From Sphingomonas metalli (GTDB lineage: Bacteria > Pseudomonadota > Alphaproteobacteria > Sphingomonadales > Sphingomonadaceae), in assembly GCF_014641735.1 (NCBI RefSeq), contig NZ_BMIH01000005.1, forward strand, positions 1 through 64,000: DNA of 64,000 nt. Reading direction: 5' to 3'. Positions 1 to 64,000 of the stretch are shown here, one piece after another. A program made the translations under genes and the position numbers. The stretch's first letter is position 1. Every line of letters starts with the position of its first letter. A model generated the notes under the pieces. The model saw only the letters and a list, made by a program, of their open reading frames with translations, did not search any database and was not told the DNA's origin.

Positions 1-318
1 CTGGCGCACGCCCGTCACCACGATCTCGTCGCGATCGGTGTCGGGCGGCGTGACCGCGGCCTCTTGCGAGGCGCCCGAGGTGCCGGTGGTGGCGGCGGCC
101 TGGTCGTTCGCGGTCGGCGCGGTCCCCGCCTCCACGGCGGGGGTGCCCGAGCTCGTGCCCTGCGATCCTTCGGTCACCGGCTTGGTCGGGGTCGCGGCAT
201 CCTGCGCCAGGGCGGGCGTCGCGCAGAGGAGCGCCAGCGCGGAGACGCCGATGCTCAGGTCCGCCAGCGGGGTACGGCCGGCGGTGCGGCTCGCATGGCT
301 CATGGCACGAACGATCAT
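1..318 (-). CDS. TonB-dependent receptor, 5' end only (runs off left edge)
   Basis: Partial gene; 106 codons are visible, reading right to left and still open at base 1. The N-terminus carries a signal peptide ending in ATPALAQ, then a low-complexity Ala/Thr/Pro/Gly linker of about 55 residues, and then DEIVVTGVRQ, the usual start of the plug domain of sphingomonad TonB receptors. The start at 318 is preceded by GGGGAA at a suitable distance. Such receptors import large or scarce substrates through the outer membrane using TonB-ExbBD energy. The gene diverges from three halogenase-family genes, an association often met in this order, so it may import the halogenase substrate. Substrate unknown; the barrel is outside the window. 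Confidence 0.85.
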   Translation of the reverse strand, partial: MIVRAMSHASRTAGRTPLADLSIGVSALALLCATPALAQDAATPTKPVTEGSQGTSSGTPAVEAGTAPTANDQAAATTGTSGASQEAAVTPPDTDRDEIVVTGVRQ

Positions 319-546
319 GTCTTCCCCTTTCAGTCCTCATCCCGAAACCGCCTTCCGGTGCGAGGCCGGAAGGTCTGGTGTGGCAGGCGCGTTCATTCCC
401 TGTTGACCGCGCTGCACCGGACTATCGCGTCAAATTTCCGACGACAAGCGAAATATCGCAACTTGATATAAGTATTCTGACGACTAATCGTTTGGGCAAT
501 GGATCGCGATGCGGCATGCAGCGGCCGGACCGTTGCGGAGGGGATG

Positions 547-2043
547 GTGTCGGAGGACCTGAAGGTCAGGGTAGTCGTGCTCGGCGGCGGCACCGCCGGC
601 TGGATGACCGCTGCGGCGCTCGTCACGCTGATCCCGCGCGCTGCCGAAGTCCATCTGATCGAGTCGGAGGAGATCGGCATCGTCGGCGTCGGCGAGGCGA
701 CGCTGCCCCATCTGCGTGCCTTCATTACCCGGCTGGGGATCGACGAGGCAGCGTTCATGGCGCAGACCCATGCGACCTTCAAACTGGGGATCGAGTTTCG
801 CGACTTCGGCGCGATCGGCGACCGCTATATCCATCCCTTCGGCACCTATGGCCGCCCGTTGAAGGGCGTCGGCTTCCATCACTACTGGCTACGCCGACAC
901 CATGAAGGCGCGGTCCGGCCGATCGGTGACTATTCCACCGGCGTGGTCGCGGCGGAGGCGCGGCGCTTCGTCCGGCCGGCCGGCGACGCCGACGACATCG
1001 CCCAGGCCTATGGCTATGCCTATCAATTCGATGCGACCCGCTTCGCGCCCTTCCTGCGCACCCATGCAGAGGCGCGGGGGGTCAAGCGCAGCGAGGGGAA
1101 GGTGGTCGCGGTCGAACGGGACGCGCAGACCGGCGACGTCACCGCGCTGCGCCTCGAGGATGGCAGCCGCGTGGAAGGCGACCTGTTCGTCGACTGTTCG
1201 GGGTTCCGGGCGCTGCTGATCGGCGGCGCGATGGAGGAGGCGTGGGAGGACTGGTCGCACTGGCTGCCCTGCGACCGCGCGGTCGCCGCGCCCTGCGCCT
1301 CGCCGCCCGGCGGGATCGAGCCCTATACGCGGGCGACCGCGATGGCGGCCGGATGGCGCTGGCGCATCCCCCTCACCCACCGGGTCGGCAATGGCTATGT
1401 CTATTCCAGCGCCCATGTCTCGGATGCGGCAGCGGCGGACGCCTTCGTCGCCGCCCTCGAAGGCCCGCCTCTGGCCGAGCCGCGCCTCCTCCGCTTCCGC
1501 GCCGGACGGCGGCGGCGCAGCTGGGTGGGCAATGTCCTGTCGGTCGGGCTCGCCTCCGGATTTCTCGAGCCGCTGGAGTCCACCAGCCTCTATCTGGCGC
1601 AAATGGCGATCACCCAGCTGATCGAGCATTTTCCCGGCCGCCGGGTGACCGATGCCGATCGCGACGGGTTCAACGCGCTGGTCGACATGGAATATGACCG
1701 GATCCGCGACTTCCTGATCCTGCACTATCACGCCACGACCCGCGACGATTCGCCCTTCTGGGATCATGTCCGCACCATGGCCGTCCCCGACAGCCTGGCT
1801 GCCAAGATGGCGCTGTGGCGGCAGACCGCGCAGGTTTCCCACTATCGGCACGGGCTGTTCCTCGAGCCCAGCTGGATCGCGGTCTATCTGGGACAGGGTA
1901 TCGTGCCGCAGGGCTGGGATCCGCGCGCCGACCTGCCCGACGCCGCCGCACTCGACGCCGCGCTCGCCGGGCTGCACGAGCGGATCGCGGCGGCGGTCGC
2001 CGCGATGCCCGATCACGCCGCCGGGCTGGCCGCGGCGGCATGA
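547..2043 (+). CDS. Flavin-dependent tryptophan-halogenase family protein (first copy)
   Basis: A predicted FADH2-dependent halogenase of the PrnA/RebH family, 498 residues. The FAD-binding motif GGGTAGW is at residues 13-19, GVGEATLP at 47-54, the catalytic lysine in FKLGIEF falls at residue 79 (same number as in PrnA), the halogenase motif GWRWRIP is present, and EPLESTS contains the conserved glutamate. I chose GTG 547 because GGAGG lies 5 bases upstream and the protein then begins like the third gene of the operon. ATG 544 and ATG 499 are alternatives. The family halogenates indole-like substrates with a separate flavin reductase; none is visible nearby. The stop overlaps the next start by 4 bases. 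True substrate unknown. Confidence 0.9.
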   Translation: MSEDLKVRVVVLGGGTAGWMTAAALVTLIPRAAEVHLIESEEIGIVGVGEATLPHLRAFITRLGIDEAAFMAQTHATFKLGIEFRDFGAIGDRYIHPFGTYGRPLKGVGFHHYWLRRHHEGAVRPIGDYSTGVVAAEARRFVRPAGDADDIAQAYGYAYQFDATRFAPFLRTHAEARGVKRSEGKVVAVERDAQTGDVTALRLEDGSRVEGDLFVDCSGFRALLIGGAMEEAWEDWSHWLPCDRAVAAPCASPPGGIEPYTRATAMAAGWRWRIPLTHRVGNGYVYSSAHVSDAAAADAFVAALEGPPLAEPRLLRFRAGRRRRSWVGNVLSVGLASGFLEPLESTSLYLAQMAITQLIEHFPGRRVTDADRDGFNALVDMEYDRIRDFLILHYHATTRDDSPFWDHVRTMAVPDSLAAKMALWRQTAQVSHYRHGLFLEPSWIAVYLGQGIVPQGWDPRADLPDAAALDAALAGLHERIAAAVAAMPDHAAGLAAAA

Positions 2044-3461
2044 ATCCGCGCACCGCGCCCGAGCGGATCCTCGTCATCGGCAGCGGCATCACCGCGCTCT
2101 GCGCCGCGCTCGCCTTCGCCCGCGCCCTGCCGCGCGCGCGCGTCACGCTGGTCGCCACACCGTTACGACCCGATGCGCTCGCCGACCGGCTGCCCGCGCT
2201 CGACACGCGCGCGCTGGCGCTCCTCGCGCGGTTCGGGGTCGACGAGCGGGTGCTGCTCGCCGCCGCCGCGGCGACGCACCGTGTCGGCCAGCGCTTCGCC
2301 TGGGGCGGCGCGCCCTTCACGGTCGAGGAAGGCGACGGGCTACCGCTGCTCGCCGGCGCATCGCTCCACCAGCTGTGGCGCGCGCACGGCGATGGGCCGC
2401 TCCATGCGCTGGTGCCGGGCGCTGCGCTCGCCGCGGCGGAGCGCTTCGTGCATCCGGACGAGGAGATCGGCGCGCTGCGCGCCCGCTTCGACTATGCGCT
2501 GCGCCTCGATCCGGGAGAGGCGCCTGCGCTGCTCGCCGCCGTCGCGCACGCGGCGGGCGTTCACATGGTCAGCGCCGGCCGGGCCGTGCCTGCGCCCGAT
2601 GGCGGCGCGACGATCGACGGCGAACACGTCACCGCCGACCTGGTGGTCGATGCCGCAGGCCCCCGGGAGAGCGACGACTGGATCGACTGGCGCGAGACCC
2701 TCCCCGCGGACCGCCTGCTCCTCGCCGCCGGCCCGCCCGCGCCGTCGCCGACCGATCACTATCAGGCGGTGGCCGATGGCTGGACCGCACGCTGGCCGCT
2801 CGCCCGGCGCACGCTGACGGGCTTCGCCTATGCCGGAGCGATCACCGACGATGCCCGGGCGCGACGTGCGTTCGGCACCGGCGCGGAGGGTGTCGCGATC
2901 CGGCCGGGACGGCGCGCGACCCCGCTGACGGGCCGGTTGCTGGCGCTCGGCGACGCCGCGGCCGCGCCGGGCCCGCTCGGCTGGCACGGACTGCCGCTTG
3001 CGCTCGCCCAGCTCGAACTCGCGCTCGACCTGATGCCCGCCCGCAACGATGCGCCCGACATCGCCGCCGAATATAACCGGCGCGCAGGCACGATGGCCGA
3101 ACGCGTCCATGCCTATGCCGCCGCCTTCTATCTGGCGGGCGAGGCGCGCAAGGGCGCCTTCTGGCATGCGCTGCGCGACCGGGCCGCGCCGCCGGAGCTG
3201 GCGACCGCGCGCGCGCAATTCGGGCGGCGCGGCACGCTGCCGCCGATCGAGGATGCGATGATCGCCCGCGGGAGCTGGCAACAGGCGCTGACCGGACTCG
3301 GCATCCGGCCCGAGATCGCCGACCCCTTGGCCGTGTCGGTGCCGCGGACCAGCGCGGTCGCGGCCCTGACCCAACTGCGGCAGGCGGTGGCGGCGCTGGC
3401 AGGTGCCCTGCCCCCCTATCCCGATATGCTCGCAGCGATGCGGCGGGATGAGCGGCGATGA
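2040..3461 (+). CDS. Degenerate halogenase-like flavoprotein (middle copy)
   Basis: 473 residues, coupled by ATGA overlaps to both flanking halogenases. The N-terminus keeps a Rossmann-like GSGITAL (residues 14-20) but not GGGTAGW, the GVGEAT-P motif is absent, the position of the catalytic lysine reads HRVGQRF (Arg81), the WxWxIP signature is reduced to GWTARWPL, and the EPLES block is replaced by GPLGWHG. It therefore resembles a halogenase fold that has lost the residues needed for hypohalous-acid chemistry. The reading frame is intact with normal GC-rich codon use, so it is not simply decaying. It may be a partner, a scaffold, or an oxidoreductase of altered function. Family assignment rests on spacing, context and residual motifs. 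Confidence 0.75.
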   Translation: MNPRTAPERILVIGSGITALCAALAFARALPRARVTLVATPLRPDALADRLPALDTRALALLARFGVDERVLLAAAAATHRVGQRFAWGGAPFTVEEGDGLPLLAGASLHQLWRAHGDGPLHALVPGAALAAAERFVHPDEEIGALRARFDYALRLDPGEAPALLAAVAHAAGVHMVSAGRAVPAPDGGATIDGEHVTADLVVDAAGPRESDDWIDWRETLPADRLLLAAGPPAPSPTDHYQAVADGWTARWPLARRTLTGFAYAGAITDDARARRAFGTGAEGVAIRPGRRATPLTGRLLALGDAAAAPGPLGWHGLPLALAQLELALDLMPARNDAPDIAAEYNRRAGTMAERVHAYAAAFYLAGEARKGAFWHALRDRAAPPELATARAQFGRRGTLPPIEDAMIARGSWQQALTGLGIRPEIADPLAVSVPRTSAVAALTQLRQAVAALAGALPPYPDMLAAMRRDERR

Positions 3462-4930
3462 GCGGCGAACCGATCGGGCGGGTGGTGATCGTCGGCGGCG
3501 GCACCGCCGGCTGGATGGCGGCGGCCGCCGCCGCGCGTTTCCTCGACGACGGGCAGCGCACGATCACGCTGGTGGAGTCCGACGCGATCGGCACGGTCGG
3601 GGTGGGCGAGGCGACCATCCCGCCGATCCGCGGCTTCAACGCCCGGCTCGGCCTCGACGAAGCGGAGTTCCTGCGCGCCACCGGCGGCACGCCCAAGCTC
3701 GGCATCGAGTTCGTCGGCTGGACCGATGGCACCGACCGCTACTTCCATCCCTTCGGCACCCATGGCCGCGACATCGAGGGGCTGAACTTCCACCAGCTCT
3801 GGCTGAAGCTGCGCGACCGCGAGGGGATCGGCCCGATCGACGACTATGCCATGTCCGCCGTCGCGGCGCGGGCCGGCCGCTTCGCCCCTCCGTCGCCGGA
3901 CCCGCGATCGCCCCTGGCGGGGCTCGAATATGCCTATCATTTCGACGCCGGCCTCTATGCCGCCCTGCTGCGTCGCCATGCCGAGGCGCAGGGCGCGCGG
4001 CGGATCGAAGGCCGGATCGTCGGCGTCGAGCGCGATGCGCGCGGCCATGTCGCGGCGGTACGGCTGGAAGGCGACCGGCGCGTCGCGGGGGACCTGTTCC
4101 TCGACTGTTCGGGCTTTCGCTCGCTCCTTCTCGGCGAGGCGATGGGCGTGCCGTTCGACGACTGGTCGCACTGGTTGCCCTGCGATCGCGCCATCGCCGT
4201 TCCGACCGAACGGCGCGACCCGCTGCTGCCGATGACCCGCGCCACCGCCCATGACGCGGGATGGCAATGGCGGATCCCGCTCCGCCATCGCACCGGCAAC
4301 GGCCATGTCTATGCCAGCGCCTTTGTCGGGCAGGACGAGGCGGAGCGGGTACTGATGGCGCATTGCGACGCGCCGCCCACCGGCCCGGCGCGCCACCTGT
4401 CCTTCACCGCGGGGCGGCGGCAGCGGCTCTGGGCGGGCAACGTCGTGGCGCTCGGCCTGTCCGGCGGCTTTCTGGAGCCGCTCGAATCGACCAGCATCCA
4501 TTTGATCCAGATGGGCATATCGAAGCTGTTCGGGCTGTTCCCCGACCTGCGCTTCAGCGATGTCGAGCGCGACGAATACAACCGCCTGATGGGCGACCAA
4601 TATGCGTCGATCCGCGACTTCATCATCCTGCACTATGCCGCGACCCGGCGCGACGACACGCCCTTCTGGCGCTACGTCCGCACCATGGCTTTGCCCGAAA
4701 CGCTCCGCCGCAAGCTCGCGCTGTTCCGCGAGAAGGGGCGGATCTTCCGCTATGATGACGAGCTGTTCGCGATTCCCAGCTGGGTCGCGGTGATGCTGGG
4801 CCAGGGCATCATGCCCGACGGCTACGACCCGGTCGTGGACGCTCTGGACGAGGGCCGCCTCCTCACCGCGCTGCACCAGATCCGCGCCGGCAACGCCGCC
4901 ATGGCGCAGCAGATGCCGGCGCTGTCGTAG
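3458..4930 (+). CDS. Flavin-dependent tryptophan-halogenase family protein (third copy)
   Basis: 490 residues, predicted active FADH2-dependent halogenase. Motifs seen: GGGTAGW (13-19), GVGEATIP (48-55), catalytic lysine in PKLGIEF at residue 80, GWQWRIP, and EPLESTS with the conserved glutamate. It is closely similar to the first copy throughout, including the shared ATMALP/ATMAVP-type C-terminal region and the GQGI-P-GYDP/GWDP stretch, so the two probably arose by duplication. The ATG overlaps the stop of the middle gene by 4 bases. It is the last gene of the operon and converges on the brnTA pair. Confidence 0.9.
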   Translation: MSGEPIGRVVIVGGGTAGWMAAAAAARFLDDGQRTITLVESDAIGTVGVGEATIPPIRGFNARLGLDEAEFLRATGGTPKLGIEFVGWTDGTDRYFHPFGTHGRDIEGLNFHQLWLKLRDREGIGPIDDYAMSAVAARAGRFAPPSPDPRSPLAGLEYAYHFDAGLYAALLRRHAEAQGARRIEGRIVGVERDARGHVAAVRLEGDRRVAGDLFLDCSGFRSLLLGEAMGVPFDDWSHWLPCDRAIAVPTERRDPLLPMTRATAHDAGWQWRIPLRHRTGNGHVYASAFVGQDEAERVLMAHCDAPPTGPARHLSFTAGRRQRLWAGNVVALGLSGGFLEPLESTSIHLIQMGISKLFGLFPDLRFSDVERDEYNRLMGDQYASIRDFIILHYAATRRDDTPFWRYVRTMALPETLRRKLALFREKGRIFRYDDELFAIPSWVAVMLGQGIMPDGYDPVVDALDEGRLLTALHQIRAGNAAMAQQMPALS

Positions 4931-4939
4931 GGGGCAGCC

Positions 4940-5170
4940 TCAGATCCGTCCGGCCGCGACCAGATCGGCGAGCGCGGCATTGACCCGTGTCTGCCAGCCG
5001 GGCCCACTGCCCCGCAGATGGTCTACCGTCGCCGCATCGAGGCGGATCTTCACCTCAACCTTCGGGGCTTCCAGCCTTGGACGCCCCCGCCGCGACGGCT
5101 TCATGCCCGCCATGAAGTCCGCATCTATCGCCGGATTGTCATCGTGGAGTTCCGGATCAAAGACTGGCAT
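4940..5170 (-). CDS. brnA: BrnA-type antitoxin
   Basis: 76 residues. The central part (GRPRLEAPKVEVKIRLDAAT, then a helix and LRGSGPGWQTRVNAALADLV) is the ribbon-helix-helix DNA-binding domain typical of BrnA, which neutralises BrnT and represses its own operon. The start ATG at 5170 lies inside the end of the toxin gene (14-base overlap), the usual toxin-first BrnTA order. An upstream in-frame extension to 5308 exists but would cover the toxin gene. Confidence 0.85.
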   Translation of the reverse strand: MPVFDPELHDDNPAIDADFMAGMKPSRRGRPRLEAPKVEVKIRLDAATVDHLRGSGPGWQTRVNAALADLVAAGRI

Positions 5171-5432
5171 GATAATATCTCGCCTCGTGCTTCTCGGCTC
5201 TTCGCAGAGAGATCGCCCGGATGGCATCCTCATGCGAGCCCTCCGTGAAGACCAGTACGTGAAGCTGCCCATCGATCGGGCCCAGCGCCACGAACCGAAC
5301 CTCGCCATAATCGAAGCGGTCGTCTTCGCGCTCCAGCGTCACGTTCCAATCGAGCCTGGCTGCGTCTGCCAATGATCGGCCGTGCTTGGCGCGATTGGCG
5401 ACCTCCTTGGCAGGATCGAACTCGATCTGCAT
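5157..5432 (-). CDS. brnT: BrnT-type ribonuclease toxin
   Basis: 91 residues. It starts MQIEFDPAKEVANRAKHG, the BrnT signature (FDxxKxxxNxxKHG), followed by Asp/Glu-rich strands and the ending ISLRRAEKHEARYY, which matches the RxAxxxExxxY end of the family. BrnT is a RelE-like ribonuclease toxin of type II systems. It precedes and overlaps the BrnA antitoxin. The promoter should lie within 5433-5500, where a TTGACA-like box (5461-5466, minus strand) and repeated TTTATCG elements occur. Confidence 0.87.
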   Translation of the reverse strand: MQIEFDPAKEVANRAKHGRSLADAARLDWNVTLEREDDRFDYGEVRFVALGPIDGQLHVLVFTEGSHEDAIRAISLRRAEKHEARYYHASL

Positions 5433-5434
5433 GA

Positions 5435-5456
5435 TTTATCGTGCACCCGTTTATCG
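5435..5456. promoter_or_regulatory. Tandem TTTATCG repeat upstream of brnTA
   Basis: TTTATCG occurs at 5435-5441 and again at 5450-5456, 15 bases apart, flanking a GTGCAC palindrome (5441-5446). It sits just upstream of the brnT start and downstream of a minus-strand TTGACA (5461-5466). This is a plausible operator for BrnA autorepression. Inference from position only. Confidence 0.4.
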
Positions 5457-5500
5457 GGGTTGTCAAACCCGATGCGGTCTGCGCGATGACCCGACCCCCG

Positions 5501-6832
5501 CTATCGCAATCGCGCGATCGCGGCGGCGTGTTGCGCGATCAGCCGCACCGTCGAGTCGCCGGTGAAGACGCCGTACCAACCCTGCGGCTCGTGCGGGGGA
5601 TCGCCCATATAGGCATGGTCGCCGGCGCGGAAGCGGAAGTCGGGATGCTGCGCGCGCGCCTCGCCGTTCCACGCCCAGAAGTTGGTGCCCGCGATCGGGC
5701 CGCCTTCGGCCATGTCGCGCTCCGCCGCCGCATAGATCAGCCCGTAGAAGCGGTCGCGATAGACGGTCGTCGCCGCGGGATCGTTGCTGCCGCCGTCGCG
5801 CGGATAGCCGAACTCCTCGATGATCAGCGGCTTGCCGAGCTGGCGCGCGAAGCCGACATGCTGGGCCAGATACGCGCCGCTCAGTGCCTCGCCGCGCTGG
5901 AAGGTGCCGGGCAGATCCGCCTGCCGCACCCAGTCCCAGTTGTTGGGCCAGATATGCGCGGTGAGATAGTCGATCTCGGCGATGCCATGTTCGGCCAGCA
6001 CGATATCGGCCTGCTCCAGCGACCCCTTCAGCCCTTCCGATCCGGTACAGATCAGATGGTTGGGATCGAGCGACCGGATCAGCCGCGCGCTGTCGCGCAC
6101 CCAGGCGTAGAAGGCCGGCAGGTCGGCATGCGCCGCGTCGCCCGCGGGCCGCGGCTCGTTGGCGAGCTGCCACGCCATGATCGTCGGATCGTCGGCATAG
6201 CGCAGGCCCGTGACCGTATTGGTGCGCGTCACCGTCGCGCGGATCCAGTCGTGATAGAGACCGATCGCGGCGGGGTTGCGGTAGAAGGCGGCGTTGGCGT
6301 TGGCGAAGGCGGGCCAGGGATGCGCCGGATCGTTCATGTCGATGTAGCGGCCGCCATCGACATAGGAGAGATAGGTCATCATCCCGCCCGACCATTCCCA
6401 GAAATTGGTCAGGTACAAGACGGCGCGCATGCCCCGCCGCCCGATCTCCGCCAGCGCATGGTCGAGCCCGCCGAGCAGCGTCTGGTTATAATCGCGCCCC
6501 GGACCGCGAAAGCCCGGGCGGATCGCGTTGCGCAGCGGTCCCTCCTCCGCCGAGGCCAGGATACGCAGATTGGTCACCCCCATGGCCTTGAGCGCATCGA
6601 GCTCCCGGCCCAGCCGGGCGCGATCGCCATAGGGGGCATCCGCGCCGAGATAGGCGGCGTACCAGATGTTCGCGCCGGCGAAGCGATAGGGCTCGCGGCC
6701 CGCCATCAGCCGCATGCCGTCGCGCCGCACGAAGAGACGCGGCGCGCTGCCGGGCGCGCCTCCCAGCGTCGCGCACCCGGCGAGCAGCGCGGTGGAGCCC
6801 AGCAGGGTGCGGCGGTCGAAGTTCATGGTCAT
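5501..6832 (-). CDS. GH5 endo-beta-mannanase, Tat-type lipoprotein
   Basis: 443 residues, glycoside hydrolase family 5 (subfamily 7-like, mannan endo-1,4-beta-mannosidase). The N-terminus MTMNFDRRTLLGSTALLAGC has a twin-arginine motif and a lipobox (LAGC), so it is probably exported folded and lipid-anchored. The acid/base glutamate is in AWQLANEPRP and the nucleophile in LIIEEFGYPRDGG; the W-rich segment NFWEWSGGMMTYLSY is typical of mannanases. The ATG at 6832 overlaps the stop of the GH26 gene by 4 bases, so the two mannanases are translated together. A second ATG at 6826 is possible. It should cut beta-1,4-mannan or glucomannan backbones; the exact subfamily needs sequence comparison. Confidence 0.88.
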   Translation of the reverse strand: MTMNFDRRTLLGSTALLAGCATLGGAPGSAPRLFVRRDGMRLMAGREPYRFAGANIWYAAYLGADAPYGDRARLGRELDALKAMGVTNLRILASAEEGPLRNAIRPGFRGPGRDYNQTLLGGLDHALAEIGRRGMRAVLYLTNFWEWSGGMMTYLSYVDGGRYIDMNDPAHPWPAFANANAAFYRNPAAIGLYHDWIRATVTRTNTVTGLRYADDPTIMAWQLANEPRPAGDAAHADLPAFYAWVRDSARLIRSLDPNHLICTGSEGLKGSLEQADIVLAEHGIAEIDYLTAHIWPNNWDWVRQADLPGTFQRGEALSGAYLAQHVGFARQLGKPLIIEEFGYPRDGGSNDPAATTVYRDRFYGLIYAAAERDMAEGGPIAGTNFWAWNGEARAQHPDFRFRAGDHAYMGDPPHEPQGWYGVFTGDSTVRLIAQHAAAIARLR

Positions 6833-7890
6833 CGTCCTGTCCGGGCGCCCCGCCGGCCGGACCCCGGACGGTCGGCGACCGCGTCCAGCGTCAGGTAGCG
6901 GGGAGCGTTGTAGGCGGCCCGCAGGGTCTCGGGCGTGTTCTGATTGCCGCCGGTCAACCAGCGCGTGTGCCAGGTCATGAACCAGAGCCACTCGGAATCG
7001 GGGCCGAGCGTCGCGGGATCGGGGATCGGCCCGTTCTCGTGCAGGCAGATCGGCACGGTCCCGCCGACGATCCGCTTCACCGCGGCGAACATCGGCGCCA
7101 GATTGCCATGGTCGGCGGCATAGATGTCGGCGCCGGCGATATCGACAGTCTCGCGGCCGGGATAGTAGCGCGGATCGACGTTCTGACCCGCCCAGCCCAG
7201 CACCCAGATCAGATTGTCCAGCCGGTGGCGTACGGTGAAGCGCGTGAACATCGTCGTCCAGAGCGCGCGGAAAGCGTCCGGGCCGTGCTTGCCCCACCAG
7301 AACCAGTCGCCGCTGAACTCGTGGTAGGGCCGCCACAGCACCGGCACGCCGTGGTCGCGCAGCCAGGCGAGTTCGCCCGCCACCGCGTCCATCTGCTCGA
7401 CCATCGCGCGGTTCTCCGCCGTTCCCTCGCGCAGCGCCGCATCCACGTCGAAGTCGCGCTTTGAATTCTCATAGCCGGTGCCGATGGTCGGCACGCCCCA
7501 GTGCCAGCAGAGCGTCACCACGCCGCCGCGCCGGTGCCAGTCCAGCGCCCGCTCGCGCACGCCGGTCCAATCGGCGGGATGGATGTAATCGAGCCCGAGC
7601 AGCGCCGGCTGTCGCCCCGTCACCCGCGCGATATAGGCCAGCTCGTCGCGCGGCGGACCCGGATTCTCCTGCTGCCCGGTCAGCGTGCGGCGTCCATATT
7701 GGGACCATAGCCACGCATAGAGCGCCCGCGCCGCCGCACTTGCCTGCGGCACGGCGAGCCGGCGCGACGGGTCCGGCCCAGCGAGGGCGGCGGCGGGCGT
7801 CAACGAACAGGCGGCGGCCGCCGCAAGGGCCTGGCGGCGGGTCCATGCCGCGGCACCGCTTCCGGCCATGCTCCGCTCACCCGTCATCAT
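6829..7890 (-). CDS. GH26 beta-mannanase, Tat-exported
   Basis: 353 residues, glycoside hydrolase family 26. The acid/base glutamate is in LWRPYHEFSGDWFWWG and the nucleophile in ICLHENGPIPD, both classic GH26 signatures. The N-terminus has a twin-arginine export signal (WTRRQALAAAAACSLTPAAALAG). I chose ATG 7890 because GGGAG stands 5 bases upstream; a longer reading to 7974 would translate through the palindromic promoter and is unlikely. First gene of the two-gene mannanase operon, divergent from a CE2-type esterase. Confidence 0.88.
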   Translation of the reverse strand: MMTGERSMAGSGAAAWTRRQALAAAAACSLTPAAALAGPDPSRRLAVPQASAAARALYAWLWSQYGRRTLTGQQENPGPPRDELAYIARVTGRQPALLGLDYIHPADWTGVRERALDWHRRGGVVTLCWHWGVPTIGTGYENSKRDFDVDAALREGTAENRAMVEQMDAVAGELAWLRDHGVPVLWRPYHEFSGDWFWWGKHGPDAFRALWTTMFTRFTVRHRLDNLIWVLGWAGQNVDPRYYPGRETVDIAGADIYAADHGNLAPMFAAVKRIVGGTVPICLHENGPIPDPATLGPDSEWLWFMTWHTRWLTGGNQNTPETLRAAYNAPRYLTLDAVADRPGSGRRGARTGR

Positions 7891-7938
7891 CGCCTCTCCC
7901 GCCGCTTCGTTGCGCGGAACGTGGCAGTGCCGAGGATA

Positions 7939-7957
7939 AAAGAAAATCATTTTCTTT
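7939..7957. promoter_or_regulatory. 19-bp perfect AT-rich palindrome between mannanase operon and esterase
   Basis: AAAGAAAATCATTTTCTTT is a perfect inverted repeat around a single central C. It lies 49 bases upstream of the GH26 start and about 90 bases upstream of the esterase start, in the only shared control region of the locus, and stands out sharply from the GC-rich background. Likely the operator for the regulator of mannan use. Its core GAAAATCATTTTC also resembles half of the classical Fur box, so an iron regulator cannot be excluded. Confidence 0.6.
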
Positions 7958-8046
7958 GTAATTGCCCTAAGCACCGCAAGGCTTTACCCGCCGGACCGAG
8001 CGGCTAGTCTGTACGGGCGGCGGTCGGTTGCCGGGAGGAGGCTGCG

Positions 8047-9198
8047 ATGCCGGGCTATCATGCGACGATCAGGCTGGCGCTGGTGCCCTGTGCGGCCCTG
8101 ATGCTGGCGGCGGGCGATGCACCGCCCGCGCGGGTGCGGATCACGCCGGTGCCGCAATCGGCCGACGAACGCGGCGGCACCTGGCTCGACCTGCATCGCG
8201 GCGGTCGCCAGGTCGTGGACGCGGCCAGTCCCCATGGCGCCTTGCGGCAATGGCCCGGCAGCTATGTCGAGGGTCGGTTCCGCGGCCCTGCGGTCGATCT
8301 TGCCATCGGACCCGGCGAAGTGGCGCTGCACGTCAGCATCGACGGAGCACCCCCGGTGGCGCTCGTCCGACCCGCACCGGGTCGCTACCGCGTCGCCGCC
8401 GGCTCAGGCACGGAAGTCCATCGCATCCGGGTCGACGTGGTCAGCGAGAGCCAGTCCGGGCCGACCCGTTTCGACGGTATCCTCGCTCCCGCCGGCACCA
8501 GGGCGCTGCCGCCCCCGGCCCCGCGCTCGCGGCAGATCGAGTTCATCGGCGATTCGCACACCGTCGGCTATGGCAACACCTCGCCGGTGCAGGACTGCAC
8601 GCCCGACGCGGTCTGGCGCACCACCGATACCGCCGCCGGTCCGGCGGGGCAGCTCGCCGGCCGCTACGCCGCCGACTATCGGGTCAACGCGATCTCGGGG
8701 CGCGGCGTGGTGCGCAACTATGGCGGCTTCGACGCGCCCACCCTGCCCCGCGCCTATCCCTTCGCGCTGCTCGACGGCACCACGCCGGACCGGTCGCCGG
8801 GCTGGCACCCGCAGGTGATCGTGATCGGACTGGGCACCAACGACTTCTCGACCGCGCTCAAGCCCGGGGAGCGCTGGCCCGACCGCGCGGCGTTGCATGC
8901 CGACTATGAGCAACGCTACGCGGACTTCATCGCGTCGCTCCGCCGCCGCGACCGGCAGGCGCTGATCGTGATCTGGGCGACCGACATCGCGGAGGGCGAG
9001 GTTGCCACGGAGGCCGCGCGCGTCGTCGCCCGCCGCAACGCCGACGGCGATCGCCGGGTGGTCTTCGTCCGGGTCCCCGGCCTGGGGTTCCAGGGCTGTC
9101 ACGGCCATCCCGACCTGGCCGACGATCGCGCCATCGCCCATGCGCTGGCCGGCGCGATCGACGCGCGCGCCGATACATGGACACGCGGCCGGCGGTGA
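8047..9198 (+). CDS. SGNH-type carbohydrate esterase (CE2-like deacetylase)
   Basis: 383 residues with a signal peptide, an N-terminal beta-rich domain (about 30-150) and a C-terminal SGNH hydrolase domain. Catalytic blocks seen: FIGDSHTVGYGN (nucleophile serine), GRGVVRNYGG (oxyanion glycine), IGLGTNDFS (GxND), and GCHGHPDLADDRAIA with the catalytic histidine. This two-domain layout is that of carbohydrate esterase family 2, which removes O-acetyl groups from plant polysaccharides. ATG 8047 follows GGGAGGAGG. It diverges from the mannanases, so deacetylation of acetyl-(gluco)mannan is the probable role. Confidence 0.82.
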   Translation: MPGYHATIRLALVPCAALMLAAGDAPPARVRITPVPQSADERGGTWLDLHRGGRQVVDAASPHGALRQWPGSYVEGRFRGPAVDLAIGPGEVALHVSIDGAPPVALVRPAPGRYRVAAGSGTEVHRIRVDVVSESQSGPTRFDGILAPAGTRALPPPAPRSRQIEFIGDSHTVGYGNTSPVQDCTPDAVWRTTDTAAGPAGQLAGRYAADYRVNAISGRGVVRNYGGFDAPTLPRAYPFALLDGTTPDRSPGWHPQVIVIGLGTNDFSTALKPGERWPDRAALHADYEQRYADFIASLRRRDRQALIVIWATDIAEGEVATEAARVVARRNADGDRRVVFVRVPGLGFQGCHGHPDLADDRAIAHALAGAIDARADTWTRGRR

Positions 9199-9217
9199 TC
9201 CCCGAGGGCCCGGACGG

Positions 9218-9844
9218 TCAGCGGACCGCCATCAGCTGCGACGGATAGGGTTGCAGCAGCGCTACGGCCTCGTCGATCGGTGCGGTCAGCCATCGGTCCT
9301 GATCCTCGGCGAGCAGGATGACGGGCATCGCCTTGGGATGCCTGGGCGCGACCAGGGGATTGGGCTCGGTGGTGCAGAAGGCGTAGACGCGGTCATGGTC
9401 CTGGTCGAACTTCCACAGGCCGGCGAAACACGGCGTCTCCTGGTCGGCGACCGTGAACCACCAGTTGGTGTCGCCGGGACCCTGCCGGTCGACGGCGGCC
9501 TTGGGCTCGGCGAAGCGGGTGAAGGGCACGAGGCAGCGGTGCTCGGCTTTCAGCAGCCATGGCTTCCACATGTTGCTCTGCATGTTCCGGGCGTTGGTCC
9601 ACCAGTCGTAGAGAAAGGGCATTTCCCCCTCCCGCGCCGGGCGCTTGCGCGGCTTGCGGGTCGGGAAGCCCCAGCGCATCGTGCTGAGCACGCGGCTCCC
9701 GGCCTCCTGCCGCACGACGAAGCCGGGCTTGCCGGGGGCGGCATAATCCTTGTCCACGGTAAGGCTGTTGGCTTGGTCCTCCACCGCCGCGAGCGCGTCG
9801 AAATAGCCGCGCGGATCGGTCTTGATGCTGTAAAGATTGCACAT
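9218..9844 (-). CDS. SRAP-domain protein (YedK/HMCES type)
   Basis: 208 residues. Starts MCNLYS, giving the Cys2 that forms the covalent link with abasic sites in single-stranded DNA in this family. Further blocks are RVLSTMRWGFPT, RCLVPFTRFAEP (the glutamate of the family, with P in place of the more usual W) and APRHPKAMPVILL with the catalytic histidine. SRAP proteins protect abasic sites and are often linked to SOS genes; here it lies just beyond the gene that diverges from the LexA-controlled imuAB-dnaE2 operon. It is 12 bases downstream of the CxxC protein gene and probably cotranscribed with it. Confidence 0.9.
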   Translation of the reverse strand: MCNLYSIKTDPRGYFDALAAVEDQANSLTVDKDYAAPGKPGFVVRQEAGSRVLSTMRWGFPTRKPRKRPAREGEMPFLYDWWTNARNMQSNMWKPWLLKAEHRCLVPFTRFAEPKAAVDRQGPGDTNWWFTVADQETPCFAGLWKFDQDHDRVYAFCTTEPNPLVAPRHPKAMPVILLAEDQDRWLTAPIDEAVALLQPYPSQLMAVR

Positions 9845-9856
9845 TCTGCCGTTCGA

Positions 9857-10234
9857 TCATGAGCGGTAGCGCGACACAAGCTTCTTCCAGCTGGCCGCGT
9901 CCGGATAGGGAAACTGCGCGCCGGTCGGCGGGTCCCGCCCGACCGTAAGCCGTGGGCGGACGGCCGCGCCGCCGCGCCCGCCGCAGGACGAACAGCGCAG
10001 GCGGCCGATGACGGCGGGCAGCGCATCGTCCCATCCGCGCCGCTGGAACAGCCACCAGAGCGGCACCGCGTCGAGGATGCGGACATGGCGGCAGCGCGGG
10101 CAGGTCAGCCGCAGCGTCCGCTTGTGCAACGCGCATTGCTCCAGTGTCCGGAGGCGCCGGCCGACATGGTCGTGCTCCGCATCGGCGGTGCGCGCCGACA
10201 GGGCTTGGCGACCATCCTCATCCGCTCGGTTCAT
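9857..10234 (-). CDS. Small cysteine-motif protein of unknown function
   Basis: 125 residues from ATG 10234. Two CxxC pairs, RLTCPRCRHVR and RLRCSSCGGRGG, suggest a zinc ribbon. The rest is Arg-rich with no recognised domain. The start at 10234 (GGAG upstream) is preferred over ATG 10321, because the longer reading would run through the LexA box and past the imuA start. Divergent from imuA and upstream of the SRAP gene, so it may share the SOS control; function unknown. Confidence 0.6.
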   Translation of the reverse strand: MNRADEDGRQALSARTADAEHDHVGRRLRTLEQCALHKRTLRLTCPRCRHVRILDAVPLWWLFQRRGWDDALPAVIGRLRCSSCGGRGGAAVRPRLTVGRDPPTGAQFPYPDAASWKKLVSRYRS

Positions 10235-10277
10235 CGATTCGACTCCGCAACGCCTTGACCCCTTGATCGAATCTCTG

Positions 10278-10292
10278 GAACATAAAGCGAAC
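10278..10292 (+). promoter_or_regulatory. LexA (SOS) box
   Basis: GAACATAAAGCGAAC fits the alphaproteobacterial LexA site (GAAC-N7-GAAC, the complement of GTTC-N7-GTTC) exactly. It is 16 bases upstream of the imuA start and 44 bases upstream of the divergent CxxC gene, so it could govern both sides. Confidence 0.85.
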
Positions 10293-10307
10293 AGATGAGT
10301 CGCTGCA

Positions 10308-11072
10308 ATGATGTCCGCCACCGCTCGCCGCCATGAAGCCGAGGCGCTCCTGAGGGAGAGCGGCGGCGACTCGCGCGCCGGCGCAGCGGGGGTGCTGCCG
10401 TTCGGAATCGCGGCGGTGGACGACCGGCTCGCCGCCGGCGGACTGGCGCTGGACGGGCTGCACGAGGTGTCGCCAGCGACCCCGACGCTGAGCGACGATG
10501 CGGCGGCGACGCTGTTCGCGGTCGGGATCGCCGCGCGGGCGGCGGCGGCGCAGGGCCGGCGGGTGCTCTGGGCGCTGACCCGCTTCGACCTCTATGCGCC
10601 CGGCCTCGAACAGGCGGGGCTCGACCCGGCGACGCTGCTGTTCGTCGAGGCGCGCGAGGACAAGGACGTGCTTGCCGTCATGGAAGACGGGCTGCGCCAT
10701 GGCGGGCTCGCCGCGGTGGTCGGCGAGGTGAAGCGCGCCGACATGGTCGCCACCCGCCGGCTGCAGCTCGCCGCGATGACCGGCGGGATCCCGGCGCTGC
10801 TCTCCCGCCGCTGGCGCAAGGCGGGCGTCTGCCCCTTGGGCGAACTGTCGGCGGCGATGACGCGCTGGCGGATCGTCTGTGCGCCCTCGGCGCGGCTGCC
10901 CGCACAGGGCGTCGGCCGGCCGCGCTGGACCGTCGAGCTCGCCCGCCAGCGCGGCGGGCCGGGCTTCACCCTGGAACTGGAGGCTTGCGATGCCACGGGT
11001 CGCCTCGCTCTACCTGCCGCACCTCGCGATCGAGCGGTTGCGGCGGCTGGAGCGGCCGCGCGCGCTGCCTGA
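10308..11072 (+). CDS. imuA: ImuA, accessory protein of the mutasome
   Basis: 254 residues, RecA/SulA-like ImuA. Recognisable segments are LPFGIAAVDDRLAAGGLALDG, the strand RRVLWAL, and LSRRWRKAGVCPLGELSAAMTRWRIVCAPS, with the family ending [24 protein letters not shown]. Works with ImuB and DnaE2 in damage-induced, error-prone translesion synthesis. ATG 10308 is immediately followed by a second in-frame ATG. The 3' end overlaps imuB by 83 bases, so the two are coupled. Controlled by the LexA box just upstream. Confidence 0.9.
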   Translation: MMSATARRHEAEALLRESGGDSRAGAAGVLPFGIAAVDDRLAAGGLALDGLHEVSPATPTLSDDAAATLFAVGIAARAAAAQGRRVLWALTRFDLYAPGLEQAGLDPATLLFVEAREDKDVLAVMEDGLRHGGLAAVVGEVKRADMVATRRLQLAAMTGGIPALLSRRWRKAGVCPLGELSAAMTRWRIVCAPSARLPAQGVGRPRWTVELARQRGGPGFTLELEACDATGRLALPAAPRDRAVAAAGAAARAA

Positions 11073-12774
11073 CGCGCCCGCGCTGCCGCTGCTGCCGGTC
11101 GACGACGATCCCGGCGCCTGTTCGGTGCCACGGGGCGGCGGCTGGCGGCCGGGCGCGCGCTGGGCGCAGGCGGAGGGCGCACGCGCCGCGATCGCCGAGG
11201 AGGCGGCGGCGCTGCCGCTCCACCAGCAGCCGACGATGCGCGAACTCGGCCGCCGGTCGGAGGCGGCGGAGCATCCGTTCAAGCGGGCACCCGTCGCTGT
11301 CGCCCGCCAGCCGGTGCCGGCGGCGCCAGTTGTTCACGCGGTGCCGCTGATCCTCGCCGAGGCGATCGGCCAGCGGCAGCTGATCGCCGCCGCCTGCCCG
11401 GCGGCGCTGGCGCTGGGGCTCGTGCCCGGCATGGCGATCACTCAGGCGCGCGCGCTGGTGCCCGATCTCGACATCCGCCCCGCTGATCCAGCGGCGGACG
11501 GGGCGGTGCTCGACGGCCTGACCCTCCACGCCATGCGCTACTGGACCCCGACCGCCGCGCCGAGCGGGGCGGACGGGCTGTGGCTCGACCTGACCGGCGC
11601 GGCGCATCTCCATGGCGGCGAGGCGCGCTTCTGTGCGGGGCTGGTCCGCTTCTGTCGGCGCTTCGGCTATACCGCGCGGGTCGCGGTCGCGGGGACGCCG
11701 GGCGCGGCCCATGCGCTGGCGCGCTACGGGCGCGAGGCGGTGACGCTGGTCCCGGCCGGCGGCGAGGCGCAGGCGATCAGCGCGCTGCCCCCCGCCGCCT
11801 TGCGCCTGACCTCCGACGCGATCACGGCGGCGCAGCGGTTCGGCTTCGACCGGATCGCCGACCTCCTGCCGCTGCCCCGCGGGCCGCTGGCGCGGCGGCT
11901 GGGCCTCGCCAGCGTCACCCGGCTCGACGCGGCGCTCGGCCGGGTGGCGGAGCCGATCGTGCCGGTCGTGCCCGAGGAGACGCCGGTCGCGAAACGCCGC
12001 CTGCTCGAACCGATCGGAACCGCCGAGGCGATCGAGCAGGTGATCGCCGACCTGCTCGCCGACATGATGCTGCTGTTGCAGGCGCGCGGGCGCGGCGTGC
12101 GCACTTTGGTGCTGCTGCTCGAGCGGATCGACGGCAGCGAGCAGCGCCTCGCGATCGGCACCGCGCGCGCGACCCGCGACGCCGCGCATCTCGCCCGCCT
12201 CTTCCACCTGCGCATCGAGCGGATCGAGCCGGGCGACGGCATCGAGACGATGCGCCTCGCCGCGACCCGCACCGATCCGCTGGGGGCGACCGCGGTGGCG
12301 GGCGATCTGACCGGCGAGGCGGCGGTGCCCGACGTCGCGACGCTCGTCGACCAGATCGCCGGCCGGGTCGGCGAGGCGGCGCTGTTCACCGCCGCGCCGG
12401 TCGAGAGCGACGTGCCCGAACGTGCGGTGCGCCGCGCGCCCCCGCTCGCCGCGCCGACCGGCTGGCCGGCCTGGCGACGGCCGGTGCGGCTGCTCGGCCG
12501 GCCCGAGCCGCTGACCGGCGTGCTCGCGCTCCTCCCCGATGCGCCGCCGCGCCGCTTCACCTGGCGGGGGCAGGTCCATGCCGTGGTCGCGGGCGACGGG
12601 CCGGAGCGGATCCATGGCGAATGGTGGCGGCGCGACGGCGAGGTCTGGGCGGTGCGCGACTATTTTCGCGTCGAGGACGAAAGCGGCGCGCGCTTCTGGC
12701 TGTTCCGCCGCGGCGACGGCGTCGAGCCTGCGACCGGCGATCTCAGCTGGTATCTCCACGGGCTGTTCGGCTGA
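10990..12774 (+). CDS. imuB: ImuB, Y-family-like mutasome protein
   Basis: 594 residues. Starts [19 protein letters not shown] like other ImuB proteins and contains [19 protein letters not shown], the relic of the Y-family palm, and [23 protein letters not shown]. ImuB lacks polymerase activity and bridges ImuA, DnaE2 and the beta clamp. The C-terminus [19 protein letters not shown] and [19 protein letters not shown] is the family end motif. An N-terminal insertion of about 70 residues ([18 protein letters not shown] to [12 protein letters not shown]) separates the first strand from the palm. GGAGG precedes ATG 10990. The stop overlaps the dnaE2 start by one base (TGATG). Confidence 0.92.
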
Positions 12775-15700
12775 TGGGCACTTACGTCGAACTTCAGGTG
12801 ACGAGCCATTTCTCGTTCCTGCGCGGTGCTTCGTCCCCTGACGAGCTGTTCGCCGCCGCCGCGTTGCAAGGCCACACCGCGCTCGGCATCGTCGATCGCG
12901 GCAGCGTCGCCGGGCTGGTGCGCGCGTGGGAGGCGCAGAAGGCGACGGGCGTGCGGATGATCGCGGGGGCGCGGGTCGATCTCGACGACGGCCGCGCGCT
13001 GCTGCTCTACCCGACCGACAAGCCCGCCTGGTCGCGGCTGACCCGGCTGCTGACCCTTGGCAAGTCGCGCGCCGGCAAGGGCGGCTGCACGCTCGGCTGG
13101 TCGGACGTCGTTGCTTGGAGCGACGGGCTGGTTGCAATCCTGCTGCCGGATGAGGCGGATGCGGTGACCACGGCGCGCCTCGCCGAATTGCGCACGACCT
13201 TCGGCGCACGCGGCTATTGCGGTCTTACCTTCCGCCGCCGGCCCGACGATGCGCTGCGCCTGCACGACCTCGCCGCACTGGCCGGAGGGGCGGGCGTCCG
13301 CGCTGTCGCCCTTGGTGACATCCTCTATCACGCCCCTGAGGCGCGGCTGTTGCAGGACGTCGTCACCGCGATCCGCGAGAAGTGTACGGTCGATACGCTC
13401 GGCTACCGACGCGAACGCCATGCCGACCGGCACCTCAAATCCCCGGCCGAGATGGAACGGCGCTTCGCCGCCTTCCCCGATGCGATCGCCGCCACCGCCG
13501 CGATCGCGCGTGCCTGCACCTTCGACCTCGGCGAACTCAGCTACCAATATCCGCACGAGCGGGTGGTCGAGGGGCTGACCGCGCAGGGCGCGCTCGAACA
13601 GCTGACCGAGACCGCGGCGGCGCGGATGTTCCCCGACGGCGTGCCGCAAGCCTATCGCGACCAGATCGCGCACGAGCTGAAGCTGATCGGCGAGCTCGGC
13701 TATGCGCCCTATTTTCTCACCGTGAACAGCATCGTCGCCGAGAGCCGGCGCCGCGGCATCCTCTGCCAGGGCCGCGGCTCGGCGGCGAACAGCTGCGTCT
13801 GCTTTGTGCTCGGCATCACCAGCATCGATCCGATCCAGCACGAACTCCTCTTCGAGCGCTTCGTCTCCGGCGAGCGCCGCGAGCCGCCCGATATCGACGT
13901 CGATTTCGAGCATGAGCGGCGCGAGGAGATCATCCAGTGGATCTATGAGACCTATGGCCGCAACCATGCCGCGCTGACCGCCGTCGTCACCCGCTATCGC
14001 GCGCGCGGCGCGGTGCGCGAGGTCGGCAAGGCCCTGGGTCTGCCCGAGGATCTGACCAAGGCGCTCGCCGGCCTCGTCTGGGGCTGGAGCCAGGAGGGCG
14101 TCGGCGAGAAACAGGTCGCGCAGCTCAACCTCAACATGAACGACCGGCGGCTGCGCCTGGCCTTGCAGCTCTCCCGCCAGCTGATCGGCGTGCCCCGCCA
14201 CCTGTCGCAGCATCCCGGCGGCTTCGTGCTGACCCACGACCGGCTCGACGATCTCGTCCCCATCGAACCCGCCGCAATGATCGACCGGCAGGTGATCGAA
14301 TGGGACAAGGACGATATCGACGCGCTGAAATTCATGAAGGTCGATGTGCTCGGCCTCGGCATGCTCGGCTGCATGAACCGCGCCTTCAACCTGCTGGAGG
14401 AAGCCAAAGGCATCCGGGTCAGCATGGCCGACCTGCAGGACGACGACCCGGACGTCTATGCGATGATCCAGAAGGCCGACACGCTCGGCACCTTCCAGAT
14501 CGAGAGCCGCGCGCAGATGTCGATGCTGCCGCGGATGAAGCCCGCTCGCTTCTATGACCTCGTCATCGAGGTCGCGATCGTCCGTCCCGGCCCGATCCAG
14601 GGCGACATGGTCCACCCCTATCTGCGCCGCCGCGAGGGGCGCGAGAAGCCGGACTATCCCCGCCCCGAGCTACGCGCCGTGCTGGAGAAGACGCTGGGCG
14701 TGCCGCTGTTCCAGGAACAGGCGATGAAGGTCGCGATCGTCGGCGCGGGCTTCACCGCGGTCGAGGCCGACCAGCTGCGCCGCGCCATGGCGACCTTCAA
14801 GTTCACCGGCGGGGTCAGCCATTTCTACGACAAGCTGGTCGAGGGGATGGTGTCGCGAGGCTACCCCCGCGATTTCGCCGAGCGGACCTTCAAGCAGATC
14901 GAGGGCTTCGGCTCCTATGGCTTTCCCGAGAGCCACGCCGCCTCCTTCGCCAAGATTGCGTACGCCAGCTGCTGGATGAAGCATCATCATCCCGACGTCT
15001 TCTGCGCCGCGCTCCTCAACGCGCAGCCGATGGGCTTCTACGCCCCGGCGCAGGTCGTCCGTGACGCACGCGAGCACGGCGTCGAGGTGCGCCCCGCCTG
15101 CATCAATGCCAGCCGCTGGGACTGCACGCTGGAGCCGGCCAAGGGCCGCTATCGCGCCGTCCGGCTGGGGCTGCGGCAGGTGCGCGGGCTCGCCAATGCG
15201 CATGGCGCGGCGATCGTCGCGGCACGGGGAGTCGCGCCCTTCCATTCGGTCGAGGAGGTCTGGCGGCGTGCCGGCGTGCCCCGCGCCGCGATCGAACGGC
15301 TCGCCGAGGCCGATGTCTTCCACACGCTCGGCGAGGACCGCCGGCAGGGCTTGTGGAAGGTGAAGGGGCTGGGCGAGGCCCCCCTGCCGCTCTTCGCCGC
15401 CGCCGATGCGCAGGCCGCGGTGTTCAGCCCTGAGGGGCTGGAGCCAGACGTGCCGCTACGCCCGCTGACCGAGGGCCGCGAGGTGGTGGAAGATTATCGC
15501 GCGCTCCAGCTCTCGCTCCGCGCGCATCCGCTCGCCTTCCTGCGGCAGGAGTTCACCCGCCGCGGCATCACCCGCTGCGCCGACCTCGCCCACATCAGGG
15601 ACGGCCGCCATGTCGAGGTCGCCGGCATCATCCTCGTCCGCCAGAAGCCGGGCAGCGCCAAGGGCGTCCTCTTCATCACCATCGAGGACGAGACCGGCAT

Positions 15701-16037
15701 CGCCAACGGCATCCTCTGGCCCGACCGGTTCGAGGCGCAGCGCCGCACCGTCATGTCGGCGGCGATGATCGGGATGAAGGGGCGGGTGCAGAAGGAGGGG
15801 CAGGTGATCCACGTCATTTGCGACCGGATCATCGACCATGGCCCGCTCCTCGCCCAGGTCGGCCAGATGGACTTCCCGCACGCGACCGGCCGTGGCGACG
15901 GCGCGCGCCATGCCGGCAGCCCCGACCGCGGCGACGCCGGCTGGCGCCCCGGCCCTCGCGACAGCTATTGGCCGCCCCACGCCAACGGCATGGATCCGGA
16001 GGCGGTCGTGCGGATCAAGTCCCGCGACTTTCACTGA
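12774..16037 (+). CDS. dnaE2: Error-prone DNA polymerase III alpha-like, DnaE2
   Basis: 1087 residues, the usual DnaE2 length. PHP domain first ([22 protein letters not shown]), then the palm with RGSAANS and [15 protein letters not shown] carrying the catalytic aspartates, the thumb and fingers with [15 protein letters not shown] and [18 protein letters not shown], an OB fold ([21 protein letters not shown]) and the diagnostic DnaE2 end [10 protein letters not shown]. It is the polymerase of the ImuA-ImuB mutasome for translesion synthesis after damage. ATG 12774 shares a base with the imuB stop. Expression follows the LexA box upstream of imuA. Confidence 0.95.
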
Positions 16038-16043
16038 TCCCGC

Positions 16044-16298
16044 GTGTCACGCCACCATCGGATCATCATCGAGCTCTCCCTCCACATCCTGCGCGCCGCC
16101 GCCGCCCGCTCGGGAAAGGGCAAGGTCGACACGATCGAGGTCCGCCTCGCGCTGCGCTGCCTGATCGCGCATTGCCCGGAGCGCTGGCCGCTCGACATGT
16201 TCTGGAACTCGGCCGGCACCGATCACGATATCGGCCGCGCGCAAGGCTGCACCGCAGCCCTCAACGGCATCGTCCGGCAGCTGCGTCCCGGATCCTGA
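16044..16298 (+). CDS. Small hypothetical protein downstream of dnaE2
   Basis: 84 residues from GTG 16044, six bases after dnaE2 on the same strand. The sequence (IIIELSLHILRAAAARSGKG, CLIAHCPERWPLDMFWNSAG, GRAQGCTAALNGIVRQL) gives no recognised family. The spacing suggests it is the last gene of the SOS operon. No clear ribosome-binding site; coding status is probable rather than certain. Confidence 0.5.
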   Translation: MSRHHRIIIELSLHILRAAAARSGKGKVDTIEVRLALRCLIAHCPERWPLDMFWNSAGTDHDIGRAQGCTAALNGIVRQLRPGS

Positions 16299-16331
16299 TC
16301 CCTTGGAGTGTCTGACGGCACAGGCTCATCC

Positions 16332-17441
16332 TCATGCCGGTCCGCGCTCACGCCAGGGCTCGACGGCAGTCCCGCCGAAGATCTGCGCGCGCGGCAGGTC
16401 GAAGATGAAATAGGGGTTCAGCGAAGGCGGTGCGCCCGCAGCGTCCAGCCGTTGGCGTTGCTCGGGGGACAGCAGGATATCGAGCGACGCGACATTCTCG
16501 CGCAGCTGCTCCGGCCGGCTCGCCCCGACCAGCACCGACGCGATGCCCGGCCTGCCGGCCACCCATGCGAGCGCGACCTGCGCCATGGGCCGGCCGACCT
16601 CCTCCGACACGCCGCGCAGAACGTCCACGATGGTGAAGTTCGCTTCGGTGAACAACATGCCGCCATAGGGATTGTCGCCGTTGAGCCGACCGTCCCGGCC
16701 GCCCGCCCCGGTGTCGCGCGTGTTCGGCAGGCTCCCGGCCGGGCCGAATTCGGCCAGCTTCTCGCGGCCGTACTTGCCCGTCAGCATCCCGAAGGCGAGC
16801 GGGCTCCAGGCTACCAGCCCGAGCCCCAGCGCCTGCCCGGCGGGCAGCACGTCCAGTTCGACCCCGCGATCGATCAGCGAATAGCTGTACTGCAAACCGA
16901 CCGGCTCCGGCAGGCCATGCGCGCGCGCCAGCGTCGCGATCTGCGAAGCATACCAGGCGGGAGCGTTGGAAAAGCCGTAATAGAGGATGTCGCCCCGGCG
17001 CACCGCATCGGTCATCGCGCGCAGCACCTCCTCGGGCGGGGTCGTGCGATCCCAGACATGCGTCCAGTACATGTCGATATGGGAGGTGCCGAGCCGCCGC
17101 AGCGATCCTTCCAGCCCATCGCGGATGTTGCGCGCCGAATTGCCGCCCGCGAGCGGATTGCCCCCGCCGCGGGGAAAGCCCGACTTGGTCGCGACCACCA
17201 GCCGGTCGCGGCCGCCCCGTTCGCGCAGGAAGCGGCCGATCATTGCCTCGCTTTCGCCTCCGGAATAGACATCGGCGGTATCGATGAAGTTGCCGCCACC
17301 TTCGACATAGGCGTCGAAGATCGCACGCGAGCCGGCCTCGTCGGCGCCCCAGCGGCCCGCCCCGAAGGTCATGGTGCCGAGCGCGAGCGGGCTGACGGCG
17401 AGGCCAGAGCGGCCCAATGTGCGGTAGTTCGTCATGTCCAC
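16332..17441 (-). CDS. Aldo/keto reductase
   Basis: 369 residues, NADPH-dependent aldo/keto reductase barrel. Catalytic tetrad visible: Asp54 and Tyr59 in FIDTADVYSGG, Lys86 in VVATKSGFP, His128 in MYWTHVWD. The NADP-binding end ASVLVGASRPEQLRENVASLD is typical. Cytoplasmic; substrate unknown. It diverges from a LysR-type regulator that very probably controls it. The last part (SLNPYFIFDLPRAQIFGG) is longer than in many relatives. ATG 17441 is followed by a second in-frame ATG at 17435. Confidence 0.9.
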   Translation of the reverse strand: MDMTNYRTLGRSGLAVSPLALGTMTFGAGRWGADEAGSRAIFDAYVEGGGNFIDTADVYSGGESEAMIGRFLRERGGRDRLVVATKSGFPRGGGNPLAGGNSARNIRDGLEGSLRRLGTSHIDMYWTHVWDRTTPPEEVLRAMTDAVRRGDILYYGFSNAPAWYASQIATLARAHGLPEPVGLQYSYSLIDRGVELDVLPAGQALGLGLVAWSPLAFGMLTGKYGREKLAEFGPAGSLPNTRDTGAGGRDGRLNGDNPYGGMLFTEANFTIVDVLRGVSEEVGRPMAQVALAWVAGRPGIASVLVGASRPEQLRENVASLDILLSPEQRQRLDAAGAPPSLNPYFIFDLPRAQIFGGTAVEPWRERGPA

Positions 17442-17499
17442 GGCAAGTCACTCCTGTTCGCACCGGGACCTAAGGCCTGCCGGCGCGCGCGATTAGCCG

Positions 17500-17512
17500 T
17501 TGCGAGCCGCAA
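17500..17512. promoter_or_regulatory. LysR-type operator (T-N11-A dyad)
   Basis: TTGCGAGCCGCAA is a perfect inverted repeat (TTGCG-N3-CGCAA) that also fits the T-N11-A rule for LysR-type regulators. It lies in the 94-base gap between the aldo/keto reductase and the LysR gene, 24 bases before the regulator start, the expected place for an autoregulatory site. Confidence 0.6.
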
Positions 17513-17535
17513 GGGCTTGTGAGCATGATGCAACA

Positions 17536-18420
17536 ATGCGCCGCGGCGACCTCGACGATCTCGCGGCGTTCGCCATCGTCGCCCGCCAGCGCAGCTTCAC
17601 CCGCGCCGCAGCCGAGCTGGGGCTGTCGCCGTCCGCGCTCAGCCATGCGATGAAGGCGCTGGAACAGCGGCTGGGGGTCCGGCTGCTCGCGCGCACCACG
17701 CGGTCTGTCGCGCCGACGGCGGCCGGCGAGCAGTTGCTGCAGTCGCTCGATCCGGCGCTGGCACAGCTGAGCCAGGGCCTCGCCTCGCTCGCCGACTGGC
17801 GGGATACGCCCTCAGGCACCGTGCGGCTGACGACCTTCGGCTATGCGGCGCGTACCATCCTGGCGCCCAGGCTTCCGCGGTTCCTGCTCGACCATCCGGA
17901 CGTCGCGGTCGAGGTGATCGTCGAAGACCGGCTGATCGATCTCGTGGCGGGCGGATTCGATGCCGGCATCCGCCTGGGCGAGTCGGTCGAGAAGGACATG
18001 GTGACCGTGAAGGTCGGCGACGACCTGCGCACCGTCGTGGTCGGCACCCCCGCCTATTTCGCGCGCCACCCGCAGCCCGAGACGCCGGCCGACCTCGATC
18101 ATCACGTCTGCGTCAACTATCGCCTGCTCGGCGGCGGCGGCCTCCTGCCCTGGGAGTTCGAGGAGGCGGGTCGCGACCTGCGTCTGCGCGTATCGGGGCA
18201 GCTCATCGTCAATGACGAGGTGCTGGCGGCGGCGGCGGTCCGCGCGGGCGCGGGGCTCGGCTATATGATGGAGCATGACGTCGCCGCGGAGATCGCCGAC
18301 GGGCGACTGGTGCAGGTGCTGGCGCCCTGGTGCCCCCGCTACCCCGGATGCCGCCTCTATTATCCCGACCGGCGGGTCACGCCGGCGCTGCGCGCCCTGA
18401 TCGGCGCGCTGCGGGTCTGA
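17536..18420 (+). CDS. LysR-family transcriptional regulator
   Basis: 294 residues. N-terminal winged helix LDDLAAFAIVARQRSFTRAAAELGLSPS and LSHAMKALEQRLGVRLLARTTRSVAPTAAG, followed by a periplasmic-binding-like effector domain (SGTVRLTTFGYAARTILAPRL to the end). ATG 17536 gives the usual N-terminus; an in-frame start at 17500 would read through the dyad operator. Divergent from the aldo/keto reductase, its likely target. Effector unknown. Confidence 0.92.
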   Translation: MRRGDLDDLAAFAIVARQRSFTRAAAELGLSPSALSHAMKALEQRLGVRLLARTTRSVAPTAAGEQLLQSLDPALAQLSQGLASLADWRDTPSGTVRLTTFGYAARTILAPRLPRFLLDHPDVAVEVIVEDRLIDLVAGGFDAGIRLGESVEKDMVTVKVGDDLRTVVVGTPAYFARHPQPETPADLDHHVCVNYRLLGGGGLLPWEFEEAGRDLRLRVSGQLIVNDEVLAAAAVRAGAGLGYMMEHDVAAEIADGRLVQVLAPWCPRYPGCRLYYPDRRVTPALRALIGALRV

Positions 18421-18456
18421 CCGGATCCGCGACGCGACCCCAGGCGCTCCGCCGTC

Positions 18457-19767
18457 CTAATGGCGGGGCAAGGCCGGATCGCCGGTCGCCGGATCGGGCG
18501 GCAGCGCCGCCATGCTTTCGGCGGTGAGCAGGCGCCAGGGCGCCGGCAGATAGTCGGTCGACATGTAGAAATAGAAGGCGCAGCTGCCGTCCGGCCGGTA
18601 GCTGCCCCCCTTGACCAGACCGAGGGCGACCGTTCCCAGGAACACCGGGCCGCCGCTGTCGCCGCCCTTGCAGGCGGGCCCCGCGACCGTCGTCCAGGTC
18701 GGCAGGCACGCGCCGCCGCACAGGTCGCCCGCTGGCGCGAAATCGGTCAGCTCGACGAGCGAGCAGCTATATCCCGTCCGCTCCCCGCGATGGCAGACGA
18801 CGTCGCCCGCCCTGATGCTCGCACGCGACCGCGCCCCGGTGACGGGGCGCAGGATCGATCGATCGGCATCGCCGGCGAAAAACGGTGCGAGCGGCGCGGG
18901 ACTGAGGTTGATCTGGACGTCCTGGTTTCCCCAGCCCCACTGGCCTTCGAACGGCAGGTCCTCGACGATCCCGGCCGCGTCGCGGACTTGCAGCGTGTCC
19001 GGGCAATGGGCTGCGGTCGCGAGCGCGCGGCGCGCACCGTCGGTCACGACGAAGCCGGCGGTACAGACATAGCGGCGCGGGTCGCCCGGCACGCCGCCCA
19101 TCATCCGCATGCCGCCGACGACACCTTCGCCCTGGCCGCCGAAATCGAGTGCCGGTTCCTCGACGACCCGCAGGCGCACCGGCACCCCGGTCATCACCGA
19201 CAGACGATCGCGCAACGCCTGCTGCCCCTCGCGGGCGACATCCGCGCGCGACACGACCGCCACGATCTCGCCGCTCCGCTGGTCGATGCCGAGCCCGGGG
19301 GGGCTGATCAGGCTCGCGCGGATCGCGGCCTGCTGGGTGGAGATCGCCTCCACCATCGCCGCATGGCTCACGCTCGCGCCCACGACATACACCAGGTCGA
19401 TCCGCTGCCCCTCGAGCTCGACCTGCTCCGTCGCGACCGGCTCGGTACCGGTCAGCCGCACGACGATCCGAAAGGCCGGGACATGCTCGACTGCAATCCC
19501 GACAAGCCGATCCGCGAACCGCGCCGCGACGGCATCGGTGATCGGAACGCTGGCCTCCTGCAGGCGCAGCTGGCGCAGCGCCACCGCAGGCGCGATGCCG
19601 AGCCGCATGGCGATGGTTTCGGCGTCGCGATCGAGTCCCGGCTCGACCGGCGGCGCCGCTGGCACCGGCGGCGCGTCGGCACGCTGCGCGAACGCCGGCA
19701 CCGCCGCTATCAACATGGTCGCTGCGGCCGCCGCAGCTTTCAGCCACCCACTCACCCCTCGGATCAT
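18457..19767 (-). CDS. Secreted trypsin-like serine protease with prodomain
   Basis: 436 residues. Signal peptide ending AAVPAFAQ (about residue 28), a pro-region of about 170 residues with alternating strands like alpha-lytic-protease propeptides, then a chymotrypsin-fold domain from about 232. Catalytic triad: His254 in ATAAHCPD, Asp283 in NQDVQI, Ser371 in CKGGDSGGPVF. Paired cysteines nearby suggest disulfides. The start overlaps the methyltransferase stop by 4 bases, so this secreted protease is the last gene of a five-gene coupled operon, an unexpected companion. Substrate unknown. Confidence 0.82.
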   Translation of the reverse strand: MIRGVSGWLKAAAAAATMLIAAVPAFAQRADAPPVPAAPPVEPGLDRDAETIAMRLGIAPAVALRQLRLQEASVPITDAVAARFADRLVGIAVEHVPAFRIVVRLTGTEPVATEQVELEGQRIDLVYVVGASVSHAAMVEAISTQQAAIRASLISPPGLGIDQRSGEIVAVVSRADVAREGQQALRDRLSVMTGVPVRLRVVEEPALDFGGQGEGVVGGMRMMGGVPGDPRRYVCTAGFVVTDGARRALATAAHCPDTLQVRDAAGIVEDLPFEGQWGWGNQDVQINLSPAPLAPFFAGDADRSILRPVTGARSRASIRAGDVVCHRGERTGYSCSLVELTDFAPAGDLCGGACLPTWTTVAGPACKGGDSGGPVFLGTVALGLVKGGSYRPDGSCAFYFYMSTDYLPAPWRLLTAESMAALPPDPATGDPALPRH

Positions 19768-20378
19768 AGCGAGGCGCGGTGGATGCGAGGTGAACGACCG
19801 AATGCGATGGGGCGGCAGGCGATCACGCTCCAGCGCCCGGTACGCCGCACCACGCGCACCTGCCAGCGGCCGCGCGTCGCCCGCAGGAAGGATCGGTGCA
19901 GATGCGCGGCGTGCTGCGCGAAATCGGGATAGTCCACGCGGTGATGCGCCAGCACCAGCACGCCGCCCGGCCGCAGCGCCGCGGCGACGTCGCGGGCGCA
20001 CCGCGCCATGGCGCGGGCGTCGAGATAGTAGAGAAGCTCCGCCACCAGCGCGCTGTCATAGCGCGGGCGCGGCAATCGCGCAGGCACGACCAGCCGCAGC
20101 GCCCGTGCGCGCCTGCGCCCTTCCAGCGCCCGGGTGACGAGCGCAACGCCACTCGCCGTCGCCTCGGTGGCGTCGAGCCGCCGTGCGCGCGGCGCGATCG
20201 CGGCGCTGTTCGAACCATTGCCGGCGGCGATCTCGAGGATGCGCCCCCAGGGACCGGCTCCCATCGCATGCAGGATGGCGCGCCGCTTCAGCGCTTCGTC
20301 GCGATCGGTGAAGGTCGACCAGGGGTCGGCGTTGTCGGCGAACTTGCGCTCGAACCCGGCAAGGGTGATCGGCCTCAC
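19764..20378 (-). CDS. Class I SAM-dependent methyltransferase (NodS-like)
   Basis: 204 residues from GTG 20378. Motif I is ILEIAAGNGSNS (47-58); the acidic strand end is RLDATEAT; then YDSALVAELLYYLD and LRPGGVLVLAHHRVDYPD. The N-terminus (FERKFADNADPWSTFTDRDEALKRRAIL) resembles the NodS-like group that N-methylates deacylated sugars. It overlaps the PIG-L deacetylase by 4 bases, which fits N-deacetylation followed by N-methylation of an amino sugar, though that order is inference. Confidence 0.85.
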   Translation of the reverse strand: MRPITLAGFERKFADNADPWSTFTDRDEALKRRAILHAMGAGPWGRILEIAAGNGSNSAAIAPRARRLDATEATASGVALVTRALEGRRRARALRLVVPARLPRPRYDSALVAELLYYLDARAMARCARDVAAALRPGGVLVLAHHRVDYPDFAQHAAHLHRSFLRATRGRWQVRVVRRTGRWSVIACRPIAFGRSPRIHRASL

Positions 20379-21028
20379 GGGCGCACCTCGAGGAACAGCT
20401 CGCGCGGGCGGGTAAAGGCAGCGATCTGCGCGCGCGTCATCGCGAAGCCGCGGGGATCGTCGGTGATCCGTCCCGATTGGGTGCGATAGCTGCGCACCGC
20501 AAAGCGCTTCGCGAGCCGCTCCTGCGCGGTCAGGCAGAGCGCCCGGGCACCCGCCAGCGGTCGGCCTGCGGGCCAGACGGGATAGGCCAGCCTGCGCAGG
20601 CCGGGCCGGCGCAAGGCCACGATGCAGGCTGCGACGGTGCGATGATCCCGATGGTCGTCACGATCGAAGGGGGCGACGACCAGCATCGCACCGTTATGAC
20701 CGAGCACGCGCGCGAGGCTTCGCCGTGCCGCACCGCTATGAAGGTGGAGTCCCCCGTCCGGCAGGCCGAGAAAGGTCACCGCGCCCGCCGCCACGCCGAC
20801 CCGGCGCAGGACGCGACGGCTCTCGCGCTGCCGCTCCGCCACCAGCCGCGCGCGCGGCCAGCGCGGACTGGACGGATGGGAGGCTGCGCCGTCGGTCACC
20901 ACCACCACCCGCACCGGAACCCCGCGCCGCCGCGCGCGGCTGATCAGGCCATAGGCGCCGATCGCCTCGTCGTCCGGATGCGGCGCGACGACGAGGAGAC
21001 GCGGCGCCGTCGTGAAACCCCGCGTCAC
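20375..21028 (-). CDS. PIG-L family N-deacetylase
   Basis: 217 residues from GTG 21028. Zinc-binding motif APHPDDEAIG at 15-24 and the third ligand region FDRDDHRDHR are clear. The family removes N-acetyl groups from GlcNAc-like sugars (as in mycothiol, bacillithiol or teicoplanin pathways). Overlaps of 4 bases with the genes on both sides show translational coupling. I recall proteins in which PIG-L and a class I methyltransferase are fused, which supports a joint role with the next gene. Substrate unknown. Confidence 0.88.
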   Translation of the reverse strand: MTRGFTTAPRLLVVAPHPDDEAIGAYGLISRARRRGVPVRVVVVTDGAASHPSSPRWPRARLVAERQRESRRVLRRVGVAAGAVTFLGLPDGGLHLHSGAARRSLARVLGHNGAMLVVAPFDRDDHRDHRTVAACIVALRRPGLRRLAYPVWPAGRPLAGARALCLTAQERLAKRFAVRSYRTQSGRITDDPRGFAMTRAQIAAFTRPRELFLEVRP

Positions 21029-21999
21029 AGGCCGGCGGTCAGCAGGCCCGACGCGACCGCCGCGCCCACGTGCATGCGCTGCGCGTCGGGCGCAGGCTGG
21101 CGCAGGTACATCGACAGGTCGGCGATCGTGGCGGCAAGCGGGTGCGCCGCGAACAACGACTGGACGCCCACCGCCTGCTCGGCGAGCTCGATCGCCGGTC
21201 CGCCCGCCGCATAGACGGCGGCGCGGGCGGCGGCGACCAGCGGCAGGCGCGCGGCCTCGTCGCCGAACCAGCCTGCCGCGGCGGTGCGGATCGCGCCTGC
21301 GGCCGCCTCTGCCAGGCCGTACAGGGCGGCGAGGCGGCCGGCCTGGTGCGGATCCCCGGCGCGTCCGGCCGCGACCAGATGCGCGGCACTATGATCGAGC
21401 AGGGCGGCGATGCCCCCCGCCTGCACCGCCGCGAAGCGCAGCGCGCCGCCGCTGAACCACGGCTCGCGCACATAGTCGCCGGGCGCGCCGATCAGGTCGT
21501 CCTCGGCGACGGGCGCGTCCCGCCACCGCACGACATGCGTTTCCGACCGCTGCATCCCGGTGACCCGCCAGAAGGCGCGGTCGATCGACGGCGGCGTGCG
21601 CGCAAGGTCGAGCAGCAGCAGCTGTCGTCCCCCCACGCCGTCGATGCCGATCAGCGCGTGGGACAGCAGGCCCGCGCCACTGGCAAAACTCTTGCCGCCG
21701 GTGAGCCGCATCCCGGTCAGGCCGAGCGGCTCGCCCGCCAGGTCGGCATTCCACACCCCGAACGCCGCTCCGTCCGCCACGGCCGCGGCCACCCGCTCCC
21801 GCTGCGCCGCCGTCCCGTAGCGCAACACGATCTGCACGGCATCGACATGGCCTTCGAACAGGCGGCCGAGCGGCAGGTCGGCGCGACCGGTTTCGAACAG
21901 GAGCCGAAGCAACTGCAAGAGCGCATCCCGGTCGACGGGATCGCCCAGCCCCGGCAGCAACGTCGATCGGGCGGCGATGGCGCGGCGCAGGTCGATCAT
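21025..21999 (-). CDS. Acyl-CoA-dehydrogenase-like protein, short
   Basis: 324 residues, shorter than the usual 380 or so. The middle beta domain is recognisable (AAFGVWNADLAGEPL, LTGGKSFASGAGLLSHALIG) and the C-terminal helices (ALRFAAVQAGGIAALLDHSA, ELAEQAVGVQSLFAAHPL) fit the family. The N-terminal helical domain is reduced and I cannot point to a catalytic glutamate. Coupled by 4-base overlaps between the glycosyltransferase and PIG-L genes. Probably a flavoenzyme acting on a carrier- or sugar-bound group rather than in fatty-acid breakdown. Confidence 0.7.
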   Translation of the reverse strand: MIDLRRAIAARSTLLPGLGDPVDRDALLQLLRLLFETGRADLPLGRLFEGHVDAVQIVLRYGTAAQRERVAAAVADGAAFGVWNADLAGEPLGLTGMRLTGGKSFASGAGLLSHALIGIDGVGGRQLLLLDLARTPPSIDRAFWRVTGMQRSETHVVRWRDAPVAEDDLIGAPGDYVREPWFSGGALRFAAVQAGGIAALLDHSAAHLVAAGRAGDPHQAGRLAALYGLAEAAAGAIRTAAAGWFGDEAARLPLVAAARAAVYAAGGPAIELAEQAVGVQSLFAAHPLAATIADLSMYLRQPAPDAQRMHVGAAVASGLLTAGL

Positions 22000-23018
22000 G
22001 CCGCCCGCCGCCCGGCGGCCATGCTCGCCAATGCGGCCTCGGCCTCCGCGAGCGTCACCTGCCGCATCCCGGCTGGCGGGGTCGGGACGACGCACATGGC
22101 GAAGGCCTCGGCATTGGCGCAGTCCCGCGCCACGCCGCGAACATGGTCGGTAGTGAGACCGATCGCCGCGGCGAGCGATGGATAGTCGCCGCCCGCAAAG
22201 GCGTGGCGGGCCTCGGCGTGGCGGCGATACTGCCAGGCGACGTCCTCGGGATGAGCGACCGCGATCGCGTCGCTGTCGCGATCGAGCGCCCGCAGCGCAC
22301 CGGCGAGGCCCTGCGCGACGCGGCCGAGGCGGCGGTCGGAGGTGTGGACGACGCTGGCGGCGTCGCGCCGCACGCGCAGCCCCGCCCGCGCCGCATCGTC
22401 GACCAGCCGCGCATCCTCGCCGTGCGACAGCGGCAGGAACCCTCCGAGCGTGCGATAGGCGGCGGTCGGAAGGCCGAGATTCGCGCCGCTCGCATGGTGG
22501 TGGCTGGTCGTCGCCTCCCAGGCGACGGGATCGAGCACGCGCCGGATTGCGTGGAGTGCCTCGTAATAGCGTTCGATGCGATCCTGGAGCGGGTTCGGCC
22601 GGGTGACGGTGCGCACTACCTTGCCCGCGACGATATCGGCACGGCGCGCGCCCGCCACCATCGCCTGCAACCAGTCGGGAGCGGGGGTGCTGTCGGCATC
22701 GGTGCTGAGCAGCAGACCCTCTCCCCCCAGTGCCGAGAGGCCGAGGAGCATGGCCGCATGTCGCGCCCGGCCGGCATTGGCACCGGGCTGGACCATGTGT
22801 TCGACCATGACCGGCAGCGATGCGCGCGCGCCATAATCGCGCACGACGTCCGCGCTCGCATCCTCGCAACTGTCGAGCAACAGACAGAGCACCGGTGAGA
22901 CATCCCGCCGGTCGAGCAGCTCCAGCGCCGCGAACAGGCCGGGAAGCGATGCCGCCTCGTCGCGGGCGGGCACGCAGATGGCGACCGGAACCACGCCCGC
23001 GCGCGATTCCGTCACCAC
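21996..23018 (-). CDS. Family 2 glycosyltransferase
   Basis: 340 residues from GTG 23018 (a second GTG follows). GT-A fold signature: VAICVPARDEAASLPGLFAAL, LLLDSCEDASADV, GANAGRARHAAM and the metal-binding TDADSTPAPDW (Asp107, Asp109); the acceptor region has SHGEDARLVDDAARAG. The C-terminal 80 residues are helical and unassigned. First gene of the five-gene operon; the 61-base gap before it must carry the promoter. Acceptor unknown; no membrane segments are evident, so a soluble acceptor is likely. Confidence 0.85.
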   Translation of the reverse strand: MVTESRAGVVPVAICVPARDEAASLPGLFAALELLDRRDVSPVLCLLLDSCEDASADVVRDYGARASLPVMVEHMVQPGANAGRARHAAMLLGLSALGGEGLLLSTDADSTPAPDWLQAMVAGARRADIVAGKVVRTVTRPNPLQDRIERYYEALHAIRRVLDPVAWEATTSHHHASGANLGLPTAAYRTLGGFLPLSHGEDARLVDDAARAGLRVRRDAASVVHTSDRRLGRVAQGLAGALRALDRDSDAIAVAHPEDVAWQYRRHAEARHAFAGGDYPSLAAAIGLTTDHVRGVARDCANAEAFAMCVVPTPPAGMRQVTLAEAEAALASMAAGRRAA

Positions 23019-23079
23019 TTCAAACCTGTTTGCATAAACTATGTGTAGCGGAGTGTCGCGCCGGCGACGTTGATGCGGA

Positions 23080-23694
23080 TCAAGCTGCCGATGGCGGGGC
23101 CATGATCTCCCGTGTCGCGGCCGTCCTGCCGATCCGGCGCTCCGCGAACCGGATGGCGCCGTCGCTCAGCCGTTCGGCGACGACGCCAATGGCGATCCCG
23201 GCCAGGACGTCGCCGGCATAGTGGGTGCCGCGCGGAACCTGCACGATCGATACCGCCAGCGCCGCGCCGCGCGCGGCCGTCCGCCGGTCGGGATAGGCCC
23301 GGGCGAAGGCCTCGCCGACGGCCATGGCCCCCGCGCTATGGCCGGAGGGGAAGGAATTGTCCTCGTGCCGGTCGCTCCGCCCCGGCCGCATGTGCGGATC
23401 ATCGCCGCTCTCGGGGCGGGTGCGGTCGATCGTCGCCTTGATCCGGCTCTTGACCCAGGTGGCGAGGCTGTGCGCCGCCAGCATCTTCAGCCCCGTCGCG
23501 GCAAGCCGCCGATCGCGCTGCACCATGCCGACCAGGGTCGTGGCGACGCAGACCGCGCGCATCTGGGGCTGGTCGCCGATCTCGCTCGCTACTCCGAGCA
23601 CCCGGATCGGCCAGCTGTCGCTGCGGGTGTTGACCCTGTCCGTGATCCGGTGATCGGTCTGCTCGACGGCGGTGACCGTGCGTTTGGCGCTCAT
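23080..23694 (-). CDS. PAP2-family phosphatase
   Basis: 204 residues with the three PAP2 motifs: KATIDRTRP, SFPSGHSAGAM and RGTHYAGDVLAG (catalytic histidines in the last two). The family dephosphorylates lipid phosphates such as undecaprenyl or phosphatidic-acid pyrophosphates at the membrane, although this copy has only short hydrophobic stretches. It lies 61 bases upstream of, and on the same strand as, the glycosyltransferase operon, so polyprenyl-phosphate recycling for that pathway is possible. A TATGAT -10-like box (23712-23717, minus strand) stands before the start. Confidence 0.85.
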   Translation of the reverse strand: MSAKRTVTAVEQTDHRITDRVNTRSDSWPIRVLGVASEIGDQPQMRAVCVATTLVGMVQRDRRLAATGLKMLAAHSLATWVKSRIKATIDRTRPESGDDPHMRPGRSDRHEDNSFPSGHSAGAMAVGEAFARAYPDRRTAARGAALAVSIVQVPRGTHYAGDVLAGIAIGVVAERLSDGAIRFAERRIGRTAATREIMAPPSAA

Positions 23695-23791
23695 GGCGGA
23701 TCAAACACCTGCATCATAGCTTTGGCTCCGCCGGAGCTAGCGATCGTCGCGCCCACTCCCCTGCGCTCCGCCGTTGCGCTATCGCCGGGCG

Positions 23792-24046
23792 ATGGCGAGG
23801 AAGAAGCGCTACCTCACGGCGACCATGGCCGACGGTTATGTGAAGACGATCGGCCCCACCACCGCGCCCTTCACCCACTATTGGCGGATCGTCGCCCACC
23901 TCCACGACGGCCGGACCGAGGTCTTCTGGGGCCACGCCACGTCGGCGAGGGAGGCCGCTGGCAAGGCGGCGCTGACCGAGCAGGCGGCGCGGCGCCATGG
24001 ATGGAAGCGCTTCGACTTCGAGTTCGTCCCGCTGGCTGAGCATTGA
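23792..24046 (+). CDS. Small hypothetical protein
   Basis: 84 residues from ATG 23792 (MARKKRYLTATMADG). The body reads TTAPFTHYWRIVAHLHDGRTEVFWGHATSAREAAGKAALTEQA, a compact alpha/beta protein without recognised motif; codon use fits the genome. An alternative TTG start at 23774 adds six residues. Divergent from the PAP2 gene. Function unknown. Confidence 0.6.
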   Translation: MARKKRYLTATMADGYVKTIGPTTAPFTHYWRIVAHLHDGRTEVFWGHATSAREAAGKAALTEQAARRHGWKRFDFEFVPLAEH

Positions 24047-24364
24047 CCCCGCGGACCCGCCACAAGGGCGGTCGCCATCGTCGTCACTTGGCCCTATGTA
24101 CCCTTCACCGCTGCCGAACCGACCGTAGGCCGCAGCGGCTGAGAGACCATCGCGCTCCCGCTTACGACCGGGAGCAGCGCTATCGAGTACGAACCCGCGC
24201 ATCCTTGCGCCCCATCGTCCCGGTACCGGCTCTCGGACGCGCCGTCCGATGATCGGCCCGGCCTCTCGTCCATCGCAACTCCGCGGCCGGCCCGGGACGC
24301 ACTGCTGCGCGGCGCCGCCTTCGTCCGGACGCGCTATCCGGGTGATCAGGCCGGGCCGAGCGCG
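24047..24364 (+). other. Gap of 318 bases, probably containing an N-terminal extension of the next gene
   Basis: No gene with a normal start is seen here. However, from the TGA at about 24142 the frame of the following gene stays open for 74 codons with GC-rich third positions and a protein-like text (RPARDALLRGAAFVRTRYPG), yet without any ATG, GTG or TTG. The rest holds no repeat or hairpin that I can support. Confidence 0.4.
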
Positions 24365-24676
24365 ATGATGGTCTTCAACATCCTGCGCGAACTGGACGTC
24401 CTGTTCGGATTGGCGATCAGCGAAGCCGTCGCCGACCGGGGTCTGCCGCCAGTCGAATCCGGGTCGAATGTGGCCCGTCTCGAGTGGCTGCAACCGCACG
24501 TCCGGCTCGCACCGCAGGAGCGCTCGGCGTTGCGCAGGCTCGACGGCCGCCGGAAGTGGATGGAGCGGCACGCGTCCGATGCTTCGGCGGCGGCACGGCA
24601 GATCCACTTCGCCGCCGACCAGTTGGCGCCGGCTGCCCGGCTCTATTCCGGCCTCGCCGAAAGATTATGCGGTTAG
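24365..24676 (+). CDS. Hypothetical helical protein, possibly 5'-truncated
   Basis: 103 residues from ATG 24365: NILRELDVLFGLAISEAVADRG, then LEWLQPHVRLAPQERSALRRLDGRRKWMERHASDAS, mostly helical and charged. No known domain. The frame is open upstream to about 24142 without a usable start codon, so the gene may have lost its true start, use a rare codon, or carry a frameshift. It precedes the KaiC-like gene by about 210 bases. Confidence 0.45.
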   Translation: MMVFNILRELDVLFGLAISEAVADRGLPPVESGSNVARLEWLQPHVRLAPQERSALRRLDGRRKWMERHASDASAAARQIHFAADQLAPAARLYSGLAERLCG

Positions 24677-24884
24677 CGCCGCCCAGCAACGGAAAGTTTT
24701 GCATCAGCTTTGCCTGCATCAACCAAGCTCGCTCGAAACGCGGCTATGCTCCTGAAACCGAGGGGACGGTGGACGAGGAACGTCCGCCCGATTTGTGCTG
24801 GCCTCGCTCCTCGGTGTCTTTATTGAGATCGCTGTCCGTCCTCACGGTCGAACAGCGGCGCGGCAGGTGCGGGAGTGGGTCTTG

Positions 24885-26363
24885 ATGGTTTCGAATGACG
24901 CGCGCACGGGCATTGCGGGCCTCGACAATGTGCTTCGGGGCGGCTTCGACCGGTCGCGCTCCTTCCTGCTGGAGGGCAGTCCGGGCACGGGGAAGACGAC
25001 GGTCGCGCTCCAGTTCCTGCTCGCGGGCGTCGCAGAGGGCGAACGCTGCCTCTACGTCACGCTGTCGGAAACCGAGGACGAGCTGCGCGCCTCCGCGGCC
25101 TCGCATGGCTGGGACCTTGCCGGCATCGACCTTTACGAGCTGATCCCGCCCGAAAACCTGCTTGACGAGCATCAGCAGCAGAGCCTCCTCTATTCGTCGG
25201 ACCTGGAACTCGGCGAGACGACGAAGCGCATCTTCGAGGTCTTCGAGCGCGTTCGGCCCGATCGCGTGGTGCTCGACAGCCTCTCCGAGATCCGGCTGCT
25301 GGCGCAAAGCTCGCTCCGCTACCGGCGGCAGATCCTCGCCCTCAAACATTATTTCGCGAAGAGCAGCGCGACGGTGCTGATGCTCGACGACCTCACCACC
25401 GACACCAACGACAAGACCGTTCATTCGGTCGCCCATGGCGTGATCCGCATCGAGGAACTGACGCCCGAATATGGTGCCGAGCGCCGCCGCATCCGCGTCA
25501 TCAAGTACCGCGGACGACGGTTTCGCGGCGGCTTCCATGATGCGACGATCCAGGAAGGCGGCTTCCGCGTTTTCCCGCGCCTGGTGTCGGCCGAGCACAG
25601 GGCTGATTTCGCCCGCGATCTCGTGATCACCGACAAGCCGGAATTCAACGCGCTGCTGGGCGGCGGCATAGAACGCGGGTCGAGCGTCCTGGTGCTTGGG
25701 CCGGCCGGTACCGGCAAGAGCTCCGTCAGCCTGACCTTTGTCCGGACGGCGATCGAACGGGGCGAGCGCGCCGCCATGTTCGTGTTCGACGAGGAAATAA
25801 GTCTGCTCGTCCAGCGTGCGCGCGGCATCGGCATCGATTTGCAGGTGATGATCGACGCCGGCGCGCTCCATTTGGAGCAGGTCGACGCGGCCGAGCTCTC
25901 GCCCGGCGAGTTCGCCGCGCGGGTGCGGGACTGTGTCGAGACGCGCGGCGCTCGGACTGTCGTCATCGACAGCCTCAACGGCTACCAGGCGGCGATGCCG
26001 GGCGAGCAGGCCCTGGTGCTCCACCTGCACGAGATCCTCCAATATCTGAATCGGCAGGGCGTCACGACCTTCCTGACCGTCGCCCAGCACGGGCTGGTCG
26101 GCGACATGCAGACGCCGGTCGACGTCACCTATCTGGCCGACACCGTCATCCTGCTCCGCTATTTCGAGGCGCTGGGCCAGGTCCGCCGGGCGATCTCGAT
26201 CGTCAAGAAGCGAACCGGCCCGCACGAGAACACGATCCGCGAATATCGGATCGATCAGAAGGGCATCACGCTCGGCGCACCGTTGACGAAGTTCCAGGGC
26301 GTGTTGCGCGGCGTGCCGGTCATGCTCGGCGAGGATGGATTGCTGGAGGGCGACGGCGCGTGA
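24885..26363 (+). CDS. KaiC-like double-domain RecA-family ATPase
   Basis: 492 residues, two tandem KaiC domains. Walker A motifs are GSPGTGKTT (31-39) and GPAGTGKSS (272-280); Walker B strands are RVVLDSLSE (Asp131) and TVVIDSLNG (Asp362); the catalytic acidic pairs are LSETEDE and FDEEIS. It is close in size to cyanobacterial KaiC, but no kaiA or kaiB is present. In proteobacteria such proteins are usually coupled to histidine kinases and stress responses. ATG 24885 (MVSNDARTGIAGLDNVLRGG) gives the usual N-terminus; an upstream ATG at 24795 adds 30 residues unlike the family. The stop overlaps the next gene by 4 bases (GTGA). Confidence 0.9.
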   Translation: MVSNDARTGIAGLDNVLRGGFDRSRSFLLEGSPGTGKTTVALQFLLAGVAEGERCLYVTLSETEDELRASAASHGWDLAGIDLYELIPPENLLDEHQQQSLLYSSDLELGETTKRIFEVFERVRPDRVVLDSLSEIRLLAQSSLRYRRQILALKHYFAKSSATVLMLDDLTTDTNDKTVHSVAHGVIRIEELTPEYGAERRRIRVIKYRGRRFRGGFHDATIQEGGFRVFPRLVSAEHRADFARDLVITDKPEFNALLGGGIERGSSVLVLGPAGTGKSSVSLTFVRTAIERGERAAMFVFDEEISLLVQRARGIGIDLQVMIDAGALHLEQVDAAELSPGEFAARVRDCVETRGARTVVIDSLNGYQAAMPGEQALVLHLHEILQYLNRQGVTTFLTVAQHGLVGDMQTPVDVTYLADTVILLRYFEALGQVRRAISIVKKRTGPHENTIREYRIDQKGITLGAPLTKFQGVLRGVPVMLGEDGLLEGDGA

Positions 26364-28687
26364 AGCGGACGACCGTTTCCGAACGGGCACTGGTCCTCGC
26401 CCCGGTCGGGCGCGACGCGGCGATCGCGACCGGCATCCTGCGGGAAGCGGGACTCGAGAACGAGGCCTGCGACACGCTGCCGCTGCTCGTGACGCGGCTG
26501 GACCATGGCGCCGGCCTCGTCGTGATGACCGAGGAGGCGATCACCACGGCCGATCTTGCACCCTTCGCGCGCTGGATCGCCGAGCAGCCGGAATGGTCCG
26601 ACCTCCCGATCATCCTGCTGACCAGCCGCGGCGGCGGACTCGAGCGCAATCCCGCGGCCGCGCGGCATCTCGAGATCCTCGGTAACGTCACCTTCCTCGA
26701 ACGCCCCTTCCACCCGACGACGCTCGTCAGCCTCGTGCGCGCGGCGATCCGGGCGCGGCGGCGCCAATATGATGCGCGCGCACGCCTGCTGGCGCTCCAG
26801 GACAGCGAAACGCGCTACCGCACCCTGTTCGAGAATATCGAAGTCGGCTTCTGCATCATCGAGATGCTGTACGATGCCGAGGGGCGTCCGGTCGACTATC
26901 GCTTTCTCGAGGCGAACCCCGCCTTCGAGCGTCAGGCGGGCTTCGACCCAAGGGGGCGGCGCGTGCGCGAGGTCGTGCCCGAACACGAGCAATTCTGGTT
27001 CGACCTCTACGGCCGCGTCGCGGCGACCCGCGTGGCCGATCGCTGCGAGCAGGGTTCCGCCACGCTCGGCCGCTGGTGGGACGTTCATGCCTTCGCCGTC
27101 GGCGATCCCGGCCAGAACCGCGTCGCGGTGCTGTTCAGCGACATCACCGCGCGCCGGAACGCGGAATTGCGGCTGCAGGAAATGAACGAGACGCTGGCGA
27201 CGCTGGTCGCCACCCGGTCCGCGGAGCGCGACCGATTGTGGAACCTGTCGCAGGACATGCTGGCGCGGGCGAGCTACTCCGGGATGATGTCGGCGGTCAG
27301 TCCGGCCTGGGAATGGGTGCTCGGCTGGAGCCCGGAAGAGCTGCTCTCGCGCGGCTATGCCAGTTTCATGCACCCGGACGATGCCGGACCGACGCTGGCC
27401 GCGATCCAGCGCATGTCGGAGACCGGGCAGCCCACCCGCTTCGAGAACCGCATCGCCATGCGCGACGGGGGATGGAAGTCGATCGAATGGACGGTCGCGC
27501 CCGAGGCGGACAATCTCAACTTCATCGCGATCGGCCGCGACCTCAGCCATATGAAGGCGCGCGAGATCGAACTCGAAGCCGCGCAGGAGGCCCTGCGCCA
27601 GAGCCAGAAGATGGAGGCCATGGGCAGCCTGACCGGCGGCGTCGCGCATGACTTCAACAACCTGCTCACCCCCATCATCGGCTCGCTCGACATGCTCCAC
27701 CGCAAGGGGCTGGGCACGGATCGGGAGAGAAGGCTGATCGACGGCGCGCTCCAGTCGGCGGAGCGGGCCAAGACGCTGGTCCAGCGGCTGCTCGCCTTCG
27801 CGCGCCGGCAGCCGCTCCAGCCGACTGCGGTCGATCTGGCCGAGCTGGTCGGCGGCATGACCGGCCTGATCGGATCGACGCTGGGGCCCGCGATCGACGT
27901 TCGCGTCGCGCTGGATCCCGACCTGCCGCCGGCGCAGGCCGATCCCAACCAGCTCGAGATGGCACTGCTCAATCTGGCCGTGAACGCGCGCGACGCGATG
28001 GACGGCAGCGGCACCCTGACCATCGCCGCCTCGCAGGTCAGCACGCGGGAGGCGACCGCCACCCTTCCCCGCGGCCGTTTCGTGCGGCTCAGCGTGATCG
28101 ACACCGGCAAAGGCATGGACGAGGCCACCCGCCAGCGCGCGATCGAGCCCTTCTTCTCGACCAAGGGGATCGGCAAGGGGACGGGTCTGGGCCTGTCGAT
28201 GGTGCACGGCCTTGCCGCCCAGCTCGGCGGGGCGCTGACGATCGCCAGCGAGCTCGGCAAGGGCACGAGCATCGAATTGTGGCTGCCCGTCAGCACCGGA
28301 ACGGTGGCGGCCGATCCCGAACTCGCCGAGCGCGAGACCACCCACAAGGGCAACGGGGTCGCATTGCTGGTCGACGACGAGGATCTCGTGCGGATGAGCA
28401 CCGCGCACATGCTGGGCGATCTGGGCTACAAGGTCGTCGAGGCGCGCTCGGCCGAAGAGGCCTTGCAGATGCTCCGCGACGGCTTCGAACCCGATGTGGT
28501 CGTGACCGATCACCTGATGCCCGGCCTGACCGGCGCCGAGCTGGTCCACATCCTGCACGACGAACACCCCGCATTGAGGACGCTGATCGTCTCCGGCTAT
28601 GCGGAAGCCGACGGCATCGACCCGGACATGCCGCGCCTCACCAAGCCCTTCCGTAGCGCCGACCTGGCGATGAGCCTGTCTGGCTGA
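26360..28687 (+). CDS. Hybrid PAS sensor histidine kinase with degenerate N-terminal receiver
   Basis: 775 residues. Order: a receiver-like fold (about 8-130; LPIILLTSRGGG and FLERPFHP are retained but the phosphoacceptor strand reads LVVMTEEA, no Asp), a PAS region (about 155-265), a second PAS (about 290-400), a dimerisation domain with [16 protein letters not shown] (phospho-His), an ATPase domain (NAVNARDAM-type N box, [20 protein letters not shown]) and a C-terminal receiver (LLVDDEDLVRM, VVVTDHLMPG with phosphoacceptor Asp, TKPF). Starts with GTG overlapping the KaiC-like stop, so the two act together. No transmembrane segment, hence a cytosolic sensor. Confidence 0.88.
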   Translation: MKRTTVSERALVLAPVGRDAAIATGILREAGLENEACDTLPLLVTRLDHGAGLVVMTEEAITTADLAPFARWIAEQPEWSDLPIILLTSRGGGLERNPAAARHLEILGNVTFLERPFHPTTLVSLVRAAIRARRRQYDARARLLALQDSETRYRTLFENIEVGFCIIEMLYDAEGRPVDYRFLEANPAFERQAGFDPRGRRVREVVPEHEQFWFDLYGRVAATRVADRCEQGSATLGRWWDVHAFAVGDPGQNRVAVLFSDITARRNAELRLQEMNETLATLVATRSAERDRLWNLSQDMLARASYSGMMSAVSPAWEWVLGWSPEELLSRGYASFMHPDDAGPTLAAIQRMSETGQPTRFENRIAMRDGGWKSIEWTVAPEADNLNFIAIGRDLSHMKAREIELEAAQEALRQSQKMEAMGSLTGGVAHDFNNLLTPIIGSLDMLHRKGLGTDRERRLIDGALQSAERAKTLVQRLLAFARRQPLQPTAVDLAELVGGMTGLIGSTLGPAIDVRVALDPDLPPAQADPNQLEMALLNLAVNARDAMDGSGTLTIAASQVSTREATATLPRGRFVRLSVIDTGKGMDEATRQRAIEPFFSTKGIGKGTGLGLSMVHGLAAQLGGALTIASELGKGTSIELWLPVSTGTVAADPELAERETTHKGNGVALLVDDEDLVRMSTAHMLGDLGYKVVEARSAEEALQMLRDGFEPDVVVTDHLMPGLTGAELVHILHDEHPALRTLIVSGYAEADGIDPDMPRLTKPFRSADLAMSLSG

Positions 28688-28695
28688 CAGCCCGG

Positions 28696-29868
28696 ATGAG
28701 CCTCTCGCTGGCCGAGGCGCGACGCATCGCGCTTGCGGCGCAGGGCTTCGGCCGCCGCATGCCGGCGCTGGCCACGGAGGCGCAGGTGCGCGCGGCGGTC
28801 CGGCGCGTCGGGCTGCTCCAGATCGACAGCGTCAACGTCCTGGCCCGGGCGCACTATCTGCCGCTCTTCTCCCGCCTCGGCGACTATGACCGGTCGATCC
28901 TGGAGCGCGCCGCCTGGGGTGTGCGGCCGCAGCGGCGCTATTTCGAATATTGGGCGCACGAGGCCTCGCTGCTGCCGCTCGCGGACCATCCGCTGCTGCG
29001 GTGGCGGATGGACCGGGCCGCGCGAGGCGAGATCGGCTATCACGCGCTCCGCCGCTACGCGACCGAGCACCGGCGCGAGGCGGAGGCGGTTCTCGCCCGG
29101 ATCGCCGCCGACGGTCCGCTGACCGCCGCCGACTTCGAGAACGGCGCGAGCCGCAGCGGCTGGTGGGAGTGGAGCGCCGTCAAGCACGCGCTTGAATGGC
29201 TGTTCTGGTCGGGCCGGATCACCACGGCGACGCGGCGCGGCAGCTTCGCACGCGTCTACGACCTGCCCGAGCGGGTCCTGCCGCCCGCCATCCTCGCCAT
29301 GCCCACGCCCGCAGCCGCCGGCGCGCAGCGGGCGCTGGTCGAGCGGAGCGCGCGGGCCCTGGGTATCGCGACCGCCGCAGACCTGCGCGACTATTACCGG
29401 TTGAAGCCCGAGGAGGCGGACCATGCCATCGCCACGTTGGCCGAAGATGGAACCCTCGCGCCGGTGCGCGTCGAAGGCTGGAGACAACAGGCCTGGCTGC
29501 ACTGCGAGGCGCCCCCGCCTCGCCGGGTCGGCGGGGCGGCCTTGCTGGCGCCGTTCGACCCGCTGATCTGGGAGCGCGGGCGCACCGAGCGGCTGTTCGG
29601 CTTCCGCTACCGCATCGAGATCTATGTGCCGCAGCCGCTGCGGACCCATGGCTATTACGTGCTGCCCTTCCTGCTGGACGAGGCGCTGGTCGCGCGGGTC
29701 GACCTGAAGGCGGACCGGCAGGCCGGCAGGCTCCTCGCCCACCGGATCGCGATCGAGCCGGGCGCACCACAGGATACGCTGCCCCGCCTGCGGATCGAGC
29801 TGGACCGCATGGCCCGATGGCTCGGCCTTTCGGATGTCCACATCGGCGGGATCGTCGATCCCGAATGA
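28696..29868 (+). CDS. AlkZ/YcaQ-like DNA glycosylase (winged-helix domains)
   Basis: 390 residues. The block VGLLQIDSVNVLARAHYLPLFSRLG carries the QxD catalytic motif (Gln42, Asp44) of YcaQ, the interstrand-crosslink glycosylase of E. coli (Gln37, Asp39). Further blocks are YFEYWAHEASLLP, GWWEWSAVKHALEWLFWSGRI, VYDLPERVLP and LLAPFDPLIWERGRTERLFGFRYRIEIYVP. Predicted to excise alkylated bases or unhook crosslinks. It begins eight bases after the hybrid kinase on the same strand. Confidence 0.85.
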   Translation: MSLSLAEARRIALAAQGFGRRMPALATEAQVRAAVRRVGLLQIDSVNVLARAHYLPLFSRLGDYDRSILERAAWGVRPQRRYFEYWAHEASLLPLADHPLLRWRMDRAARGEIGYHALRRYATEHRREAEAVLARIAADGPLTAADFENGASRSGWWEWSAVKHALEWLFWSGRITTATRRGSFARVYDLPERVLPPAILAMPTPAAAGAQRALVERSARALGIATAADLRDYYRLKPEEADHAIATLAEDGTLAPVRVEGWRQQAWLHCEAPPPRRVGGAALLAPFDPLIWERGRTERLFGFRYRIEIYVPQPLRTHGYYVLPFLLDEALVARVDLKADRQAGRLLAHRIAIEPGAPQDTLPRLRIELDRMARWLGLSDVHIGGIVDPE

Positions 29869-29957
29869 TCCGGCGCGCGGCGGCCGCCGTGCAACGTCCT
29901 GCCCGACGTGCGTCGGGCTACCATGCCACCACCGCGCGCGCGGCGCGTTCGGCAGCC

Positions 29958-30242
29958 ATGCCCAGCGGAAAGAACAGCGCCGTCACCGAAGATTACGCCC
30001 GCGGCCGACGCGACGGGCTCAGGCTGGCGCTCGCCGTGCTGGCCGCGGAGGAGGCGAAATGGGCCGCGCTCCTCGGCGAGAGCCGCTCGTGGCGCACCAA
30101 TGCGACGCGCGAGGTGCGCCACAAGGCGTTGCAGGTCGCGCAGACCCGGGTCCGCACCGTCCTGAACCGGATGTCGCCGAAGGCGGAAAGCCCGGCACTC
30201 GACGCAGAACTGGAAGATGCGCTCGAGGCGATCGGCCTGTAG
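29958..30242 (+). CDS. Small charged hypothetical protein
   Basis: 94 residues from ATG 29958: MPSGKNSAVTEDYARGRRDG, then LALAVLAAEEAKWAALLGESRSWRTNATREVRHKALQVAQTRVRTVLNRM, long amphipathic helices. An in-frame ATG at 29865, overlapping the glycosylase stop, would add 31 Arg/Ala-rich residues of low plausibility. Function unknown. It converges on the PAS-LuxR regulator. Confidence 0.55.
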   Translation: MPSGKNSAVTEDYARGRRDGLRLALAVLAAEEAKWAALLGESRSWRTNATREVRHKALQVAQTRVRTVLNRMSPKAESPALDAELEDALEAIGL

Positions 30243-30332
30243 AGCATCGAGACCCCTCTTATCGCCTGCCCCGGGGCCCAGTCGAAAGGCTCGGGACCCA
30301 CCTCTGCCTTGACGTCGCCCAGCGCGAACGGG

Positions 30333-31805
30333 TCAGTCCAGTTTCGAACCCATGCCCCGCTCGCGGCCCCAGATCACCGCCCCGCTGCGGCGGTTGGTGC
30401 CGGTCTTGGCATAGATGCTGGCGACGTGATTGCGCACGGTATTGCGCGAGATCGTCAGGCGCGCGGCGATCGCCGCGTCGTCCAGATCGTCGCAGATCAG
30501 CTCCAGTATCTCGCGCTCGCGCGGACTGAGCTCGACGGGCGCCGCATGCGGGGCGGGGCTGCGAAGCGTCGCCAGCCGGTCGAGGATCGAGCGACTGAGC
30601 CAGCTCGCATCCTTCAACGCCTCCTCGATCGCGCTGCCCAGCTCCGCATCGCCGCGGCGCCGTTCGGTGACATCCTGGAACACCCACAGCCCGCAGGCGT
30701 CGCCCTGCACGCGGATCGTCTCGGCGGAGACGAGGCAATCGACCACGGCGCCCGAACGCGACACGATCCGCGCGTCGCGATTGCGCAGCCCTCCTTCCCG
30801 CGCCAGGTCCGCCGCCCATTGGCGATGGAGCTCCGGTGCATCCCACAGGCCGATCGCGCTTGCCTCGCGGTCGATCAGCGAGCCGGCATCATAGTCGGTC
30901 AGCGCGCAGAAGGCGGCGTTGACGCTGGTCATGCGCTGATCGGCCATGCGCGTGATGGCCATCGCGACCGGCGCCATGTCGAAGACCGCGCGCAGATGTA
31001 CCTCGCTGGCGGCGAGCGACCGCTCGGCATCCTGGCGCGGCTGAAGATCCGCGAAGGTGAGCAGCAAGGCGTCCTCGCCGGTCACGTCGATCGGCTGTCC
31101 GGCGAACAGCACCCGCCGCCGCGAGCCATCGGCGACCAGCAGGTCGGCCTCGGTCTGGGGCACGACCGCGCCGTCCTCCATCTGCCGCTGCATCGCCGAT
31201 CGATCGGCCAGGCCGCCCAGCAGATCGAGGCCGAACAGCGATCGGCCCAGCAGGTCGTCCGGCCGGAAACCGGTCAGCGCAACGAAGCCCGGATTGGCCG
31301 CGACGAGCCGCAGGTCGCGCTGGCGGACGATGATCGCGGGGGCGGGGTTGGCGCGGAACATCGCCTCGAACCGCACCTCGGCATCGACGCGCGCCGACAC
31401 GTCGCTGAGCACGATCGCCAGATAGTCCGCGTCCCCGCCATCGACGTCCATGACGACGTCGCGCACCTGATGCACCCAGCGCGCCTCGTCCTCGCCGGCC
31501 GGCGCGACCTCCACGATCATGTCGGGTATGTCTTCCCCGGCCAGCAGCCGGAAGATCGGATAGTCCCGCCGCCGCAAGGCCTTGTGCCCCGCGGTCCACA
31601 AGGTGAAGCGCGCGGCATAGTCCTCCGCCGTCGCGCCCAGCGCCTCGATCCGGTCGACGCCGTGCATGGCGAGCGCGGCCGCATTGGCGCTGAGGATGAC
31701 GCCGGTCGGGTCGAGCAGGATCACGCCGTCGAGCAGTTGCGCCATCAGCTGTTCGAGATGCCGCAGATTGGGGCGCGTCTCGGCGGCGGGGGAGGTCTGC
31801 GGCAT
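30333..31805 (-). CDS. Multi-PAS LuxR-type transcriptional regulator
   Basis: 490 residues. Three PAS-type sensor modules (about 15-140, 145-265, 270-395; e.g. DGVILLDPTGVILSANAAALAMHG, NPAPAIIVRQRDLRLVAANPGFVALTG, FDMAPVAMAITRMADQRMTSVNAAF) and a C-terminal LuxR helix-turn-helix (VELSPREREILELICDDLDD, RLTISRNTVRNHVASIYAKTGTNRR). No transmembrane part, so a cytosolic one-component sensor. It diverges from a stress-membrane-protein gene; a CCTAGT-N8-ACTAGG dyad lies in the gap. Confidence 0.88.
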   Translation of the reverse strand: MPQTSPAAETRPNLRHLEQLMAQLLDGVILLDPTGVILSANAAALAMHGVDRIEALGATAEDYAARFTLWTAGHKALRRRDYPIFRLLAGEDIPDMIVEVAPAGEDEARWVHQVRDVVMDVDGGDADYLAIVLSDVSARVDAEVRFEAMFRANPAPAIIVRQRDLRLVAANPGFVALTGFRPDDLLGRSLFGLDLLGGLADRSAMQRQMEDGAVVPQTEADLLVADGSRRRVLFAGQPIDVTGEDALLLTFADLQPRQDAERSLAASEVHLRAVFDMAPVAMAITRMADQRMTSVNAAFCALTDYDAGSLIDREASAIGLWDAPELHRQWAADLAREGGLRNRDARIVSRSGAVVDCLVSAETIRVQGDACGLWVFQDVTERRRGDAELGSAIEEALKDASWLSRSILDRLATLRSPAPHAAPVELSPREREILELICDDLDDAAIAARLTISRNTVRNHVASIYAKTGTNRRSGAVIWGRERGMGSKLD

Positions 31806-31858
31806 CGGTCCTCAACCCGGCACCCCGCCAAGCCGTTCCGCAGGCCGCTACCATGCGG

Positions 31859-31878
31859 CCTAGTGCAATCATACTAGG
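31859..31878. promoter_or_regulatory. Inverted repeat CCTAGT-N8-ACTAGG, candidate operator
   Basis: A perfect 6+6 dyad with an 8-base spacer and 20 bases overall, the size and shape of a LuxR/FixJ-type binding site. It is 53 bases from the PAS-LuxR start and 89 bases before the divergent glsB-like gene. Position suggests control by the PAS-LuxR protein; unproven. Confidence 0.45.
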
Positions 31879-31905
31879 GCGCGGGCCATCGTCGGGGCGC
31901 GGATT

Positions 31906-31931
31906 TGAACGCGGAGCCCCGCCCTCTCGTT
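31906..31931 (+). promoter_or_regulatory. EcfG (general stress sigma)-type promoter
   Basis: TGAAC-N17-CGTT, one mismatch from the GGAAC-N16/17-CGTT consensus of alphaproteobacterial EcfG sigma factors. The -10 element ends 35 bases before the start of a stress membrane protein, a typical member of that regulon. Confidence 0.5.
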
Positions 31932-31966
31932 TCAGCAGCCTCATCCACCAGACGGAAGGACCAGCC

Positions 31967-32236
31967 ATGGGCCTCATCATTCTTCTCATCGTCGGCGGCC
32001 TGATCGGCTGGGTCGCCAGCATGATCATGCGCACCGACGGTCAGCAGGGCATCCTGCTCAACATCGTCGTCGGCATCGTCGGCGCGGTGCTCGCCGGCTT
32101 CCTTGTCACGCCCCTGATCGGCGGCGCGCCGATCACCAGCGGCGTGATCAGCATCCAGTCGGTGCTGGTGTCGCTGCTGGGGGCGATCGTGCTGCTCGCG
32201 ATCATCAACCTCTTTCGCCGCGGCACGGTCCGCTGA
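31967..32236 (+). CDS. GlsB/YeaQ/YmgE family membrane protein
   Basis: 89 residues, almost wholly hydrophobic: MGLIILLIVGGLIGWVASMI, then LLNIVVGIVGAVLAGFLV and LVSLLGAIVLLAIINLFRRG give three membrane helices. The GWVASMIMRTDGQQG loop is the family signature (transglycosylase-associated). General-stress inner-membrane protein; EcfG-type promoter upstream. ATG 31967 follows GGAAGGA. The next gene starts 17 bases downstream. Confidence 0.88.
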   Translation: MGLIILLIVGGLIGWVASMIMRTDGQQGILLNIVVGIVGAVLAGFLVTPLIGGAPITSGVISIQSVLVSLLGAIVLLAIINLFRRGTVR

Positions 32237-32253
32237 GCACGGGAGTGACGGAC

Positions 32254-32787
32254 ATGACCCAGCAAACGGCTTCGGCCATCTTCGATACGCAGGCGGAGGC
32301 GGAACGCGCCGTCGCCGACCTGCGCGACGCCGGCGTGCCGCATCACGCCCTGTCGGTCGTTACCCAGCGCGGCGGCACGACGACGACGGCCGACGCGGCC
32401 GGTGAGGTCACCGACGAGGAGCATGGCAGCGTCGCCCGCGGCATCCTCGGCGGCGGCGCGCTCGGCGCCGGTCTCGGCGTCGCGGCGCTGGCGATACCCG
32501 GCGTGGGTCCGCTCGTCGCGGCGGGCGCCATCGCGGCCTCCGCAGTGCCGGGCGCCATGGCGATCGGCGCCGCTGCCGGCGCCGCGGCGGGGACATTGAA
32601 CGAGACGCTGGGCAGGCACGGCATCGATCGCGACGACGCCGACTACTATGGCGATCGTCTGGGCCGGGGCGGCGTGCTGGTCACGGTCGATACGGGCGAG
32701 GGCGCGGTCTCGCCCGACGTCGCATCCGACATCCTCTACCGCAACGGCGGTCACAACGCGCGACGGTCCCGCCTGTCGACGTTCTGA
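32254..32787 (+). CDS. Glycine-zipper stress protein (general stress protein 17M-like)
   Basis: 177 residues. N-terminal ferredoxin-like half (SAIFDTQAEAERAVADLRDAGVP, ALSVVTQRGG), a central hydrophobic Gly/Ala zipper (GILGGGALGAGLGVAALAIPGVG onward, about 62-115) and a C-terminal VTVDTGEGAVSPDVASDIL. This resembles stress proteins named after YflT/GsiB-type heat-shock 17M. ATG 32254 with GGGAG upstream is preferred over GTG 32245. Probably cotranscribed with the GlsB-like gene and ended by a strong hairpin at 32806. Confidence 0.75.
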   Translation: MTQQTASAIFDTQAEAERAVADLRDAGVPHHALSVVTQRGGTTTTADAAGEVTDEEHGSVARGILGGGALGAGLGVAALAIPGVGPLVAAGAIAASAVPGAMAIGAAAGAAAGTLNETLGRHGIDRDDADYYGDRLGRGGVLVTVDTGEGAVSPDVASDILYRNGGHNARRSRLSTF

Positions 32788-32805
32788 TCGCAAGGATTCC
32801 GGGCG

Positions 32806-32834
32806 CGCCGGGGTCGCAGGCTGCGACCCCGGCG
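32806..32834 (+). terminator. Perfect 13-bp stem hairpin
   Basis: CGCCGGGGTCGCA, a 3-base loop GGC, then TGCGACCCCGGCG: a flawless stem 19 bases after the stress gene stop. No T-run follows, so it may act as a transcript-end stabiliser or a Rho-assisted terminator. Confidence 0.6.
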
Positions 32835-32925
32835 TGTGCCGCGGGCGAAATCTGTCGCCGGACCGCGACGGATCGGGCTAGACGGCCCGCATGGACCCCG
32901 AAATACCCAATAGGGACACGGCCGC

Positions 32926-33288
32926 ATGACCGACGCTCCGGCGCCATGGAGCGGCGACGCCGTCCGGACCTGGCTGCAACGCCGTGCCGCCGCTGCCCGG
33001 CAGGACCAGGCGGTTGCCGATCGGCGCGGCCATGGAGCGGAAGGCGACTATGACGCCGCCGCCGCCGAGGAGTGGGTCTGCCGGACCTTGCAGGCCGGTC
33101 CCCATGCCGATGACCGCACGGCCTTCGCCGCACACATCAAGGCTTTCCTCGCCAGGGACGAGTTCTGGATCGCCGGCATCCACGACGAGCGCCGCTTCGA
33201 TCGCGGCGTCCGCACCCATCTTCGAAAGCTCGCCAGGATGACGAAGACGGGCGAGGGCTTCGCGAACACCCTGCGCTATCAGGACTGA
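32926..33288 (+). CDS. Hypothetical protein, 120 residues
   Basis: Ala- and Asp-rich N-terminus (VRTWLQRRAAAARQDQAVAD) and a C-terminal part AFAAHIKAFLARDEFWIAGIHDERRFDRGVRTHLRKLARMTKTGEG. The tail looks like a malto-oligosyl-trehalose-type or carbohydrate-enzyme linker only superficially; I recognise no family. GC-rich codon use and an ordinary length suggest a real gene. It follows the stress genes and converges on the copper-type outer-membrane protein. Confidence 0.5.
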   Translation: MTDAPAPWSGDAVRTWLQRRAAAARQDQAVADRRGHGAEGDYDAAAAEEWVCRTLQAGPHADDRTAFAAHIKAFLARDEFWIAGIHDERRFDRGVRTHLRKLARMTKTGEGFANTLRYQD

Positions 33289-33313
33289 GCCGCGCCGGCC
33301 CTCCCGACCTCGC

Positions 33314-34807
33314 TCACCCCGTGATCCGCAGCCGGGTGAACAGCATGAAGCTCGTCGGGTCGGCGCCGTAGCGCGGCTGGATGTCCCGCGGCAGGTCGTA
33401 CCGGCTCACCAGACCGCCCAGGTCGAACGCCACCTTCCCCAGGGGGATCGAATGGTACCCGCCGAGGCTCAGCTTGCCGACGGTGAAGACGCGCCCCGCC
33501 AGCGGATCCCCGTCATGCGCGTCGCCGAACAGCTCGTCCTTGTCGACCCGCTCCGCCCGGCCGAAAACCGTCCAGCGGCCGAGCTGCACGGCGCTGTCGA
33601 GCAGAAAGGCGTCGGTGACATGGCCGTGTTCGCCGCCCGACGGATCGTTGCGCCCCCAAGCGAAGGTCGACTGCCAGTTGCGGTTCGCGCCGAGCGGCAG
33701 GTTCCAGGTCACCGATGCCGAGGTGCGGCGCACATTCTCCTCGGGGTGCAGCCCTTCGGGGCTGTGGAGGTATCCATGGCTTACCTGCGCCGAAAGATTG
33801 GCGGTCGGGTTGACGGTCGCCCGCAGCGACCAGCTGTCCATCCGCGGCCGCTCGATGTTCCAGCGATACTGGTCGGGCTCGCGCCCGGTGAAGAGCGAAC
33901 CCTCCAGCTTCAGCCCGCGATAGACGATGCCGGCCGTCGCGACACCGAAGGTGACATGGGTGCTGTCGAGCCAGTGATGCGAGATCGGCGCCTCGGGGTT
34001 CGTCATGCCCGAGAAGCGGTGCATATAGGTGGCGGGTCCCAGCGCGGGCTCGCCGGGCAGGCCCAGATAGACGAAGCCGGACAGGTCCTTCGCGAGCGGG
34101 CGGCTGTAGGTCGCGGACAGCTCCATGAACGCATCATGGGGATGCTGCCGGTCGACGAGTTCGGTGCGCCCGTCCGCCGTCTCGCCGGTGGCGAGCAGCA
34201 GCGGGTAGCCGGCCTTCCCCATCAGCGGGTCGAGGCTGCCCATCGCCTTCAGCGTCAGCGTGCCCCCGGCGAGCGGCCGCTGCCCCATCCCCATCAGCAT
34301 CGAGGTCGAGAAGGTCTTGGTATCGCCGCGCGGACCACCCTGATCATCGTGGATCAGCGTGACGAAGCCGTGCACCATGGTCGACCAGTCGCCCGACCGC
34401 CCCATGATCGCCCACATCGGCGACGTATCGGGTTGCCACGCGGTGCCGGACGCGTCGCGCATCATGCTATAGTCGCCGAGCGCACCCTTCATGCCGTGCA
34501 TGTCCATGCCCTGATGGCCCGCGCCGCGATGATCCATCGCCGCATGACCCATGGCGGCGTGATCCATGGCGGCGTGGTCCATGCCCGGCATTGCGTCGTG
34601 GTCCATGCCCGGCATCGTGTCGGCATGGGGCGGAGAGTTTGGCGGGCTGGCAGCGGTTGTTCCGTGCGCCTCCTCGGCGGGGTTCGAGGCGGCGGGCGGC
34701 GGCGCATGGCCCGCGTGCTGCGCCATGTCCATCGCGGGCATGGACTGGGCATGGGCCGCTGCCGGCGCGCTGAGCGCCGTCGCGGCCAGGAAGGTCCTGA
34801 TCAACAT
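33314..34807 (-). CDS. Met/His-rich outer-membrane protein, probable copper tolerance
   Basis: 497 residues. Signal peptide MLIRTFLAATALSAPAAAHA, then about 85 residues of metal-binding repeats (PAMDMAQHAGH, TMPGMDHDAMPGMDHAAMD and further AMGHAAMDH units), then a beta-rich part with many amphipathic strands (LSFGGYHSIP-like, ending FMLFTRLRITG) that looks like an outer-membrane barrel. Proteins of this kind accompany copper-efflux genes. ATG 34807 with GGAAAG upstream gives the best signal peptide; ATG 34822 is an alternative. The DUF2946-like gene lies just upstream on the same strand. Role inferred from metal-ligand repeats and neighbours. Confidence 0.7.
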   Translation of the reverse strand: MLIRTFLAATALSAPAAAHAQSMPAMDMAQHAGHAPPPAASNPAEEAHGTTAASPPNSPPHADTMPGMDHDAMPGMDHAAMDHAAMGHAAMDHRGAGHQGMDMHGMKGALGDYSMMRDASGTAWQPDTSPMWAIMGRSGDWSTMVHGFVTLIHDDQGGPRGDTKTFSTSMLMGMGQRPLAGGTLTLKAMGSLDPLMGKAGYPLLLATGETADGRTELVDRQHPHDAFMELSATYSRPLAKDLSGFVYLGLPGEPALGPATYMHRFSGMTNPEAPISHHWLDSTHVTFGVATAGIVYRGLKLEGSLFTGREPDQYRWNIERPRMDSWSLRATVNPTANLSAQVSHGYLHSPEGLHPEENVRRTSASVTWNLPLGANRNWQSTFAWGRNDPSGGEHGHVTDAFLLDSAVQLGRWTVFGRAERVDKDELFGDAHDGDPLAGRVFTVGKLSLGGYHSIPLGKVAFDLGGLVSRYDLPRDIQPRYGADPTSFMLFTRLRITG

Positions 34808-34924
34808 CGTCTTTCCGATCATCCGGGTCCGGCCGCGCCCATACGCGCCGATGCGCGCACGGCGATGGCCGAACGGTACAAGAGGCGGAGCGGCCGGCGC
34901 CTCGCCATCATTCGGTTCGAAGCG

Positions 34925-35266
34925 TCAGGCGATCCGCGGAGGCGGCGGGGCCGGTCCCTTGTCGCGGCCGGCCAGACTGTTGGCCGAACCGGCAGCGATC
35001 TCCATTGGGGTGAAGACGAATGCCCCAGCCGGAGCTGTGATGTCGACGGGGAGCGCTGCACAGAGCGCGCATTCGATCGACACCGCTCGCAGCGGCTTGT
35101 GCTCCCCGGCCGGCATGTCGGTGCAGGCAATATGCCCGATCGTGGGCACCGGCGTGGCGGCCATGGCCTCGCACGCACTGCCCAGCCGCAGGACGAGCCC
35201 GAGCGCGAGCAACAGCAGCAGAAAACGCCGGACATTCGCAACGGACAGGGCCAGGGGGCGCGCCAT
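34925..35266 (-). CDS. DUF2946-like small membrane or periplasmic protein
   Basis: 113 residues. N-terminal hydrophobic segment VRRFLLLLLALGLVLRLG acts as signal or anchor, then IACTDMPAGEHKP and ECALCAALPVD, a Cys/His-containing region typical of DUF2946, and a Pro/Ala-rich end. These proteins usually sit beside copper-tolerance or TonB genes. The ATG at 35266 is chosen because an earlier in-frame start at 35383 adds a non-hydrophobic stretch before the membrane segment. Probably cotranscribed with the Met/His-rich protein. Confidence 0.6.
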   Translation of the reverse strand: MARPLALSVANVRRFLLLLLALGLVLRLGSACEAMAATPVPTIGHIACTDMPAGEHKPLRAVSIECALCAALPVDITAPAGAFVFTPMEIAAGSANSLAGRDKGPAPPPPRIA

Positions 35267-35414
35267 GCCCTTCCTGTAGAGGGCGCAGCGCCGATCGCCA
35301 ACTCTTCCCGTGCTATTCTCCGCGCCGAGCTGACAGGATCGATCGCTCGCCCATCGCCGCAAAACGTCATACAGACCCGTCACATAGCAGAGAGTATCGG
35401 TGGGAGGGCGACAA

Positions 35415-36353
35415 ATGGGCAGCTTCGATGGGGTGCGGTGGGCCGCTGTCCTGCTCGGCGCGGCTCTGGCGGGACAAGGCGTCGCGCAGGAACCGGCGCG
35501 ACCGCCGCTTGCCAGCGTCTCGCATATCGCCGTCTATGCGACCGACCCCGCCAAGGCCGAGCGCTTCTACGTGCACGATCTCGGCGCGGTGAAGCTGCCC
35601 GATCCCGAGGACCCGCGCGGGATGCGCTTCCATTTCGCTCCGGCCCAGTTCGTCGAGGTGCTGCCGCTGCCCGCAGGCGAGACGTCGATCAACCGGCTGG
35701 CCCATGTCGCGCTCAATACCACCGATGCCGAGGCGATGCGCCGCTATCTGGCGGCCAGCGGAGTCCGCGTACCCGAGCGACTGAACAGGGGCGCGGACGG
35801 CAGCCGCTGGTTCTCGGTAGTCGATCCGGAAGGCACGCCGGTGCAGTTCGTCCAGCCGCCGGCGACGCTGCCGGCGATCCCGGTCAATCCCCTGTCCAGC
35901 CACATCATGCATGTCGGCTTCATCGTCCACGACCCCGCGCGCGAGGACCGCTTCTACAAGGATGTGCTGGGCTTCCGCGCCTATTGGGAGGGCGGGATGC
36001 GCGACGACGAGCGGACCTGGGTCTCGCTCCAGCTGCCCGATGGCCGCGACTGGATCGAATATATGGTCGTCGGCACGCCCGATGGCAGGGGCATTCCGTC
36101 CGGTATGACGGCCGCCAATCTCGGCGTGCTCAACCACTTCGCGCTGGGCATGGCGGACGCCCGCTCGGCCTATACGCTGCTGTGGAACGGCAATCGCCTG
36201 AGGGGACAAAGCGAGACCCCCAAGATCGGCCGCGACGCCAAGTGGCAGCTCAACCTGTACGACCCGGACGGCACGCGGGCGGAGCTGATGGAGTTCCACG
36301 CCATTGGCACACCCTGCTGCTCCCCGTTCCGCGCGCCCGACCCGGAGCGGTGA
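35415..36353 (+). CDS. Secreted VOC-fold (glyoxalase/dioxygenase-like) protein
   Basis: 312 residues. Signal peptide to about residue 25 (AALAGQGVAQ), then two VOC half-modules: SVSHIAVYATDPAKAERFYVHDLG and HIMHVGFIVHDPAREDRFYKDVLGF, with metal-ligand positions His, and the end LNLYDPDGTRAELMEF carrying the glutamate. The family includes metal-dependent lyases, isomerases and dioxygenases; here it is probably periplasmic, which is less common. ATG 35415 follows GGGAGGG. Substrate unknown. Confidence 0.8.
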   Translation: MGSFDGVRWAAVLLGAALAGQGVAQEPARPPLASVSHIAVYATDPAKAERFYVHDLGAVKLPDPEDPRGMRFHFAPAQFVEVLPLPAGETSINRLAHVALNTTDAEAMRRYLAASGVRVPERLNRGADGSRWFSVVDPEGTPVQFVQPPATLPAIPVNPLSSHIMHVGFIVHDPAREDRFYKDVLGFRAYWEGGMRDDERTWVSLQLPDGRDWIEYMVVGTPDGRGIPSGMTAANLGVLNHFALGMADARSAYTLLWNGNRLRGQSETPKIGRDAKWQLNLYDPDGTRAELMEFHAIGTPCCSPFRAPDPER

Positions 36354-36422
36354 GGCCGCCCACCGCCTGACTTGATCCGGGCCCGTGCCGCACCGACCTA
36401 TCGCCGCGAAGGAGACGGCATC

Positions 36423-36704
36423 ATGGTTCAGGCACGATGGAACGGCGCGGTGATCGCGAGCAGCGACGACACTGTGGTGGTCGAAGGCAACCACTATTTT
36501 CCGACCTCGGCCGTCGACGCCAGCCTTCTCCGCCCGAGCGCGACCACGACCATTTGCCCGTGGAAGGGAACGGCTCATTACCACAGCCTGCAAGTCGACG
36601 GGGCCACGAACCCGGATGCGGCCTGGTATTATCCCGACCCGAAGCCGGAGGCGGAGAATATCCGCGACCGCATCGCCTTCTGGAAGGGCGTCACCGTCGG
36701 CTAG
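36423..36704 (+). CDS. DUF427 family protein
   Basis: 93 residues: MVQARWNGAVIASSDDTVVVEGNHYFP, TTTICPWKGTAHYHSLQVDG, AAWYYPDPKPEAENIRDRIAFWKGV, which is the complete DUF427 pattern (small beta protein of unknown function). ATG 36423 follows AAGGAG. Stands alone between the VOC gene and the efflux operon. Confidence 0.9.
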   Translation: MVQARWNGAVIASSDDTVVVEGNHYFPTSAVDASLLRPSATTTICPWKGTAHYHSLQVDGATNPDAAWYYPDPKPEAENIRDRIAFWKGVTVG

Positions 36705-36901
36705 GCTGCGACCCGGCCGGCGCCGGGGCGAAAGTTCGGGACAGGCGATCGTGGTGGGGCTCTGCGCGCTTTAGGTCAGGATTGCTGCACCATAGCTTTG
36801 ATGATACTGGCTTTGCCCGATAGAGGGTCATGGCAGGGGCGGTGACGCGGGCGGCCGTCCGGGTCGTCTTCGCCGAGGCAGGAACGGGTTAGAGCAGGGC
36901 T

Positions 36902-38029
36902 ATGAGCAGGACGGACGACACGGCAGGTCTGGACGAAGCCGTGCCGGTAGTGGAGCCCGCCCCGGTCGTCGCCGGGAGCGACCCGACGCCGCCGCGGCGC
37001 CAGCGGCTGCGCAAGCCCCTGCTGCTCGCCGCCCCCGTCGTCGCCCTCGTCCTCGGACTCTTCTTCTATCTCAGCGGCGGCCGGTACCAGGAGACCGACA
37101 ACGGCTACATTCAGGCCGGCCTGGTCCCGGTCAGCGCGAGCGTCAGCGGGCCGGTGGTCGCGATCGCGGTGGTCAACAACCAGCACGTCAAGGCGGGCGA
37201 CATCCTGTTCCGCATCGATCCGGCCCCCTATCAGGCCGCGGTCGCCGAGGCCGAGGCGGAGCTGGCGAGCGCCCGCACGCAAGTGTCGTCGCTGCGCGCC
37301 AATTATCGGGAGGGCGAGGCGGGGTTGCAGGCGGCGCAGGCGCGGCTCGCCTATGCCACGCGCGAGGCGGCACGGCAGAAGGCGCTGCTGGCCGAGGGCA
37401 TCTCGTCGCAGAACCAGTATGAGCAGGCGCTGCTCGCCGCCCAGACTGCGCGCCAGCAGATCCAGACCTCGGTGCAGCAGAATGCCGGGGTCGCCGCGAC
37501 GCTGACCGGCAGCGTCGATGCGCCGACCGAGCGCCAGCCGGCGGTGCAGCGGGCGCAGGCGGCGCTGCAACGGGCGCGGCTCAATCTCGGCTATACGGTG
37601 GTACGCGCGGCACAGGACGGGATCGTCACCAAGGTCGATCAATTGCAGCCCGGCAGCTACGTCACCGCCGCCAAGCCGGTCTTCACCCTTGCCGGGACCC
37701 GTCTGTGGGTCGAGGGCAATTTCAAGGAAGACCAGCTCGACCATATGCGTGTCGGGCAGCGCGCGACCTTCCATGTCGACGCCTTTCCCGACCTCGTGCT
37801 GACCGGCCGGCTGACCAGTTTCAGCCCCGGCACCGGCAACAGCTTCTCGCTGCTGCCGCCGGAAAATGCGACCGGCAATTGGGTCAAGGTCGTCCAGCGC
37901 CTGCCCGTCGAGTTCAGCATCGATCGGCTGCCCGCCGACGTGCCGCTGCACGCAGGGCTCAGCGTCGAGGTGAAGGTCGACACGGGCCATCGCCGCCATC
38001 TGTTCGGCGGTGACGCTCCCGCGCGATGA
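36902..38029 (+). CDS. HlyD/EmrA-type membrane fusion protein (efflux system 1)
   Basis: 375 residues. A cytoplasmic N-tail, one membrane helix (PLLLAAPVVALVLGLFFYL, about 39-57), a biotinyl-lipoyl half (ETDNGYIQAGLVPVSASVSG), a coiled-coil hairpin (about 115-200), and the second half with NFKEDQLDHMRVGQ and PENATGNWVKVVQRLPVEF, the EmrA signature. Links the inner-membrane transporter to the outer-membrane channel. The stop overlaps the transporter start by 4 bases. Confidence 0.92.
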   Translation: MSRTDDTAGLDEAVPVVEPAPVVAGSDPTPPRRQRLRKPLLLAAPVVALVLGLFFYLSGGRYQETDNGYIQAGLVPVSASVSGPVVAIAVVNNQHVKAGDILFRIDPAPYQAAVAEAEAELASARTQVSSLRANYREGEAGLQAAQARLAYATREAARQKALLAEGISSQNQYEQALLAAQTARQQIQTSVQQNAGVAATLTGSVDAPTERQPAVQRAQAALQRARLNLGYTVVRAAQDGIVTKVDQLQPGSYVTAAKPVFTLAGTRLWVEGNFKEDQLDHMRVGQRATFHVDAFPDLVLTGRLTSFSPGTGNSFSLLPPENATGNWVKVVQRLPVEFSIDRLPADVPLHAGLSVEVKVDTGHRRHLFGGDAPAR

Positions 38030-39543
38030 CCGGCTCCTATCCCGATCCGGTCTCGCGGCGCTTCATCACGGCCGCGGTGATGGCGGCGACGGTGATGAAT
38101 TCACTCGACAGCACGATCGCCAACGTCGCGCTCCCCCATATCCAAGGCAGCGTCTCGGCCTCGGGCGAGGAGATCACCTGGGTACTCACCTCGTACATCG
38201 TCGCTGCGGCGATTATGACTCCGCTGACCGGCTGGCTGGCCGGGCGGTTCGGGCGCAAGCGGCTGATGCTGTGGTCGATCGTCGGCTTCACCGTCGTTTC
38301 GGGCCTGTGCGGCGTCGCCAACAGCCTGGGCGAGCTGGTCGGCTTCCGCCTGCTCCAGGGCGTGTTCGGCGCGGCGCTGGTGCCGATGAGCCAGGCGATC
38401 CTGCTCGACATCAACCCGCCCGAACGCCACGGCCCGGCGATGGCCGTATGGGGGATGGGCGCGATCCTCGGTCCGATCATCGGCCCGGCGCTCGGCGGCT
38501 GGCTGACCGACAATCTGTCGTGGCGCTGGGTCTTCTACATCAACCTGCCGATCGGCGCGCTCGCCTTCGCCGGCCTGTCGGGCTTCCTCGCCGAGACCAA
38601 GGACGCTGGTCGGCCGCGACTCGACCTGTTCGGCTTCGCCATGCTCGCGCTCGCGCTCGGCTCGATCCAGCTGATGCTCGATCGCGGCCAGACCAAGGAC
38701 TGGTTCAGCTCGACCGAGATCTGCCTGGAGGCGGCGCTGGGCCTGTTCTTCGGCTATCTGTTCGTCGTCCATACGCTCACCGCGCGTCGCCCGTTCATCG
38801 ACATCGGCATGTTCAGGGACCGTAACTTCCTGACCGGATCGATCTTCGGCTTCTTCCTCGGCACCGTGCTGTTCGGCGTGCTCGCGCTGCTGCCGACGAT
38901 GCTGGAGACGCTGATGGGCTATCCGGTGGTGCTGACCGGGCTGGTCACAGCGCCGCGCGGCATCGGCACGCTGATCTCGATGATAATCGTCGGCCGGCTG
39001 ATCAAGACGGTCGATGCGCGCGTGCTGATTTTCGCCGGCTTCGCCATCGCCGCCTATTCGCTCCACATCATGTCGGGATTCACGCTTGGCATGGACGAGC
39101 GGCTGGTGATCGTGTCGGGCTTCATTCAGGGGATCGGCACCGGCCTCGTCTTCGTGCCGCTGACCACCATCGCCTTCGCCACGCTCGATCCGCGCTATCG
39201 CAACGAGGGCGCGGCGATGTTCACCCTCACCCGCAACATCGGCTCGGCGGTCGGCATCTCGGTGTTGCAGGCGCTGACCATCCGCAACGGCGCGACCGTC
39301 CATGCCAGGCTGGTCGAGGGGATCCGGCCGGACAATCCGGTGCTGCCCTCCGCCTTCGACTTCGACGCGCCGGCAACGGTCGCCGCGCTCAATGCGCAGA
39401 TCACCCGCCAGGCGGCGATGGTCTCCTATATCGACGCCTTCTGGCTGCTGTTTCTCCTGACCCTCGCGGTGATCCCGCTGCTGCTGCTGATGCGCCGGCC
39501 GCGCGCCGGGGGCGGCGACGGCCCGACCATCCATATGGACTGA
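38026..39543 (+). CDS. DHA2-family MFS drug transporter, EmrB type (efflux system 1)
   Basis: 505 residues, 14 predicted membrane helices. Motifs: NSLDSTIANVALPHIQG (motif D1), GWLAGRFGRKRLM (motif A), LQGVFGAALVPMSQAI, GPIIGPALGGWLTDNLSWRWVFYINLPIG (motif C). A proton-coupled exporter of hydrophobic drugs working with the EmrA-like protein before it and the outer-membrane factor after it. Confidence 0.93.
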   Translation: MTGSYPDPVSRRFITAAVMAATVMNSLDSTIANVALPHIQGSVSASGEEITWVLTSYIVAAAIMTPLTGWLAGRFGRKRLMLWSIVGFTVVSGLCGVANSLGELVGFRLLQGVFGAALVPMSQAILLDINPPERHGPAMAVWGMGAILGPIIGPALGGWLTDNLSWRWVFYINLPIGALAFAGLSGFLAETKDAGRPRLDLFGFAMLALALGSIQLMLDRGQTKDWFSSTEICLEAALGLFFGYLFVVHTLTARRPFIDIGMFRDRNFLTGSIFGFFLGTVLFGVLALLPTMLETLMGYPVVLTGLVTAPRGIGTLISMIIVGRLIKTVDARVLIFAGFAIAAYSLHIMSGFTLGMDERLVIVSGFIQGIGTGLVFVPLTTIAFATLDPRYRNEGAAMFTLTRNIGSAVGISVLQALTIRNGATVHARLVEGIRPDNPVLPSAFDFDAPATVAALNAQITRQAAMVSYIDAFWLLFLLTLAVIPLLLLMRRPRAGGGDGPTIHMD

Positions 39544-39549
39544 ACGCCG

Positions 39550-41043
39550 ATGCGACGCCCTCCGCCCCTGTTCCTGGCCGCCGCGCTCGCCGCCCCGATC
39601 GCCGGCTGCACCGTCGGCCCGGACTTCGCCCGGCCGCAGCCGCCCGGCGCCCTCGCCTATCAGCCGCCGGGCGAGACGGTCTCCCCCCGGGCTCAGCTCG
39701 GCCGCGGGCCCGCGCAGCGCTGGTGGACCGCCTTCGGCTCGCCCGAGCTCGACGCGCTGGTCGACCGGGCCCTCGCTCATAATGCGACGCTGGAGGCCAG
39801 CAATGCGACGCTGTCCGCCTCGCTCAACGAACTGCGCGCGGTGCGCGGGCGCCGGGCGCCGCAGATTGACGCCAATGCGCGGATCGACCAGCAGCAGGTC
39901 AACCTCGCAGCCTTCGGCTTTTCGGGCAGCAACCCGCTGGCGCCCGGCGGCAATCCCGAATTCCACCTCTATTCGGTCGGTGGCGGGGTCAGCTATGACC
40001 TCGACCTGTTCGGCGGGCTGCGCCGCCAGGCCGAACAGAGCGCCGCGCTGGCGGAGTCGCAGCAGCGCCAGACCGAGGCGGCGCACCTCACCATCGCCGG
40101 CCAGGTCGTCGGTCAGGTGCTGACGATCGCCGCGCTGCGGGCGCAGATCGCCACCGCCAATGCGCTGCTGGCCGACGATCAGCGCAACGTCGTGCTGACG
40201 CAGAAGCGCCGCGCCGGCGGCGAGGGCACGCTCGTCGAGGTGCTTAACGCGCAAAGCCAATATGCCGCCGATCGCGGCGACCTGCCCCAGCTCGACCAGC
40301 AGCTCGCCGAGGCGCGGCACCTGCTCGCGACGCTCCTCGGCATGGACCCCGCCGCACTGCCGCCGACCGAGATCGACCTCGCCCGGCTGACCCTGCCCGC
40401 CGCGATCCCGGTGGCGCTGCCCTCCGAACTGGTCCATCGCCGACCCGACATCCTCCAGGCGGAGGCGGAGCTGCATGCCGCCGCCGCCGCGGTGGGCGTC
40501 GCCACCGCGCGCCTCTATCCCGACATCACGCTCGGCGCGACGCTGACGCAGGGCGCGCCCGCGGTCGACGGGCTGATCCGCAACGCCTTTCGCGGCTACG
40601 ACCTGTTCGCCGGGCTGACCGCCCCGATCTTCCACGGCGGCACGCTCAAGGCGCAGCGCGCCGCCGCGATCGACCGCGCAAGAGCGAGCGAGGCGCGCTA
40701 CCGCCAGACCGTCCTGTCCGCTTTCGGTCAGGTCACCGATCTCCTCTCCGCGATCGGCAGCGACGACCGGTCGATCGGCAACCAGCAGGAGTCGGTGGCG
40801 GTCGCGCAGCGCTCGCGCCAGCTGTCGCGGCGCAGCTTCGAGGTCGGCAATTCGGGCATCCTCCAGGTGCTGGAGGCCGAGCGCCTCTACCAGCGGGCCA
40901 GCAACGGCCTCGTCCTCGCCCGCACCCGTCAGTTCCTCAACGTCGCCCGCCTCTATGTCGCCACGGCCGGCGGGTGGATCGAGACACCGGGCGATGCTTC
41001 GCCTAAGCTGCCCGTCCCGGGAAGCGGTTCCGCCACGAAGTAA
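39550..41043 (+). CDS. NodT-type outer-membrane efflux lipoprotein (efflux system 1)
   Basis: 497 residues. Lipobox IAGC with Cys20, then TVGPDFARPQPP, the hallmark of NodT/OprM channels, and two TolC-type repeats (WWTAFGSPELDALVDRAL; RRPDILQAEAELHAAAAAVGVATARLYPDITL). Forms the outer-membrane channel of the tripartite pump. Begins six bases after the transporter gene. Confidence 0.92.
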   Translation: MRRPPPLFLAAALAAPIAGCTVGPDFARPQPPGALAYQPPGETVSPRAQLGRGPAQRWWTAFGSPELDALVDRALAHNATLEASNATLSASLNELRAVRGRRAPQIDANARIDQQQVNLAAFGFSGSNPLAPGGNPEFHLYSVGGGVSYDLDLFGGLRRQAEQSAALAESQQRQTEAAHLTIAGQVVGQVLTIAALRAQIATANALLADDQRNVVLTQKRRAGGEGTLVEVLNAQSQYAADRGDLPQLDQQLAEARHLLATLLGMDPAALPPTEIDLARLTLPAAIPVALPSELVHRRPDILQAEAELHAAAAAVGVATARLYPDITLGATLTQGAPAVDGLIRNAFRGYDLFAGLTAPIFHGGTLKAQRAAAIDRARASEARYRQTVLSAFGQVTDLLSAIGSDDRSIGNQQESVAVAQRSRQLSRRSFEVGNSGILQVLEAERLYQRASNGLVLARTRQFLNVARLYVATAGGWIETPGDASPKLPVPGSGSATK

Positions 41044-41070
41044 GGACCGCACGACGAACAGGAGAGTGGC

Positions 41071-41379
41071 ATGAACGGCACCGACAAGCAGAAACGGCTG
41101 CACTTCGAGCTCATCAATGTCGGGCTCCGCGCCCAGGCGACGGCGGTCGGGCTCGTCCAGCTCTGCATCGAGCTGCGCGAGGCGGGGGTGATCGAGGACG
41201 CGGCACTCTGCCGGATCAAGGACGCGATCGCCGACGAGGTCTCGATGACCGGCCCGCGCCGCCGCAACCAGCAGGACCTGCGCACGGAGGTCCGCCACCG
41301 GCTCGACCAGCTCTTCGCCGGCGAGAAGAAGGTCGGCCCCGCCGAGGCGCTGGCGTTCGGCGACGAGGTGGAAGCCTGA
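41071..41379 (+). CDS. Small hypothetical protein at end of efflux operon 1
   Basis: 102 residues, helical: RLHFELINVGLRAQATAVGLVQLCIELREAGVIEDAALCRIKDAIADEV. GGAGAG precedes ATG 41071, 27 bases after the channel gene, so it is probably cotranscribed. No recognised family. Confidence 0.6.
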   Translation: MNGTDKQKRLHFELINVGLRAQATAVGLVQLCIELREAGVIEDAALCRIKDAIADEVSMTGPRRRNQQDLRTEVRHRLDQLFAGEKKVGPAEALAFGDEVEA

Positions 41380-41452
41380 TCGCAAAGCGACACGGCCGGA
41401 TTGCGCTTCCAAATCGTCATCCCGCGACGGCTCAGGACAGATGGACCGGTCG

Positions 41453-42256
41453 CTAGCCGGCGATGGTGAACACCGAGCCGGAATCGACGCGGATGCCCGC
41501 GCCGTTGATGAAGCTCGCCCGTTCGGACACGAGGAAGGCGACCGCCGCCGCGACCTCTTCCGGCTTGCCGCGGCGCTTCAGCACCATGCCCGGGCGTTCT
41601 TCCGCCAGGAAGCTGTCGATCGCCTCGTCGAAAGACGTGCCCTTCTCCTCGGCACGCTTGCGCATCATCGCATCGGTCATCGGCGTCGCGATGAAGGCGG
41701 GCGACACCGTGTTGACCAGCACGTTGTCGCATCCATAGGCCTTGGACAGGCCTTTCGCGAGGCTGAGGATCCCGGCCTTGGACGCGCAATAGGCGAGCTC
41801 GTCCACATAGGGCTGCACCGCATCCTCCGACGCGAACAGCACGATCCGGCCCCATCCCTTGCTGCGCATCGCCGGGATCGCCTCGCGGCACATCCGCACC
41901 GCGCCCATCAGATTGATGTCCAGCGTCTCCAACCAGCCCTCGTCGTCCACCTCCAGGAAATCGCCGGTCGCGCCGGTGACGCCCGCAGCGTTGACGTAGA
42001 TGTCGGGTACGCCCAGCGCCTCGCGCACCTTCCGCCAGATCGCGGCGACCTCGTCGACCCGGGTGACGTCACCCGTCACCGCGATGATCTCGCCGAGCGG
42101 CGACAGCTCGGCCACCGCCTCGTCGAGCGTCCCGTCCGGCTTGTCGGTGATCGCGACGCGCACGCCCGCCTCCAGCAACAGCCGCGCCGTCTCCTTGCCC
42201 ATGCCCGAATCCGCGCCGCTGATCAGCGCGATGCGCCCGTCGATACCCAGGTCCAT
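41453..42256 (-). CDS. Short-chain dehydrogenase/reductase
   Basis: 267 residues. NAD(P)-binding GADSGMG (14-20), acidic residue after the second strand (AITDK), NAAG, and the catalytic Ser in LFASED with YCASK. C-terminus ends RVDSGSVFTIAG. It follows the GMC oxidoreductase by 11 bases; together with it and the hydrolase it probably forms one operon for oxidation of a hydroxy compound. GGAGAG stands before ATG 42256. Confidence 0.9.
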   Translation of the reverse strand: MDLGIDGRIALISGADSGMGKETARLLLEAGVRVAITDKPDGTLDEAVAELSPLGEIIAVTGDVTRVDEVAAIWRKVREALGVPDIYVNAAGVTGATGDFLEVDDEGWLETLDINLMGAVRMCREAIPAMRSKGWGRIVLFASEDAVQPYVDELAYCASKAGILSLAKGLSKAYGCDNVLVNTVSPAFIATPMTDAMMRKRAEEKGTSFDEAIDSFLAEERPGMVLKRRGKPEEVAAAVAFLVSERASFINGAGIRVDSGSVFTIAG

Positions 42257-42267
42257 ATCTCTCTCCT

Positions 42268-43793
42268 TTACTCTCGCGTCGCGAGGAAACGCTCGGCGGT
42301 GCGCAACGACAGCGCCATGATCGTCAACGCCGGATTGGCCGCGAGTGCGCTCGGAAAGACCGAGTTGTCGCAGATGAAGAGGTTGTCGACGTCGAAGCTG
42401 CGTCCGTCGCGGTCGACCACCGCGCGGTCGCCGTCCGTGCCCATCCGGCAGGTGCCGATCGTATGGGCGGAGCGATCGAGCGCGAGGATGTCGCGCGCGC
42501 CCGCCGCCTCCCAGATCGCGGTCATCGTCCGGCGCGCATGAGCGTCGATCGCCCGCTCGTTGGCGCCGTAGCTGAAGTCGACCCGCGCCTTGTGCAGGCC
42601 AAAGGCGTCGGTCTCGTCCGCCAGCGTCAGCCGGTTGGCGTCGGACGGCAGGCACTCGCCGTTGATGCCGATCCCGCCCAGCCGGTTATAGTCGTCGAGC
42701 AGGTCGACCAGCGCCGCGCCCCACAGCCCCGCGCCGCGTGCCAGATTGGCGGCCAGCGTCACCGGCAATACGCCCAGGCTCTGGATCAGATAGCCGCCGG
42801 CATGGTCGACGCCGGCGGCGCGCACCATGTCCTCGCTGATCAGCGAGGAAGGATAGCCCCGGTTCATCCGCATATCGGCGTCGAACCGGCCCCAGACCTG
42901 CGTCGCGACATGCGCCATGAAGTTCCGTCCGACCTGCCCGCTCGAGTTGGCAAGGTCGAGATTGAGCAGCAGCCGCGGCGTCTCGATCCCACCGGCGCAC
43001 AGGAACAGCGCGCCGCAGCTCTGCCGCCGGCGCTCCCCGCGATGGACATAGACGACGCCGGTCACGCGGCCCCGGCCGTCGCGCTCGATGTCGATCACGC
43101 GGCACTCGGCACGAACCTCCGCGCCGTGCGCCTTCGCGAGCGGCAGCCAGCTCGTGTCGGTCGTCGCCTTGGCGCCGGTGCGGCAACCCTGGTGGCAGGT
43201 GCCGCAGTTGATGCACGCGTGTCGCTCGCCCCAGTGCGGCTGGGCGCGGTCGCGCGACACCAGCGCCGCCGGCGCGTCGGTCGCGGCGATGCCGAGCGCG
43301 GAGCAGCCGCGCGCCATGGCGTCGGCCGACGCATTGCGCAGCACCGGCGGAAAGGCGTAGCGCCGGCCGGCGTCCCAGGATAGTCGGCCGGGCCGGACAC
43401 GCCGACGAACCGCTCGACCGCCTCGACATGGCCGATCAGCTCGTCATGCGCGATCGGCCAGTCTTCTCCCTGTCCGCTGTCGCTGCGCAGCCTCAGGTCG
43501 CGCGCGTCGGGACGCGGACAGAAGGCGCCCCAGTGCAGGGTCGAGCCGCCGACGCCCATGCCCGAATTATTGGCGCCGAATGCGGTCGGATCGCTCCCGC
43601 CGCTCAGCCGCTCGTCCATCCAGTAGATGTCGGCCGCCAGCTCGTCGGCGACATGGTCGTCGGGCCTGAACGCGCGACCCGCCTCGAGCACGACCACCGA
43701 CACGCCCGCCTCCGCCAGTCGGGCGGCCAGCGGCGCACCGCCCGCGCCGCTGCCGACGATCACGACGTCCACGGCCTCCGCCGCGCCGTTCAT
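42268..43793 (-). pseudogene. GMC-family flavin oxidoreductase interrupted by a frameshift
   Basis: Two partial frames together encode a full GMC enzyme of about 508 residues. The first (start ATG 43793) has VDVVIVGSGAGGAPLAARL, the FAD motif, and GMGVGGSTLHWGAF, running to VSGPADYP; the second resumes with WDAGRRYAFPPVLRNASADA and continues with the cysteine motif CINCGTCHQGC, the active-site region SAHTIGTCRMG and the end NLFICDNSVFPSALAANPALTIMA. Restoring one base near 43378-43381 (CCAGGATAG to CCAGGGATAG) would rejoin them as YPWDAGRRY. The rest shows no decay, so this is a very recent mutation or a sequencing error. The start overlaps the fused hydrolase gene by 4 bases. Confidence 0.82.
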
Positions 43794-45127
43794 GCCCTCA
43801 CCGCCGTCGCCTGTTGCCAGGGCTCGATCACGTCCGCCGCGGTCACGCGATAGCCCTGTTTGCGCGGCGCATCGCCACCGACCGCGAAGCCGTCATAGCC
43901 GATCCGCGCCATCGTCGCGGGCAGCGCCATCCACTGGCGCGCGATCTCGGCGCGCGCGTCCGCGAACCACAATCGCATCCGGCGGGCGTCGAACCCGCCG
44001 CCGCCCGCCCCTGCATCGCCATCGGCGATTGCCCGAAGCGCCTGCTCACGCTCCGCCGCGGATGCCCGGAGGAAGCCGCCGGCTTCCCGGTCGAGCGTAT
44101 CGAGCGCCAGCCTCCAGCTCTCGGCATCGGGCGGCAATGCGGCGTTGCGCCAGCCGTCGCCGCCGGTCAGCACCGCATCGATCCGGCAGGCTAGATCGCA
44201 CGGGTCGGCGGCACCCGGCAGCACCGCTTCGACCAAAGCCGCGAGCACGGCGCGCTGATGGTCGGACAGGATCCTGCCCGGTGCCGGCGCGGCGTGTCGC
44301 TCGGTCATCACCGCCCTTGTCCGGCGGCTCACCCGGTCGGACGCGAGCAGGGCGGCGAATGGCGCCGGCAGCGCACGGGCGAAGGGCGCGGCGACGTGCT
44401 GGCGGATCAGCGCCGCGACCGCCTCCGGCTGTTCATAGGGCAGCAGATGGGCGGCGTCCGCGACTACCTCGACCCGGGCGTCGCGATAGTGCGGCAGGTT
44501 GAGCCGCCGCTGCGCGTCCTCGCCCAGATCGCCGTCCTCGCCGCCCGCCAGGATCAGCGCCGGGACCGAGAGCGTCCCCGCTGCCGCCTGCCAGTCCTCG
44601 CGGCTGCCCCGCTCCAGCCAGCCGGTCCAGGCGAGGCGTCCGGACCGCTCCACGTCGGCGAGCGCCTGGGCGCGCACCGGCCCGGACAAGGGTTTGGCGG
44701 TGTTGGCGTCGAGGAAGGTCGATGCCTCGTCCGGACCGATGCTCCCATCGGCGAACCAGCCGATCATCTCGGCGCGGCGCTCCTCCGCCATCGGTTCGGG
44801 CGCGGGGGGCGAGGCGGCGATCAGCACGACCGCCGCGAGGCCGGCAAAGGCCGGTTCACCGTCCCGCGCGCGGGCCGCCGCGAGCGTCGCGATCTTGCCG
44901 CCCATGCTGTGACCGACGGCCGCCCAGCTCTGCGGCTGCCGCGCCGCCACCTGACCGGCGAACCAGTCGACCAGCCCGGCGACGTCGAGATCGGCATCCG
45001 CGCTTCCGCCGAAGCCGGGCAGTTCGAGCGCTATGCACTCACCGACGCCCTCAAGTCCGGCGACCACGCCGTCCCACTCACGAGCACTGGCGCCTAATGC
45101 GTGGAGAAAGAAGAGATTTGCCACCAC
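43790..45127 (-). CDS. Fusion: alpha/beta hydrolase plus gluconate 2-dehydrogenase subunit 3-like domain
   Basis: 445 residues from GTG 45127. Residues 1 to about 250 are an alpha/beta hydrolase (FFLHALGASAREWDGVV, nucleophile in AVGHSMGGK, acid in AGGEDGDLG, His in VADAAHLLPYEQPE). From about 285 (RILSDHQRAVLAALVEAVLPG) to the end (PATMARIGYDGFAVGGDAPRK) the sequence resembles the small subunit of membrane gluconate or GMC dehydrogenases. This subunit normally is a separate gene next to the GMC flavoprotein, which is exactly the next gene here. An internal ATG at 44308 (residue 274) with a weak AAGGG could start the second part alone. Domain call for the C-terminus is moderately sure. Confidence 0.72.
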   Translation of the reverse strand: MVANLFFLHALGASAREWDGVVAGLEGVGECIALELPGFGGSADADLDVAGLVDWFAGQVAARQPQSWAAVGHSMGGKIATLAAARARDGEPAFAGLAAVVLIAASPPAPEPMAEERRAEMIGWFADGSIGPDEASTFLDANTAKPLSGPVRAQALADVERSGRLAWTGWLERGSREDWQAAAGTLSVPALILAGGEDGDLGEDAQRRLNLPHYRDARVEVVADAAHLLPYEQPEAVAALIRQHVAAPFARALPAPFAALLASDRVSRRTRAVMTERHAAPAPGRILSDHQRAVLAALVEAVLPGAADPCDLACRIDAVLTGGDGWRNAALPPDAESWRLALDTLDREAGGFLRASAAEREQALRAIADGDAGAGGGGFDARRMRLWFADARAEIARQWMALPATMARIGYDGFAVGGDAPRKQGYRVTAADVIEPWQQATAVRA

Positions 45128-45225
45128 GCACCTTCACCTCGATCATAGACGCGGGATAAAGGTCAGCGGCTCTTCTGTGTTCCGATGCCGGTGAAATTTA
45201 GCATCCGAGCGCGCCGCAGCTGACT

Positions 45226-45250
45226 GCAACCAACCCCCCGCCCCCACGTT
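45226..45250 (+). promoter_or_regulatory. EcfG-type promoter before the Lys/Ala-rich small gene
   Basis: GCAAC-N16-CGTT, one mismatch from the EcfG consensus, ending 27 bases before the ATG at 45278. Confidence 0.45.
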
Positions 45251-45277
45251 CGAAATCTAGTAGAGAGAGGATCGGAC

Positions 45278-45415
45278 ATGAGCGAGAAGAAGGGCCACGG
45301 CAGCGCCACCGCGCAGAAGGCCAATGCCAAGGCGGCCAAGGAGGGCGAGAAGAACCCGCGCAAGTCGTCGGCGGCGCAGGCCGAACTCGGCAAGAAGGGC
45401 GGCAAGGCGAAATAG
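45278..45415 (+). CDS. 45-residue Lys/Ala/Gly-rich small protein
   Basis: MSEKKGHGSATAQKANAK onward to QAELGKKGGKAK: a short, basic, low-complexity protein with no hydrophobic part. GAGAGAGG lies 6 bases before the ATG, and an EcfG-like promoter is further upstream. It resembles small stress-induced basic proteins seen in sphingomonads and may bind nucleic acid or be disordered; function unknown. Divergent from the hydrolase fusion. Confidence 0.65.
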   Translation: MSEKKGHGSATAQKANAKAAKEGEKNPRKSSAAQAELGKKGGKAK

Positions 45416-45473
45416 CCGGGCGTATCGGCGGGCGCAGGTCCGCCGAGGTCCGCGTCCGCACGGCTCGCCTCGC

Positions 45474-47195
45474 CTATCGCGCTGATCGCGCCCTTTCGGC
45501 CGGCGTCAGCTCGATCAGCGTCACGCCGGTTCGCGGCAGGCCGAACCGCACAGTCGCTACGCCCTTCGTCACCACGGTCCGCTCTCCCGCGTGCACCGGG
45601 TCCAGGCGCGCCGCCGCCATCAGCTTCGCCCGCTGTTCGTTCGACGGTGCCTCGGGTGAACCCATCGCCTTCCAGGCGGCATAGCTGTTCGCATGTTGCG
45701 GATCGACGCGCAGTTCGGTCACCGCGGCGCCGTCGCGAAAGGCGGCGGGCAGGCCCTTCAGCCTGACCGTTACGGCAGCCTCGGGTCCAGGCACGTCGTC
45801 GTCATGATAATGCCAGACCAGCACGGACACCCGGTCGCCGTCGCGGGCCGCCACGGCGCCGATGTCCGCCGCGGCCCGCACCCCGTCGCGCAATACCGTG
45901 TCGAGGGGGCGTTCGCCGTCGGACGTCGCCGGCACCGTCCGACCCTTGATCCGCGCGAACAGCTTGAACACGTTGATGACCGGCAGGTCGATGCCTGCAG
46001 AGGTCAGCTGGCGGAATCCGGCAAAGGGCCGCTGGTCCTCGAACTCGAACGCCCAGCTCAGCACGCCGTCGAGCGTCAGGCCGCGCCGCATCGCCAGCGC
46101 CTGCAAGCGGGGAATGACCGCCGCCGTGTAGCTCGAATACATGGTGCCGTTGCGATAGGCATTGGCCGGACCCTGGCAGGCGGCGCAACCCTCCGGATCC
46201 GACTCACCGATGACGATCGGTGTTCGCCGGAAACGCGGATCGGCGGCGATCTGGCCGAACTCGTGATCCGCCGCGCGCAGATGGGTGGCGATCCCCATCC
46301 GCACATGGCTCCCGCCGGCGTCGGCGACCACGCTCGGGCTGCCCTTGGCATGGAAGGAGAGGAAGTCGGTCGGAGTCCCCGCGGCCTTCACATGCTGCAG
46401 GAAGGCGGTGAGGAAATCGTCCCCCGCCCCGGCGATGTCGGGGCCGCCGACCCGCGCCCGCGGCAGCGCGCGGCGCACGCCCCGGATCGCCGCGTCGTGC
46501 AGCCGGAAGAACTCCTCCCGCGTCCCGCCCCAATAATATTGCGGCAGGTTCGGCTCGTTCCAGGTCTGAAAATACCAGCTCGCAACCTCGTCCGCGCCAT
46601 AGCGCGCTACGCAGTGGCGCACCCATTGGTAGACCAGCTCCTCCCATTTGGCGTAGTCCTTGGGCGGATAGGCCCAGCCGGTGCGCAGCTCGCCGCTACC
46701 CGGCCGCCAGTCGTGCTGATAGGGTTGCGGCCGGCTCGACAGCGCTTCCGGCATGAAGCCGATCTCGACATAGGGTTTGATCCCGCGCGCGCGATAGGTG
46801 TCGAAGATCCGGTCGACGATCGTCCAGTCGTAGATCGGCCGTCCCGCGGCATCCTCGCGATAGGCGTTGGTCGAGCCCCATTTGAGTGCCGGCGTCCCGT
46901 CTCCCGACGTCAGCAGATTGTGCGCACGGAAATAGACGCGCTCCGGGGCGAGCTGGCCGAGCGTCGCCAGCGTCGTGCGCCCGTCCTTCATCGTGGCGTA
47001 GTTGGGCTCGTCCGCGCCGAAGAAGCGCCATACCGGATTGACCGGCTCGCCCGGCCGCCCCGCATCGACGGTCACGTTGACCGGGATCGGCGCCGGCCCG
47101 TCCTGCGCCGCCAGGGGCGCCGCGCACGCCGCCCAGCCGAGGACCGCGTAGCGGGCACCGTCCACGGCGCTGCGCCGTATCCGCCTGGCGATCAT
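45474..47195 (-). CDS. GH39-type glycosidase (beta-xylosidase-like), secreted
   Basis: 573 residues. Signal peptide ending AAPLAAQ, a TIM barrel with acid/base Glu in WYFQTWNEPNLPQYYWGG and nucleophile in IVIGESDPEGCAACQG, FHAKGSPS and LSWAFEFEDQRPF, then a C-terminal beta-sandwich (VSVLVWHYHDDD, VTVRLKGLPAAF). This fits glycoside hydrolase family 39, whose members cleave terminal xylose (or iduronate). ATG 47195 follows GGGGAGGG. No transporter or other xylan gene is adjacent, so it is an orphan. Extra-cytoplasmic. Confidence 0.85.
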   Translation of the reverse strand: MIARRIRRSAVDGARYAVLGWAACAAPLAAQDGPAPIPVNVTVDAGRPGEPVNPVWRFFGADEPNYATMKDGRTTLATLGQLAPERVYFRAHNLLTSGDGTPALKWGSTNAYREDAAGRPIYDWTIVDRIFDTYRARGIKPYVEIGFMPEALSSRPQPYQHDWRPGSGELRTGWAYPPKDYAKWEELVYQWVRHCVARYGADEVASWYFQTWNEPNLPQYYWGGTREEFFRLHDAAIRGVRRALPRARVGGPDIAGAGDDFLTAFLQHVKAAGTPTDFLSFHAKGSPSVVADAGGSHVRMGIATHLRAADHEFGQIAADPRFRRTPIVIGESDPEGCAACQGPANAYRNGTMYSSYTAAVIPRLQALAMRRGLTLDGVLSWAFEFEDQRPFAGFRQLTSAGIDLPVINVFKLFARIKGRTVPATSDGERPLDTVLRDGVRAAADIGAVAARDGDRVSVLVWHYHDDDVPGPEAAVTVRLKGLPAAFRDGAAVTELRVDPQHANSYAAWKAMGSPEAPSNEQRAKLMAAARLDPVHAGERTVVTKGVATVRFGLPRTGVTLIELTPAERARSAR

Positions 47196-47274
47196 GACCG
47201 AACCCTCCCCATCGCTGCGCGCGATCACCCGGCGATCGTCGTCCTGCCCCTTCTTCGCGCTTTCACCCCCCGGA

Positions 47275-48777
47275 TCAAGGACGTGGACGCTCCGCCGCGC
47301 CCGGCTCCGGCGACCAGCCCCCGCCCAGCGCCTTGAACAGCGCCACCGTCTGCTGGCGCAGCCGCGCCTCGCTCAGCACGCGCTGCTCGTCCGCGCTGAG
47401 CGACTGCGCCTGCGCGTTGAGCACCGCGTCCTGCGCCACGAAGCCCGAACGATATTGCGCGGTGATCGCCCGCTCGCTCGCCGCCGCGTCCGCAAGGGCG
47501 CGGGTCAACGTGGCGTAGCGGTCGCGCTCGGCGGCGATCTGCGACAGCTGATCCTCGACGTCGCGCAGCGCCTGCAGCACGATCGCGCGATATTGCAGCA
47601 CCGCCTCGTCGCGCTGGGCCTCGCGCAGCTTCACCGTCGCACGGCGGCGGCCGCCGTCCAGCAGCGGCAGCTGCACCGCGCCCGTCCCGGTCAGTTGCAG
47701 GCTGTCGCGGCTGATCAGGTTGGACAGGGCGGTGGAGATCAGCTGCGCCATCCCGGTCAGGCTGACATGCGGGTAGAGGTCGGCGGTGGCGACGCCGATC
47801 TCCGCATTCGCGGCCGCCAGGTTGCGCTCCGCCGCCCGCACATCGGGCCGTCGGCGCAACAGGTCCGACGGCAGGCCTGCGGGGATCGCCGGGGTCGGCG
47901 GCAGTGCCGCGGCGGGCCGCGCCAGCTCGGCGTCGAGCGCAGCGGGCGGCTGCGCCAGCAGGATGGCGAGCGCGTGGCGGCGCACGTCGATATCGGCGCG
48001 GATCGGTGCCAGCCGCGCTTCGGTACTGGTGATGTTGCCGCGCTGCCGGGTCACGTCGATCGGCGGCACCAGCCCGACCTTCGCGACATCGCCCGCGATC
48101 GCCAATGCGCCGCGCTGCCGCGCCAGCTCGCCTTCGATCGCCGCGACCTGCGCCTCGTCGGTGCGCAGCGCCAGATAGGCCTGGGCGACCTCGGCCGCGA
48201 TCATCACCGCCGCGTCGCGCCGGTTCCACTCGGCCGCTTCGGTCCGCGCCGTTGCCGCCTCCACCCTGCGGCGCACGCCGCCGAAGATGTCGAGCTCCCA
48301 GCTCGCGTCGAAGCCGGCGGCGAAGGTCGTGATGCCGCTGCCGGGCAGTGCGATGCCGCCGCTCGAGCCACCGGCGCTGCCGCCCCCTCCCGCCCCGCCG
48401 TTCTGCCCGCCGAACAGCCGCGCCAGCGAGGAGAAGCCGGCATTCTTGCTGAATTCGACATGCGTCGCGTTGGCGCTGGCGTTCAGCTGCGGACCGCCGC
48501 TCGACCGCGCCACGATCTCCTGCAGGCGCGCCTCCCGCACCCGCGCCGCGGCGAGGCCGATATCGGGATTGTCGCGCAGCGCCCGCTCGATCAGCCCGGT
48601 CAGCCGCGGATCGCCGAACGTCGTCCACCATCGCGTCACGTCGACGCCCGTGCCGGCCGCCTGCGGTCCGGCAAAGGTAGCGGGCACGGGTACCGGGTCG
48701 GCGGGGCGGTAGTTCGGCCCGACCGTGCAGCCGGCCAGCGCCAGCAGCAGCGGGATCGCCCGGGTCAGCCGTCGCAT
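47275..48777 (-). CDS. NodT-type outer-membrane efflux lipoprotein (efflux system 2)
   Basis: 500 residues. Lipobox LAGC with Cys17 followed by TVGPNYRPADPVPVP; TolC repeats WWTTFGDPRLTGLIERAL and RRPDVRAAERNLAAANAEIGVATADLYPHVSL. A Gly-rich insertion (NGGAGGGGSAGGSSGG) lies in the first half. Outer-membrane channel of the second pump. The ATG shares one base with the transporter stop. Confidence 0.92.
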   Translation of the reverse strand: MRRLTRAIPLLLALAGCTVGPNYRPADPVPVPATFAGPQAAGTGVDVTRWWTTFGDPRLTGLIERALRDNPDIGLAAARVREARLQEIVARSSGGPQLNASANATHVEFSKNAGFSSLARLFGGQNGGAGGGGSAGGSSGGIALPGSGITTFAAGFDASWELDIFGGVRRRVEAATARTEAAEWNRRDAAVMIAAEVAQAYLALRTDEAQVAAIEGELARQRGALAIAGDVAKVGLVPPIDVTRQRGNITSTEARLAPIRADIDVRRHALAILLAQPPAALDAELARPAAALPPTPAIPAGLPSDLLRRRPDVRAAERNLAAANAEIGVATADLYPHVSLTGMAQLISTALSNLISRDSLQLTGTGAVQLPLLDGGRRRATVKLREAQRDEAVLQYRAIVLQALRDVEDQLSQIAAERDRYATLTRALADAAASERAITAQYRSGFVAQDAVLNAQAQSLSADEQRVLSEARLRQQTVALFKALGGGWSPEPGAAERPRP

Positions 48778-50438
48778 CAGTGCATCCCTCCCTGTCCGCC
48801 GCCCGTCTTGCCCGCGCGCATGAACAGCACCAGCGGCGCCACCACCAGCACCACGATCATCAGCGTGCGGAAGACGTCGAGAAAGGCGAGCATCGTCGCT
48901 TGGCGCTGCACCTGGCTGTACAGGACGGCGAGCGGAGTCGTGCCGGGATCGCCCTGCCCGGCAAAGGCCCTGCCCGCGGTCGCCAGCCAGTCATTGTAAT
49001 TGGGCTCGAGCGGGTTGAGCGGCTGGACCAGCTCGCTCTGGTGCTTCTGCAAGCCGTTCGACAACAGCGTCTGCGACAGGCTGATCCCGATCGTGCCGCC
49101 CAGGTTGCGCGCGACGTTGAGCAGGCTCGACGCTTGCGCCGTCTGGTTCTGGCGCAGCCCGACATAGGCGATCGCGTTGATCGGCACGAACAGGAAGGGC
49201 AGCGCCATCGCCTGGTAGAGGCGCGCGGTCGCCGCATCCCAGAAGGTGATGTCGGCATTGAGGTGCGACATGTTCCACAGCGCCGCGGCCTGGACGAGCA
49301 GCGCGGGGAAGAGCAGGAAGCGCACGTCGACCACCCCGGCCAGTCGCCCGGCAAAGGGCACCGCGACCAGCGTCGCCACCCCGCCCGCGGTCAGCGCCAG
49401 ACCGGCGTCGAGAGACGAATAGCCCAGCACCTGTTGCAGCATCTGCGGGATCAGCTGCGTCGTGCCGAACAGGATCATACCCGTGATCGCCATCACCCCG
49501 ATCGTCAGCGCGAAGTTGCGGTTCTTGAGCAGGCGCAGGTCGACCACCGGGTCCTTGTGGTTCAATTCCCACACCACCAGCGATACCAGCGACGTGACCG
49601 CGATGACCGCCGAACCCAGGATCAGCGGGCTGGAGAACCAGTCCTCGCGCTCGCCGCGGTCGAAGGTGATCTCCAGAAAGCCGAGCCCCAGCGCGACCAG
49701 CGCCACCCCGATATAGTCGATGCGCAGCCCGTCCTTGAACTTCTCCTTGCGGTCCTGCTGGACCTGTTCCGGCTCGTCGACGAAGATCTCGACCAGGAAC
49801 CAGGCGGCGATGCCGACCGGCACGTTGATCAGGAACACCCAGTGCCAGGTCGAATATTCGACGATATAGCCGCCCAGCGTCGGCCCCAGCACCGGGCCGA
49901 CCACGACGACGATCGCGAAGGCGGCGAAGGCCATGCCGCGCTTGGCGGGCGGGAAGGTGTCGGCGAGGATCGACTGTTCGACCGGCGCCAGCCCGCCGCC
50001 GCCGATCCCTTGCAGGATCCGCGCGAGCACCAGCGTCGACAGATTGGGCGCCAGCCCGCAAAGCAGCGACGACAGGGTGAACAGCGCGATCGAAATCAGG
50101 AAATAGCGCTTGCGCCCGATCGCGTCCGACAGCCAGCCGGAGATCGGGATGACGATCGCGTTGGCGACCAGATAGCTGGTCAGCACCCAGGTCGCCTGGT
50201 CGTTCGACACCGACAGGCCGCCGGCGATGTGATCCAGCGCGACATTGGCGATCGAGGTGTCGAGCACCTCCATGAAGGTGGGGATCGAGATGATCGCGAC
50301 GATCAGCCAGGGCGAATAGCGGCCGGCGGCCGATCGGCTCGGGCTCCACTCGCCCGCGCCGCCGCCGCCGGCTCCGCCCTTCCCCCGTCCCTTGCCGGAG
50401 TTGCTGCCCGATCGGCGCGCGGCGGCCGCCTCCGCCAC
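48777..50438 (-). CDS. DHA2-family MFS drug transporter, EmrB type (efflux system 2)
   Basis: 553 residues from GTG 50438, two bases after the fusion-protein stop. A 40-residue Gly/Arg-rich cytoplasmic tail precedes 14 membrane helices; motifs MEVLDTSIANVALDHIAGG, GWLSDAIGRKRYF, RILQGIGGGGLAPVEQSI and GPVLGPTLGGYIVEYSTWHWVFLINVPVG are clear. A longer in-frame reading to 50741 would lie over the fusion-protein gene and is rejected. Proton-driven exporter. Confidence 0.92.
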   Translation of the reverse strand: MAEAAAARRSGSNSGKGRGKGGAGGGGAGEWSPSRSAAGRYSPWLIVAIISIPTFMEVLDTSIANVALDHIAGGLSVSNDQATWVLTSYLVANAIVIPISGWLSDAIGRKRYFLISIALFTLSSLLCGLAPNLSTLVLARILQGIGGGGLAPVEQSILADTFPPAKRGMAFAAFAIVVVVGPVLGPTLGGYIVEYSTWHWVFLINVPVGIAAWFLVEIFVDEPEQVQQDRKEKFKDGLRIDYIGVALVALGLGFLEITFDRGEREDWFSSPLILGSAVIAVTSLVSLVVWELNHKDPVVDLRLLKNRNFALTIGVMAITGMILFGTTQLIPQMLQQVLGYSSLDAGLALTAGGVATLVAVPFAGRLAGVVDVRFLLFPALLVQAAALWNMSHLNADITFWDAATARLYQAMALPFLFVPINAIAYVGLRQNQTAQASSLLNVARNLGGTIGISLSQTLLSNGLQKHQSELVQPLNPLEPNYNDWLATAGRAFAGQGDPGTTPLAVLYSQVQRQATMLAFLDVFRTLMIVVLVVAPLVLFMRAGKTGGGQGGMH

Positions 50439-50440
50439 CG

Positions 50441-51640
50441 TCAGCGGACCTTGACGGTCGGCACGACCGACATGCCCGGTCCGATCGGATAGCGGCGCGG
50501 ATCGGGACGGCCGTCGCCGGTATCGAACAGGATGCGCACCGGCACCCGCTGCACCACCTTCACGTAATTGCCGGTCGCGTTTTGCGGCGGCAGCAGCGCA
50601 AAGGCCTGGCCCGCGCCGCGCTGGATCGAGTCGACATGGCCGACGAACTCGACATCGGGATAGGCATCGACCTTGATCGTCACCGGCTGGCCGATCCGCA
50701 TCAGCGTCAGCTGGGTCTCCTTGAAGTTGGCGGTGACCCACATGGCGTCGGGCACGATCGCCAGCACCTGCGTGCCCGCCTGCACATAGGAGCCGAGATT
50801 GACCTGGCGGTTGACCACCTGCCCTGCCACCGGCGCGCGGATGCGCAGATCGCCCAGGGTCGTGTTCGCCTGCGACACCTGCGCGCGCCGGGCGCCGACC
50901 ACCGCCTCCGCCGACTTCACCTGGCGGCGCGCGACGCCGACCTGCGCATCGGCGGCGCCGATCTGGCGGCGGGCGGCGGCGGCATCGGCGGCGGTGACCC
51001 GGACCTGCGTGCGGGCCTGGTCGAGCTGCTGGCCTGCGACCGCGCTGGGGTCGATCCGCAGCAGCGTCTCGTACCGCGCCAAATCGGCCTGTGCCTTCAG
51101 CGCCTGCGCCAGCGGCACCCGCGCCGCGGCAGCGGCCTGTTCGCGATTGGCGATGGCGGCCGCGACCTGCGCCTCGGCCTGCTGAACCTGGGCCTCGGCC
51201 TGGGCGACATTGGCCTGCGCCTCGGCGAGCTGCGCTGCGGGACCGGAAGGCTCGATCACCGCGAGCAGCCGTCCCGGCCGGACATGACGGTTGTCGAGAT
51301 CGGCGACCTGCACCAGCCGCCCCGCCGACTGGGCGGAGATGCGCACGATATGCGTGTCGACAAAGGCGTCGTCGGTCGATTCATACTGTCGCGCATGCAG
51401 GTAATAGAGCGTGCCGCCGACGATCAGCGCCGCGGCCACGACGATCAGGATGATCCAGAAGAGCGGGCGCTTGAAGATCGACGGCTTTTTCTCCCCGCCA
51501 TTGTCCTCGTCTTCCTCGTCGTCGTCCGACGGGTCGTTCCTGCCCTCGCCCTCGTTCTGGTCGTCCTTCGCGGCATGGTCGTGTTCGTCACGGTCCGGCG
51601 CATCCTGCTGCGCCCGGTCGCGCGGTTCGTCGTCGCTCAT
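50441..51640 (-). CDS. HlyD/EmrA-type membrane fusion protein (efflux system 2)
   Basis: 399 residues. A very acidic cytoplasmic tail (SDDDEEDEDNGGEKK), one membrane helix (LFWIILIVVAAALIVGGTLYYL, about 60-81), then TDDAFVDTHIVRISAQSAGRL, a long Gln/Ala-rich coiled coil (about 135-230), NFKETQLTLMRIGQPVTIKVDAYPD and PQNATGNYVKVVQRVPVRI. First gene of the second pump operon. The acidic tail is unusual and may sense or bind cations. Confidence 0.92.
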   Translation of the reverse strand: MSDDEPRDRAQQDAPDRDEHDHAAKDDQNEGEGRNDPSDDDEEDEDNGGEKKPSIFKRPLFWIILIVVAAALIVGGTLYYLHARQYESTDDAFVDTHIVRISAQSAGRLVQVADLDNRHVRPGRLLAVIEPSGPAAQLAEAQANVAQAEAQVQQAEAQVAAAIANREQAAAAARVPLAQALKAQADLARYETLLRIDPSAVAGQQLDQARTQVRVTAADAAAARRQIGAADAQVGVARRQVKSAEAVVGARRAQVSQANTTLGDLRIRAPVAGQVVNRQVNLGSYVQAGTQVLAIVPDAMWVTANFKETQLTLMRIGQPVTIKVDAYPDVEFVGHVDSIQRGAGQAFALLPPQNATGNYVKVVQRVPVRILFDTGDGRPDPRRYPIGPGMSVVPTVKVR

Positions 51641-51874
51641 GCAACCCCTTTTCTGGGCCCGCTCATGTCCCGACCGCGCGGTGCCGCGGGCTAAGACGCA
51701 GCAGCGCTCGAAAAGTGCCTTTGTTGCTCGGCGCTTATGCGGGCAAACGCGACGATCGATCCGGCTGCGATACGATCGGCCCGAATCAAATTATTGAAAT
51801 ACATTGGATTCCTTTTTCCAAATGCCTCGTTGACGCCCGCCGGCTCGGACCGGTGTCTGACAAGGGATCATACG

Positions 51875-52252
51875 ATGGCCGTCAAATTCGCCGGAACGAT
51901 GAACGCGATCAACCGCGGGCTGGACAGCACCAAGCCCGCCAGGGGTGCGACCATGGTCGAGGATTGGGAAGCCGCGCTGGCGGATGTCGACGTGCCGGGC
52001 GCCAAGGGCATCCTGCGCGACCTCGGCTCGCTGCGCAAACAGCTCGAGAAGGACACGCCCGATGCCGATCGCATCCACGATCTGCTGCATCGCCTCGGCG
52101 CTGCCACCACCAAGATCGCCGACCGCGCCGACGGCTCGCAGGAAAAGCTGAAGGCGCTCGGCGAGGCGCTGACCGAGGCGGGCGAGGAGCAGCCCGACGA
52201 GGACGAAGACACGGAAGCCGCCGCCGCCCCGAAGCGCGCGCGCAAGAAGTAA
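51875..52252 (+). CDS. Hypothetical helical protein with acidic-basic tail
   Basis: 125 residues. MAVKFAGTMNAINRGLDSTK, then helical GILRDLGSLRKQLEKDTPDADRIHDLLHRLGAATTKIADRADG and a tail EEQPDEDEDTEAAAAPKRARKK. No known family; probably cytosolic. ATG 51875 is chosen because upstream in-frame sequence to 51737 is AT-rich and unlike coding DNA of the region. Followed by a strong terminator. Confidence 0.6.
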   Translation: MAVKFAGTMNAINRGLDSTKPARGATMVEDWEAALADVDVPGAKGILRDLGSLRKQLEKDTPDADRIHDLLHRLGAATTKIADRADGSQEKLKALGEALTEAGEEQPDEDEDTEAAAAPKRARKK

Positions 52253-52259
52253 GCGGAGC

Positions 52260-52296
52260 GGGCGGGGGCGGGGTCCAACCCCGTGCCCCGCCCTTT
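52260..52296 (+). terminator. Rho-independent terminator
   Basis: Arms 52260-52274 and 52278-52293 pair over 15 positions with a single bulge and a GU pair, around a 3-base loop, and are followed by TTT. It ends the transcript of the small helical protein. Confidence 0.7.
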
Positions 52297-52360
52297 CCCA
52301 TGAAGCCAACCGCGCCACCGGACGTTTCCCCGCAGCAATTTCGGTCGAGGGACAGGACGG

Positions 52361-53128
52361 ATGAGCGGGCGGACGGTCGTGGTGACGGGCGCGGAATCGG
52401 GGATCGGGGCAGCGTGCGCGGCGGCCTTCGGGGCGGCGGGCGACCGGGTCGCCATCTTCTATCATGCCGATCGCGACGCCGCGGAGGCCTCCGCCGCGGC
52501 GGTGCGCGGCGCGGGCGGCGAGGCGATGACCGTTCAGGCGCAGGTCGAGGACGAGGCCTCGGTCGACGCCGCCTTCGCCGCGGTCGAGCAGGCCTGGGGC
52601 GCGGCGGCGGTGCTGGTCAATTCGGCCGGGCTCAACATGACCGGCGTCACGGTGCGCGACATGGCCCTCGACCAGTGGCGCCGGTTGATCGACACCGACC
52701 TGACCGGCGCCTTCCTCGTCTCGCGCCGCTTCCTGACCGGGCGCGGTACCGCGGCCGGCGACGCGGCGATCATCCATATCTCCTCGATCCACGCCTATGC
52801 CGTGCGCGCGGGCGGGGCGGACTATTGCGCCGCCAAGGGCGGACTGACCACGCTCGTCGAGACGCTGGCGGTCGAGGAGGCGGCCCGGGGCACCCGCGTG
52901 AATGCGATCGAACCGGGCATGATCCTGACCCCGATGAACGCCCGCGCCCAGACCGACATCGACTATCGCCACGCCCTCGAGCGCAACATCCCGATGGGCC
53001 GCGCCGGCAAGCCCGAAGAGGTGGCGGACCTCGCCGTCTTCCTCGCCAGCGACCGCGCGCGCTACATCACCGGTGCGCGCATCGTCATCGATGGCGGCCT
53101 GTCGCTGATGCAGGCGCTCGGCGCATGA
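52361..53128 (+). CDS. SDR oxidoreductase (FabG-like)
   Basis: 255 residues. GAESGIG (10-16), YHADRD after the second strand suggesting NADP use, VNSAG, the catalytic Ser in IISSIHAYAVR and YCAAK, and the tetramer tail TGARIVIDGGLSLM. Its stop overlaps the GH130-like gene by 4 bases. Pairing with a mannoside-phosphorylase-like enzyme suggests sugar or polyol oxidation rather than fatty-acid synthesis; inference. Confidence 0.9.
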   Translation: MSGRTVVVTGAESGIGAACAAAFGAAGDRVAIFYHADRDAAEASAAAVRGAGGEAMTVQAQVEDEASVDAAFAAVEQAWGAAAVLVNSAGLNMTGVTVRDMALDQWRRLIDTDLTGAFLVSRRFLTGRGTAAGDAAIIHISSIHAYAVRAGGADYCAAKGGLTTLVETLAVEEAARGTRVNAIEPGMILTPMNARAQTDIDYRHALERNIPMGRAGKPEEVADLAVFLASDRARYITGARIVIDGGLSLMQALGA

Positions 53129-54072
53129 CCGCCAGCGTCGCCGATCCGCATCGCAAGGATGCGGTCGCCGCCGCGGACGAGCCGCTCGACTTCAACGTCA
53201 AGCGGATCGAGACGGTGACGCTCGACGGCCCCGCGGCGCTGATGGCCCGCGACCTGATGAGCCCCTATGTCTGGCGCGAGCCGGACGGGCGCTGGGGTAT
53301 CATGGTCCGCGCGGTGGTGCGGCAGGGCGAGCCGCTGGTTGATACCGGCCGGATCTGGGCCGGGTGGAGCGACGACGGCCGGCACTTCACGATGCTCGAC
53401 GCGCCCTCGATCGTGCCCGGCCCGGGCGACCACGACGCCGGCGGGGTGGAGGATCCCACCGTCGTGCGGACGGCGGACGGCTATGTCGTCTATTATTCCG
53501 GCGTGCTCGCCGACCATGCCCATGGCGAACTCTCCTATGCCAGCGGCCCCGCGCTGGACCGGCTGGTGAAGAGTGGGGTCGCCCTCGCCTCCTCCAAATC
53601 GGAGGGGAATACCAAGGAGGCGACCGTCGACCGCACCGCCGACGGACGCTGGCGGCTCTTCTACGAATATGCCGCCGACCAGGCGTCGCGCATCGGCCTT
53701 GCGATCGGCCCGGATGTCGGTGGTCCCTGGACCGAGCAGCCCACCCCCTTCATGCCGCGCGAGGACAGCTGGGACGACTGGCACCTGTCGACCGGCCCGC
53801 TCCTCACCGACGATCCGGCGCGGCCGGTGATGTTCTATAACGGCGCGACCCGCGACGCACGCTGGCGGATCGGCTGGGTGGCGTTCGACGCCGACTATGC
53901 GCGGGTCGTGGCGCGCGGGATCCAGCCGCTCCTCACCCCGCCCCCCGCGGACGACCGCGGCGCCACCGACATCGCCTTTGCCGCGTCCGTGGTGGTCGAA
54001 GACGATCGGATCTGGCTGTATTACTCGCTGGAAGACCGCAAACTCGCCCGCGCGCTGATCCGGCGATCGTGA
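53125..54072 (+). CDS. GH130-like glycosidase/phosphorylase
   Basis: 315 residues, five-bladed beta-propeller type. Signature GVEDPTVVRTADGYVVYYSG, preceded by MSPYVWREPDGRWGIMVRA and followed by KEATVDRTADGRWRLFYEY and PLLTDDPARPVMFYNGATRD. Family 130 contains beta-mannoside phosphorylases and beta-1,2-mannosidases, with an aspartate as proton donor. Translationally coupled to the SDR. May handle mannosides from the mannan locus some 45 kb upstream; exact activity unknown. Confidence 0.75.
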   Translation: MTASVADPHRKDAVAAADEPLDFNVKRIETVTLDGPAALMARDLMSPYVWREPDGRWGIMVRAVVRQGEPLVDTGRIWAGWSDDGRHFTMLDAPSIVPGPGDHDAGGVEDPTVVRTADGYVVYYSGVLADHAHGELSYASGPALDRLVKSGVALASSKSEGNTKEATVDRTADGRWRLFYEYAADQASRIGLAIGPDVGGPWTEQPTPFMPREDSWDDWHLSTGPLLTDDPARPVMFYNGATRDARWRIGWVAFDADYARVVARGIQPLLTPPPADDRGATDIAFAASVVVEDDRIWLYYSLEDRKLARALIRRS

Positions 54073-54105
54073 TCCGAGCCATTCGGTAAACCGGTCCCTG
54101 ATCTT

Positions 54106-54122
54106 GTATCGTGCGGCGATAC
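54106..54122. promoter_or_regulatory. Inverted repeat GTATCG-N5-CGATAC before higBA
   Basis: A perfect dyad 15 bases upstream of the toxin start, within a larger imperfect one (TGTAT ... ATACA, 54105-54130). Expected type of site for HigA autorepression. Confidence 0.5.
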
Positions 54123-54137
54123 GCAATACAGTGAAGT

Positions 54138-54416
54138 GTGATCGTCAGCTTCCGGCACAAGGGTCTCGAAGCCTTCTACGACCGTGGCACAATGCGGGGC
54201 ATCCAGGCGAGCCATGCGAAGAAGCTGCGGAACATCCTCGGCCTTCTCGATGTCGCGGCGGCTCCGGGCGATATGAACCTGCCCTCCTTCCGGCTTCACG
54301 CGCTGAAAGGGGATCTGAAGGGGCATTGGTCGGTCTGGGTCAACGGCAACTGGCGCGTCACCTTCCGCTTTGTCGGCACCAATGCCGAGCTGGTCGATTA
54401 TCAGGATTATCATTGA
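54138..54416 (+). CDS. higB: HigB-type mRNA interferase toxin
   Basis: 92 residues from GTG 54138. MIVSFRHKGLEAFYDRGTMRG at the N-terminus, LHALKGDLKGHWSVWVNGNWRVTFRF (catalytic-type Lys/Arg) and DYQDYH at the end match the RelE-fold HigB (killer protein) family. Toxin-first order with HigA 4 bases downstream. Confidence 0.88.
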   Translation: MIVSFRHKGLEAFYDRGTMRGIQASHAKKLRNILGLLDVAAAPGDMNLPSFRLHALKGDLKGHWSVWVNGNWRVTFRFVGTNAELVDYQDYH

Positions 54417-54420
54417 GGGC

Positions 54421-54711
54421 ATGACGACGATGCACCACCCCCCGCACCCCGGCGAACTGCTGCGCGACGAGGTCATCGCCGCGTTGAACCTGTCGGTGAC
54501 CGAGGCCGCCAGCCGCCTCGCCATGTCGCGCGTCGCCCTGTCGCGCGTGCTGAACGGCAAGGCGGGCATCAGCCCGGACCTTGCCCTGCGCCTCGAACAG
54601 GCCGGGGCCAGTACCGCCCGCGCCTGGCTGGCGATGCAGGCGAATCATGATCTCTGGTGCGCTCGTCAACATGCGCAGCCGCCTGTGCGCCCGTTGCAGG
54701 ATGCAGCCTGA
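54421..54711 (+). CDS. higA: HigA-type antitoxin
   Basis: 96 residues. HHPPHPGELLRDEVIAALNLSVTEAASRLAMSRVALSRVLNGKAGISPDLALRLEQA is the typical HigA helix-turn-helix. Neutralises HigB and represses the operon. ATG 54430 (MHHPPHPGE) is an equally good start. Confidence 0.88.
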   Translation: MTTMHHPPHPGELLRDEVIAALNLSVTEAASRLAMSRVALSRVLNGKAGISPDLALRLEQAGASTARAWLAMQANHDLWCARQHAQPPVRPLQDAA

Positions 54712-54726
54712 CCGCCGCGGGCGTCG

Positions 54727-55869
54727 CTACCGATCGAACCGCACGATCTGCCGCACCGCCCGCCCCTCTGCCAGCGCGTCGAAGCCCTGGTTGATCTCGG
54801 CCAGCGAGAGATAGCCGCTGACCAGCCGGTCGACCGGCAGTCGCCCGGCGCGGTACAGCGCGACGTAACGGGGGATGTCGCGCATCGGCACGCAGGTGCC
54901 GATATAGCTGCCCTTCAGCGTCCGTTCCTCCCCGACCAGCGCGACGATATTGACCGGCAGCGCGGCATCGGCCGGCGGCAGGCCGGCAGTGACGGTGGTG
55001 CCGCCACGCCGCGTCATCGCCACGGCGCTTTCGAGCGCGCGGACCGATCCCGCCATCTCCAGCACCACGTCGCACCCGCCGGCCGTGAGCGCACGCACCT
55101 GCGCCGCCGCATCGGCACCGGCGAGCACCGTCGCGCTCGCGCCCAGACCGCGGGCGAGCGCCAGCTTGTCCTCCATCAGATCGACCGCGATGACCTGCGC
55201 CGCGCCCGCCGCGATCGCGCCAAGGACCGCCGCCAGCCCGACCCCGCCCAGCCCGACCACCGCCACTGTCTGCCCCGCGCGCACCGCGGCGGTGTTGATC
55301 ACCGCCCCCACGCCCGTCAGCACCGCGCAGCCGAACAGCGCCGCCTCGTGCAGCGGCAGATCGGCATCGACCTTCACCAGCGACCGGCGCGCAACGACCG
55401 CATGGCTGGCAAAGGCCGAACAGCCGAGATGATGATGTACCGCGCCTGCCGCCGCATCCATGGCCGGATCGTGCAGCCGCACCGCGCCGGAGAGCAGGGT
55501 TCCCGCCCCGTTCGCCGCCGCGCCCGGCTCGCACAGCGCCGGCCGCCCCTCGGCGCAGGGCAGACAATGGCCGCAGCTGGGCATGAAGACCATGACGACA
55601 TGGTTGCCCACCGCAAGATCGCCGACATCCGCGCCCAGCGCCTCGACCACGCCGGCCGCCTCGTGCCCCAGCGCCATCGGTACCGGGCGCGGCCGGCTGC
55701 CGTCGATCACCGACAGGTCCGAATGGCACAGGCCCGCCGCGGCGATCCGCACCAGCACCTCGCCCTGGCCCGGCGGGTCGAGTTCCAGCGTCTCGATCGC
55801 CAGCGGCCGGCTCTCGGCATAGGGTCGCGGCGCGCCGCGCCGGCGCAGAACGGCAGCCTCGATCTTCAT
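54727..55869 (-). CDS. Zinc-dependent alcohol dehydrogenase (medium-chain)
   Basis: 380 residues. Catalytic zinc ligands in GLCHSDLSV and GHEAAGVVE, structural zinc in PSCGHCLPCAEGRPALC, nucleotide motif VGLGGVGLAA. Resembles the class III/aryl-alcohol dehydrogenases. Divergent from a thioesterase and convergent with higBA. Substrate unknown. Confidence 0.9.
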   Translation of the reverse strand: MKIEAAVLRRRGAPRPYAESRPLAIETLELDPPGQGEVLVRIAAAGLCHSDLSVIDGSRPRPVPMALGHEAAGVVEALGADVGDLAVGNHVVMVFMPSCGHCLPCAEGRPALCEPGAAANGAGTLLSGAVRLHDPAMDAAAGAVHHHLGCSAFASHAVVARRSLVKVDADLPLHEAALFGCAVLTGVGAVINTAAVRAGQTVAVVGLGGVGLAAVLGAIAAGAAQVIAVDLMEDKLALARGLGASATVLAGADAAAQVRALTAGGCDVVLEMAGSVRALESAVAMTRRGGTTVTAGLPPADAALPVNIVALVGEERTLKGSYIGTCVPMRDIPRYVALYRAGRLPVDRLVSGYLSLAEINQGFDALAEGRAVRQIVRFDR

Positions 55870-55988
55870 GCCCGGTCGATCCTCTTCCTCGTCCGCCCCA
55901 TGGTGGAGCGCCGCGATCGGCGCGACAACCCGCCTGCGCGGCGCAGCCGATGGTTGACGCGCGCGCGCCGTGCGCCTTCGATCGCGCC

Positions 55989-56441
55989 ATGACCGACGAG
56001 ACGACGCGCGCGCCGCTGCATCCCCGTACCGCCTATCGCTGGTGGCAACCGATCGTCACGCGGTGGAGCGACAACGACGCCTATGGCCATGTCAACAACG
56101 CGATCTACTATCATTGGTTCGACACGGCGGTGAATGCATGGCTGATCGCACAGGGCCTGCTCGACGTCGAGCGCGGCGATCCGATCGGCCTGGTGGTGGA
56201 GACGCGCTGCCGCTACGCCCGGCCGCTCGCCTATCCCGAGCCCGTCGAGATCGGCCTCGCAGTCGAACGGCTCGGCCGGTCGAGCGTCACCTACCGGCTC
56301 GGCGCCTTCGCGACGGGCGAGGCGGATCCCGCCGCCCAGGCCCTCTTCACCCATGTCTATGTCGACCGCCCCACGCGTCGCCCGGTGCCGTTGCCGGACG
56401 CCTGGCGCGAGCGGCTGGAGACGCTCCAGACCGGCTTGTAA
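55989..56441 (+). CDS. Hotdog-fold acyl-CoA thioesterase (YbgC/FcbC type)
   Basis: 150 residues. TRWSDNDAYGHVNNAIYYHWFDTA has the active-site Asp of the 4-hydroxybenzoyl-CoA-thioesterase group; VETRCRYARPLAYPEPVEIGL follows. Cytosolic. ATG 55989 is chosen; ATG 55950 would add a Cys/Arg-rich stretch. Likely acts on acyl-CoAs of medium length. Confidence 0.88.
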   Translation: MTDETTRAPLHPRTAYRWWQPIVTRWSDNDAYGHVNNAIYYHWFDTAVNAWLIAQGLLDVERGDPIGLVVETRCRYARPLAYPEPVEIGLAVERLGRSSVTYRLGAFATGEADPAAQALFTHVYVDRPTRRPVPLPDAWRERLETLQTGL

Positions 56442-56503
56442 ATAGAAGCGTTTCCGGACACGATGGTGCTGGCGGCACGACGCCGCGAAGGGGTGATCCG
56501 GCC

Positions 56504-56860
56504 ATGCTAGCCACCGTCCTCGCTCTGGCGCTCCAGGCTGCGCCGTCGGCCCCCGCCCCGCGGGGACTGGCGGGCGACTGGACGGTCGATCTGTCGACCC
56601 GGCCGGGCCAGCCCTATACGCAGCCGATGCAGCTGACGCTCCAGCCGGACGGTACGGTCACCGGCTCGTTCTACCAGAGCACGATCGAGAAGGGGCGCTG
56701 GAAGACGGACCGTGGCCGGACCTGCGCCAGCTTCCGGACGTCGGACGGCAAGGGACCCTATCACACATCCGTCTGTCTCCGCGGCGACCGCGCCGAAGGA
56801 CAGACCTGGGCCGAAGCCCGGAACTTCCTGTTCAACTGGTTCGCCGAGCGGGCCAGGTAG
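56504..56860 (+). CDS. Small secreted beta-rich protein of unknown function
   Basis: 118 residues. Short signal peptide MLATVLALALQAAPSAPAP, then GDWTVDLSTRPGQPYTQPMQLTLQPDGTVTGSFYQSTIEKGRWKTDRGRTCASF, like a lipocalin-type or DUF-type barrel, with two cysteines able to pair. No family assigned. Confidence 0.6.
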   Translation: MLATVLALALQAAPSAPAPRGLAGDWTVDLSTRPGQPYTQPMQLTLQPDGTVTGSFYQSTIEKGRWKTDRGRTCASFRTSDGKGPYHTSVCLRGDRAEGQTWAEARNFLFNWFAERAR

Positions 56861-56878
56861 AAGCGGAAGGCGCCCCTC

Positions 56879-58156
56879 CTACCCCGACCGCCGCGACGAC
56901 AGTCGCAGCAGCCGGCCGCCGCTGCCATCCTCCAGCAGCCACAGCGCGCCGTCGGGGCCGGTCAGGACGAAGCGGGTGCGCGCGTCCATGTCCCAGCGGG
57001 CGATCTCGCGCGGATGGTCGCCGTCGAAGCCCAGCTGGACGAGCGTGCTCGATCCCAGCCCGCCGACAAAGGCGGTTCCGCGCCACTCCGGGAACATCGC
57101 GCCCTTGTAGAAGGTGAAGCCGGCCGGCGCGATGACCGGGTTCCAGTAGAGTTCGGGCTGCCGGAACTCGGGCCGGGTGGCGGGCCTGGGGATCGGCTTG
57201 CCGTCGTAATTGTCGCCATAGGAAACGAGCGGCCAGCCATAGTTCGCACCGGCTTCGATCAGGTTCAGCTCGTCGCCGCCCTTGGGACCCATCTCGGTCT
57301 CCCAGAGCCGCCCCTGGTCGTCGAAGGCGAGGCCGTAGGGATTGCGCAATCCGCTGACCCAGGTCTCTGCCGGGGTCAGGTTCGGCCCGGGCATAGCGAC
57401 CGTCCGCACCTTCGCGCCCGCCGCCGCCTGCGTGTCCTCGGGCGGATCGATCAAGCCGATCCGCGTCGCGCCCTGCCGGCCTGCGCCCGGATTGCCCGGC
57501 GCCGGCGCCCCGTCGAGCGTCAGCCGCAGGATCTTGCCGAGCGCCTGATCGGGATCCTGCGCCGGGGTGAAGCGCTGCCGCTCGCCGACCGTCAGGAACA
57601 GGAAGCGTTGATCGGGCGAGAACGCGATATAGCCGCCGAACTGCCCGCCCGCCCCGCGGGGAAGCTGCCGCCAGAGGACCTCGACACCGGTCAGTGCGGC
57701 GGTATCTCCCCGGTCGACCAGCGTCGCCCGCGCGAGCGCGAGGCCGTCGCCTCCCTCGCCCGGCTCGGCATAGGTCAGATAGATGCGATGGTCCTGCGCG
57801 AAATGCGGCGAGGCGATCACGAACAGCAGGCCGCCCTGCCCTTCATAATGGACCCTCGGCACGCCGCTGACCGGTATCTTGCGGCCGGCCTTGGTGACGA
57901 TCCACAAGGCGCCGGGCTTCTCCGTGACCAGCATCCGGTCGTCGGCTATGAAGGTCAGCGCCCAGGGGTCCTCGAAGCTGGCGATCGCTTCGGTGCGGAA
58001 GGGCTTCGTCGCCATCGGCCGGGCCGAGCCATAGTTTACGGGCTCGGCAGGTTCGGCCGCCGATCGCGCCGGCTGCTGCGTCCGGCCGCACCCCGCCAGC
58101 AGGGCGGCTCCGGCCATGAGCAGCGCGAGGCGACGATGACGGGGGCGGTGGCGCAT
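56879..58156 (-). CDS. PQQ-dependent soluble-aldose-type sugar dehydrogenase lipoprotein
   Basis: 425 residues. Lipobox LLAGC with Cys23, then a six-bladed beta-propeller: EDPWALTFIADDRMLVTEKPGALW, HYEGQGGLLFVIASPHFAQD, GGYIAFSPDQRFLFLTVGE, LGKILRLTLDG, ETWVSGLRNPYGLAFDDQGRLWETEMGPKGGDELNLIEAGANYGWP, typical of YliI/soluble glucose dehydrogenases. Oxidises aldoses in the periplasm with PQQ. Confidence 0.9.
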   Translation of the reverse strand: MRHRPRHRRLALLMAGAALLAGCGRTQQPARSAAEPAEPVNYGSARPMATKPFRTEAIASFEDPWALTFIADDRMLVTEKPGALWIVTKAGRKIPVSGVPRVHYEGQGGLLFVIASPHFAQDHRIYLTYAEPGEGGDGLALARATLVDRGDTAALTGVEVLWRQLPRGAGGQFGGYIAFSPDQRFLFLTVGERQRFTPAQDPDQALGKILRLTLDGAPAPGNPGAGRQGATRIGLIDPPEDTQAAAGAKVRTVAMPGPNLTPAETWVSGLRNPYGLAFDDQGRLWETEMGPKGGDELNLIEAGANYGWPLVSYGDNYDGKPIPRPATRPEFRQPELYWNPVIAPAGFTFYKGAMFPEWRGTAFVGGLGSSTLVQLGFDGDHPREIARWDMDARTRFVLTGPDGALWLLEDGSGGRLLRLSSRRSG

Positions 58157-58286
58157 GCGATGGGTCCTGGCGGCGAAGGGTCAAGTGGGGAACGCCATCG
58201 ATCCGCTCTGCGGATCAAGCGTTTCCACCCGGGCGCTCATATCCTCGCAGGCCTGTCCCGTCGACGCTAAGGACCCGATTTACCAT

Positions 58287-58300
58287 CCGAAATGTTTCGG
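58287..58300. promoter_or_regulatory. Palindrome CCGAAATGTTTCGG between sugar dehydrogenase and LOV kinase
   Basis: Perfect 6+6 inverted repeat with a 2-base centre in the 253-base divergent gap, 110 bases before the LOV kinase start. Possible operator; no regulator identified. Confidence 0.35.
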
Positions 58301-58409
58301 CCTCCATGGATGGCGACAGGCGGAGCGGACATTGAGCCAGGTTGATGCAGCCGGGCGTGCAGGCGACGCCGGCGAGGGCCAGAGCGTTGGCACGCCGGCG
58401 GAGGGGAGC

Positions 58410-60059
58410 ATGGACGTCGGCGCGCGGGAGCCGATCGGATCGCCGGGCATGCATCATTGGCAGGAGGCGACCGTCACCGAGCCCGGGCTCGACGAACGCG
58501 GCAACGTCTTCTTCGCCGCGATCGGGATGACGCGCATGCCGATGGTGATCACCGATCCGCATCAGGACGACAATCCCATCGTCTTCGCCAACAACGCCTT
58601 TCTCGACCTCACGCTCTACGAGAAGGAAGAGGTGCTGGGCCGCAACTGCCGGTTTCTCCAGGGCGCGCAGACCGATCGCGACCAGGTCGCGAAGCTGCGC
58701 GCGACGATCGAGCGGGAGGAGTCGATCGCCCTCGAGTTGCTCAACTACAAGCGCGACGGCACGCCCTTCTGGAACGCGGTGTTCATCGGTCCCATCCATG
58801 ACGCATCCGGCAAGCTGCTCTACTTCTTCGCCAGCCAGATCGACGTCACCCGCCGTCGCGAAAGCGAGAGGACGTTGCTGCAGACCCAGAAGATGGAAGC
58901 CGTCGGCCAGCTGACGGCGGGGCTGGCGCACGACTTCAACAACCTGCTCCAGGTCGTGAACGGCAATCTCGAGCTCGCCGCCGCCCGCGTCGAGGACGAC
59001 CGCATGCGCCGCTATATCGAGAGCGCACGCACGGCCGCCGAAAAGGGCGCCAAGCTGACCGGACAACTGCTCGCCTTCGCCCGCAAGACGCGGCTCGATC
59101 CGCGCCCCGTCGACATCAACGCCACCATCACCAGCTTCTGCGACGTGCTCGAAAGCTCGCTCGGCAAGCAGGCCGAGCTCCAGTTGACGTTGCGTCGCGG
59201 CCTGCCCCGGGCCATCCTCGATCCCGAGCAGTTCGAAATGGCGGTGCTCAACATCGCCATCAACGCCCGCGACGCGATGCCGAACGGCGGCCTGATCGAG
59301 ATCGTCACGAGCAAGCTTTCGCTCGACGGGGACGCGCCGGCCCGTTCGCTTTCCCCGGGCGACTATGTGGTGGTGGAGATACGCGACGAGGGACAGGGCA
59401 TGCCGCCGCACGTCGCGGAGCGCGCGACGGAGCCCTTCTTCACGACCAAGGGCACCGGCAAGGGCACGGGGCTCGGCCTCGCCATGGCCTCCGGCTTCGT
59501 CCAGCAGTCGCGCGGGCGGCTCGAGATCGACAGCAAGCCCGGCCGGGGCACGACGATCCGGATGCTCTTCCCCTCCGCGGTCGGCGAGCAGCCCGACCGG
59601 CCCCAACCCCTCCACCACAGTGCCCCCGCCCCGTCGGGCGACAATAGGTCCGGCGCTCATATCCTCGTGGTCGAGGACAGCAGCGAGGTGCTCGCGCTCG
59701 CACGCGAGATACTGGAAGGCGTCGGCTACCGGGTGTCGACCGCGGAGACCGGCGAGGCCGCGCTCGCGCTGTTCGAGACCCTGCCGGCCGGCACGGTCGA
59801 CCTGCTCTTCACCGACCTGATCATGCCGGGCGGGATCAACGGCATCGTGCTGGCCGCCGAGATCGCGCGGCGCGCGCCCGACCTGCCCGTCCTGATGACG
59901 ACGGGGTATAACGAGGAACTCGTGGCGGAAGGGCCGACGCGCGCCGGGCTCGACGTCCTGGGCAAGCCCTATCGGCGAAGCGACCTGCTCGACCGCGTAC
60001 GGCAGGCGCTCAACCGCCGCGGCAGCACCGTCGGCGAGACCGGTCGCACCCCGACCTGA
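58410..60059 (+). CDS. LOV-domain (blue-light) hybrid histidine kinase
   Basis: 549 residues. LOV core [28 protein letters not shown] with the flavin-adduct Cys80, then [18 protein letters not shown]; a dimerisation domain with [13 protein letters not shown] (His174); ATPase domain with [17 protein letters not shown] and [13 protein letters not shown]; and a C-terminal receiver ([26 protein letters not shown]). Soluble. GGAGG precedes ATG 58410; the frame stays open upstream but without family sequence. No cognate response regulator is on this strand. Signals blue light, and perhaps redox state. Confidence 0.9.
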
Positions 60060-60076
60060 CCAGGCCCGGCTGCCAT

Positions 60077-60094
60077 CGGGCGGCCCGCCGCCCG
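60077..60094. terminator. Bidirectional hairpin between convergent genes
   Basis: CGGGCGG-CCCG-CCGCCCG, a perfect 7-bp stem with a 4-base loop between the LOV kinase and the FixJ-like gene. No T-run; the position fits shared termination. Confidence 0.4.
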
Positions 60095-60113
60095 GACCAC
60101 GTCCGCGCCACGA

Positions 60114-60761
60114 TCAGGGGTGCGGCTTGGCCACGGCACCGGCGGGGTCGATCAAGCCGGCGACGAAGGCGCATTTGACGACGTCGGCCAGGTTGGTGAC
60201 CCCCAGCTTCTCCATCATGGTCGCGCGATGCGCCTCGACGGTGCGCGGGCTCAGGTCCAGGCGATGCGCGATCACCTTGTTCGGCAGGCCTTCAACCATG
60301 CCCAGCAGCACCTCACGCTCCCGCGGCGAGAGGCGCGCGATCCGTTCCAGCGCGTCCGCTTCGCGCCGCTGCGCTTCCTCGGCATTCCTCAGATGGTGGA
60401 AGCCGCTCCTCAGCGCCGCGGACAGCTCCGGCCAGCCGACCGGCTTTTCCAGGAAGTTCAGGGCACCGGCCTGCATCGCCGCGACCGCGGCCGACACATT
60501 GCCCTCGCCGGTCAGGACGATGACCTGATGGACGGTGCGGGCCTGCACCATGCGGCGCAGGACATCGAGCCCGTTGGCGCCCGGCAGGTGAAGGTCGAGG
60601 ATCACGCAACCCGGCTTGCCGCGCGGGGCGTAGGCCAGCCAGGCCTCGCCGCTCGGAAAGGAGCGCGTATGCCAGTCGCCCCGCGTCTCGATCAGATCCT
60701 CGAGCGAATAGCGCAGGTCGTCGTCGTCATCGACGATATAGACCCATCCGGCGTCAGACAT
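60114..60761 (-). CDS. FixJ-like response regulator (LuxR helix-turn-helix)
   Basis: 215 residues. Receiver with VDDDDDLR, phosphoacceptor Asp56 in CVILDLHLPG, Thr in VLTGEG, Lys106 in FLEKPVGW; LuxR domain LSPREREVLLGMVEGLPNKVIAHRLDLSPRTVEAHRATMMEKLGV. Overlaps the sensor kinase end by 8 bases. Likely activates target genes when the kinase signals. Confidence 0.92.
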   Translation of the reverse strand: MSDAGWVYIVDDDDDLRYSLEDLIETRGDWHTRSFPSGEAWLAYAPRGKPGCVILDLHLPGANGLDVLRRMVQARTVHQVIVLTGEGNVSAAVAAMQAGALNFLEKPVGWPELSAALRSGFHHLRNAEEAQRREADALERIARLSPREREVLLGMVEGLPNKVIAHRLDLSPRTVEAHRATMMEKLGVTNLADVVKCAFVAGLIDPAGAVAKPHP

Positions 60762-62259
60762 GCTCCTGTTCCCGATGTTCCGGAAGCGCGAAACTGAACT
60801 GCGCACCGCCGAGCGCGCCGCGTCGATATTTCAGCTCGGACCCGTGCGCCTCGACGATGCGACGGCTGATGGACAGGCCGACGCCCAATCCCTCGTCGGA
60901 CTTCGCGGTCGAGAATCGGGAGAACAGCAGGGGCTCCAAAGTGTCGGGCACTCCGGGCCCGTTATCCTCGACGCTGAACAGCAGGTCGCCGCCACGCCGC
61001 TCGACCAGCACGGACAGCAGGCATTCCGTTTGGCCGGAGCGATTAAGGGCTTCGATGGCATTGCGCATCAGATTGACGAGCACCTGCTGGATCTGGATCC
61101 GATCGGCGAAGACCCTGGCATGGCCTCCCGGCAGACGGACCTGGAGCTGGATGCCGCGCTGCCTCGCAAGGGTGGAAAGGAGCGAGATCGCCTCGCCGAC
61201 GATCCGGTCGATGGGCTCGGGGGCCGGATCCCCCTCTCCGCGCTGCACGAAGGCACGCAGGCGCTTCACGATCTCGCCGGTCCGCAACGCCTGCTGGCTG
61301 GCATTGTCGACGCTCTTGCGAACGCTTTCGGCCGCCTTGCCTGCAAGGGACTCAAGATGGAATTCGGCGACCGACAGGTGGTTGACCATGGCGGCCAGCG
61401 GCTGGTTGAGTTCATGCGCCAGGGCGAGGCTCAGCTCTCCCATCGCGCTGACCCGCGAGGCGTGGACCAGATCGTGCTGGAGCGTCTGAAGCTTGGCCTC
61501 GGTCTCGAACCGCGCCGTCTGGTCGCGGACGAAGGCGGTGGTCAGTCGCTCTCCGTCCACCGTCGCCTCGCCCATCCACACCTCCGCGGGAAAGGCGCTG
61601 CCGTCGCTGCGCATGGCATAGACGTGGCGGGACAGACCCAGCATGTGTGGCATGCCCGACCGCAACAGGCCGACCAGCCCTTCGCGCGCGGCGTCTTCCG
61701 GGGCGTGCTCCGGTGCGAGGATGTCGACCGGCGCGCCGAGGGCCTGCTCGCTCGTCAGGCCGAACATTTGCTCCGCCGTGGCGCTGAACGCCTGGATGGC
61801 GCCGCCGTCGTCGACCACGATCATCGCGCTCGGCACCGTCCGCAGCGTCGCCGCCAGCTCGGCGTGGTTGCGCGTTTCGTTCGTGCGATCCGCGACCGCC
61901 GCGATGACGCGAGCCGGCTTCGTCGACAAGCGGCACAGCGAGATGAGCAGGTGACACTTTTGGCCGGCCGCCGTTCGACGGAGCGCGGTCAGCATGGTCC
62001 GCTCCGGTCCTCCGCCCGACAGGATTAGCCGGATCTCGACCCTGTCCAGCGACAGGCTTTCCAGCCCGAGCTGTCGCAGGCCCCGCAACGGCACGGCGTG
62101 TCCCGCAAGCTCCGGACGATCGAAGATCTGCGCGGCGCGCGCGTCGAAGCGGACGGTCCGGCTGCTTCCGTCCCATTCGACGAAGCCGGCCGCGCTCAGG
62201 GCGCAGGCGGCCGCTGCCGCCGCCTGCCAGCGATCCCGCCCTCCCGACTCATCGTTCAC
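60754..62259 (-). CDS. FixL-like PAS sensor histidine kinase
   Basis: 501 residues. N-terminal region with a divergent PAS (about 20-130), a clearer PAS (about 140-260; PSAMIVVDDGGAIQAFSATAEQMFGL, then FPAEVWMGEATVDGERLTTAFVRDQT) as in FixL, DHp domain MGELSLALAHELNQPLAAMVNHL, ATPase with NLMRNAIEAL, DNGPGVP and GLGVGLSISRRIVEAHG. The heme-ligand histidine of FixL cannot be confirmed, so oxygen sensing is unproven. Pairs with the FixJ-like regulator. Confidence 0.88.
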   Translation of the reverse strand: MNDESGGRDRWQAAAAAACALSAAGFVEWDGSSRTVRFDARAAQIFDRPELAGHAVPLRGLRQLGLESLSLDRVEIRLILSGGGPERTMLTALRRTAAGQKCHLLISLCRLSTKPARVIAAVADRTNETRNHAELAATLRTVPSAMIVVDDGGAIQAFSATAEQMFGLTSEQALGAPVDILAPEHAPEDAAREGLVGLLRSGMPHMLGLSRHVYAMRSDGSAFPAEVWMGEATVDGERLTTAFVRDQTARFETEAKLQTLQHDLVHASRVSAMGELSLALAHELNQPLAAMVNHLSVAEFHLESLAGKAAESVRKSVDNASQQALRTGEIVKRLRAFVQRGEGDPAPEPIDRIVGEAISLLSTLARQRGIQLQVRLPGGHARVFADRIQIQQVLVNLMRNAIEALNRSGQTECLLSVLVERRGGDLLFSVEDNGPGVPDTLEPLLFSRFSTAKSDEGLGVGLSISRRIVEAHGSELKYRRGALGGAQFSFALPEHREQEHV

Positions 62260-62449
62260 TGCGTCATCGACCCCACTATCGGAGCATGGCCGCCCGCTTG
62301 GTAGAATTACTCACTCAAAGCGCTGCTTAGTCAAGAGCTTAGAGGAAAACCGGCGGTCGGGCACCGGCCCCGCCTAGGTAGAATCACGATGATCAAAGGC
62401 TTGTTAACCGGACGGCGTGCGGATCGCCCCGGTGCAAGGAGCCACCCGG

Positions 62450-62743
62450 ATGCCGTCTACTCGAACCAACGCTGTCGTGCGCACCATGGGGGTGATCGAC
62501 CGCGACGCCGTCGCGCTGCTGATCCCCGAACTGCGCGAAGCGGTCGCCGCCGGGGCGGTGCGCGTGGACGGCGCGGCCATCGAGCAGATCGGACAGGCCG
62601 GGCTCCAGCTGTTGCTGAGTGCCCGTCGATCGGCGGATGCCGTCGCCGCCGCCTTCGAGATCGTCGCGCCCTCGCGGTCGCTGTGCCGGGCCGCCATGAT
62701 CGCGGGCCTGTCTGAGGCGCTGTCCCTCCCGGACGCCGACTGA
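62450..62743 (+). CDS. STAS-domain protein
   Basis: 97 residues. TRTNAVVRTMGVIDRDAVALLIPELREAVAAG and RVDGAAIEQIGQAGLQLLLSARRSAD form a STAS/anti-sigma-antagonist fold, although the usual Ser/Thr phosphorylation site reads IGQAG. AAGGAG precedes ATG 62450. Placed directly before cheA, as in some chemotaxis operons. Confidence 0.75.
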   Translation: MPSTRTNAVVRTMGVIDRDAVALLIPELREAVAAGAVRVDGAAIEQIGQAGLQLLLSARRSADAVAAAFEIVAPSRSLCRAAMIAGLSEALSLPDAD

Positions 62744-62754
62744 GGCCGCGCGCG

Positions 62755-64000
62755 ATGACCGGGGACGAAATCCAGCAGATCTTCTTTCAGGAATGCGACG
62801 AGGGCCTGTCCGCCGCCGAGGCCGGGCTGCTCCTCTGCCAGGCCGGCGCGCAGGACGAGGAGACGATCAACACCATCTTCCGCGCCGTCCATTCCATCAA
62901 GGGCGGGGCCGGCGCCTTCGGCTTCGCGGCGCTCCAGTCCTTCACCCACCATTTCGAGACCGTCCTCGACCGTGTCCGTTCGGACGAGCTCGCGCTCACG
63001 CCGGCGGTGCTGGCGACGCTGCTCGCGGCGTTCGATACGCTGGCGGACCATGTCACGGCCATTCGCGGGCAGGACGCGGCGCCCGACGACGCGGCGATCC
63101 TCGCCCGGCTCCAGTCGCTCGCCCGCGCTCGGGACGCATCGCCGGCGGACACGGCCGCGCCCATCCCCCCTGCGCCGGCGACGATGCCGGATGCGGGCTT
63201 CGACCTCGATGCGCTGCTCGCAGGCCTGAACGCCGCCGCTCTGCCTGGACGGCCGCCTTGGCGCGTCATCGTGCGGCCGGAAGCGGCGGCGCTGGCCGGC
63301 GGGTCGGAGCCCCTGCTGCTGCTGCGGGAACTCAAGGCGATCGGCGGCCGCATCGTCGACGTCGACACCGGCGCCGTTCCCGATCTCGACCGGTTCGACG
63401 CCGACGGGGCCTATCTCGCCTGGACCTTCGAGGTGCCGGGCGCCGCGGAAAAGGCCGCCATCGCCGAGATCTTCGACTTCATCGCCGACGACTGCGCCGT
63501 GTCGATCACGGCTGCCGACGAGGATATGGACGGGGTCTGCCCGTCCGACGCCGACACCGCCGACGCCGTGTCCGGTGCGGCGGCCCTGCCTGCGCCGGCC
63601 CTGGACGAGGTCGCCGCAGCCGCCGTCGAGACCGTGCCCCCCGCCCCGCCGACGGGCCTCGTCGCCGAGCGGCGCGGGGCCGAACGCCGCGCGCAGGATG
63701 CGCAGACGATCCGGGTCGACCTCGACAAGCTCGATCGTCTCGTCAACCTCGTCGGCGAGCTCGTCATCACCCAGTCGATGCTGTCCCAGCGACTGCTGAT
63801 GCGGGGCCTCGGCAGCATCGACGAGCTGGGCGATCTCGACCATCTGACCCGCGAACTGCAGGACAGCGCCATGTCGATCCGGGCGCAGCCCGTGCGATGG
63901 GTGTTCAGCCGCGTTCCCCGCATCGTCCGCGAGCTGGAGGCGAGCACCGGCAAGCGGGTCCGCCTTGAGGTCGAGGGCGAGGCGACCGAACTCGACAAGA
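62755..64000 (+). CDS. cheA: CheA chemotaxis histidine kinase, 5' part
   Basis: Partial, 415 codons visible and open at the right edge. Hpt domain with the phosphorylated His46 in VHSIKGGAGAFGF, a P2-like docking domain (about 140-265), a long acidic/Pro/Ala linker, then the dimerisation domain IRVDLDKLDRLVNLVGELVITQSMLSQRLL and the start of the ATPase region (IRAQPVRWVFSRVPRIVREL). Begins 12 bases after the STAS gene. Central kinase of chemotaxis. Confidence 0.9.
   Translation, partial: MTGDEIQQIFFQECDEGLSAAEAGLLLCQAGAQDEETINTIFRAVHSIKGGAGAFGFAALQSFTHHFETVLDRVRSDELALTPAVLATLLAAFDTLADHVTAIRGQDAAPDDAAILARLQSLARARDASPADTAAPIPPAPATMPDAGFDLDALLAGLNAAALPGRPPWRVIVRPEAAALAGGSEPLLLLRELKAIGGRIVDVDTGAVPDLDRFDADGAYLAWTFEVPGAAEKAAIAEIFDFIADDCAVSITAADEDMDGVCPSDADTADAVSGAAALPAPALDEVAAAAVETVPPAPPTGLVAERRGAERRAQDAQTIRVDLDKLDRLVNLVGELVITQSMLSQRLLMRGLGSIDELGDLDHLTRELQDSAMSIRAQPVRWVFSRVPRIVRELEASTGKRVRLEVEGEATELDK

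Follow-up and report, generated by a model that had tools for sequence, protein, structure and literature searches.

A conserved, probably biosynthetic module of a GT2 glycosyltransferase, a putative ACAD-fold flavoenzyme, a PIG-L deacetylase and a NodS-like methyltransferase, with a bystander protease, in Sphingomonas metalli

Four of five overlapping genes in the window (the whole 64,000-nucleotide stretch of Sphingomonas metalli DNA that was analysed) encode a GT2 glycosyltransferase, a putative ACAD-fold flavoenzyme, a PIG-L deacetylase and a NodS-like methyltransferase, and these four form a conserved, probably biosynthetic module. The fifth gene encodes a protease that is a bystander, a local neighbour independent of the module. 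The enzyme set is widely shared and apparently undescribed. As judged from sequence, there is roughly an even chance (about 50%) that the product of the module is an oxidised amino-sugar glycoside that bears an N-methyl group and is linked to stress survival.

Results

Organization of the operon

The five genes lie on the minus strand (18457-23018) and are chained by four 4-bp stop/start overlaps, just as the original prediction had it. A PAP2 phosphatase gene is also found where it was predicted, just upstream on the same strand. The features are as follows.

23080..23694, minus strand: PAP2-family phosphatase, 61 bp upstream of the operon (PAP2 match 1e-13)
21996..23018, minus strand: GT2-type glycosyltransferase (GT), 340 aa, GTG start, DXD motif D107/D109, without a clear transmembrane segment
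21025..21999, minus strand: ACAD-fold protein, predicted to be flavoenzyme-like, 324 aa, short N-terminus, Gln301 at the MCAD-type catalytic Glu position
20375..21028, minus strand: PIG-L (LmbE) family deacetylase, 217 aa, motifs PHPDDE (16-21) and HRDH (126-129)
19764..20378, minus strand: SAM-dependent methyltransferase (MT), distantly NodS-like, 204 aa
18457..19767, minus strand: S1-type (alpha-lytic-like) protease, secretion-signal-like start and N-terminal extension, overlapping the MT gene and outside the conserved module

All four junctions were read from the sequence as 4-bp overlaps: ATGA at 21999-21996 (GT/ACAD), GTGA at 21028-21025 (ACAD/PIG-L), GTGA at 20378-20375 (PIG-L/MT) and ATGA at 19767-19764 (MT/protease). 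Among loci of the Sphingomonas type, the GT-ACAD overlap recurs in 34/34, the ACAD-PIG-L overlap in all 30 measured loci (4 further loci fell outside the measurement) and the PIG-L-MT overlap in 31/34. Because they recur across these 34 loci, the overlaps between the enzyme genes go beyond chance. The MT/protease overlap has no counterpart among the other loci scanned. The overlaps may keep the proteins in fixed proportion, as originally proposed. Fused forms of PIG-L and MT, which had been suggested as something to look for, were found at none of 56 measured PIG-L-MT junctions.

Three enzymes form the core of the module

The conserved core consists of the ACAD-like protein, PIG-L and the NodS-like MT; the GT2 gene is usually near and is the most variable member. 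Of the genomes sampled from the phylum, roughly one in twelve (34/398) has the ACAD-like gene, with its partners nearly always present. PIG-L was detected in 36 of the 398 genomes and the MT in 39; ACAD-like and PIG-L occur together in 32, ACAD-like and MT in 32, and all three in 30. In 32/32 genomes of the phylum no more than 3 kb separates the MT gene from the ACAD-like gene; PIG-L is as close in 29/32, and the remaining three carry it elsewhere in the genome. A GT profile match, on the other hand, falls within about 1.5 kb in only 9/30 phylum loci. The predicted co-occurrence of four enzymes holds for ACAD-like, PIG-L and MT; GT2 is usually near the module and varies. Together, the recurrent overlaps, the shared neighbourhood and the 398-genome counts bear out the view of the enzymes as a conserved unit.

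Seven genomes with the MT and without the ACAD-like gene (G510, G546, G789, G526, G597, G642 and G739) and four PIG-L-only genomes (G567, G603, G689 and G852) were scored against co-occurrence, with none dropped. G510, G546 and a second copy in the cassette-bearing genome G062 are large frames that include an MT and sit among glycan genes of other kinds, where gene calls, as in the trehalose-type neighbourhoods, were rough, GC-based and in several cases in the wrong frame; G789 has a lone MT. Of 80 named loci, 12 show only ACAD-like and MT, and in 8 ACAD-like stands alone. Part of these incomplete loci is accounted for by contig ends and by PIG-L genes that are not linked; loci with ACAD-like and MT seemed to be counter-examples before PIG-L turned up elsewhere in two such genomes.

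Relatives of the module extend to Deinococcus, Rubrobacter, Nostoc, Hymenobacter and Puniceicoccaceae, and plasmid-borne relatives occur in Deinococcus, Rubrobacter, Nostoc, Bradyrhizobium, Sulfitobacter and Komagataeibacter. A phage origin was considered and rejected, with only two weak half-length matches in phages.

The protease lies outside the module

The fifth gene product resembles alpha-lytic protease (2pfe, 1e-7; 3ure, 2e-7) in its chymotrypsin-type domain, its secretion-signal-like N-terminus and its S1 His/Asp/Ser triad motifs (H254/D283/S371). The original prediction counted it as the last member of the set, and its 4-bp overlap with MT would suit a single functional unit of all five genes, for example a system for processing a precursor peptide. 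We regard such a unit as extremely improbable. Homologues of the protease occur in 169/295 same-genus genomes (its own included), among them G039, G125 and G185, which have no ACAD-like gene, and in G132 the two genes are 257 kb apart. Of 98 loci scanned, only that of the window itself matches its profile, and none of the 80 named stretches does. Conversely, cassette genes are near 0/29 other protease loci examined, in flanks that reached about 1.5 kb at most. Since the protease is absent from the other cassette loci scanned and cassette genes are absent near the other copies examined, it is rejected as a pathway member. A conserved unit of all five genes is thereby refuted, although the overlap may have a co-regulatory effect locally.

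The flavoprotein lacks the acyl-CoA dehydrogenase base

The ACAD domain match covers only the N-domain and is below the family cut-off (0.0033). The AlphaFold2 model (pLDDT 95.1) nevertheless has the ACAD fold, and in structure comparison true ACADs are level with DszC (Z about 30-31 for both). Classical acyl-CoA dehydrogenases use a catalytic Glu base at either the MCAD-type or the IVD-type position. The first is Gln in 132/132 loci and the second is Ala, Gly, Val or Ile across loci. Because Glu is absent at both positions, a classical acyl-CoA dehydrogenase is rejected, a distinction that the fold comparison alone does not make. The label ACAD-like given originally stands for the fold and fails for the catalytic Glu. 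That the flavoprotein is a true acyl-CoA or acyl-carrier dehydrogenase, with the module tailoring the acyl chain of a glycolipid, appears quite improbable on these residues, despite the tied fold comparison and the carrier-tethered cysteine dehydrogenase ColB1 in the Foldseek list. In a profile search against the PDB, DszC is the best match (7e-15); the nitrososynthases DnmZ (2e-10) and KijD3 (4e-9) are behind some true ACADs. This Gln-for-Glu family could define a new subgroup of oxidases or oxygenases.

Amino-sugar enzymes among the profile relatives of PIG-L and MT

Wherever a PIG-L profile matched, H17, D19, D20, H126 and H129 are retained (103/103 loci). The PIG-L of the window matches PF02585 (6e-26), and its best solved relative by profile is diacetylchitobiose deacetylase (2e-21). 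Its top NCBIfam matches, BshB1 (2e-11) and BshB2 (2e-8), are both below cut-off; the BshB1 score of 43.8 bits against a cut-off of 182.5 does not reach the BshB/MshB equivalog level. PIG-L enzymes also cut non-sugar amides.

The MT falls below cut-off for all methyltransferase families, with a weak match to NodS (NF041650, 3e-6) at 26.9 bits against an equivalog cut-off of 300. Its best profile match is 4isc (2e-46), followed by NodS (3ofj, 7e-29). The Pfam NodS cut-off is passed by the Deinococcus and Rubrobacter MTs and not by that of the window. NodS is an N-methyltransferase of deacetylated chitooligosaccharides, and NodS-like folds also perform other methylations. In the Rubrobacter stretch PIG-L was not found; a polysaccharide-deacetylase gene, of the Pfam family that includes NodB, precedes the ACAD-like gene and a NodS-type MT gene follows it.

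The glycosyltransferase and its companions

The GT matches GT2 (PF00535, 2e-6), and its model (pLDDT 94.0) has a GT-A fold with matches of GT-A type. The DXD Asp is present in 81/82 loci, with 1 gap. Other glycosyltransferases accompany the module. A MurG-like protein, whose gene frequently has a sucrose-phosphate-synthase-like partner, follows the module across genomes also when the two are unlinked, as here; because it also occurs in 4/57 genomes of the order that lack the ACAD-like gene, it is a linked companion but not an exclusive one. At some copies another companion is a GT4 protein with weak scores against BshA/MshA models.

These enzymes raise the alternative of an envelope target: instead of a free small molecule, the module would modify surface polysaccharide, LPS or a polyprenyl- or lipid-linked sugar. 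The GT2 would attach an amino sugar to the glycan of the envelope, with deacetylation, methylation and oxidation to follow. The profile relatives of GT include PcManGT and ArnC, which use lipid-phosphate acceptors, and GT has a weak similarity to EpsD. The MurG-like and GT4 companions, a UDP-galactopyranose mutase near the module in D. gobiensis and the upstream PAP2 gene point the same way. However, no flippase, polymerase or ligase is among the names in the annotated neighbourhoods viewed, none of the four enzyme proteins has a clear membrane segment, and PAP2 is not conserved: the scan of 97 further loci gave no homologue, so that it was rejected as a module member. On balance, we consider an envelope role somewhat unlikely.

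Stress genes near the module

Stress genes (Ku/LigD, catalase and trehalose synthesis) are near the module more often than in controls. The set was found near 7/20 phylum loci versus 2/60 control stretches (p 0.0006), the families having been picked after they were sighted in some loci; without the three discovery loci the count is 4/17 (p 0.019). No gene of the set was found at 13/20 phylum loci. Catalase and ergothioneine genes lie near some copies, and in some genomes the module adjoins TreZ-, TreY- and GlgX-like genes (names assigned by inspection; the Pfam matches are the alpha-amylase family and CBM48).

The EcfG general stress promoter motif is GGAAC-N-GTT. Alphaproteobacterial relatives have 9 EcfG-like sites versus 1.8 expected, two of the nine coming from near-identical loci. 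No such site lies upstream of the operon of the window, for which general-stress sigma control was rejected. In S. melonis Fr1 the genes Sphme2DRAFT 3505-3509, which depend on EcfG (PMC6599016), may correspond to the locus of the sucrose-phosphate-synthase-like, MurG-like and GT4 genes.

Discussion

The analysis establishes the gene set, the joint occurrence of the three core genes, the active-site residues, the predicted fold and the enrichment of stress genes nearby. For the amino-sugar glycoside we infer all substrates, the order of steps, N-oxidation, the stress role and any cofactor. GT would glycosylate an acceptor with an N-acylated amino sugar, for example GlcNAc, after which PIG-L would strip the acyl group from the sugar and MT would N-methylate the exposed amine. 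The flavoprotein, without an ACAD base, may then oxidise the product by N- or C-oxygenation in the style of DszC or the nitrososynthases. Additional glycosyltransferases (MurG-like, GT4 and sucrose-phosphate-synthase-like) may contribute in some lineages. The chemistry named originally, namely glycosyl transfer, N-deacetylation, N-methylation and flavin oxidation, is consistent with the profile relatives of the four enzymes. This soluble-looking enzyme set, which at some loci has trehalose, sucrose, catalase and NHEJ genes as neighbours, could make a protective or signalling sugar.

More speculatively, the products might constitute an undescribed class of stress metabolites in several phyla, a generalization that we think unlikely. 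They would be amino-sugar glycosides, N-methylated and oxidised at N or C, with sucrose or trehalose as a non-reducing disaccharide scaffold. In S. metalli that scaffold would come from a locus at a distance of 95 kb (C5:116-119 kb), through the action of a sucrose-phosphate synthase/phosphatase-like protein and of the MurG-like glycosyltransferase. If true, makers of such metabolites would include desiccation- and radiation-tolerant bacteria.

Comparison with known systems

The original prediction that no known pathway matches the set agrees with the open-licence literature searched, in which we found neither a description of the module nor a characterised pathway with this set. The location of the module beside TreZ-, TreY- and GlgX-like genes recalls the treYZ-glgX trehalose/alpha-glucan stress islands of Pseudomonas (PMC8982409, PMC8084333); the main texts of both articles have 0 mentions of acyl-CoA and of methyltransferase, and that of PMC8084333 has 0 of PIG-L.

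A GT together with a PIG-L deacetylase is also the logic of bacillithiol and mycothiol synthesis (BshA/BshB, MshA/MshB), and the product might be a glucosaminyl low-molecular-weight redox metabolite in that manner, with N-methylation added. The top NCBIfam matches of PIG-L, the weak BshA/MshA scores of the GT4 companion and the nearby catalase and ergothioneine genes would fit. However, the cassette GT is GT2 and not GT4, a BshC- or MshC-like cysteine ligase is not among the names in the annotated neighbourhoods, and the scores are far below equivalog cut-offs; we judge this reading very improbable.

The flavoenzyme is like DszC and the nitrososynthases in its best PDB profile match and in lacking the ACAD-type Glu, and differs from them in its shorter length and an identity of about 17-23%. 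The proposed amino-sugar glycoside pathway resembles Nod factor tailoring (NodC/NodB/NodS) in its succession of glycosyl transfer, N-deacetylation and N-methylation, in the distant relationship of MT to NodS and in the polysaccharide deacetylase of the Rubrobacter stretch. NodA and NodC are not among the gene names in annotated module neighbourhoods, and the module MT is below the NodS equivalog cut-off. The module is further distinguished from the Nod system by a PIG-L deacetylase in the other copies read, a soluble-looking GT2 and an additional flavoenzyme.

A four-gene module within the operon

The original prediction described the minus-strand genes at 18457-23018 as a coupled five-gene operon with 4-bp overlaps at all junctions. 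Both the five reading frames and the four 4-bp overlaps are borne out by reading the window sequence (contig C5 of a 3.86 Mb genome). In profile searches the five products matched a GT2 glycosyltransferase (GT), an ACAD (weakly), a PIG-L deacetylase, a NodS-type methyltransferase (MT; weakly) and an S1-type protease. The first four of these genes constitute a module that is real and widespread.

The nearest named relatives of the ACAD-like protein are from Sphingomonas (S. phyllosphaerae FA2, 81% identity; a Sphingomonas MAG, 85%). The 34 loci of the Sphingomonas-type group include a Caulobacteraceae MAG and a record with a Bacillus label. Leaving out ten pairs (4, 4 and 2) measured by script as >300 bp apart, 4-bp overlaps within this group were found at 34/34 GT-ACAD, 30/30 measured ACAD-PIG-L and 31/34 PIG-L-MT junctions, versus 0/14, 15/23 and 18/22 outside it. 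Also outside the group, where no PIG-L was found, ACAD and MT overlapped by 4 bp in 10 of 13 cases. Coupling thus extends widely for the ACAD-like, PIG-L and MT genes, and is lineage-specific for the GT. The record titled Bacillus sp. 2B10 (L024) bears a Sphingomonas-type cassette at 66% identity, and its genome is probably mislabelled or contaminated.

Two further window regions were read by eye from translation. At 24795-28687 a hybrid sensor kinase frame comes after one for a KaiC-like ATPase, and the frame at 11580-16037 has an end resembling an error-prone DnaE2-type polymerase.

Distribution and co-occurrence of the module

Within the window's order, the ACAD-like query matched 16/196 genomes, with weak partial matches in G027, G128 and G181, and GT, PIG-L and MT adjoin the ACAD-like gene in most of the strong loci. 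We then took as a named set the best 80 of 392 confirmed ACAD-like relatives, found in Sphingomonas, Methylobacterium, other Alphaproteobacteria, Salinisphaera, Puniceicoccaceae and Hymenobacter. The complete four-gene set was present in 55 of these 80 stretches, some of which are cut off by contig ends; the remainder lacked only PIG-L (3) or held ACAD-like and MT (12), ACAD-like, PIG-L and MT (1), ACAD-like and PIG-L (1) or the ACAD-like gene only (8). Relatives are also carried on plasmid records of Deinococcus, Rubrobacter, Nostoc, Bradyrhizobium, Sulfitobacter and Komagataeibacter. A helicase gene sits between the MT and the rest of the module in D. radiodurans, and a Methylobacterium plasmid (L131) has the ACAD-like gene as its only module gene. 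In D. radiodurans (L129:8546-10885) and D. gobiensis (L136:7579-9927), an N-terminal ~420 aa is fused to the ACAD-like protein; this region has no clear Pfam family and weak glycosidase-like matches.

Co-occurrence was assessed across 398 evenly sampled genomes of the phylum (cut-offs E <= 1e-25 for ACAD-like, 1e-30 for PIG-L and 1e-35 for MT), in which 34, 36 and 39 genomes, respectively, were carriers. The ACAD-like gene was shared with PIG-L in 32 genomes and with MT in 32 (Fisher p = 2e-40 and 5e-38, uncorrected for kinship), and all three occurred in 30. PIG-L lay <3 kb from the ACAD-like gene in 29/32 genomes, being elsewhere in the genome in G503, G623 and G610, and MT did so in 32/32. 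Exceptions were ACAD-like genes without PIG-L (G721, G784) or without MT (G549, G742), PIG-L alone (4 genomes) and MT alone (7 genomes); G721 has a weak PIG-L-like frame (7e-12) near its ACAD-like gene. The GT profile matched within ~1.5 kb of 9/30 phylum loci, and in locus L168 a shorter GT2 follows the MT.

In four genomes of one genus (G705, G750, G772, G804), two PIG-L genes start 1.6-2.2 kb apart; in L168 the second lies at about 13179-13823. In glycan-type loci of other genomes (L258:5379-8381, L259:4950-8003, L260:4531-7707), three frames of ~1000 aa include a NodS-like methyltransferase region, and two of them also bear a GT-like region.

The protease and PAP2 phosphatase

The protease had been proposed as the last operon member, with a PAP2-family phosphatase just upstream. 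Neither was borne out as part of the module. The protease profile matched 1/98 scanned loci, the window's own, and cassette genes were found beside none of 29 other protease copies fetched (of more found; flanks ~1.5 kb or less). Protease homologues, some weak, occur in 169/295 same-genus genomes, the window's own included, among them the ACAD-like-free G039, G125 and G185; in G132, 257 kb separate protease and ACAD-like gene. Among scanned loci, a PAP2 homologue was found at the window's own locus only. On these locus scans, and for the protease also on its independent distribution, neither is a module member.

Genes neighboring the module

In other genomes, Pfam matches beside the module included alpha-amylase-family genes (named TreZ, TreY and GlgX by eye), OtsA and OtsB families, Ku and LigD. 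The module is accompanied by Ku/LigD on a Bradyrhizobium plasmid, by catalase in Sulfitobacter, by EgtB/EgtD in L184 and by DUF2383/DUF892 in L186. A stress set of nine families (TreZ, TreY, GlgX, DUF2934, OtsA, OtsB, Ku, LigD, KatE), picked after some loci had been viewed, was represented in 7/20 phylum, 12/80 named and 2/9 plasmid stretches, versus 2/60 control stretches hand-picked from 16 of the same 20 phylum genomes. The phylum stretches differed from controls at p = 0.0006 (p = 0.019 without the three discovery loci) and the named stretches at p = 0.02, with controls not drawn from the named genomes. The module's gene neighborhoods show a stress association, for families chosen post hoc. 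Upstream of the GT or the ACAD-like gene, alphaproteobacterial loci held 9 EcfG-like sites, versus 1.8 expected from whole-stretch density, an enrichment that is overstated, since promoter regions differ from random DNA and the nine loci include a near-identical pair; no such site was found upstream of the window operon. In S. melonis Fr1, a glycosyltransferase-type gene run, 3505-3509, is EcfG-dependent (PMC6599016), and it may correspond to the companion glycosyltransferase locus described next.

Stretches with the ACAD-like gene (n = 109) also held MurG-like proteins (7), GT4 (12) and sucrose-phosphate synthase (SPS)/phosphatase-like proteins (5), versus 0/60 controls. MurG-like proteins occurred in 15/34 genomes with and 0/46 without the ACAD-like gene (p = 3e-7), some of the 46 being small, incomplete or from other families; within the window's order, mostly its family, the figures were 10/13 and 4/57 (p = 6e-7). 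SPS-like proteins followed at 10/34 versus 2/46 (p = 0.0025). Both were present in 9 genomes, <3 kb apart in 8. The window's genome has both on the module's contig, 95 kb off, in a second GT locus:

L271:6520-13441 (C5, ~112.5-119.4 kb), all on one strand: GT2, GT4, MurG-like and SPS/phosphatase-like genes

Non-reducing disaccharide synthesis genes (TreYZ, OtsAB, SPS) lay near 8/20 phylum stretches versus 0/60 controls, in a post hoc comparison.

Predicted enzyme identities

The best PDB profile match of PIG-L was diacetylchitobiose deacetylase (2e-21), with BshB-, teicoplanin-type and MshB deacetylases among the next, and its five active-site residues are kept in 103/103 loci with a PIG-L match. 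The MT matched 4isc (2e-46), NodS (7e-29) and then phosphoethanolamine N-methyltransferases. The GT model (pLDDT 94.0) matched chondroitin polymerase, TarS and PcManGT. A Rubrobacter plasmid stretch (L132:7889-12540) yielded no PIG-L. There the gene order runs from a polysaccharide deacetylase (Pfam 4e-26) through the ACAD-like gene and a NodS-type MT to a pyridine-nucleotide-type (FAD/NAD-type) oxidoreductase and a GT; this other type of deacetylase supports deacetylation as the step. Amino-sugar tailoring is a plausible chemistry for the module, for which we infer substrates, product and step order.

The catalytic Glu columns of true ACADs were aligned for 37 members and two true ACADs of the window's genome. 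The MCAD-type column is Gln in all 37, and the IVD-type column is Ala in the window protein. Over 132 loci, including several stretches met twice, the first was Gln in 132/132 and the second Ala (105), Gly (17), Val (5) or Ile (5). When the model of the ACAD-like protein, a putative flavoenzyme (pLDDT 95.1), was compared by structure, ACADs and DszC tied. Profile ranking placed DszC first (7e-15), ahead of true ACADs (from 5e-12) and the nitrososynthases DnmZ (2e-10) and KijD3 (4e-9), both of which the window flavoenzyme matches more weakly than DszC. The flavoenzyme is apparently a new branch of the ACAD fold, and the module is a new combination of known enzyme families.
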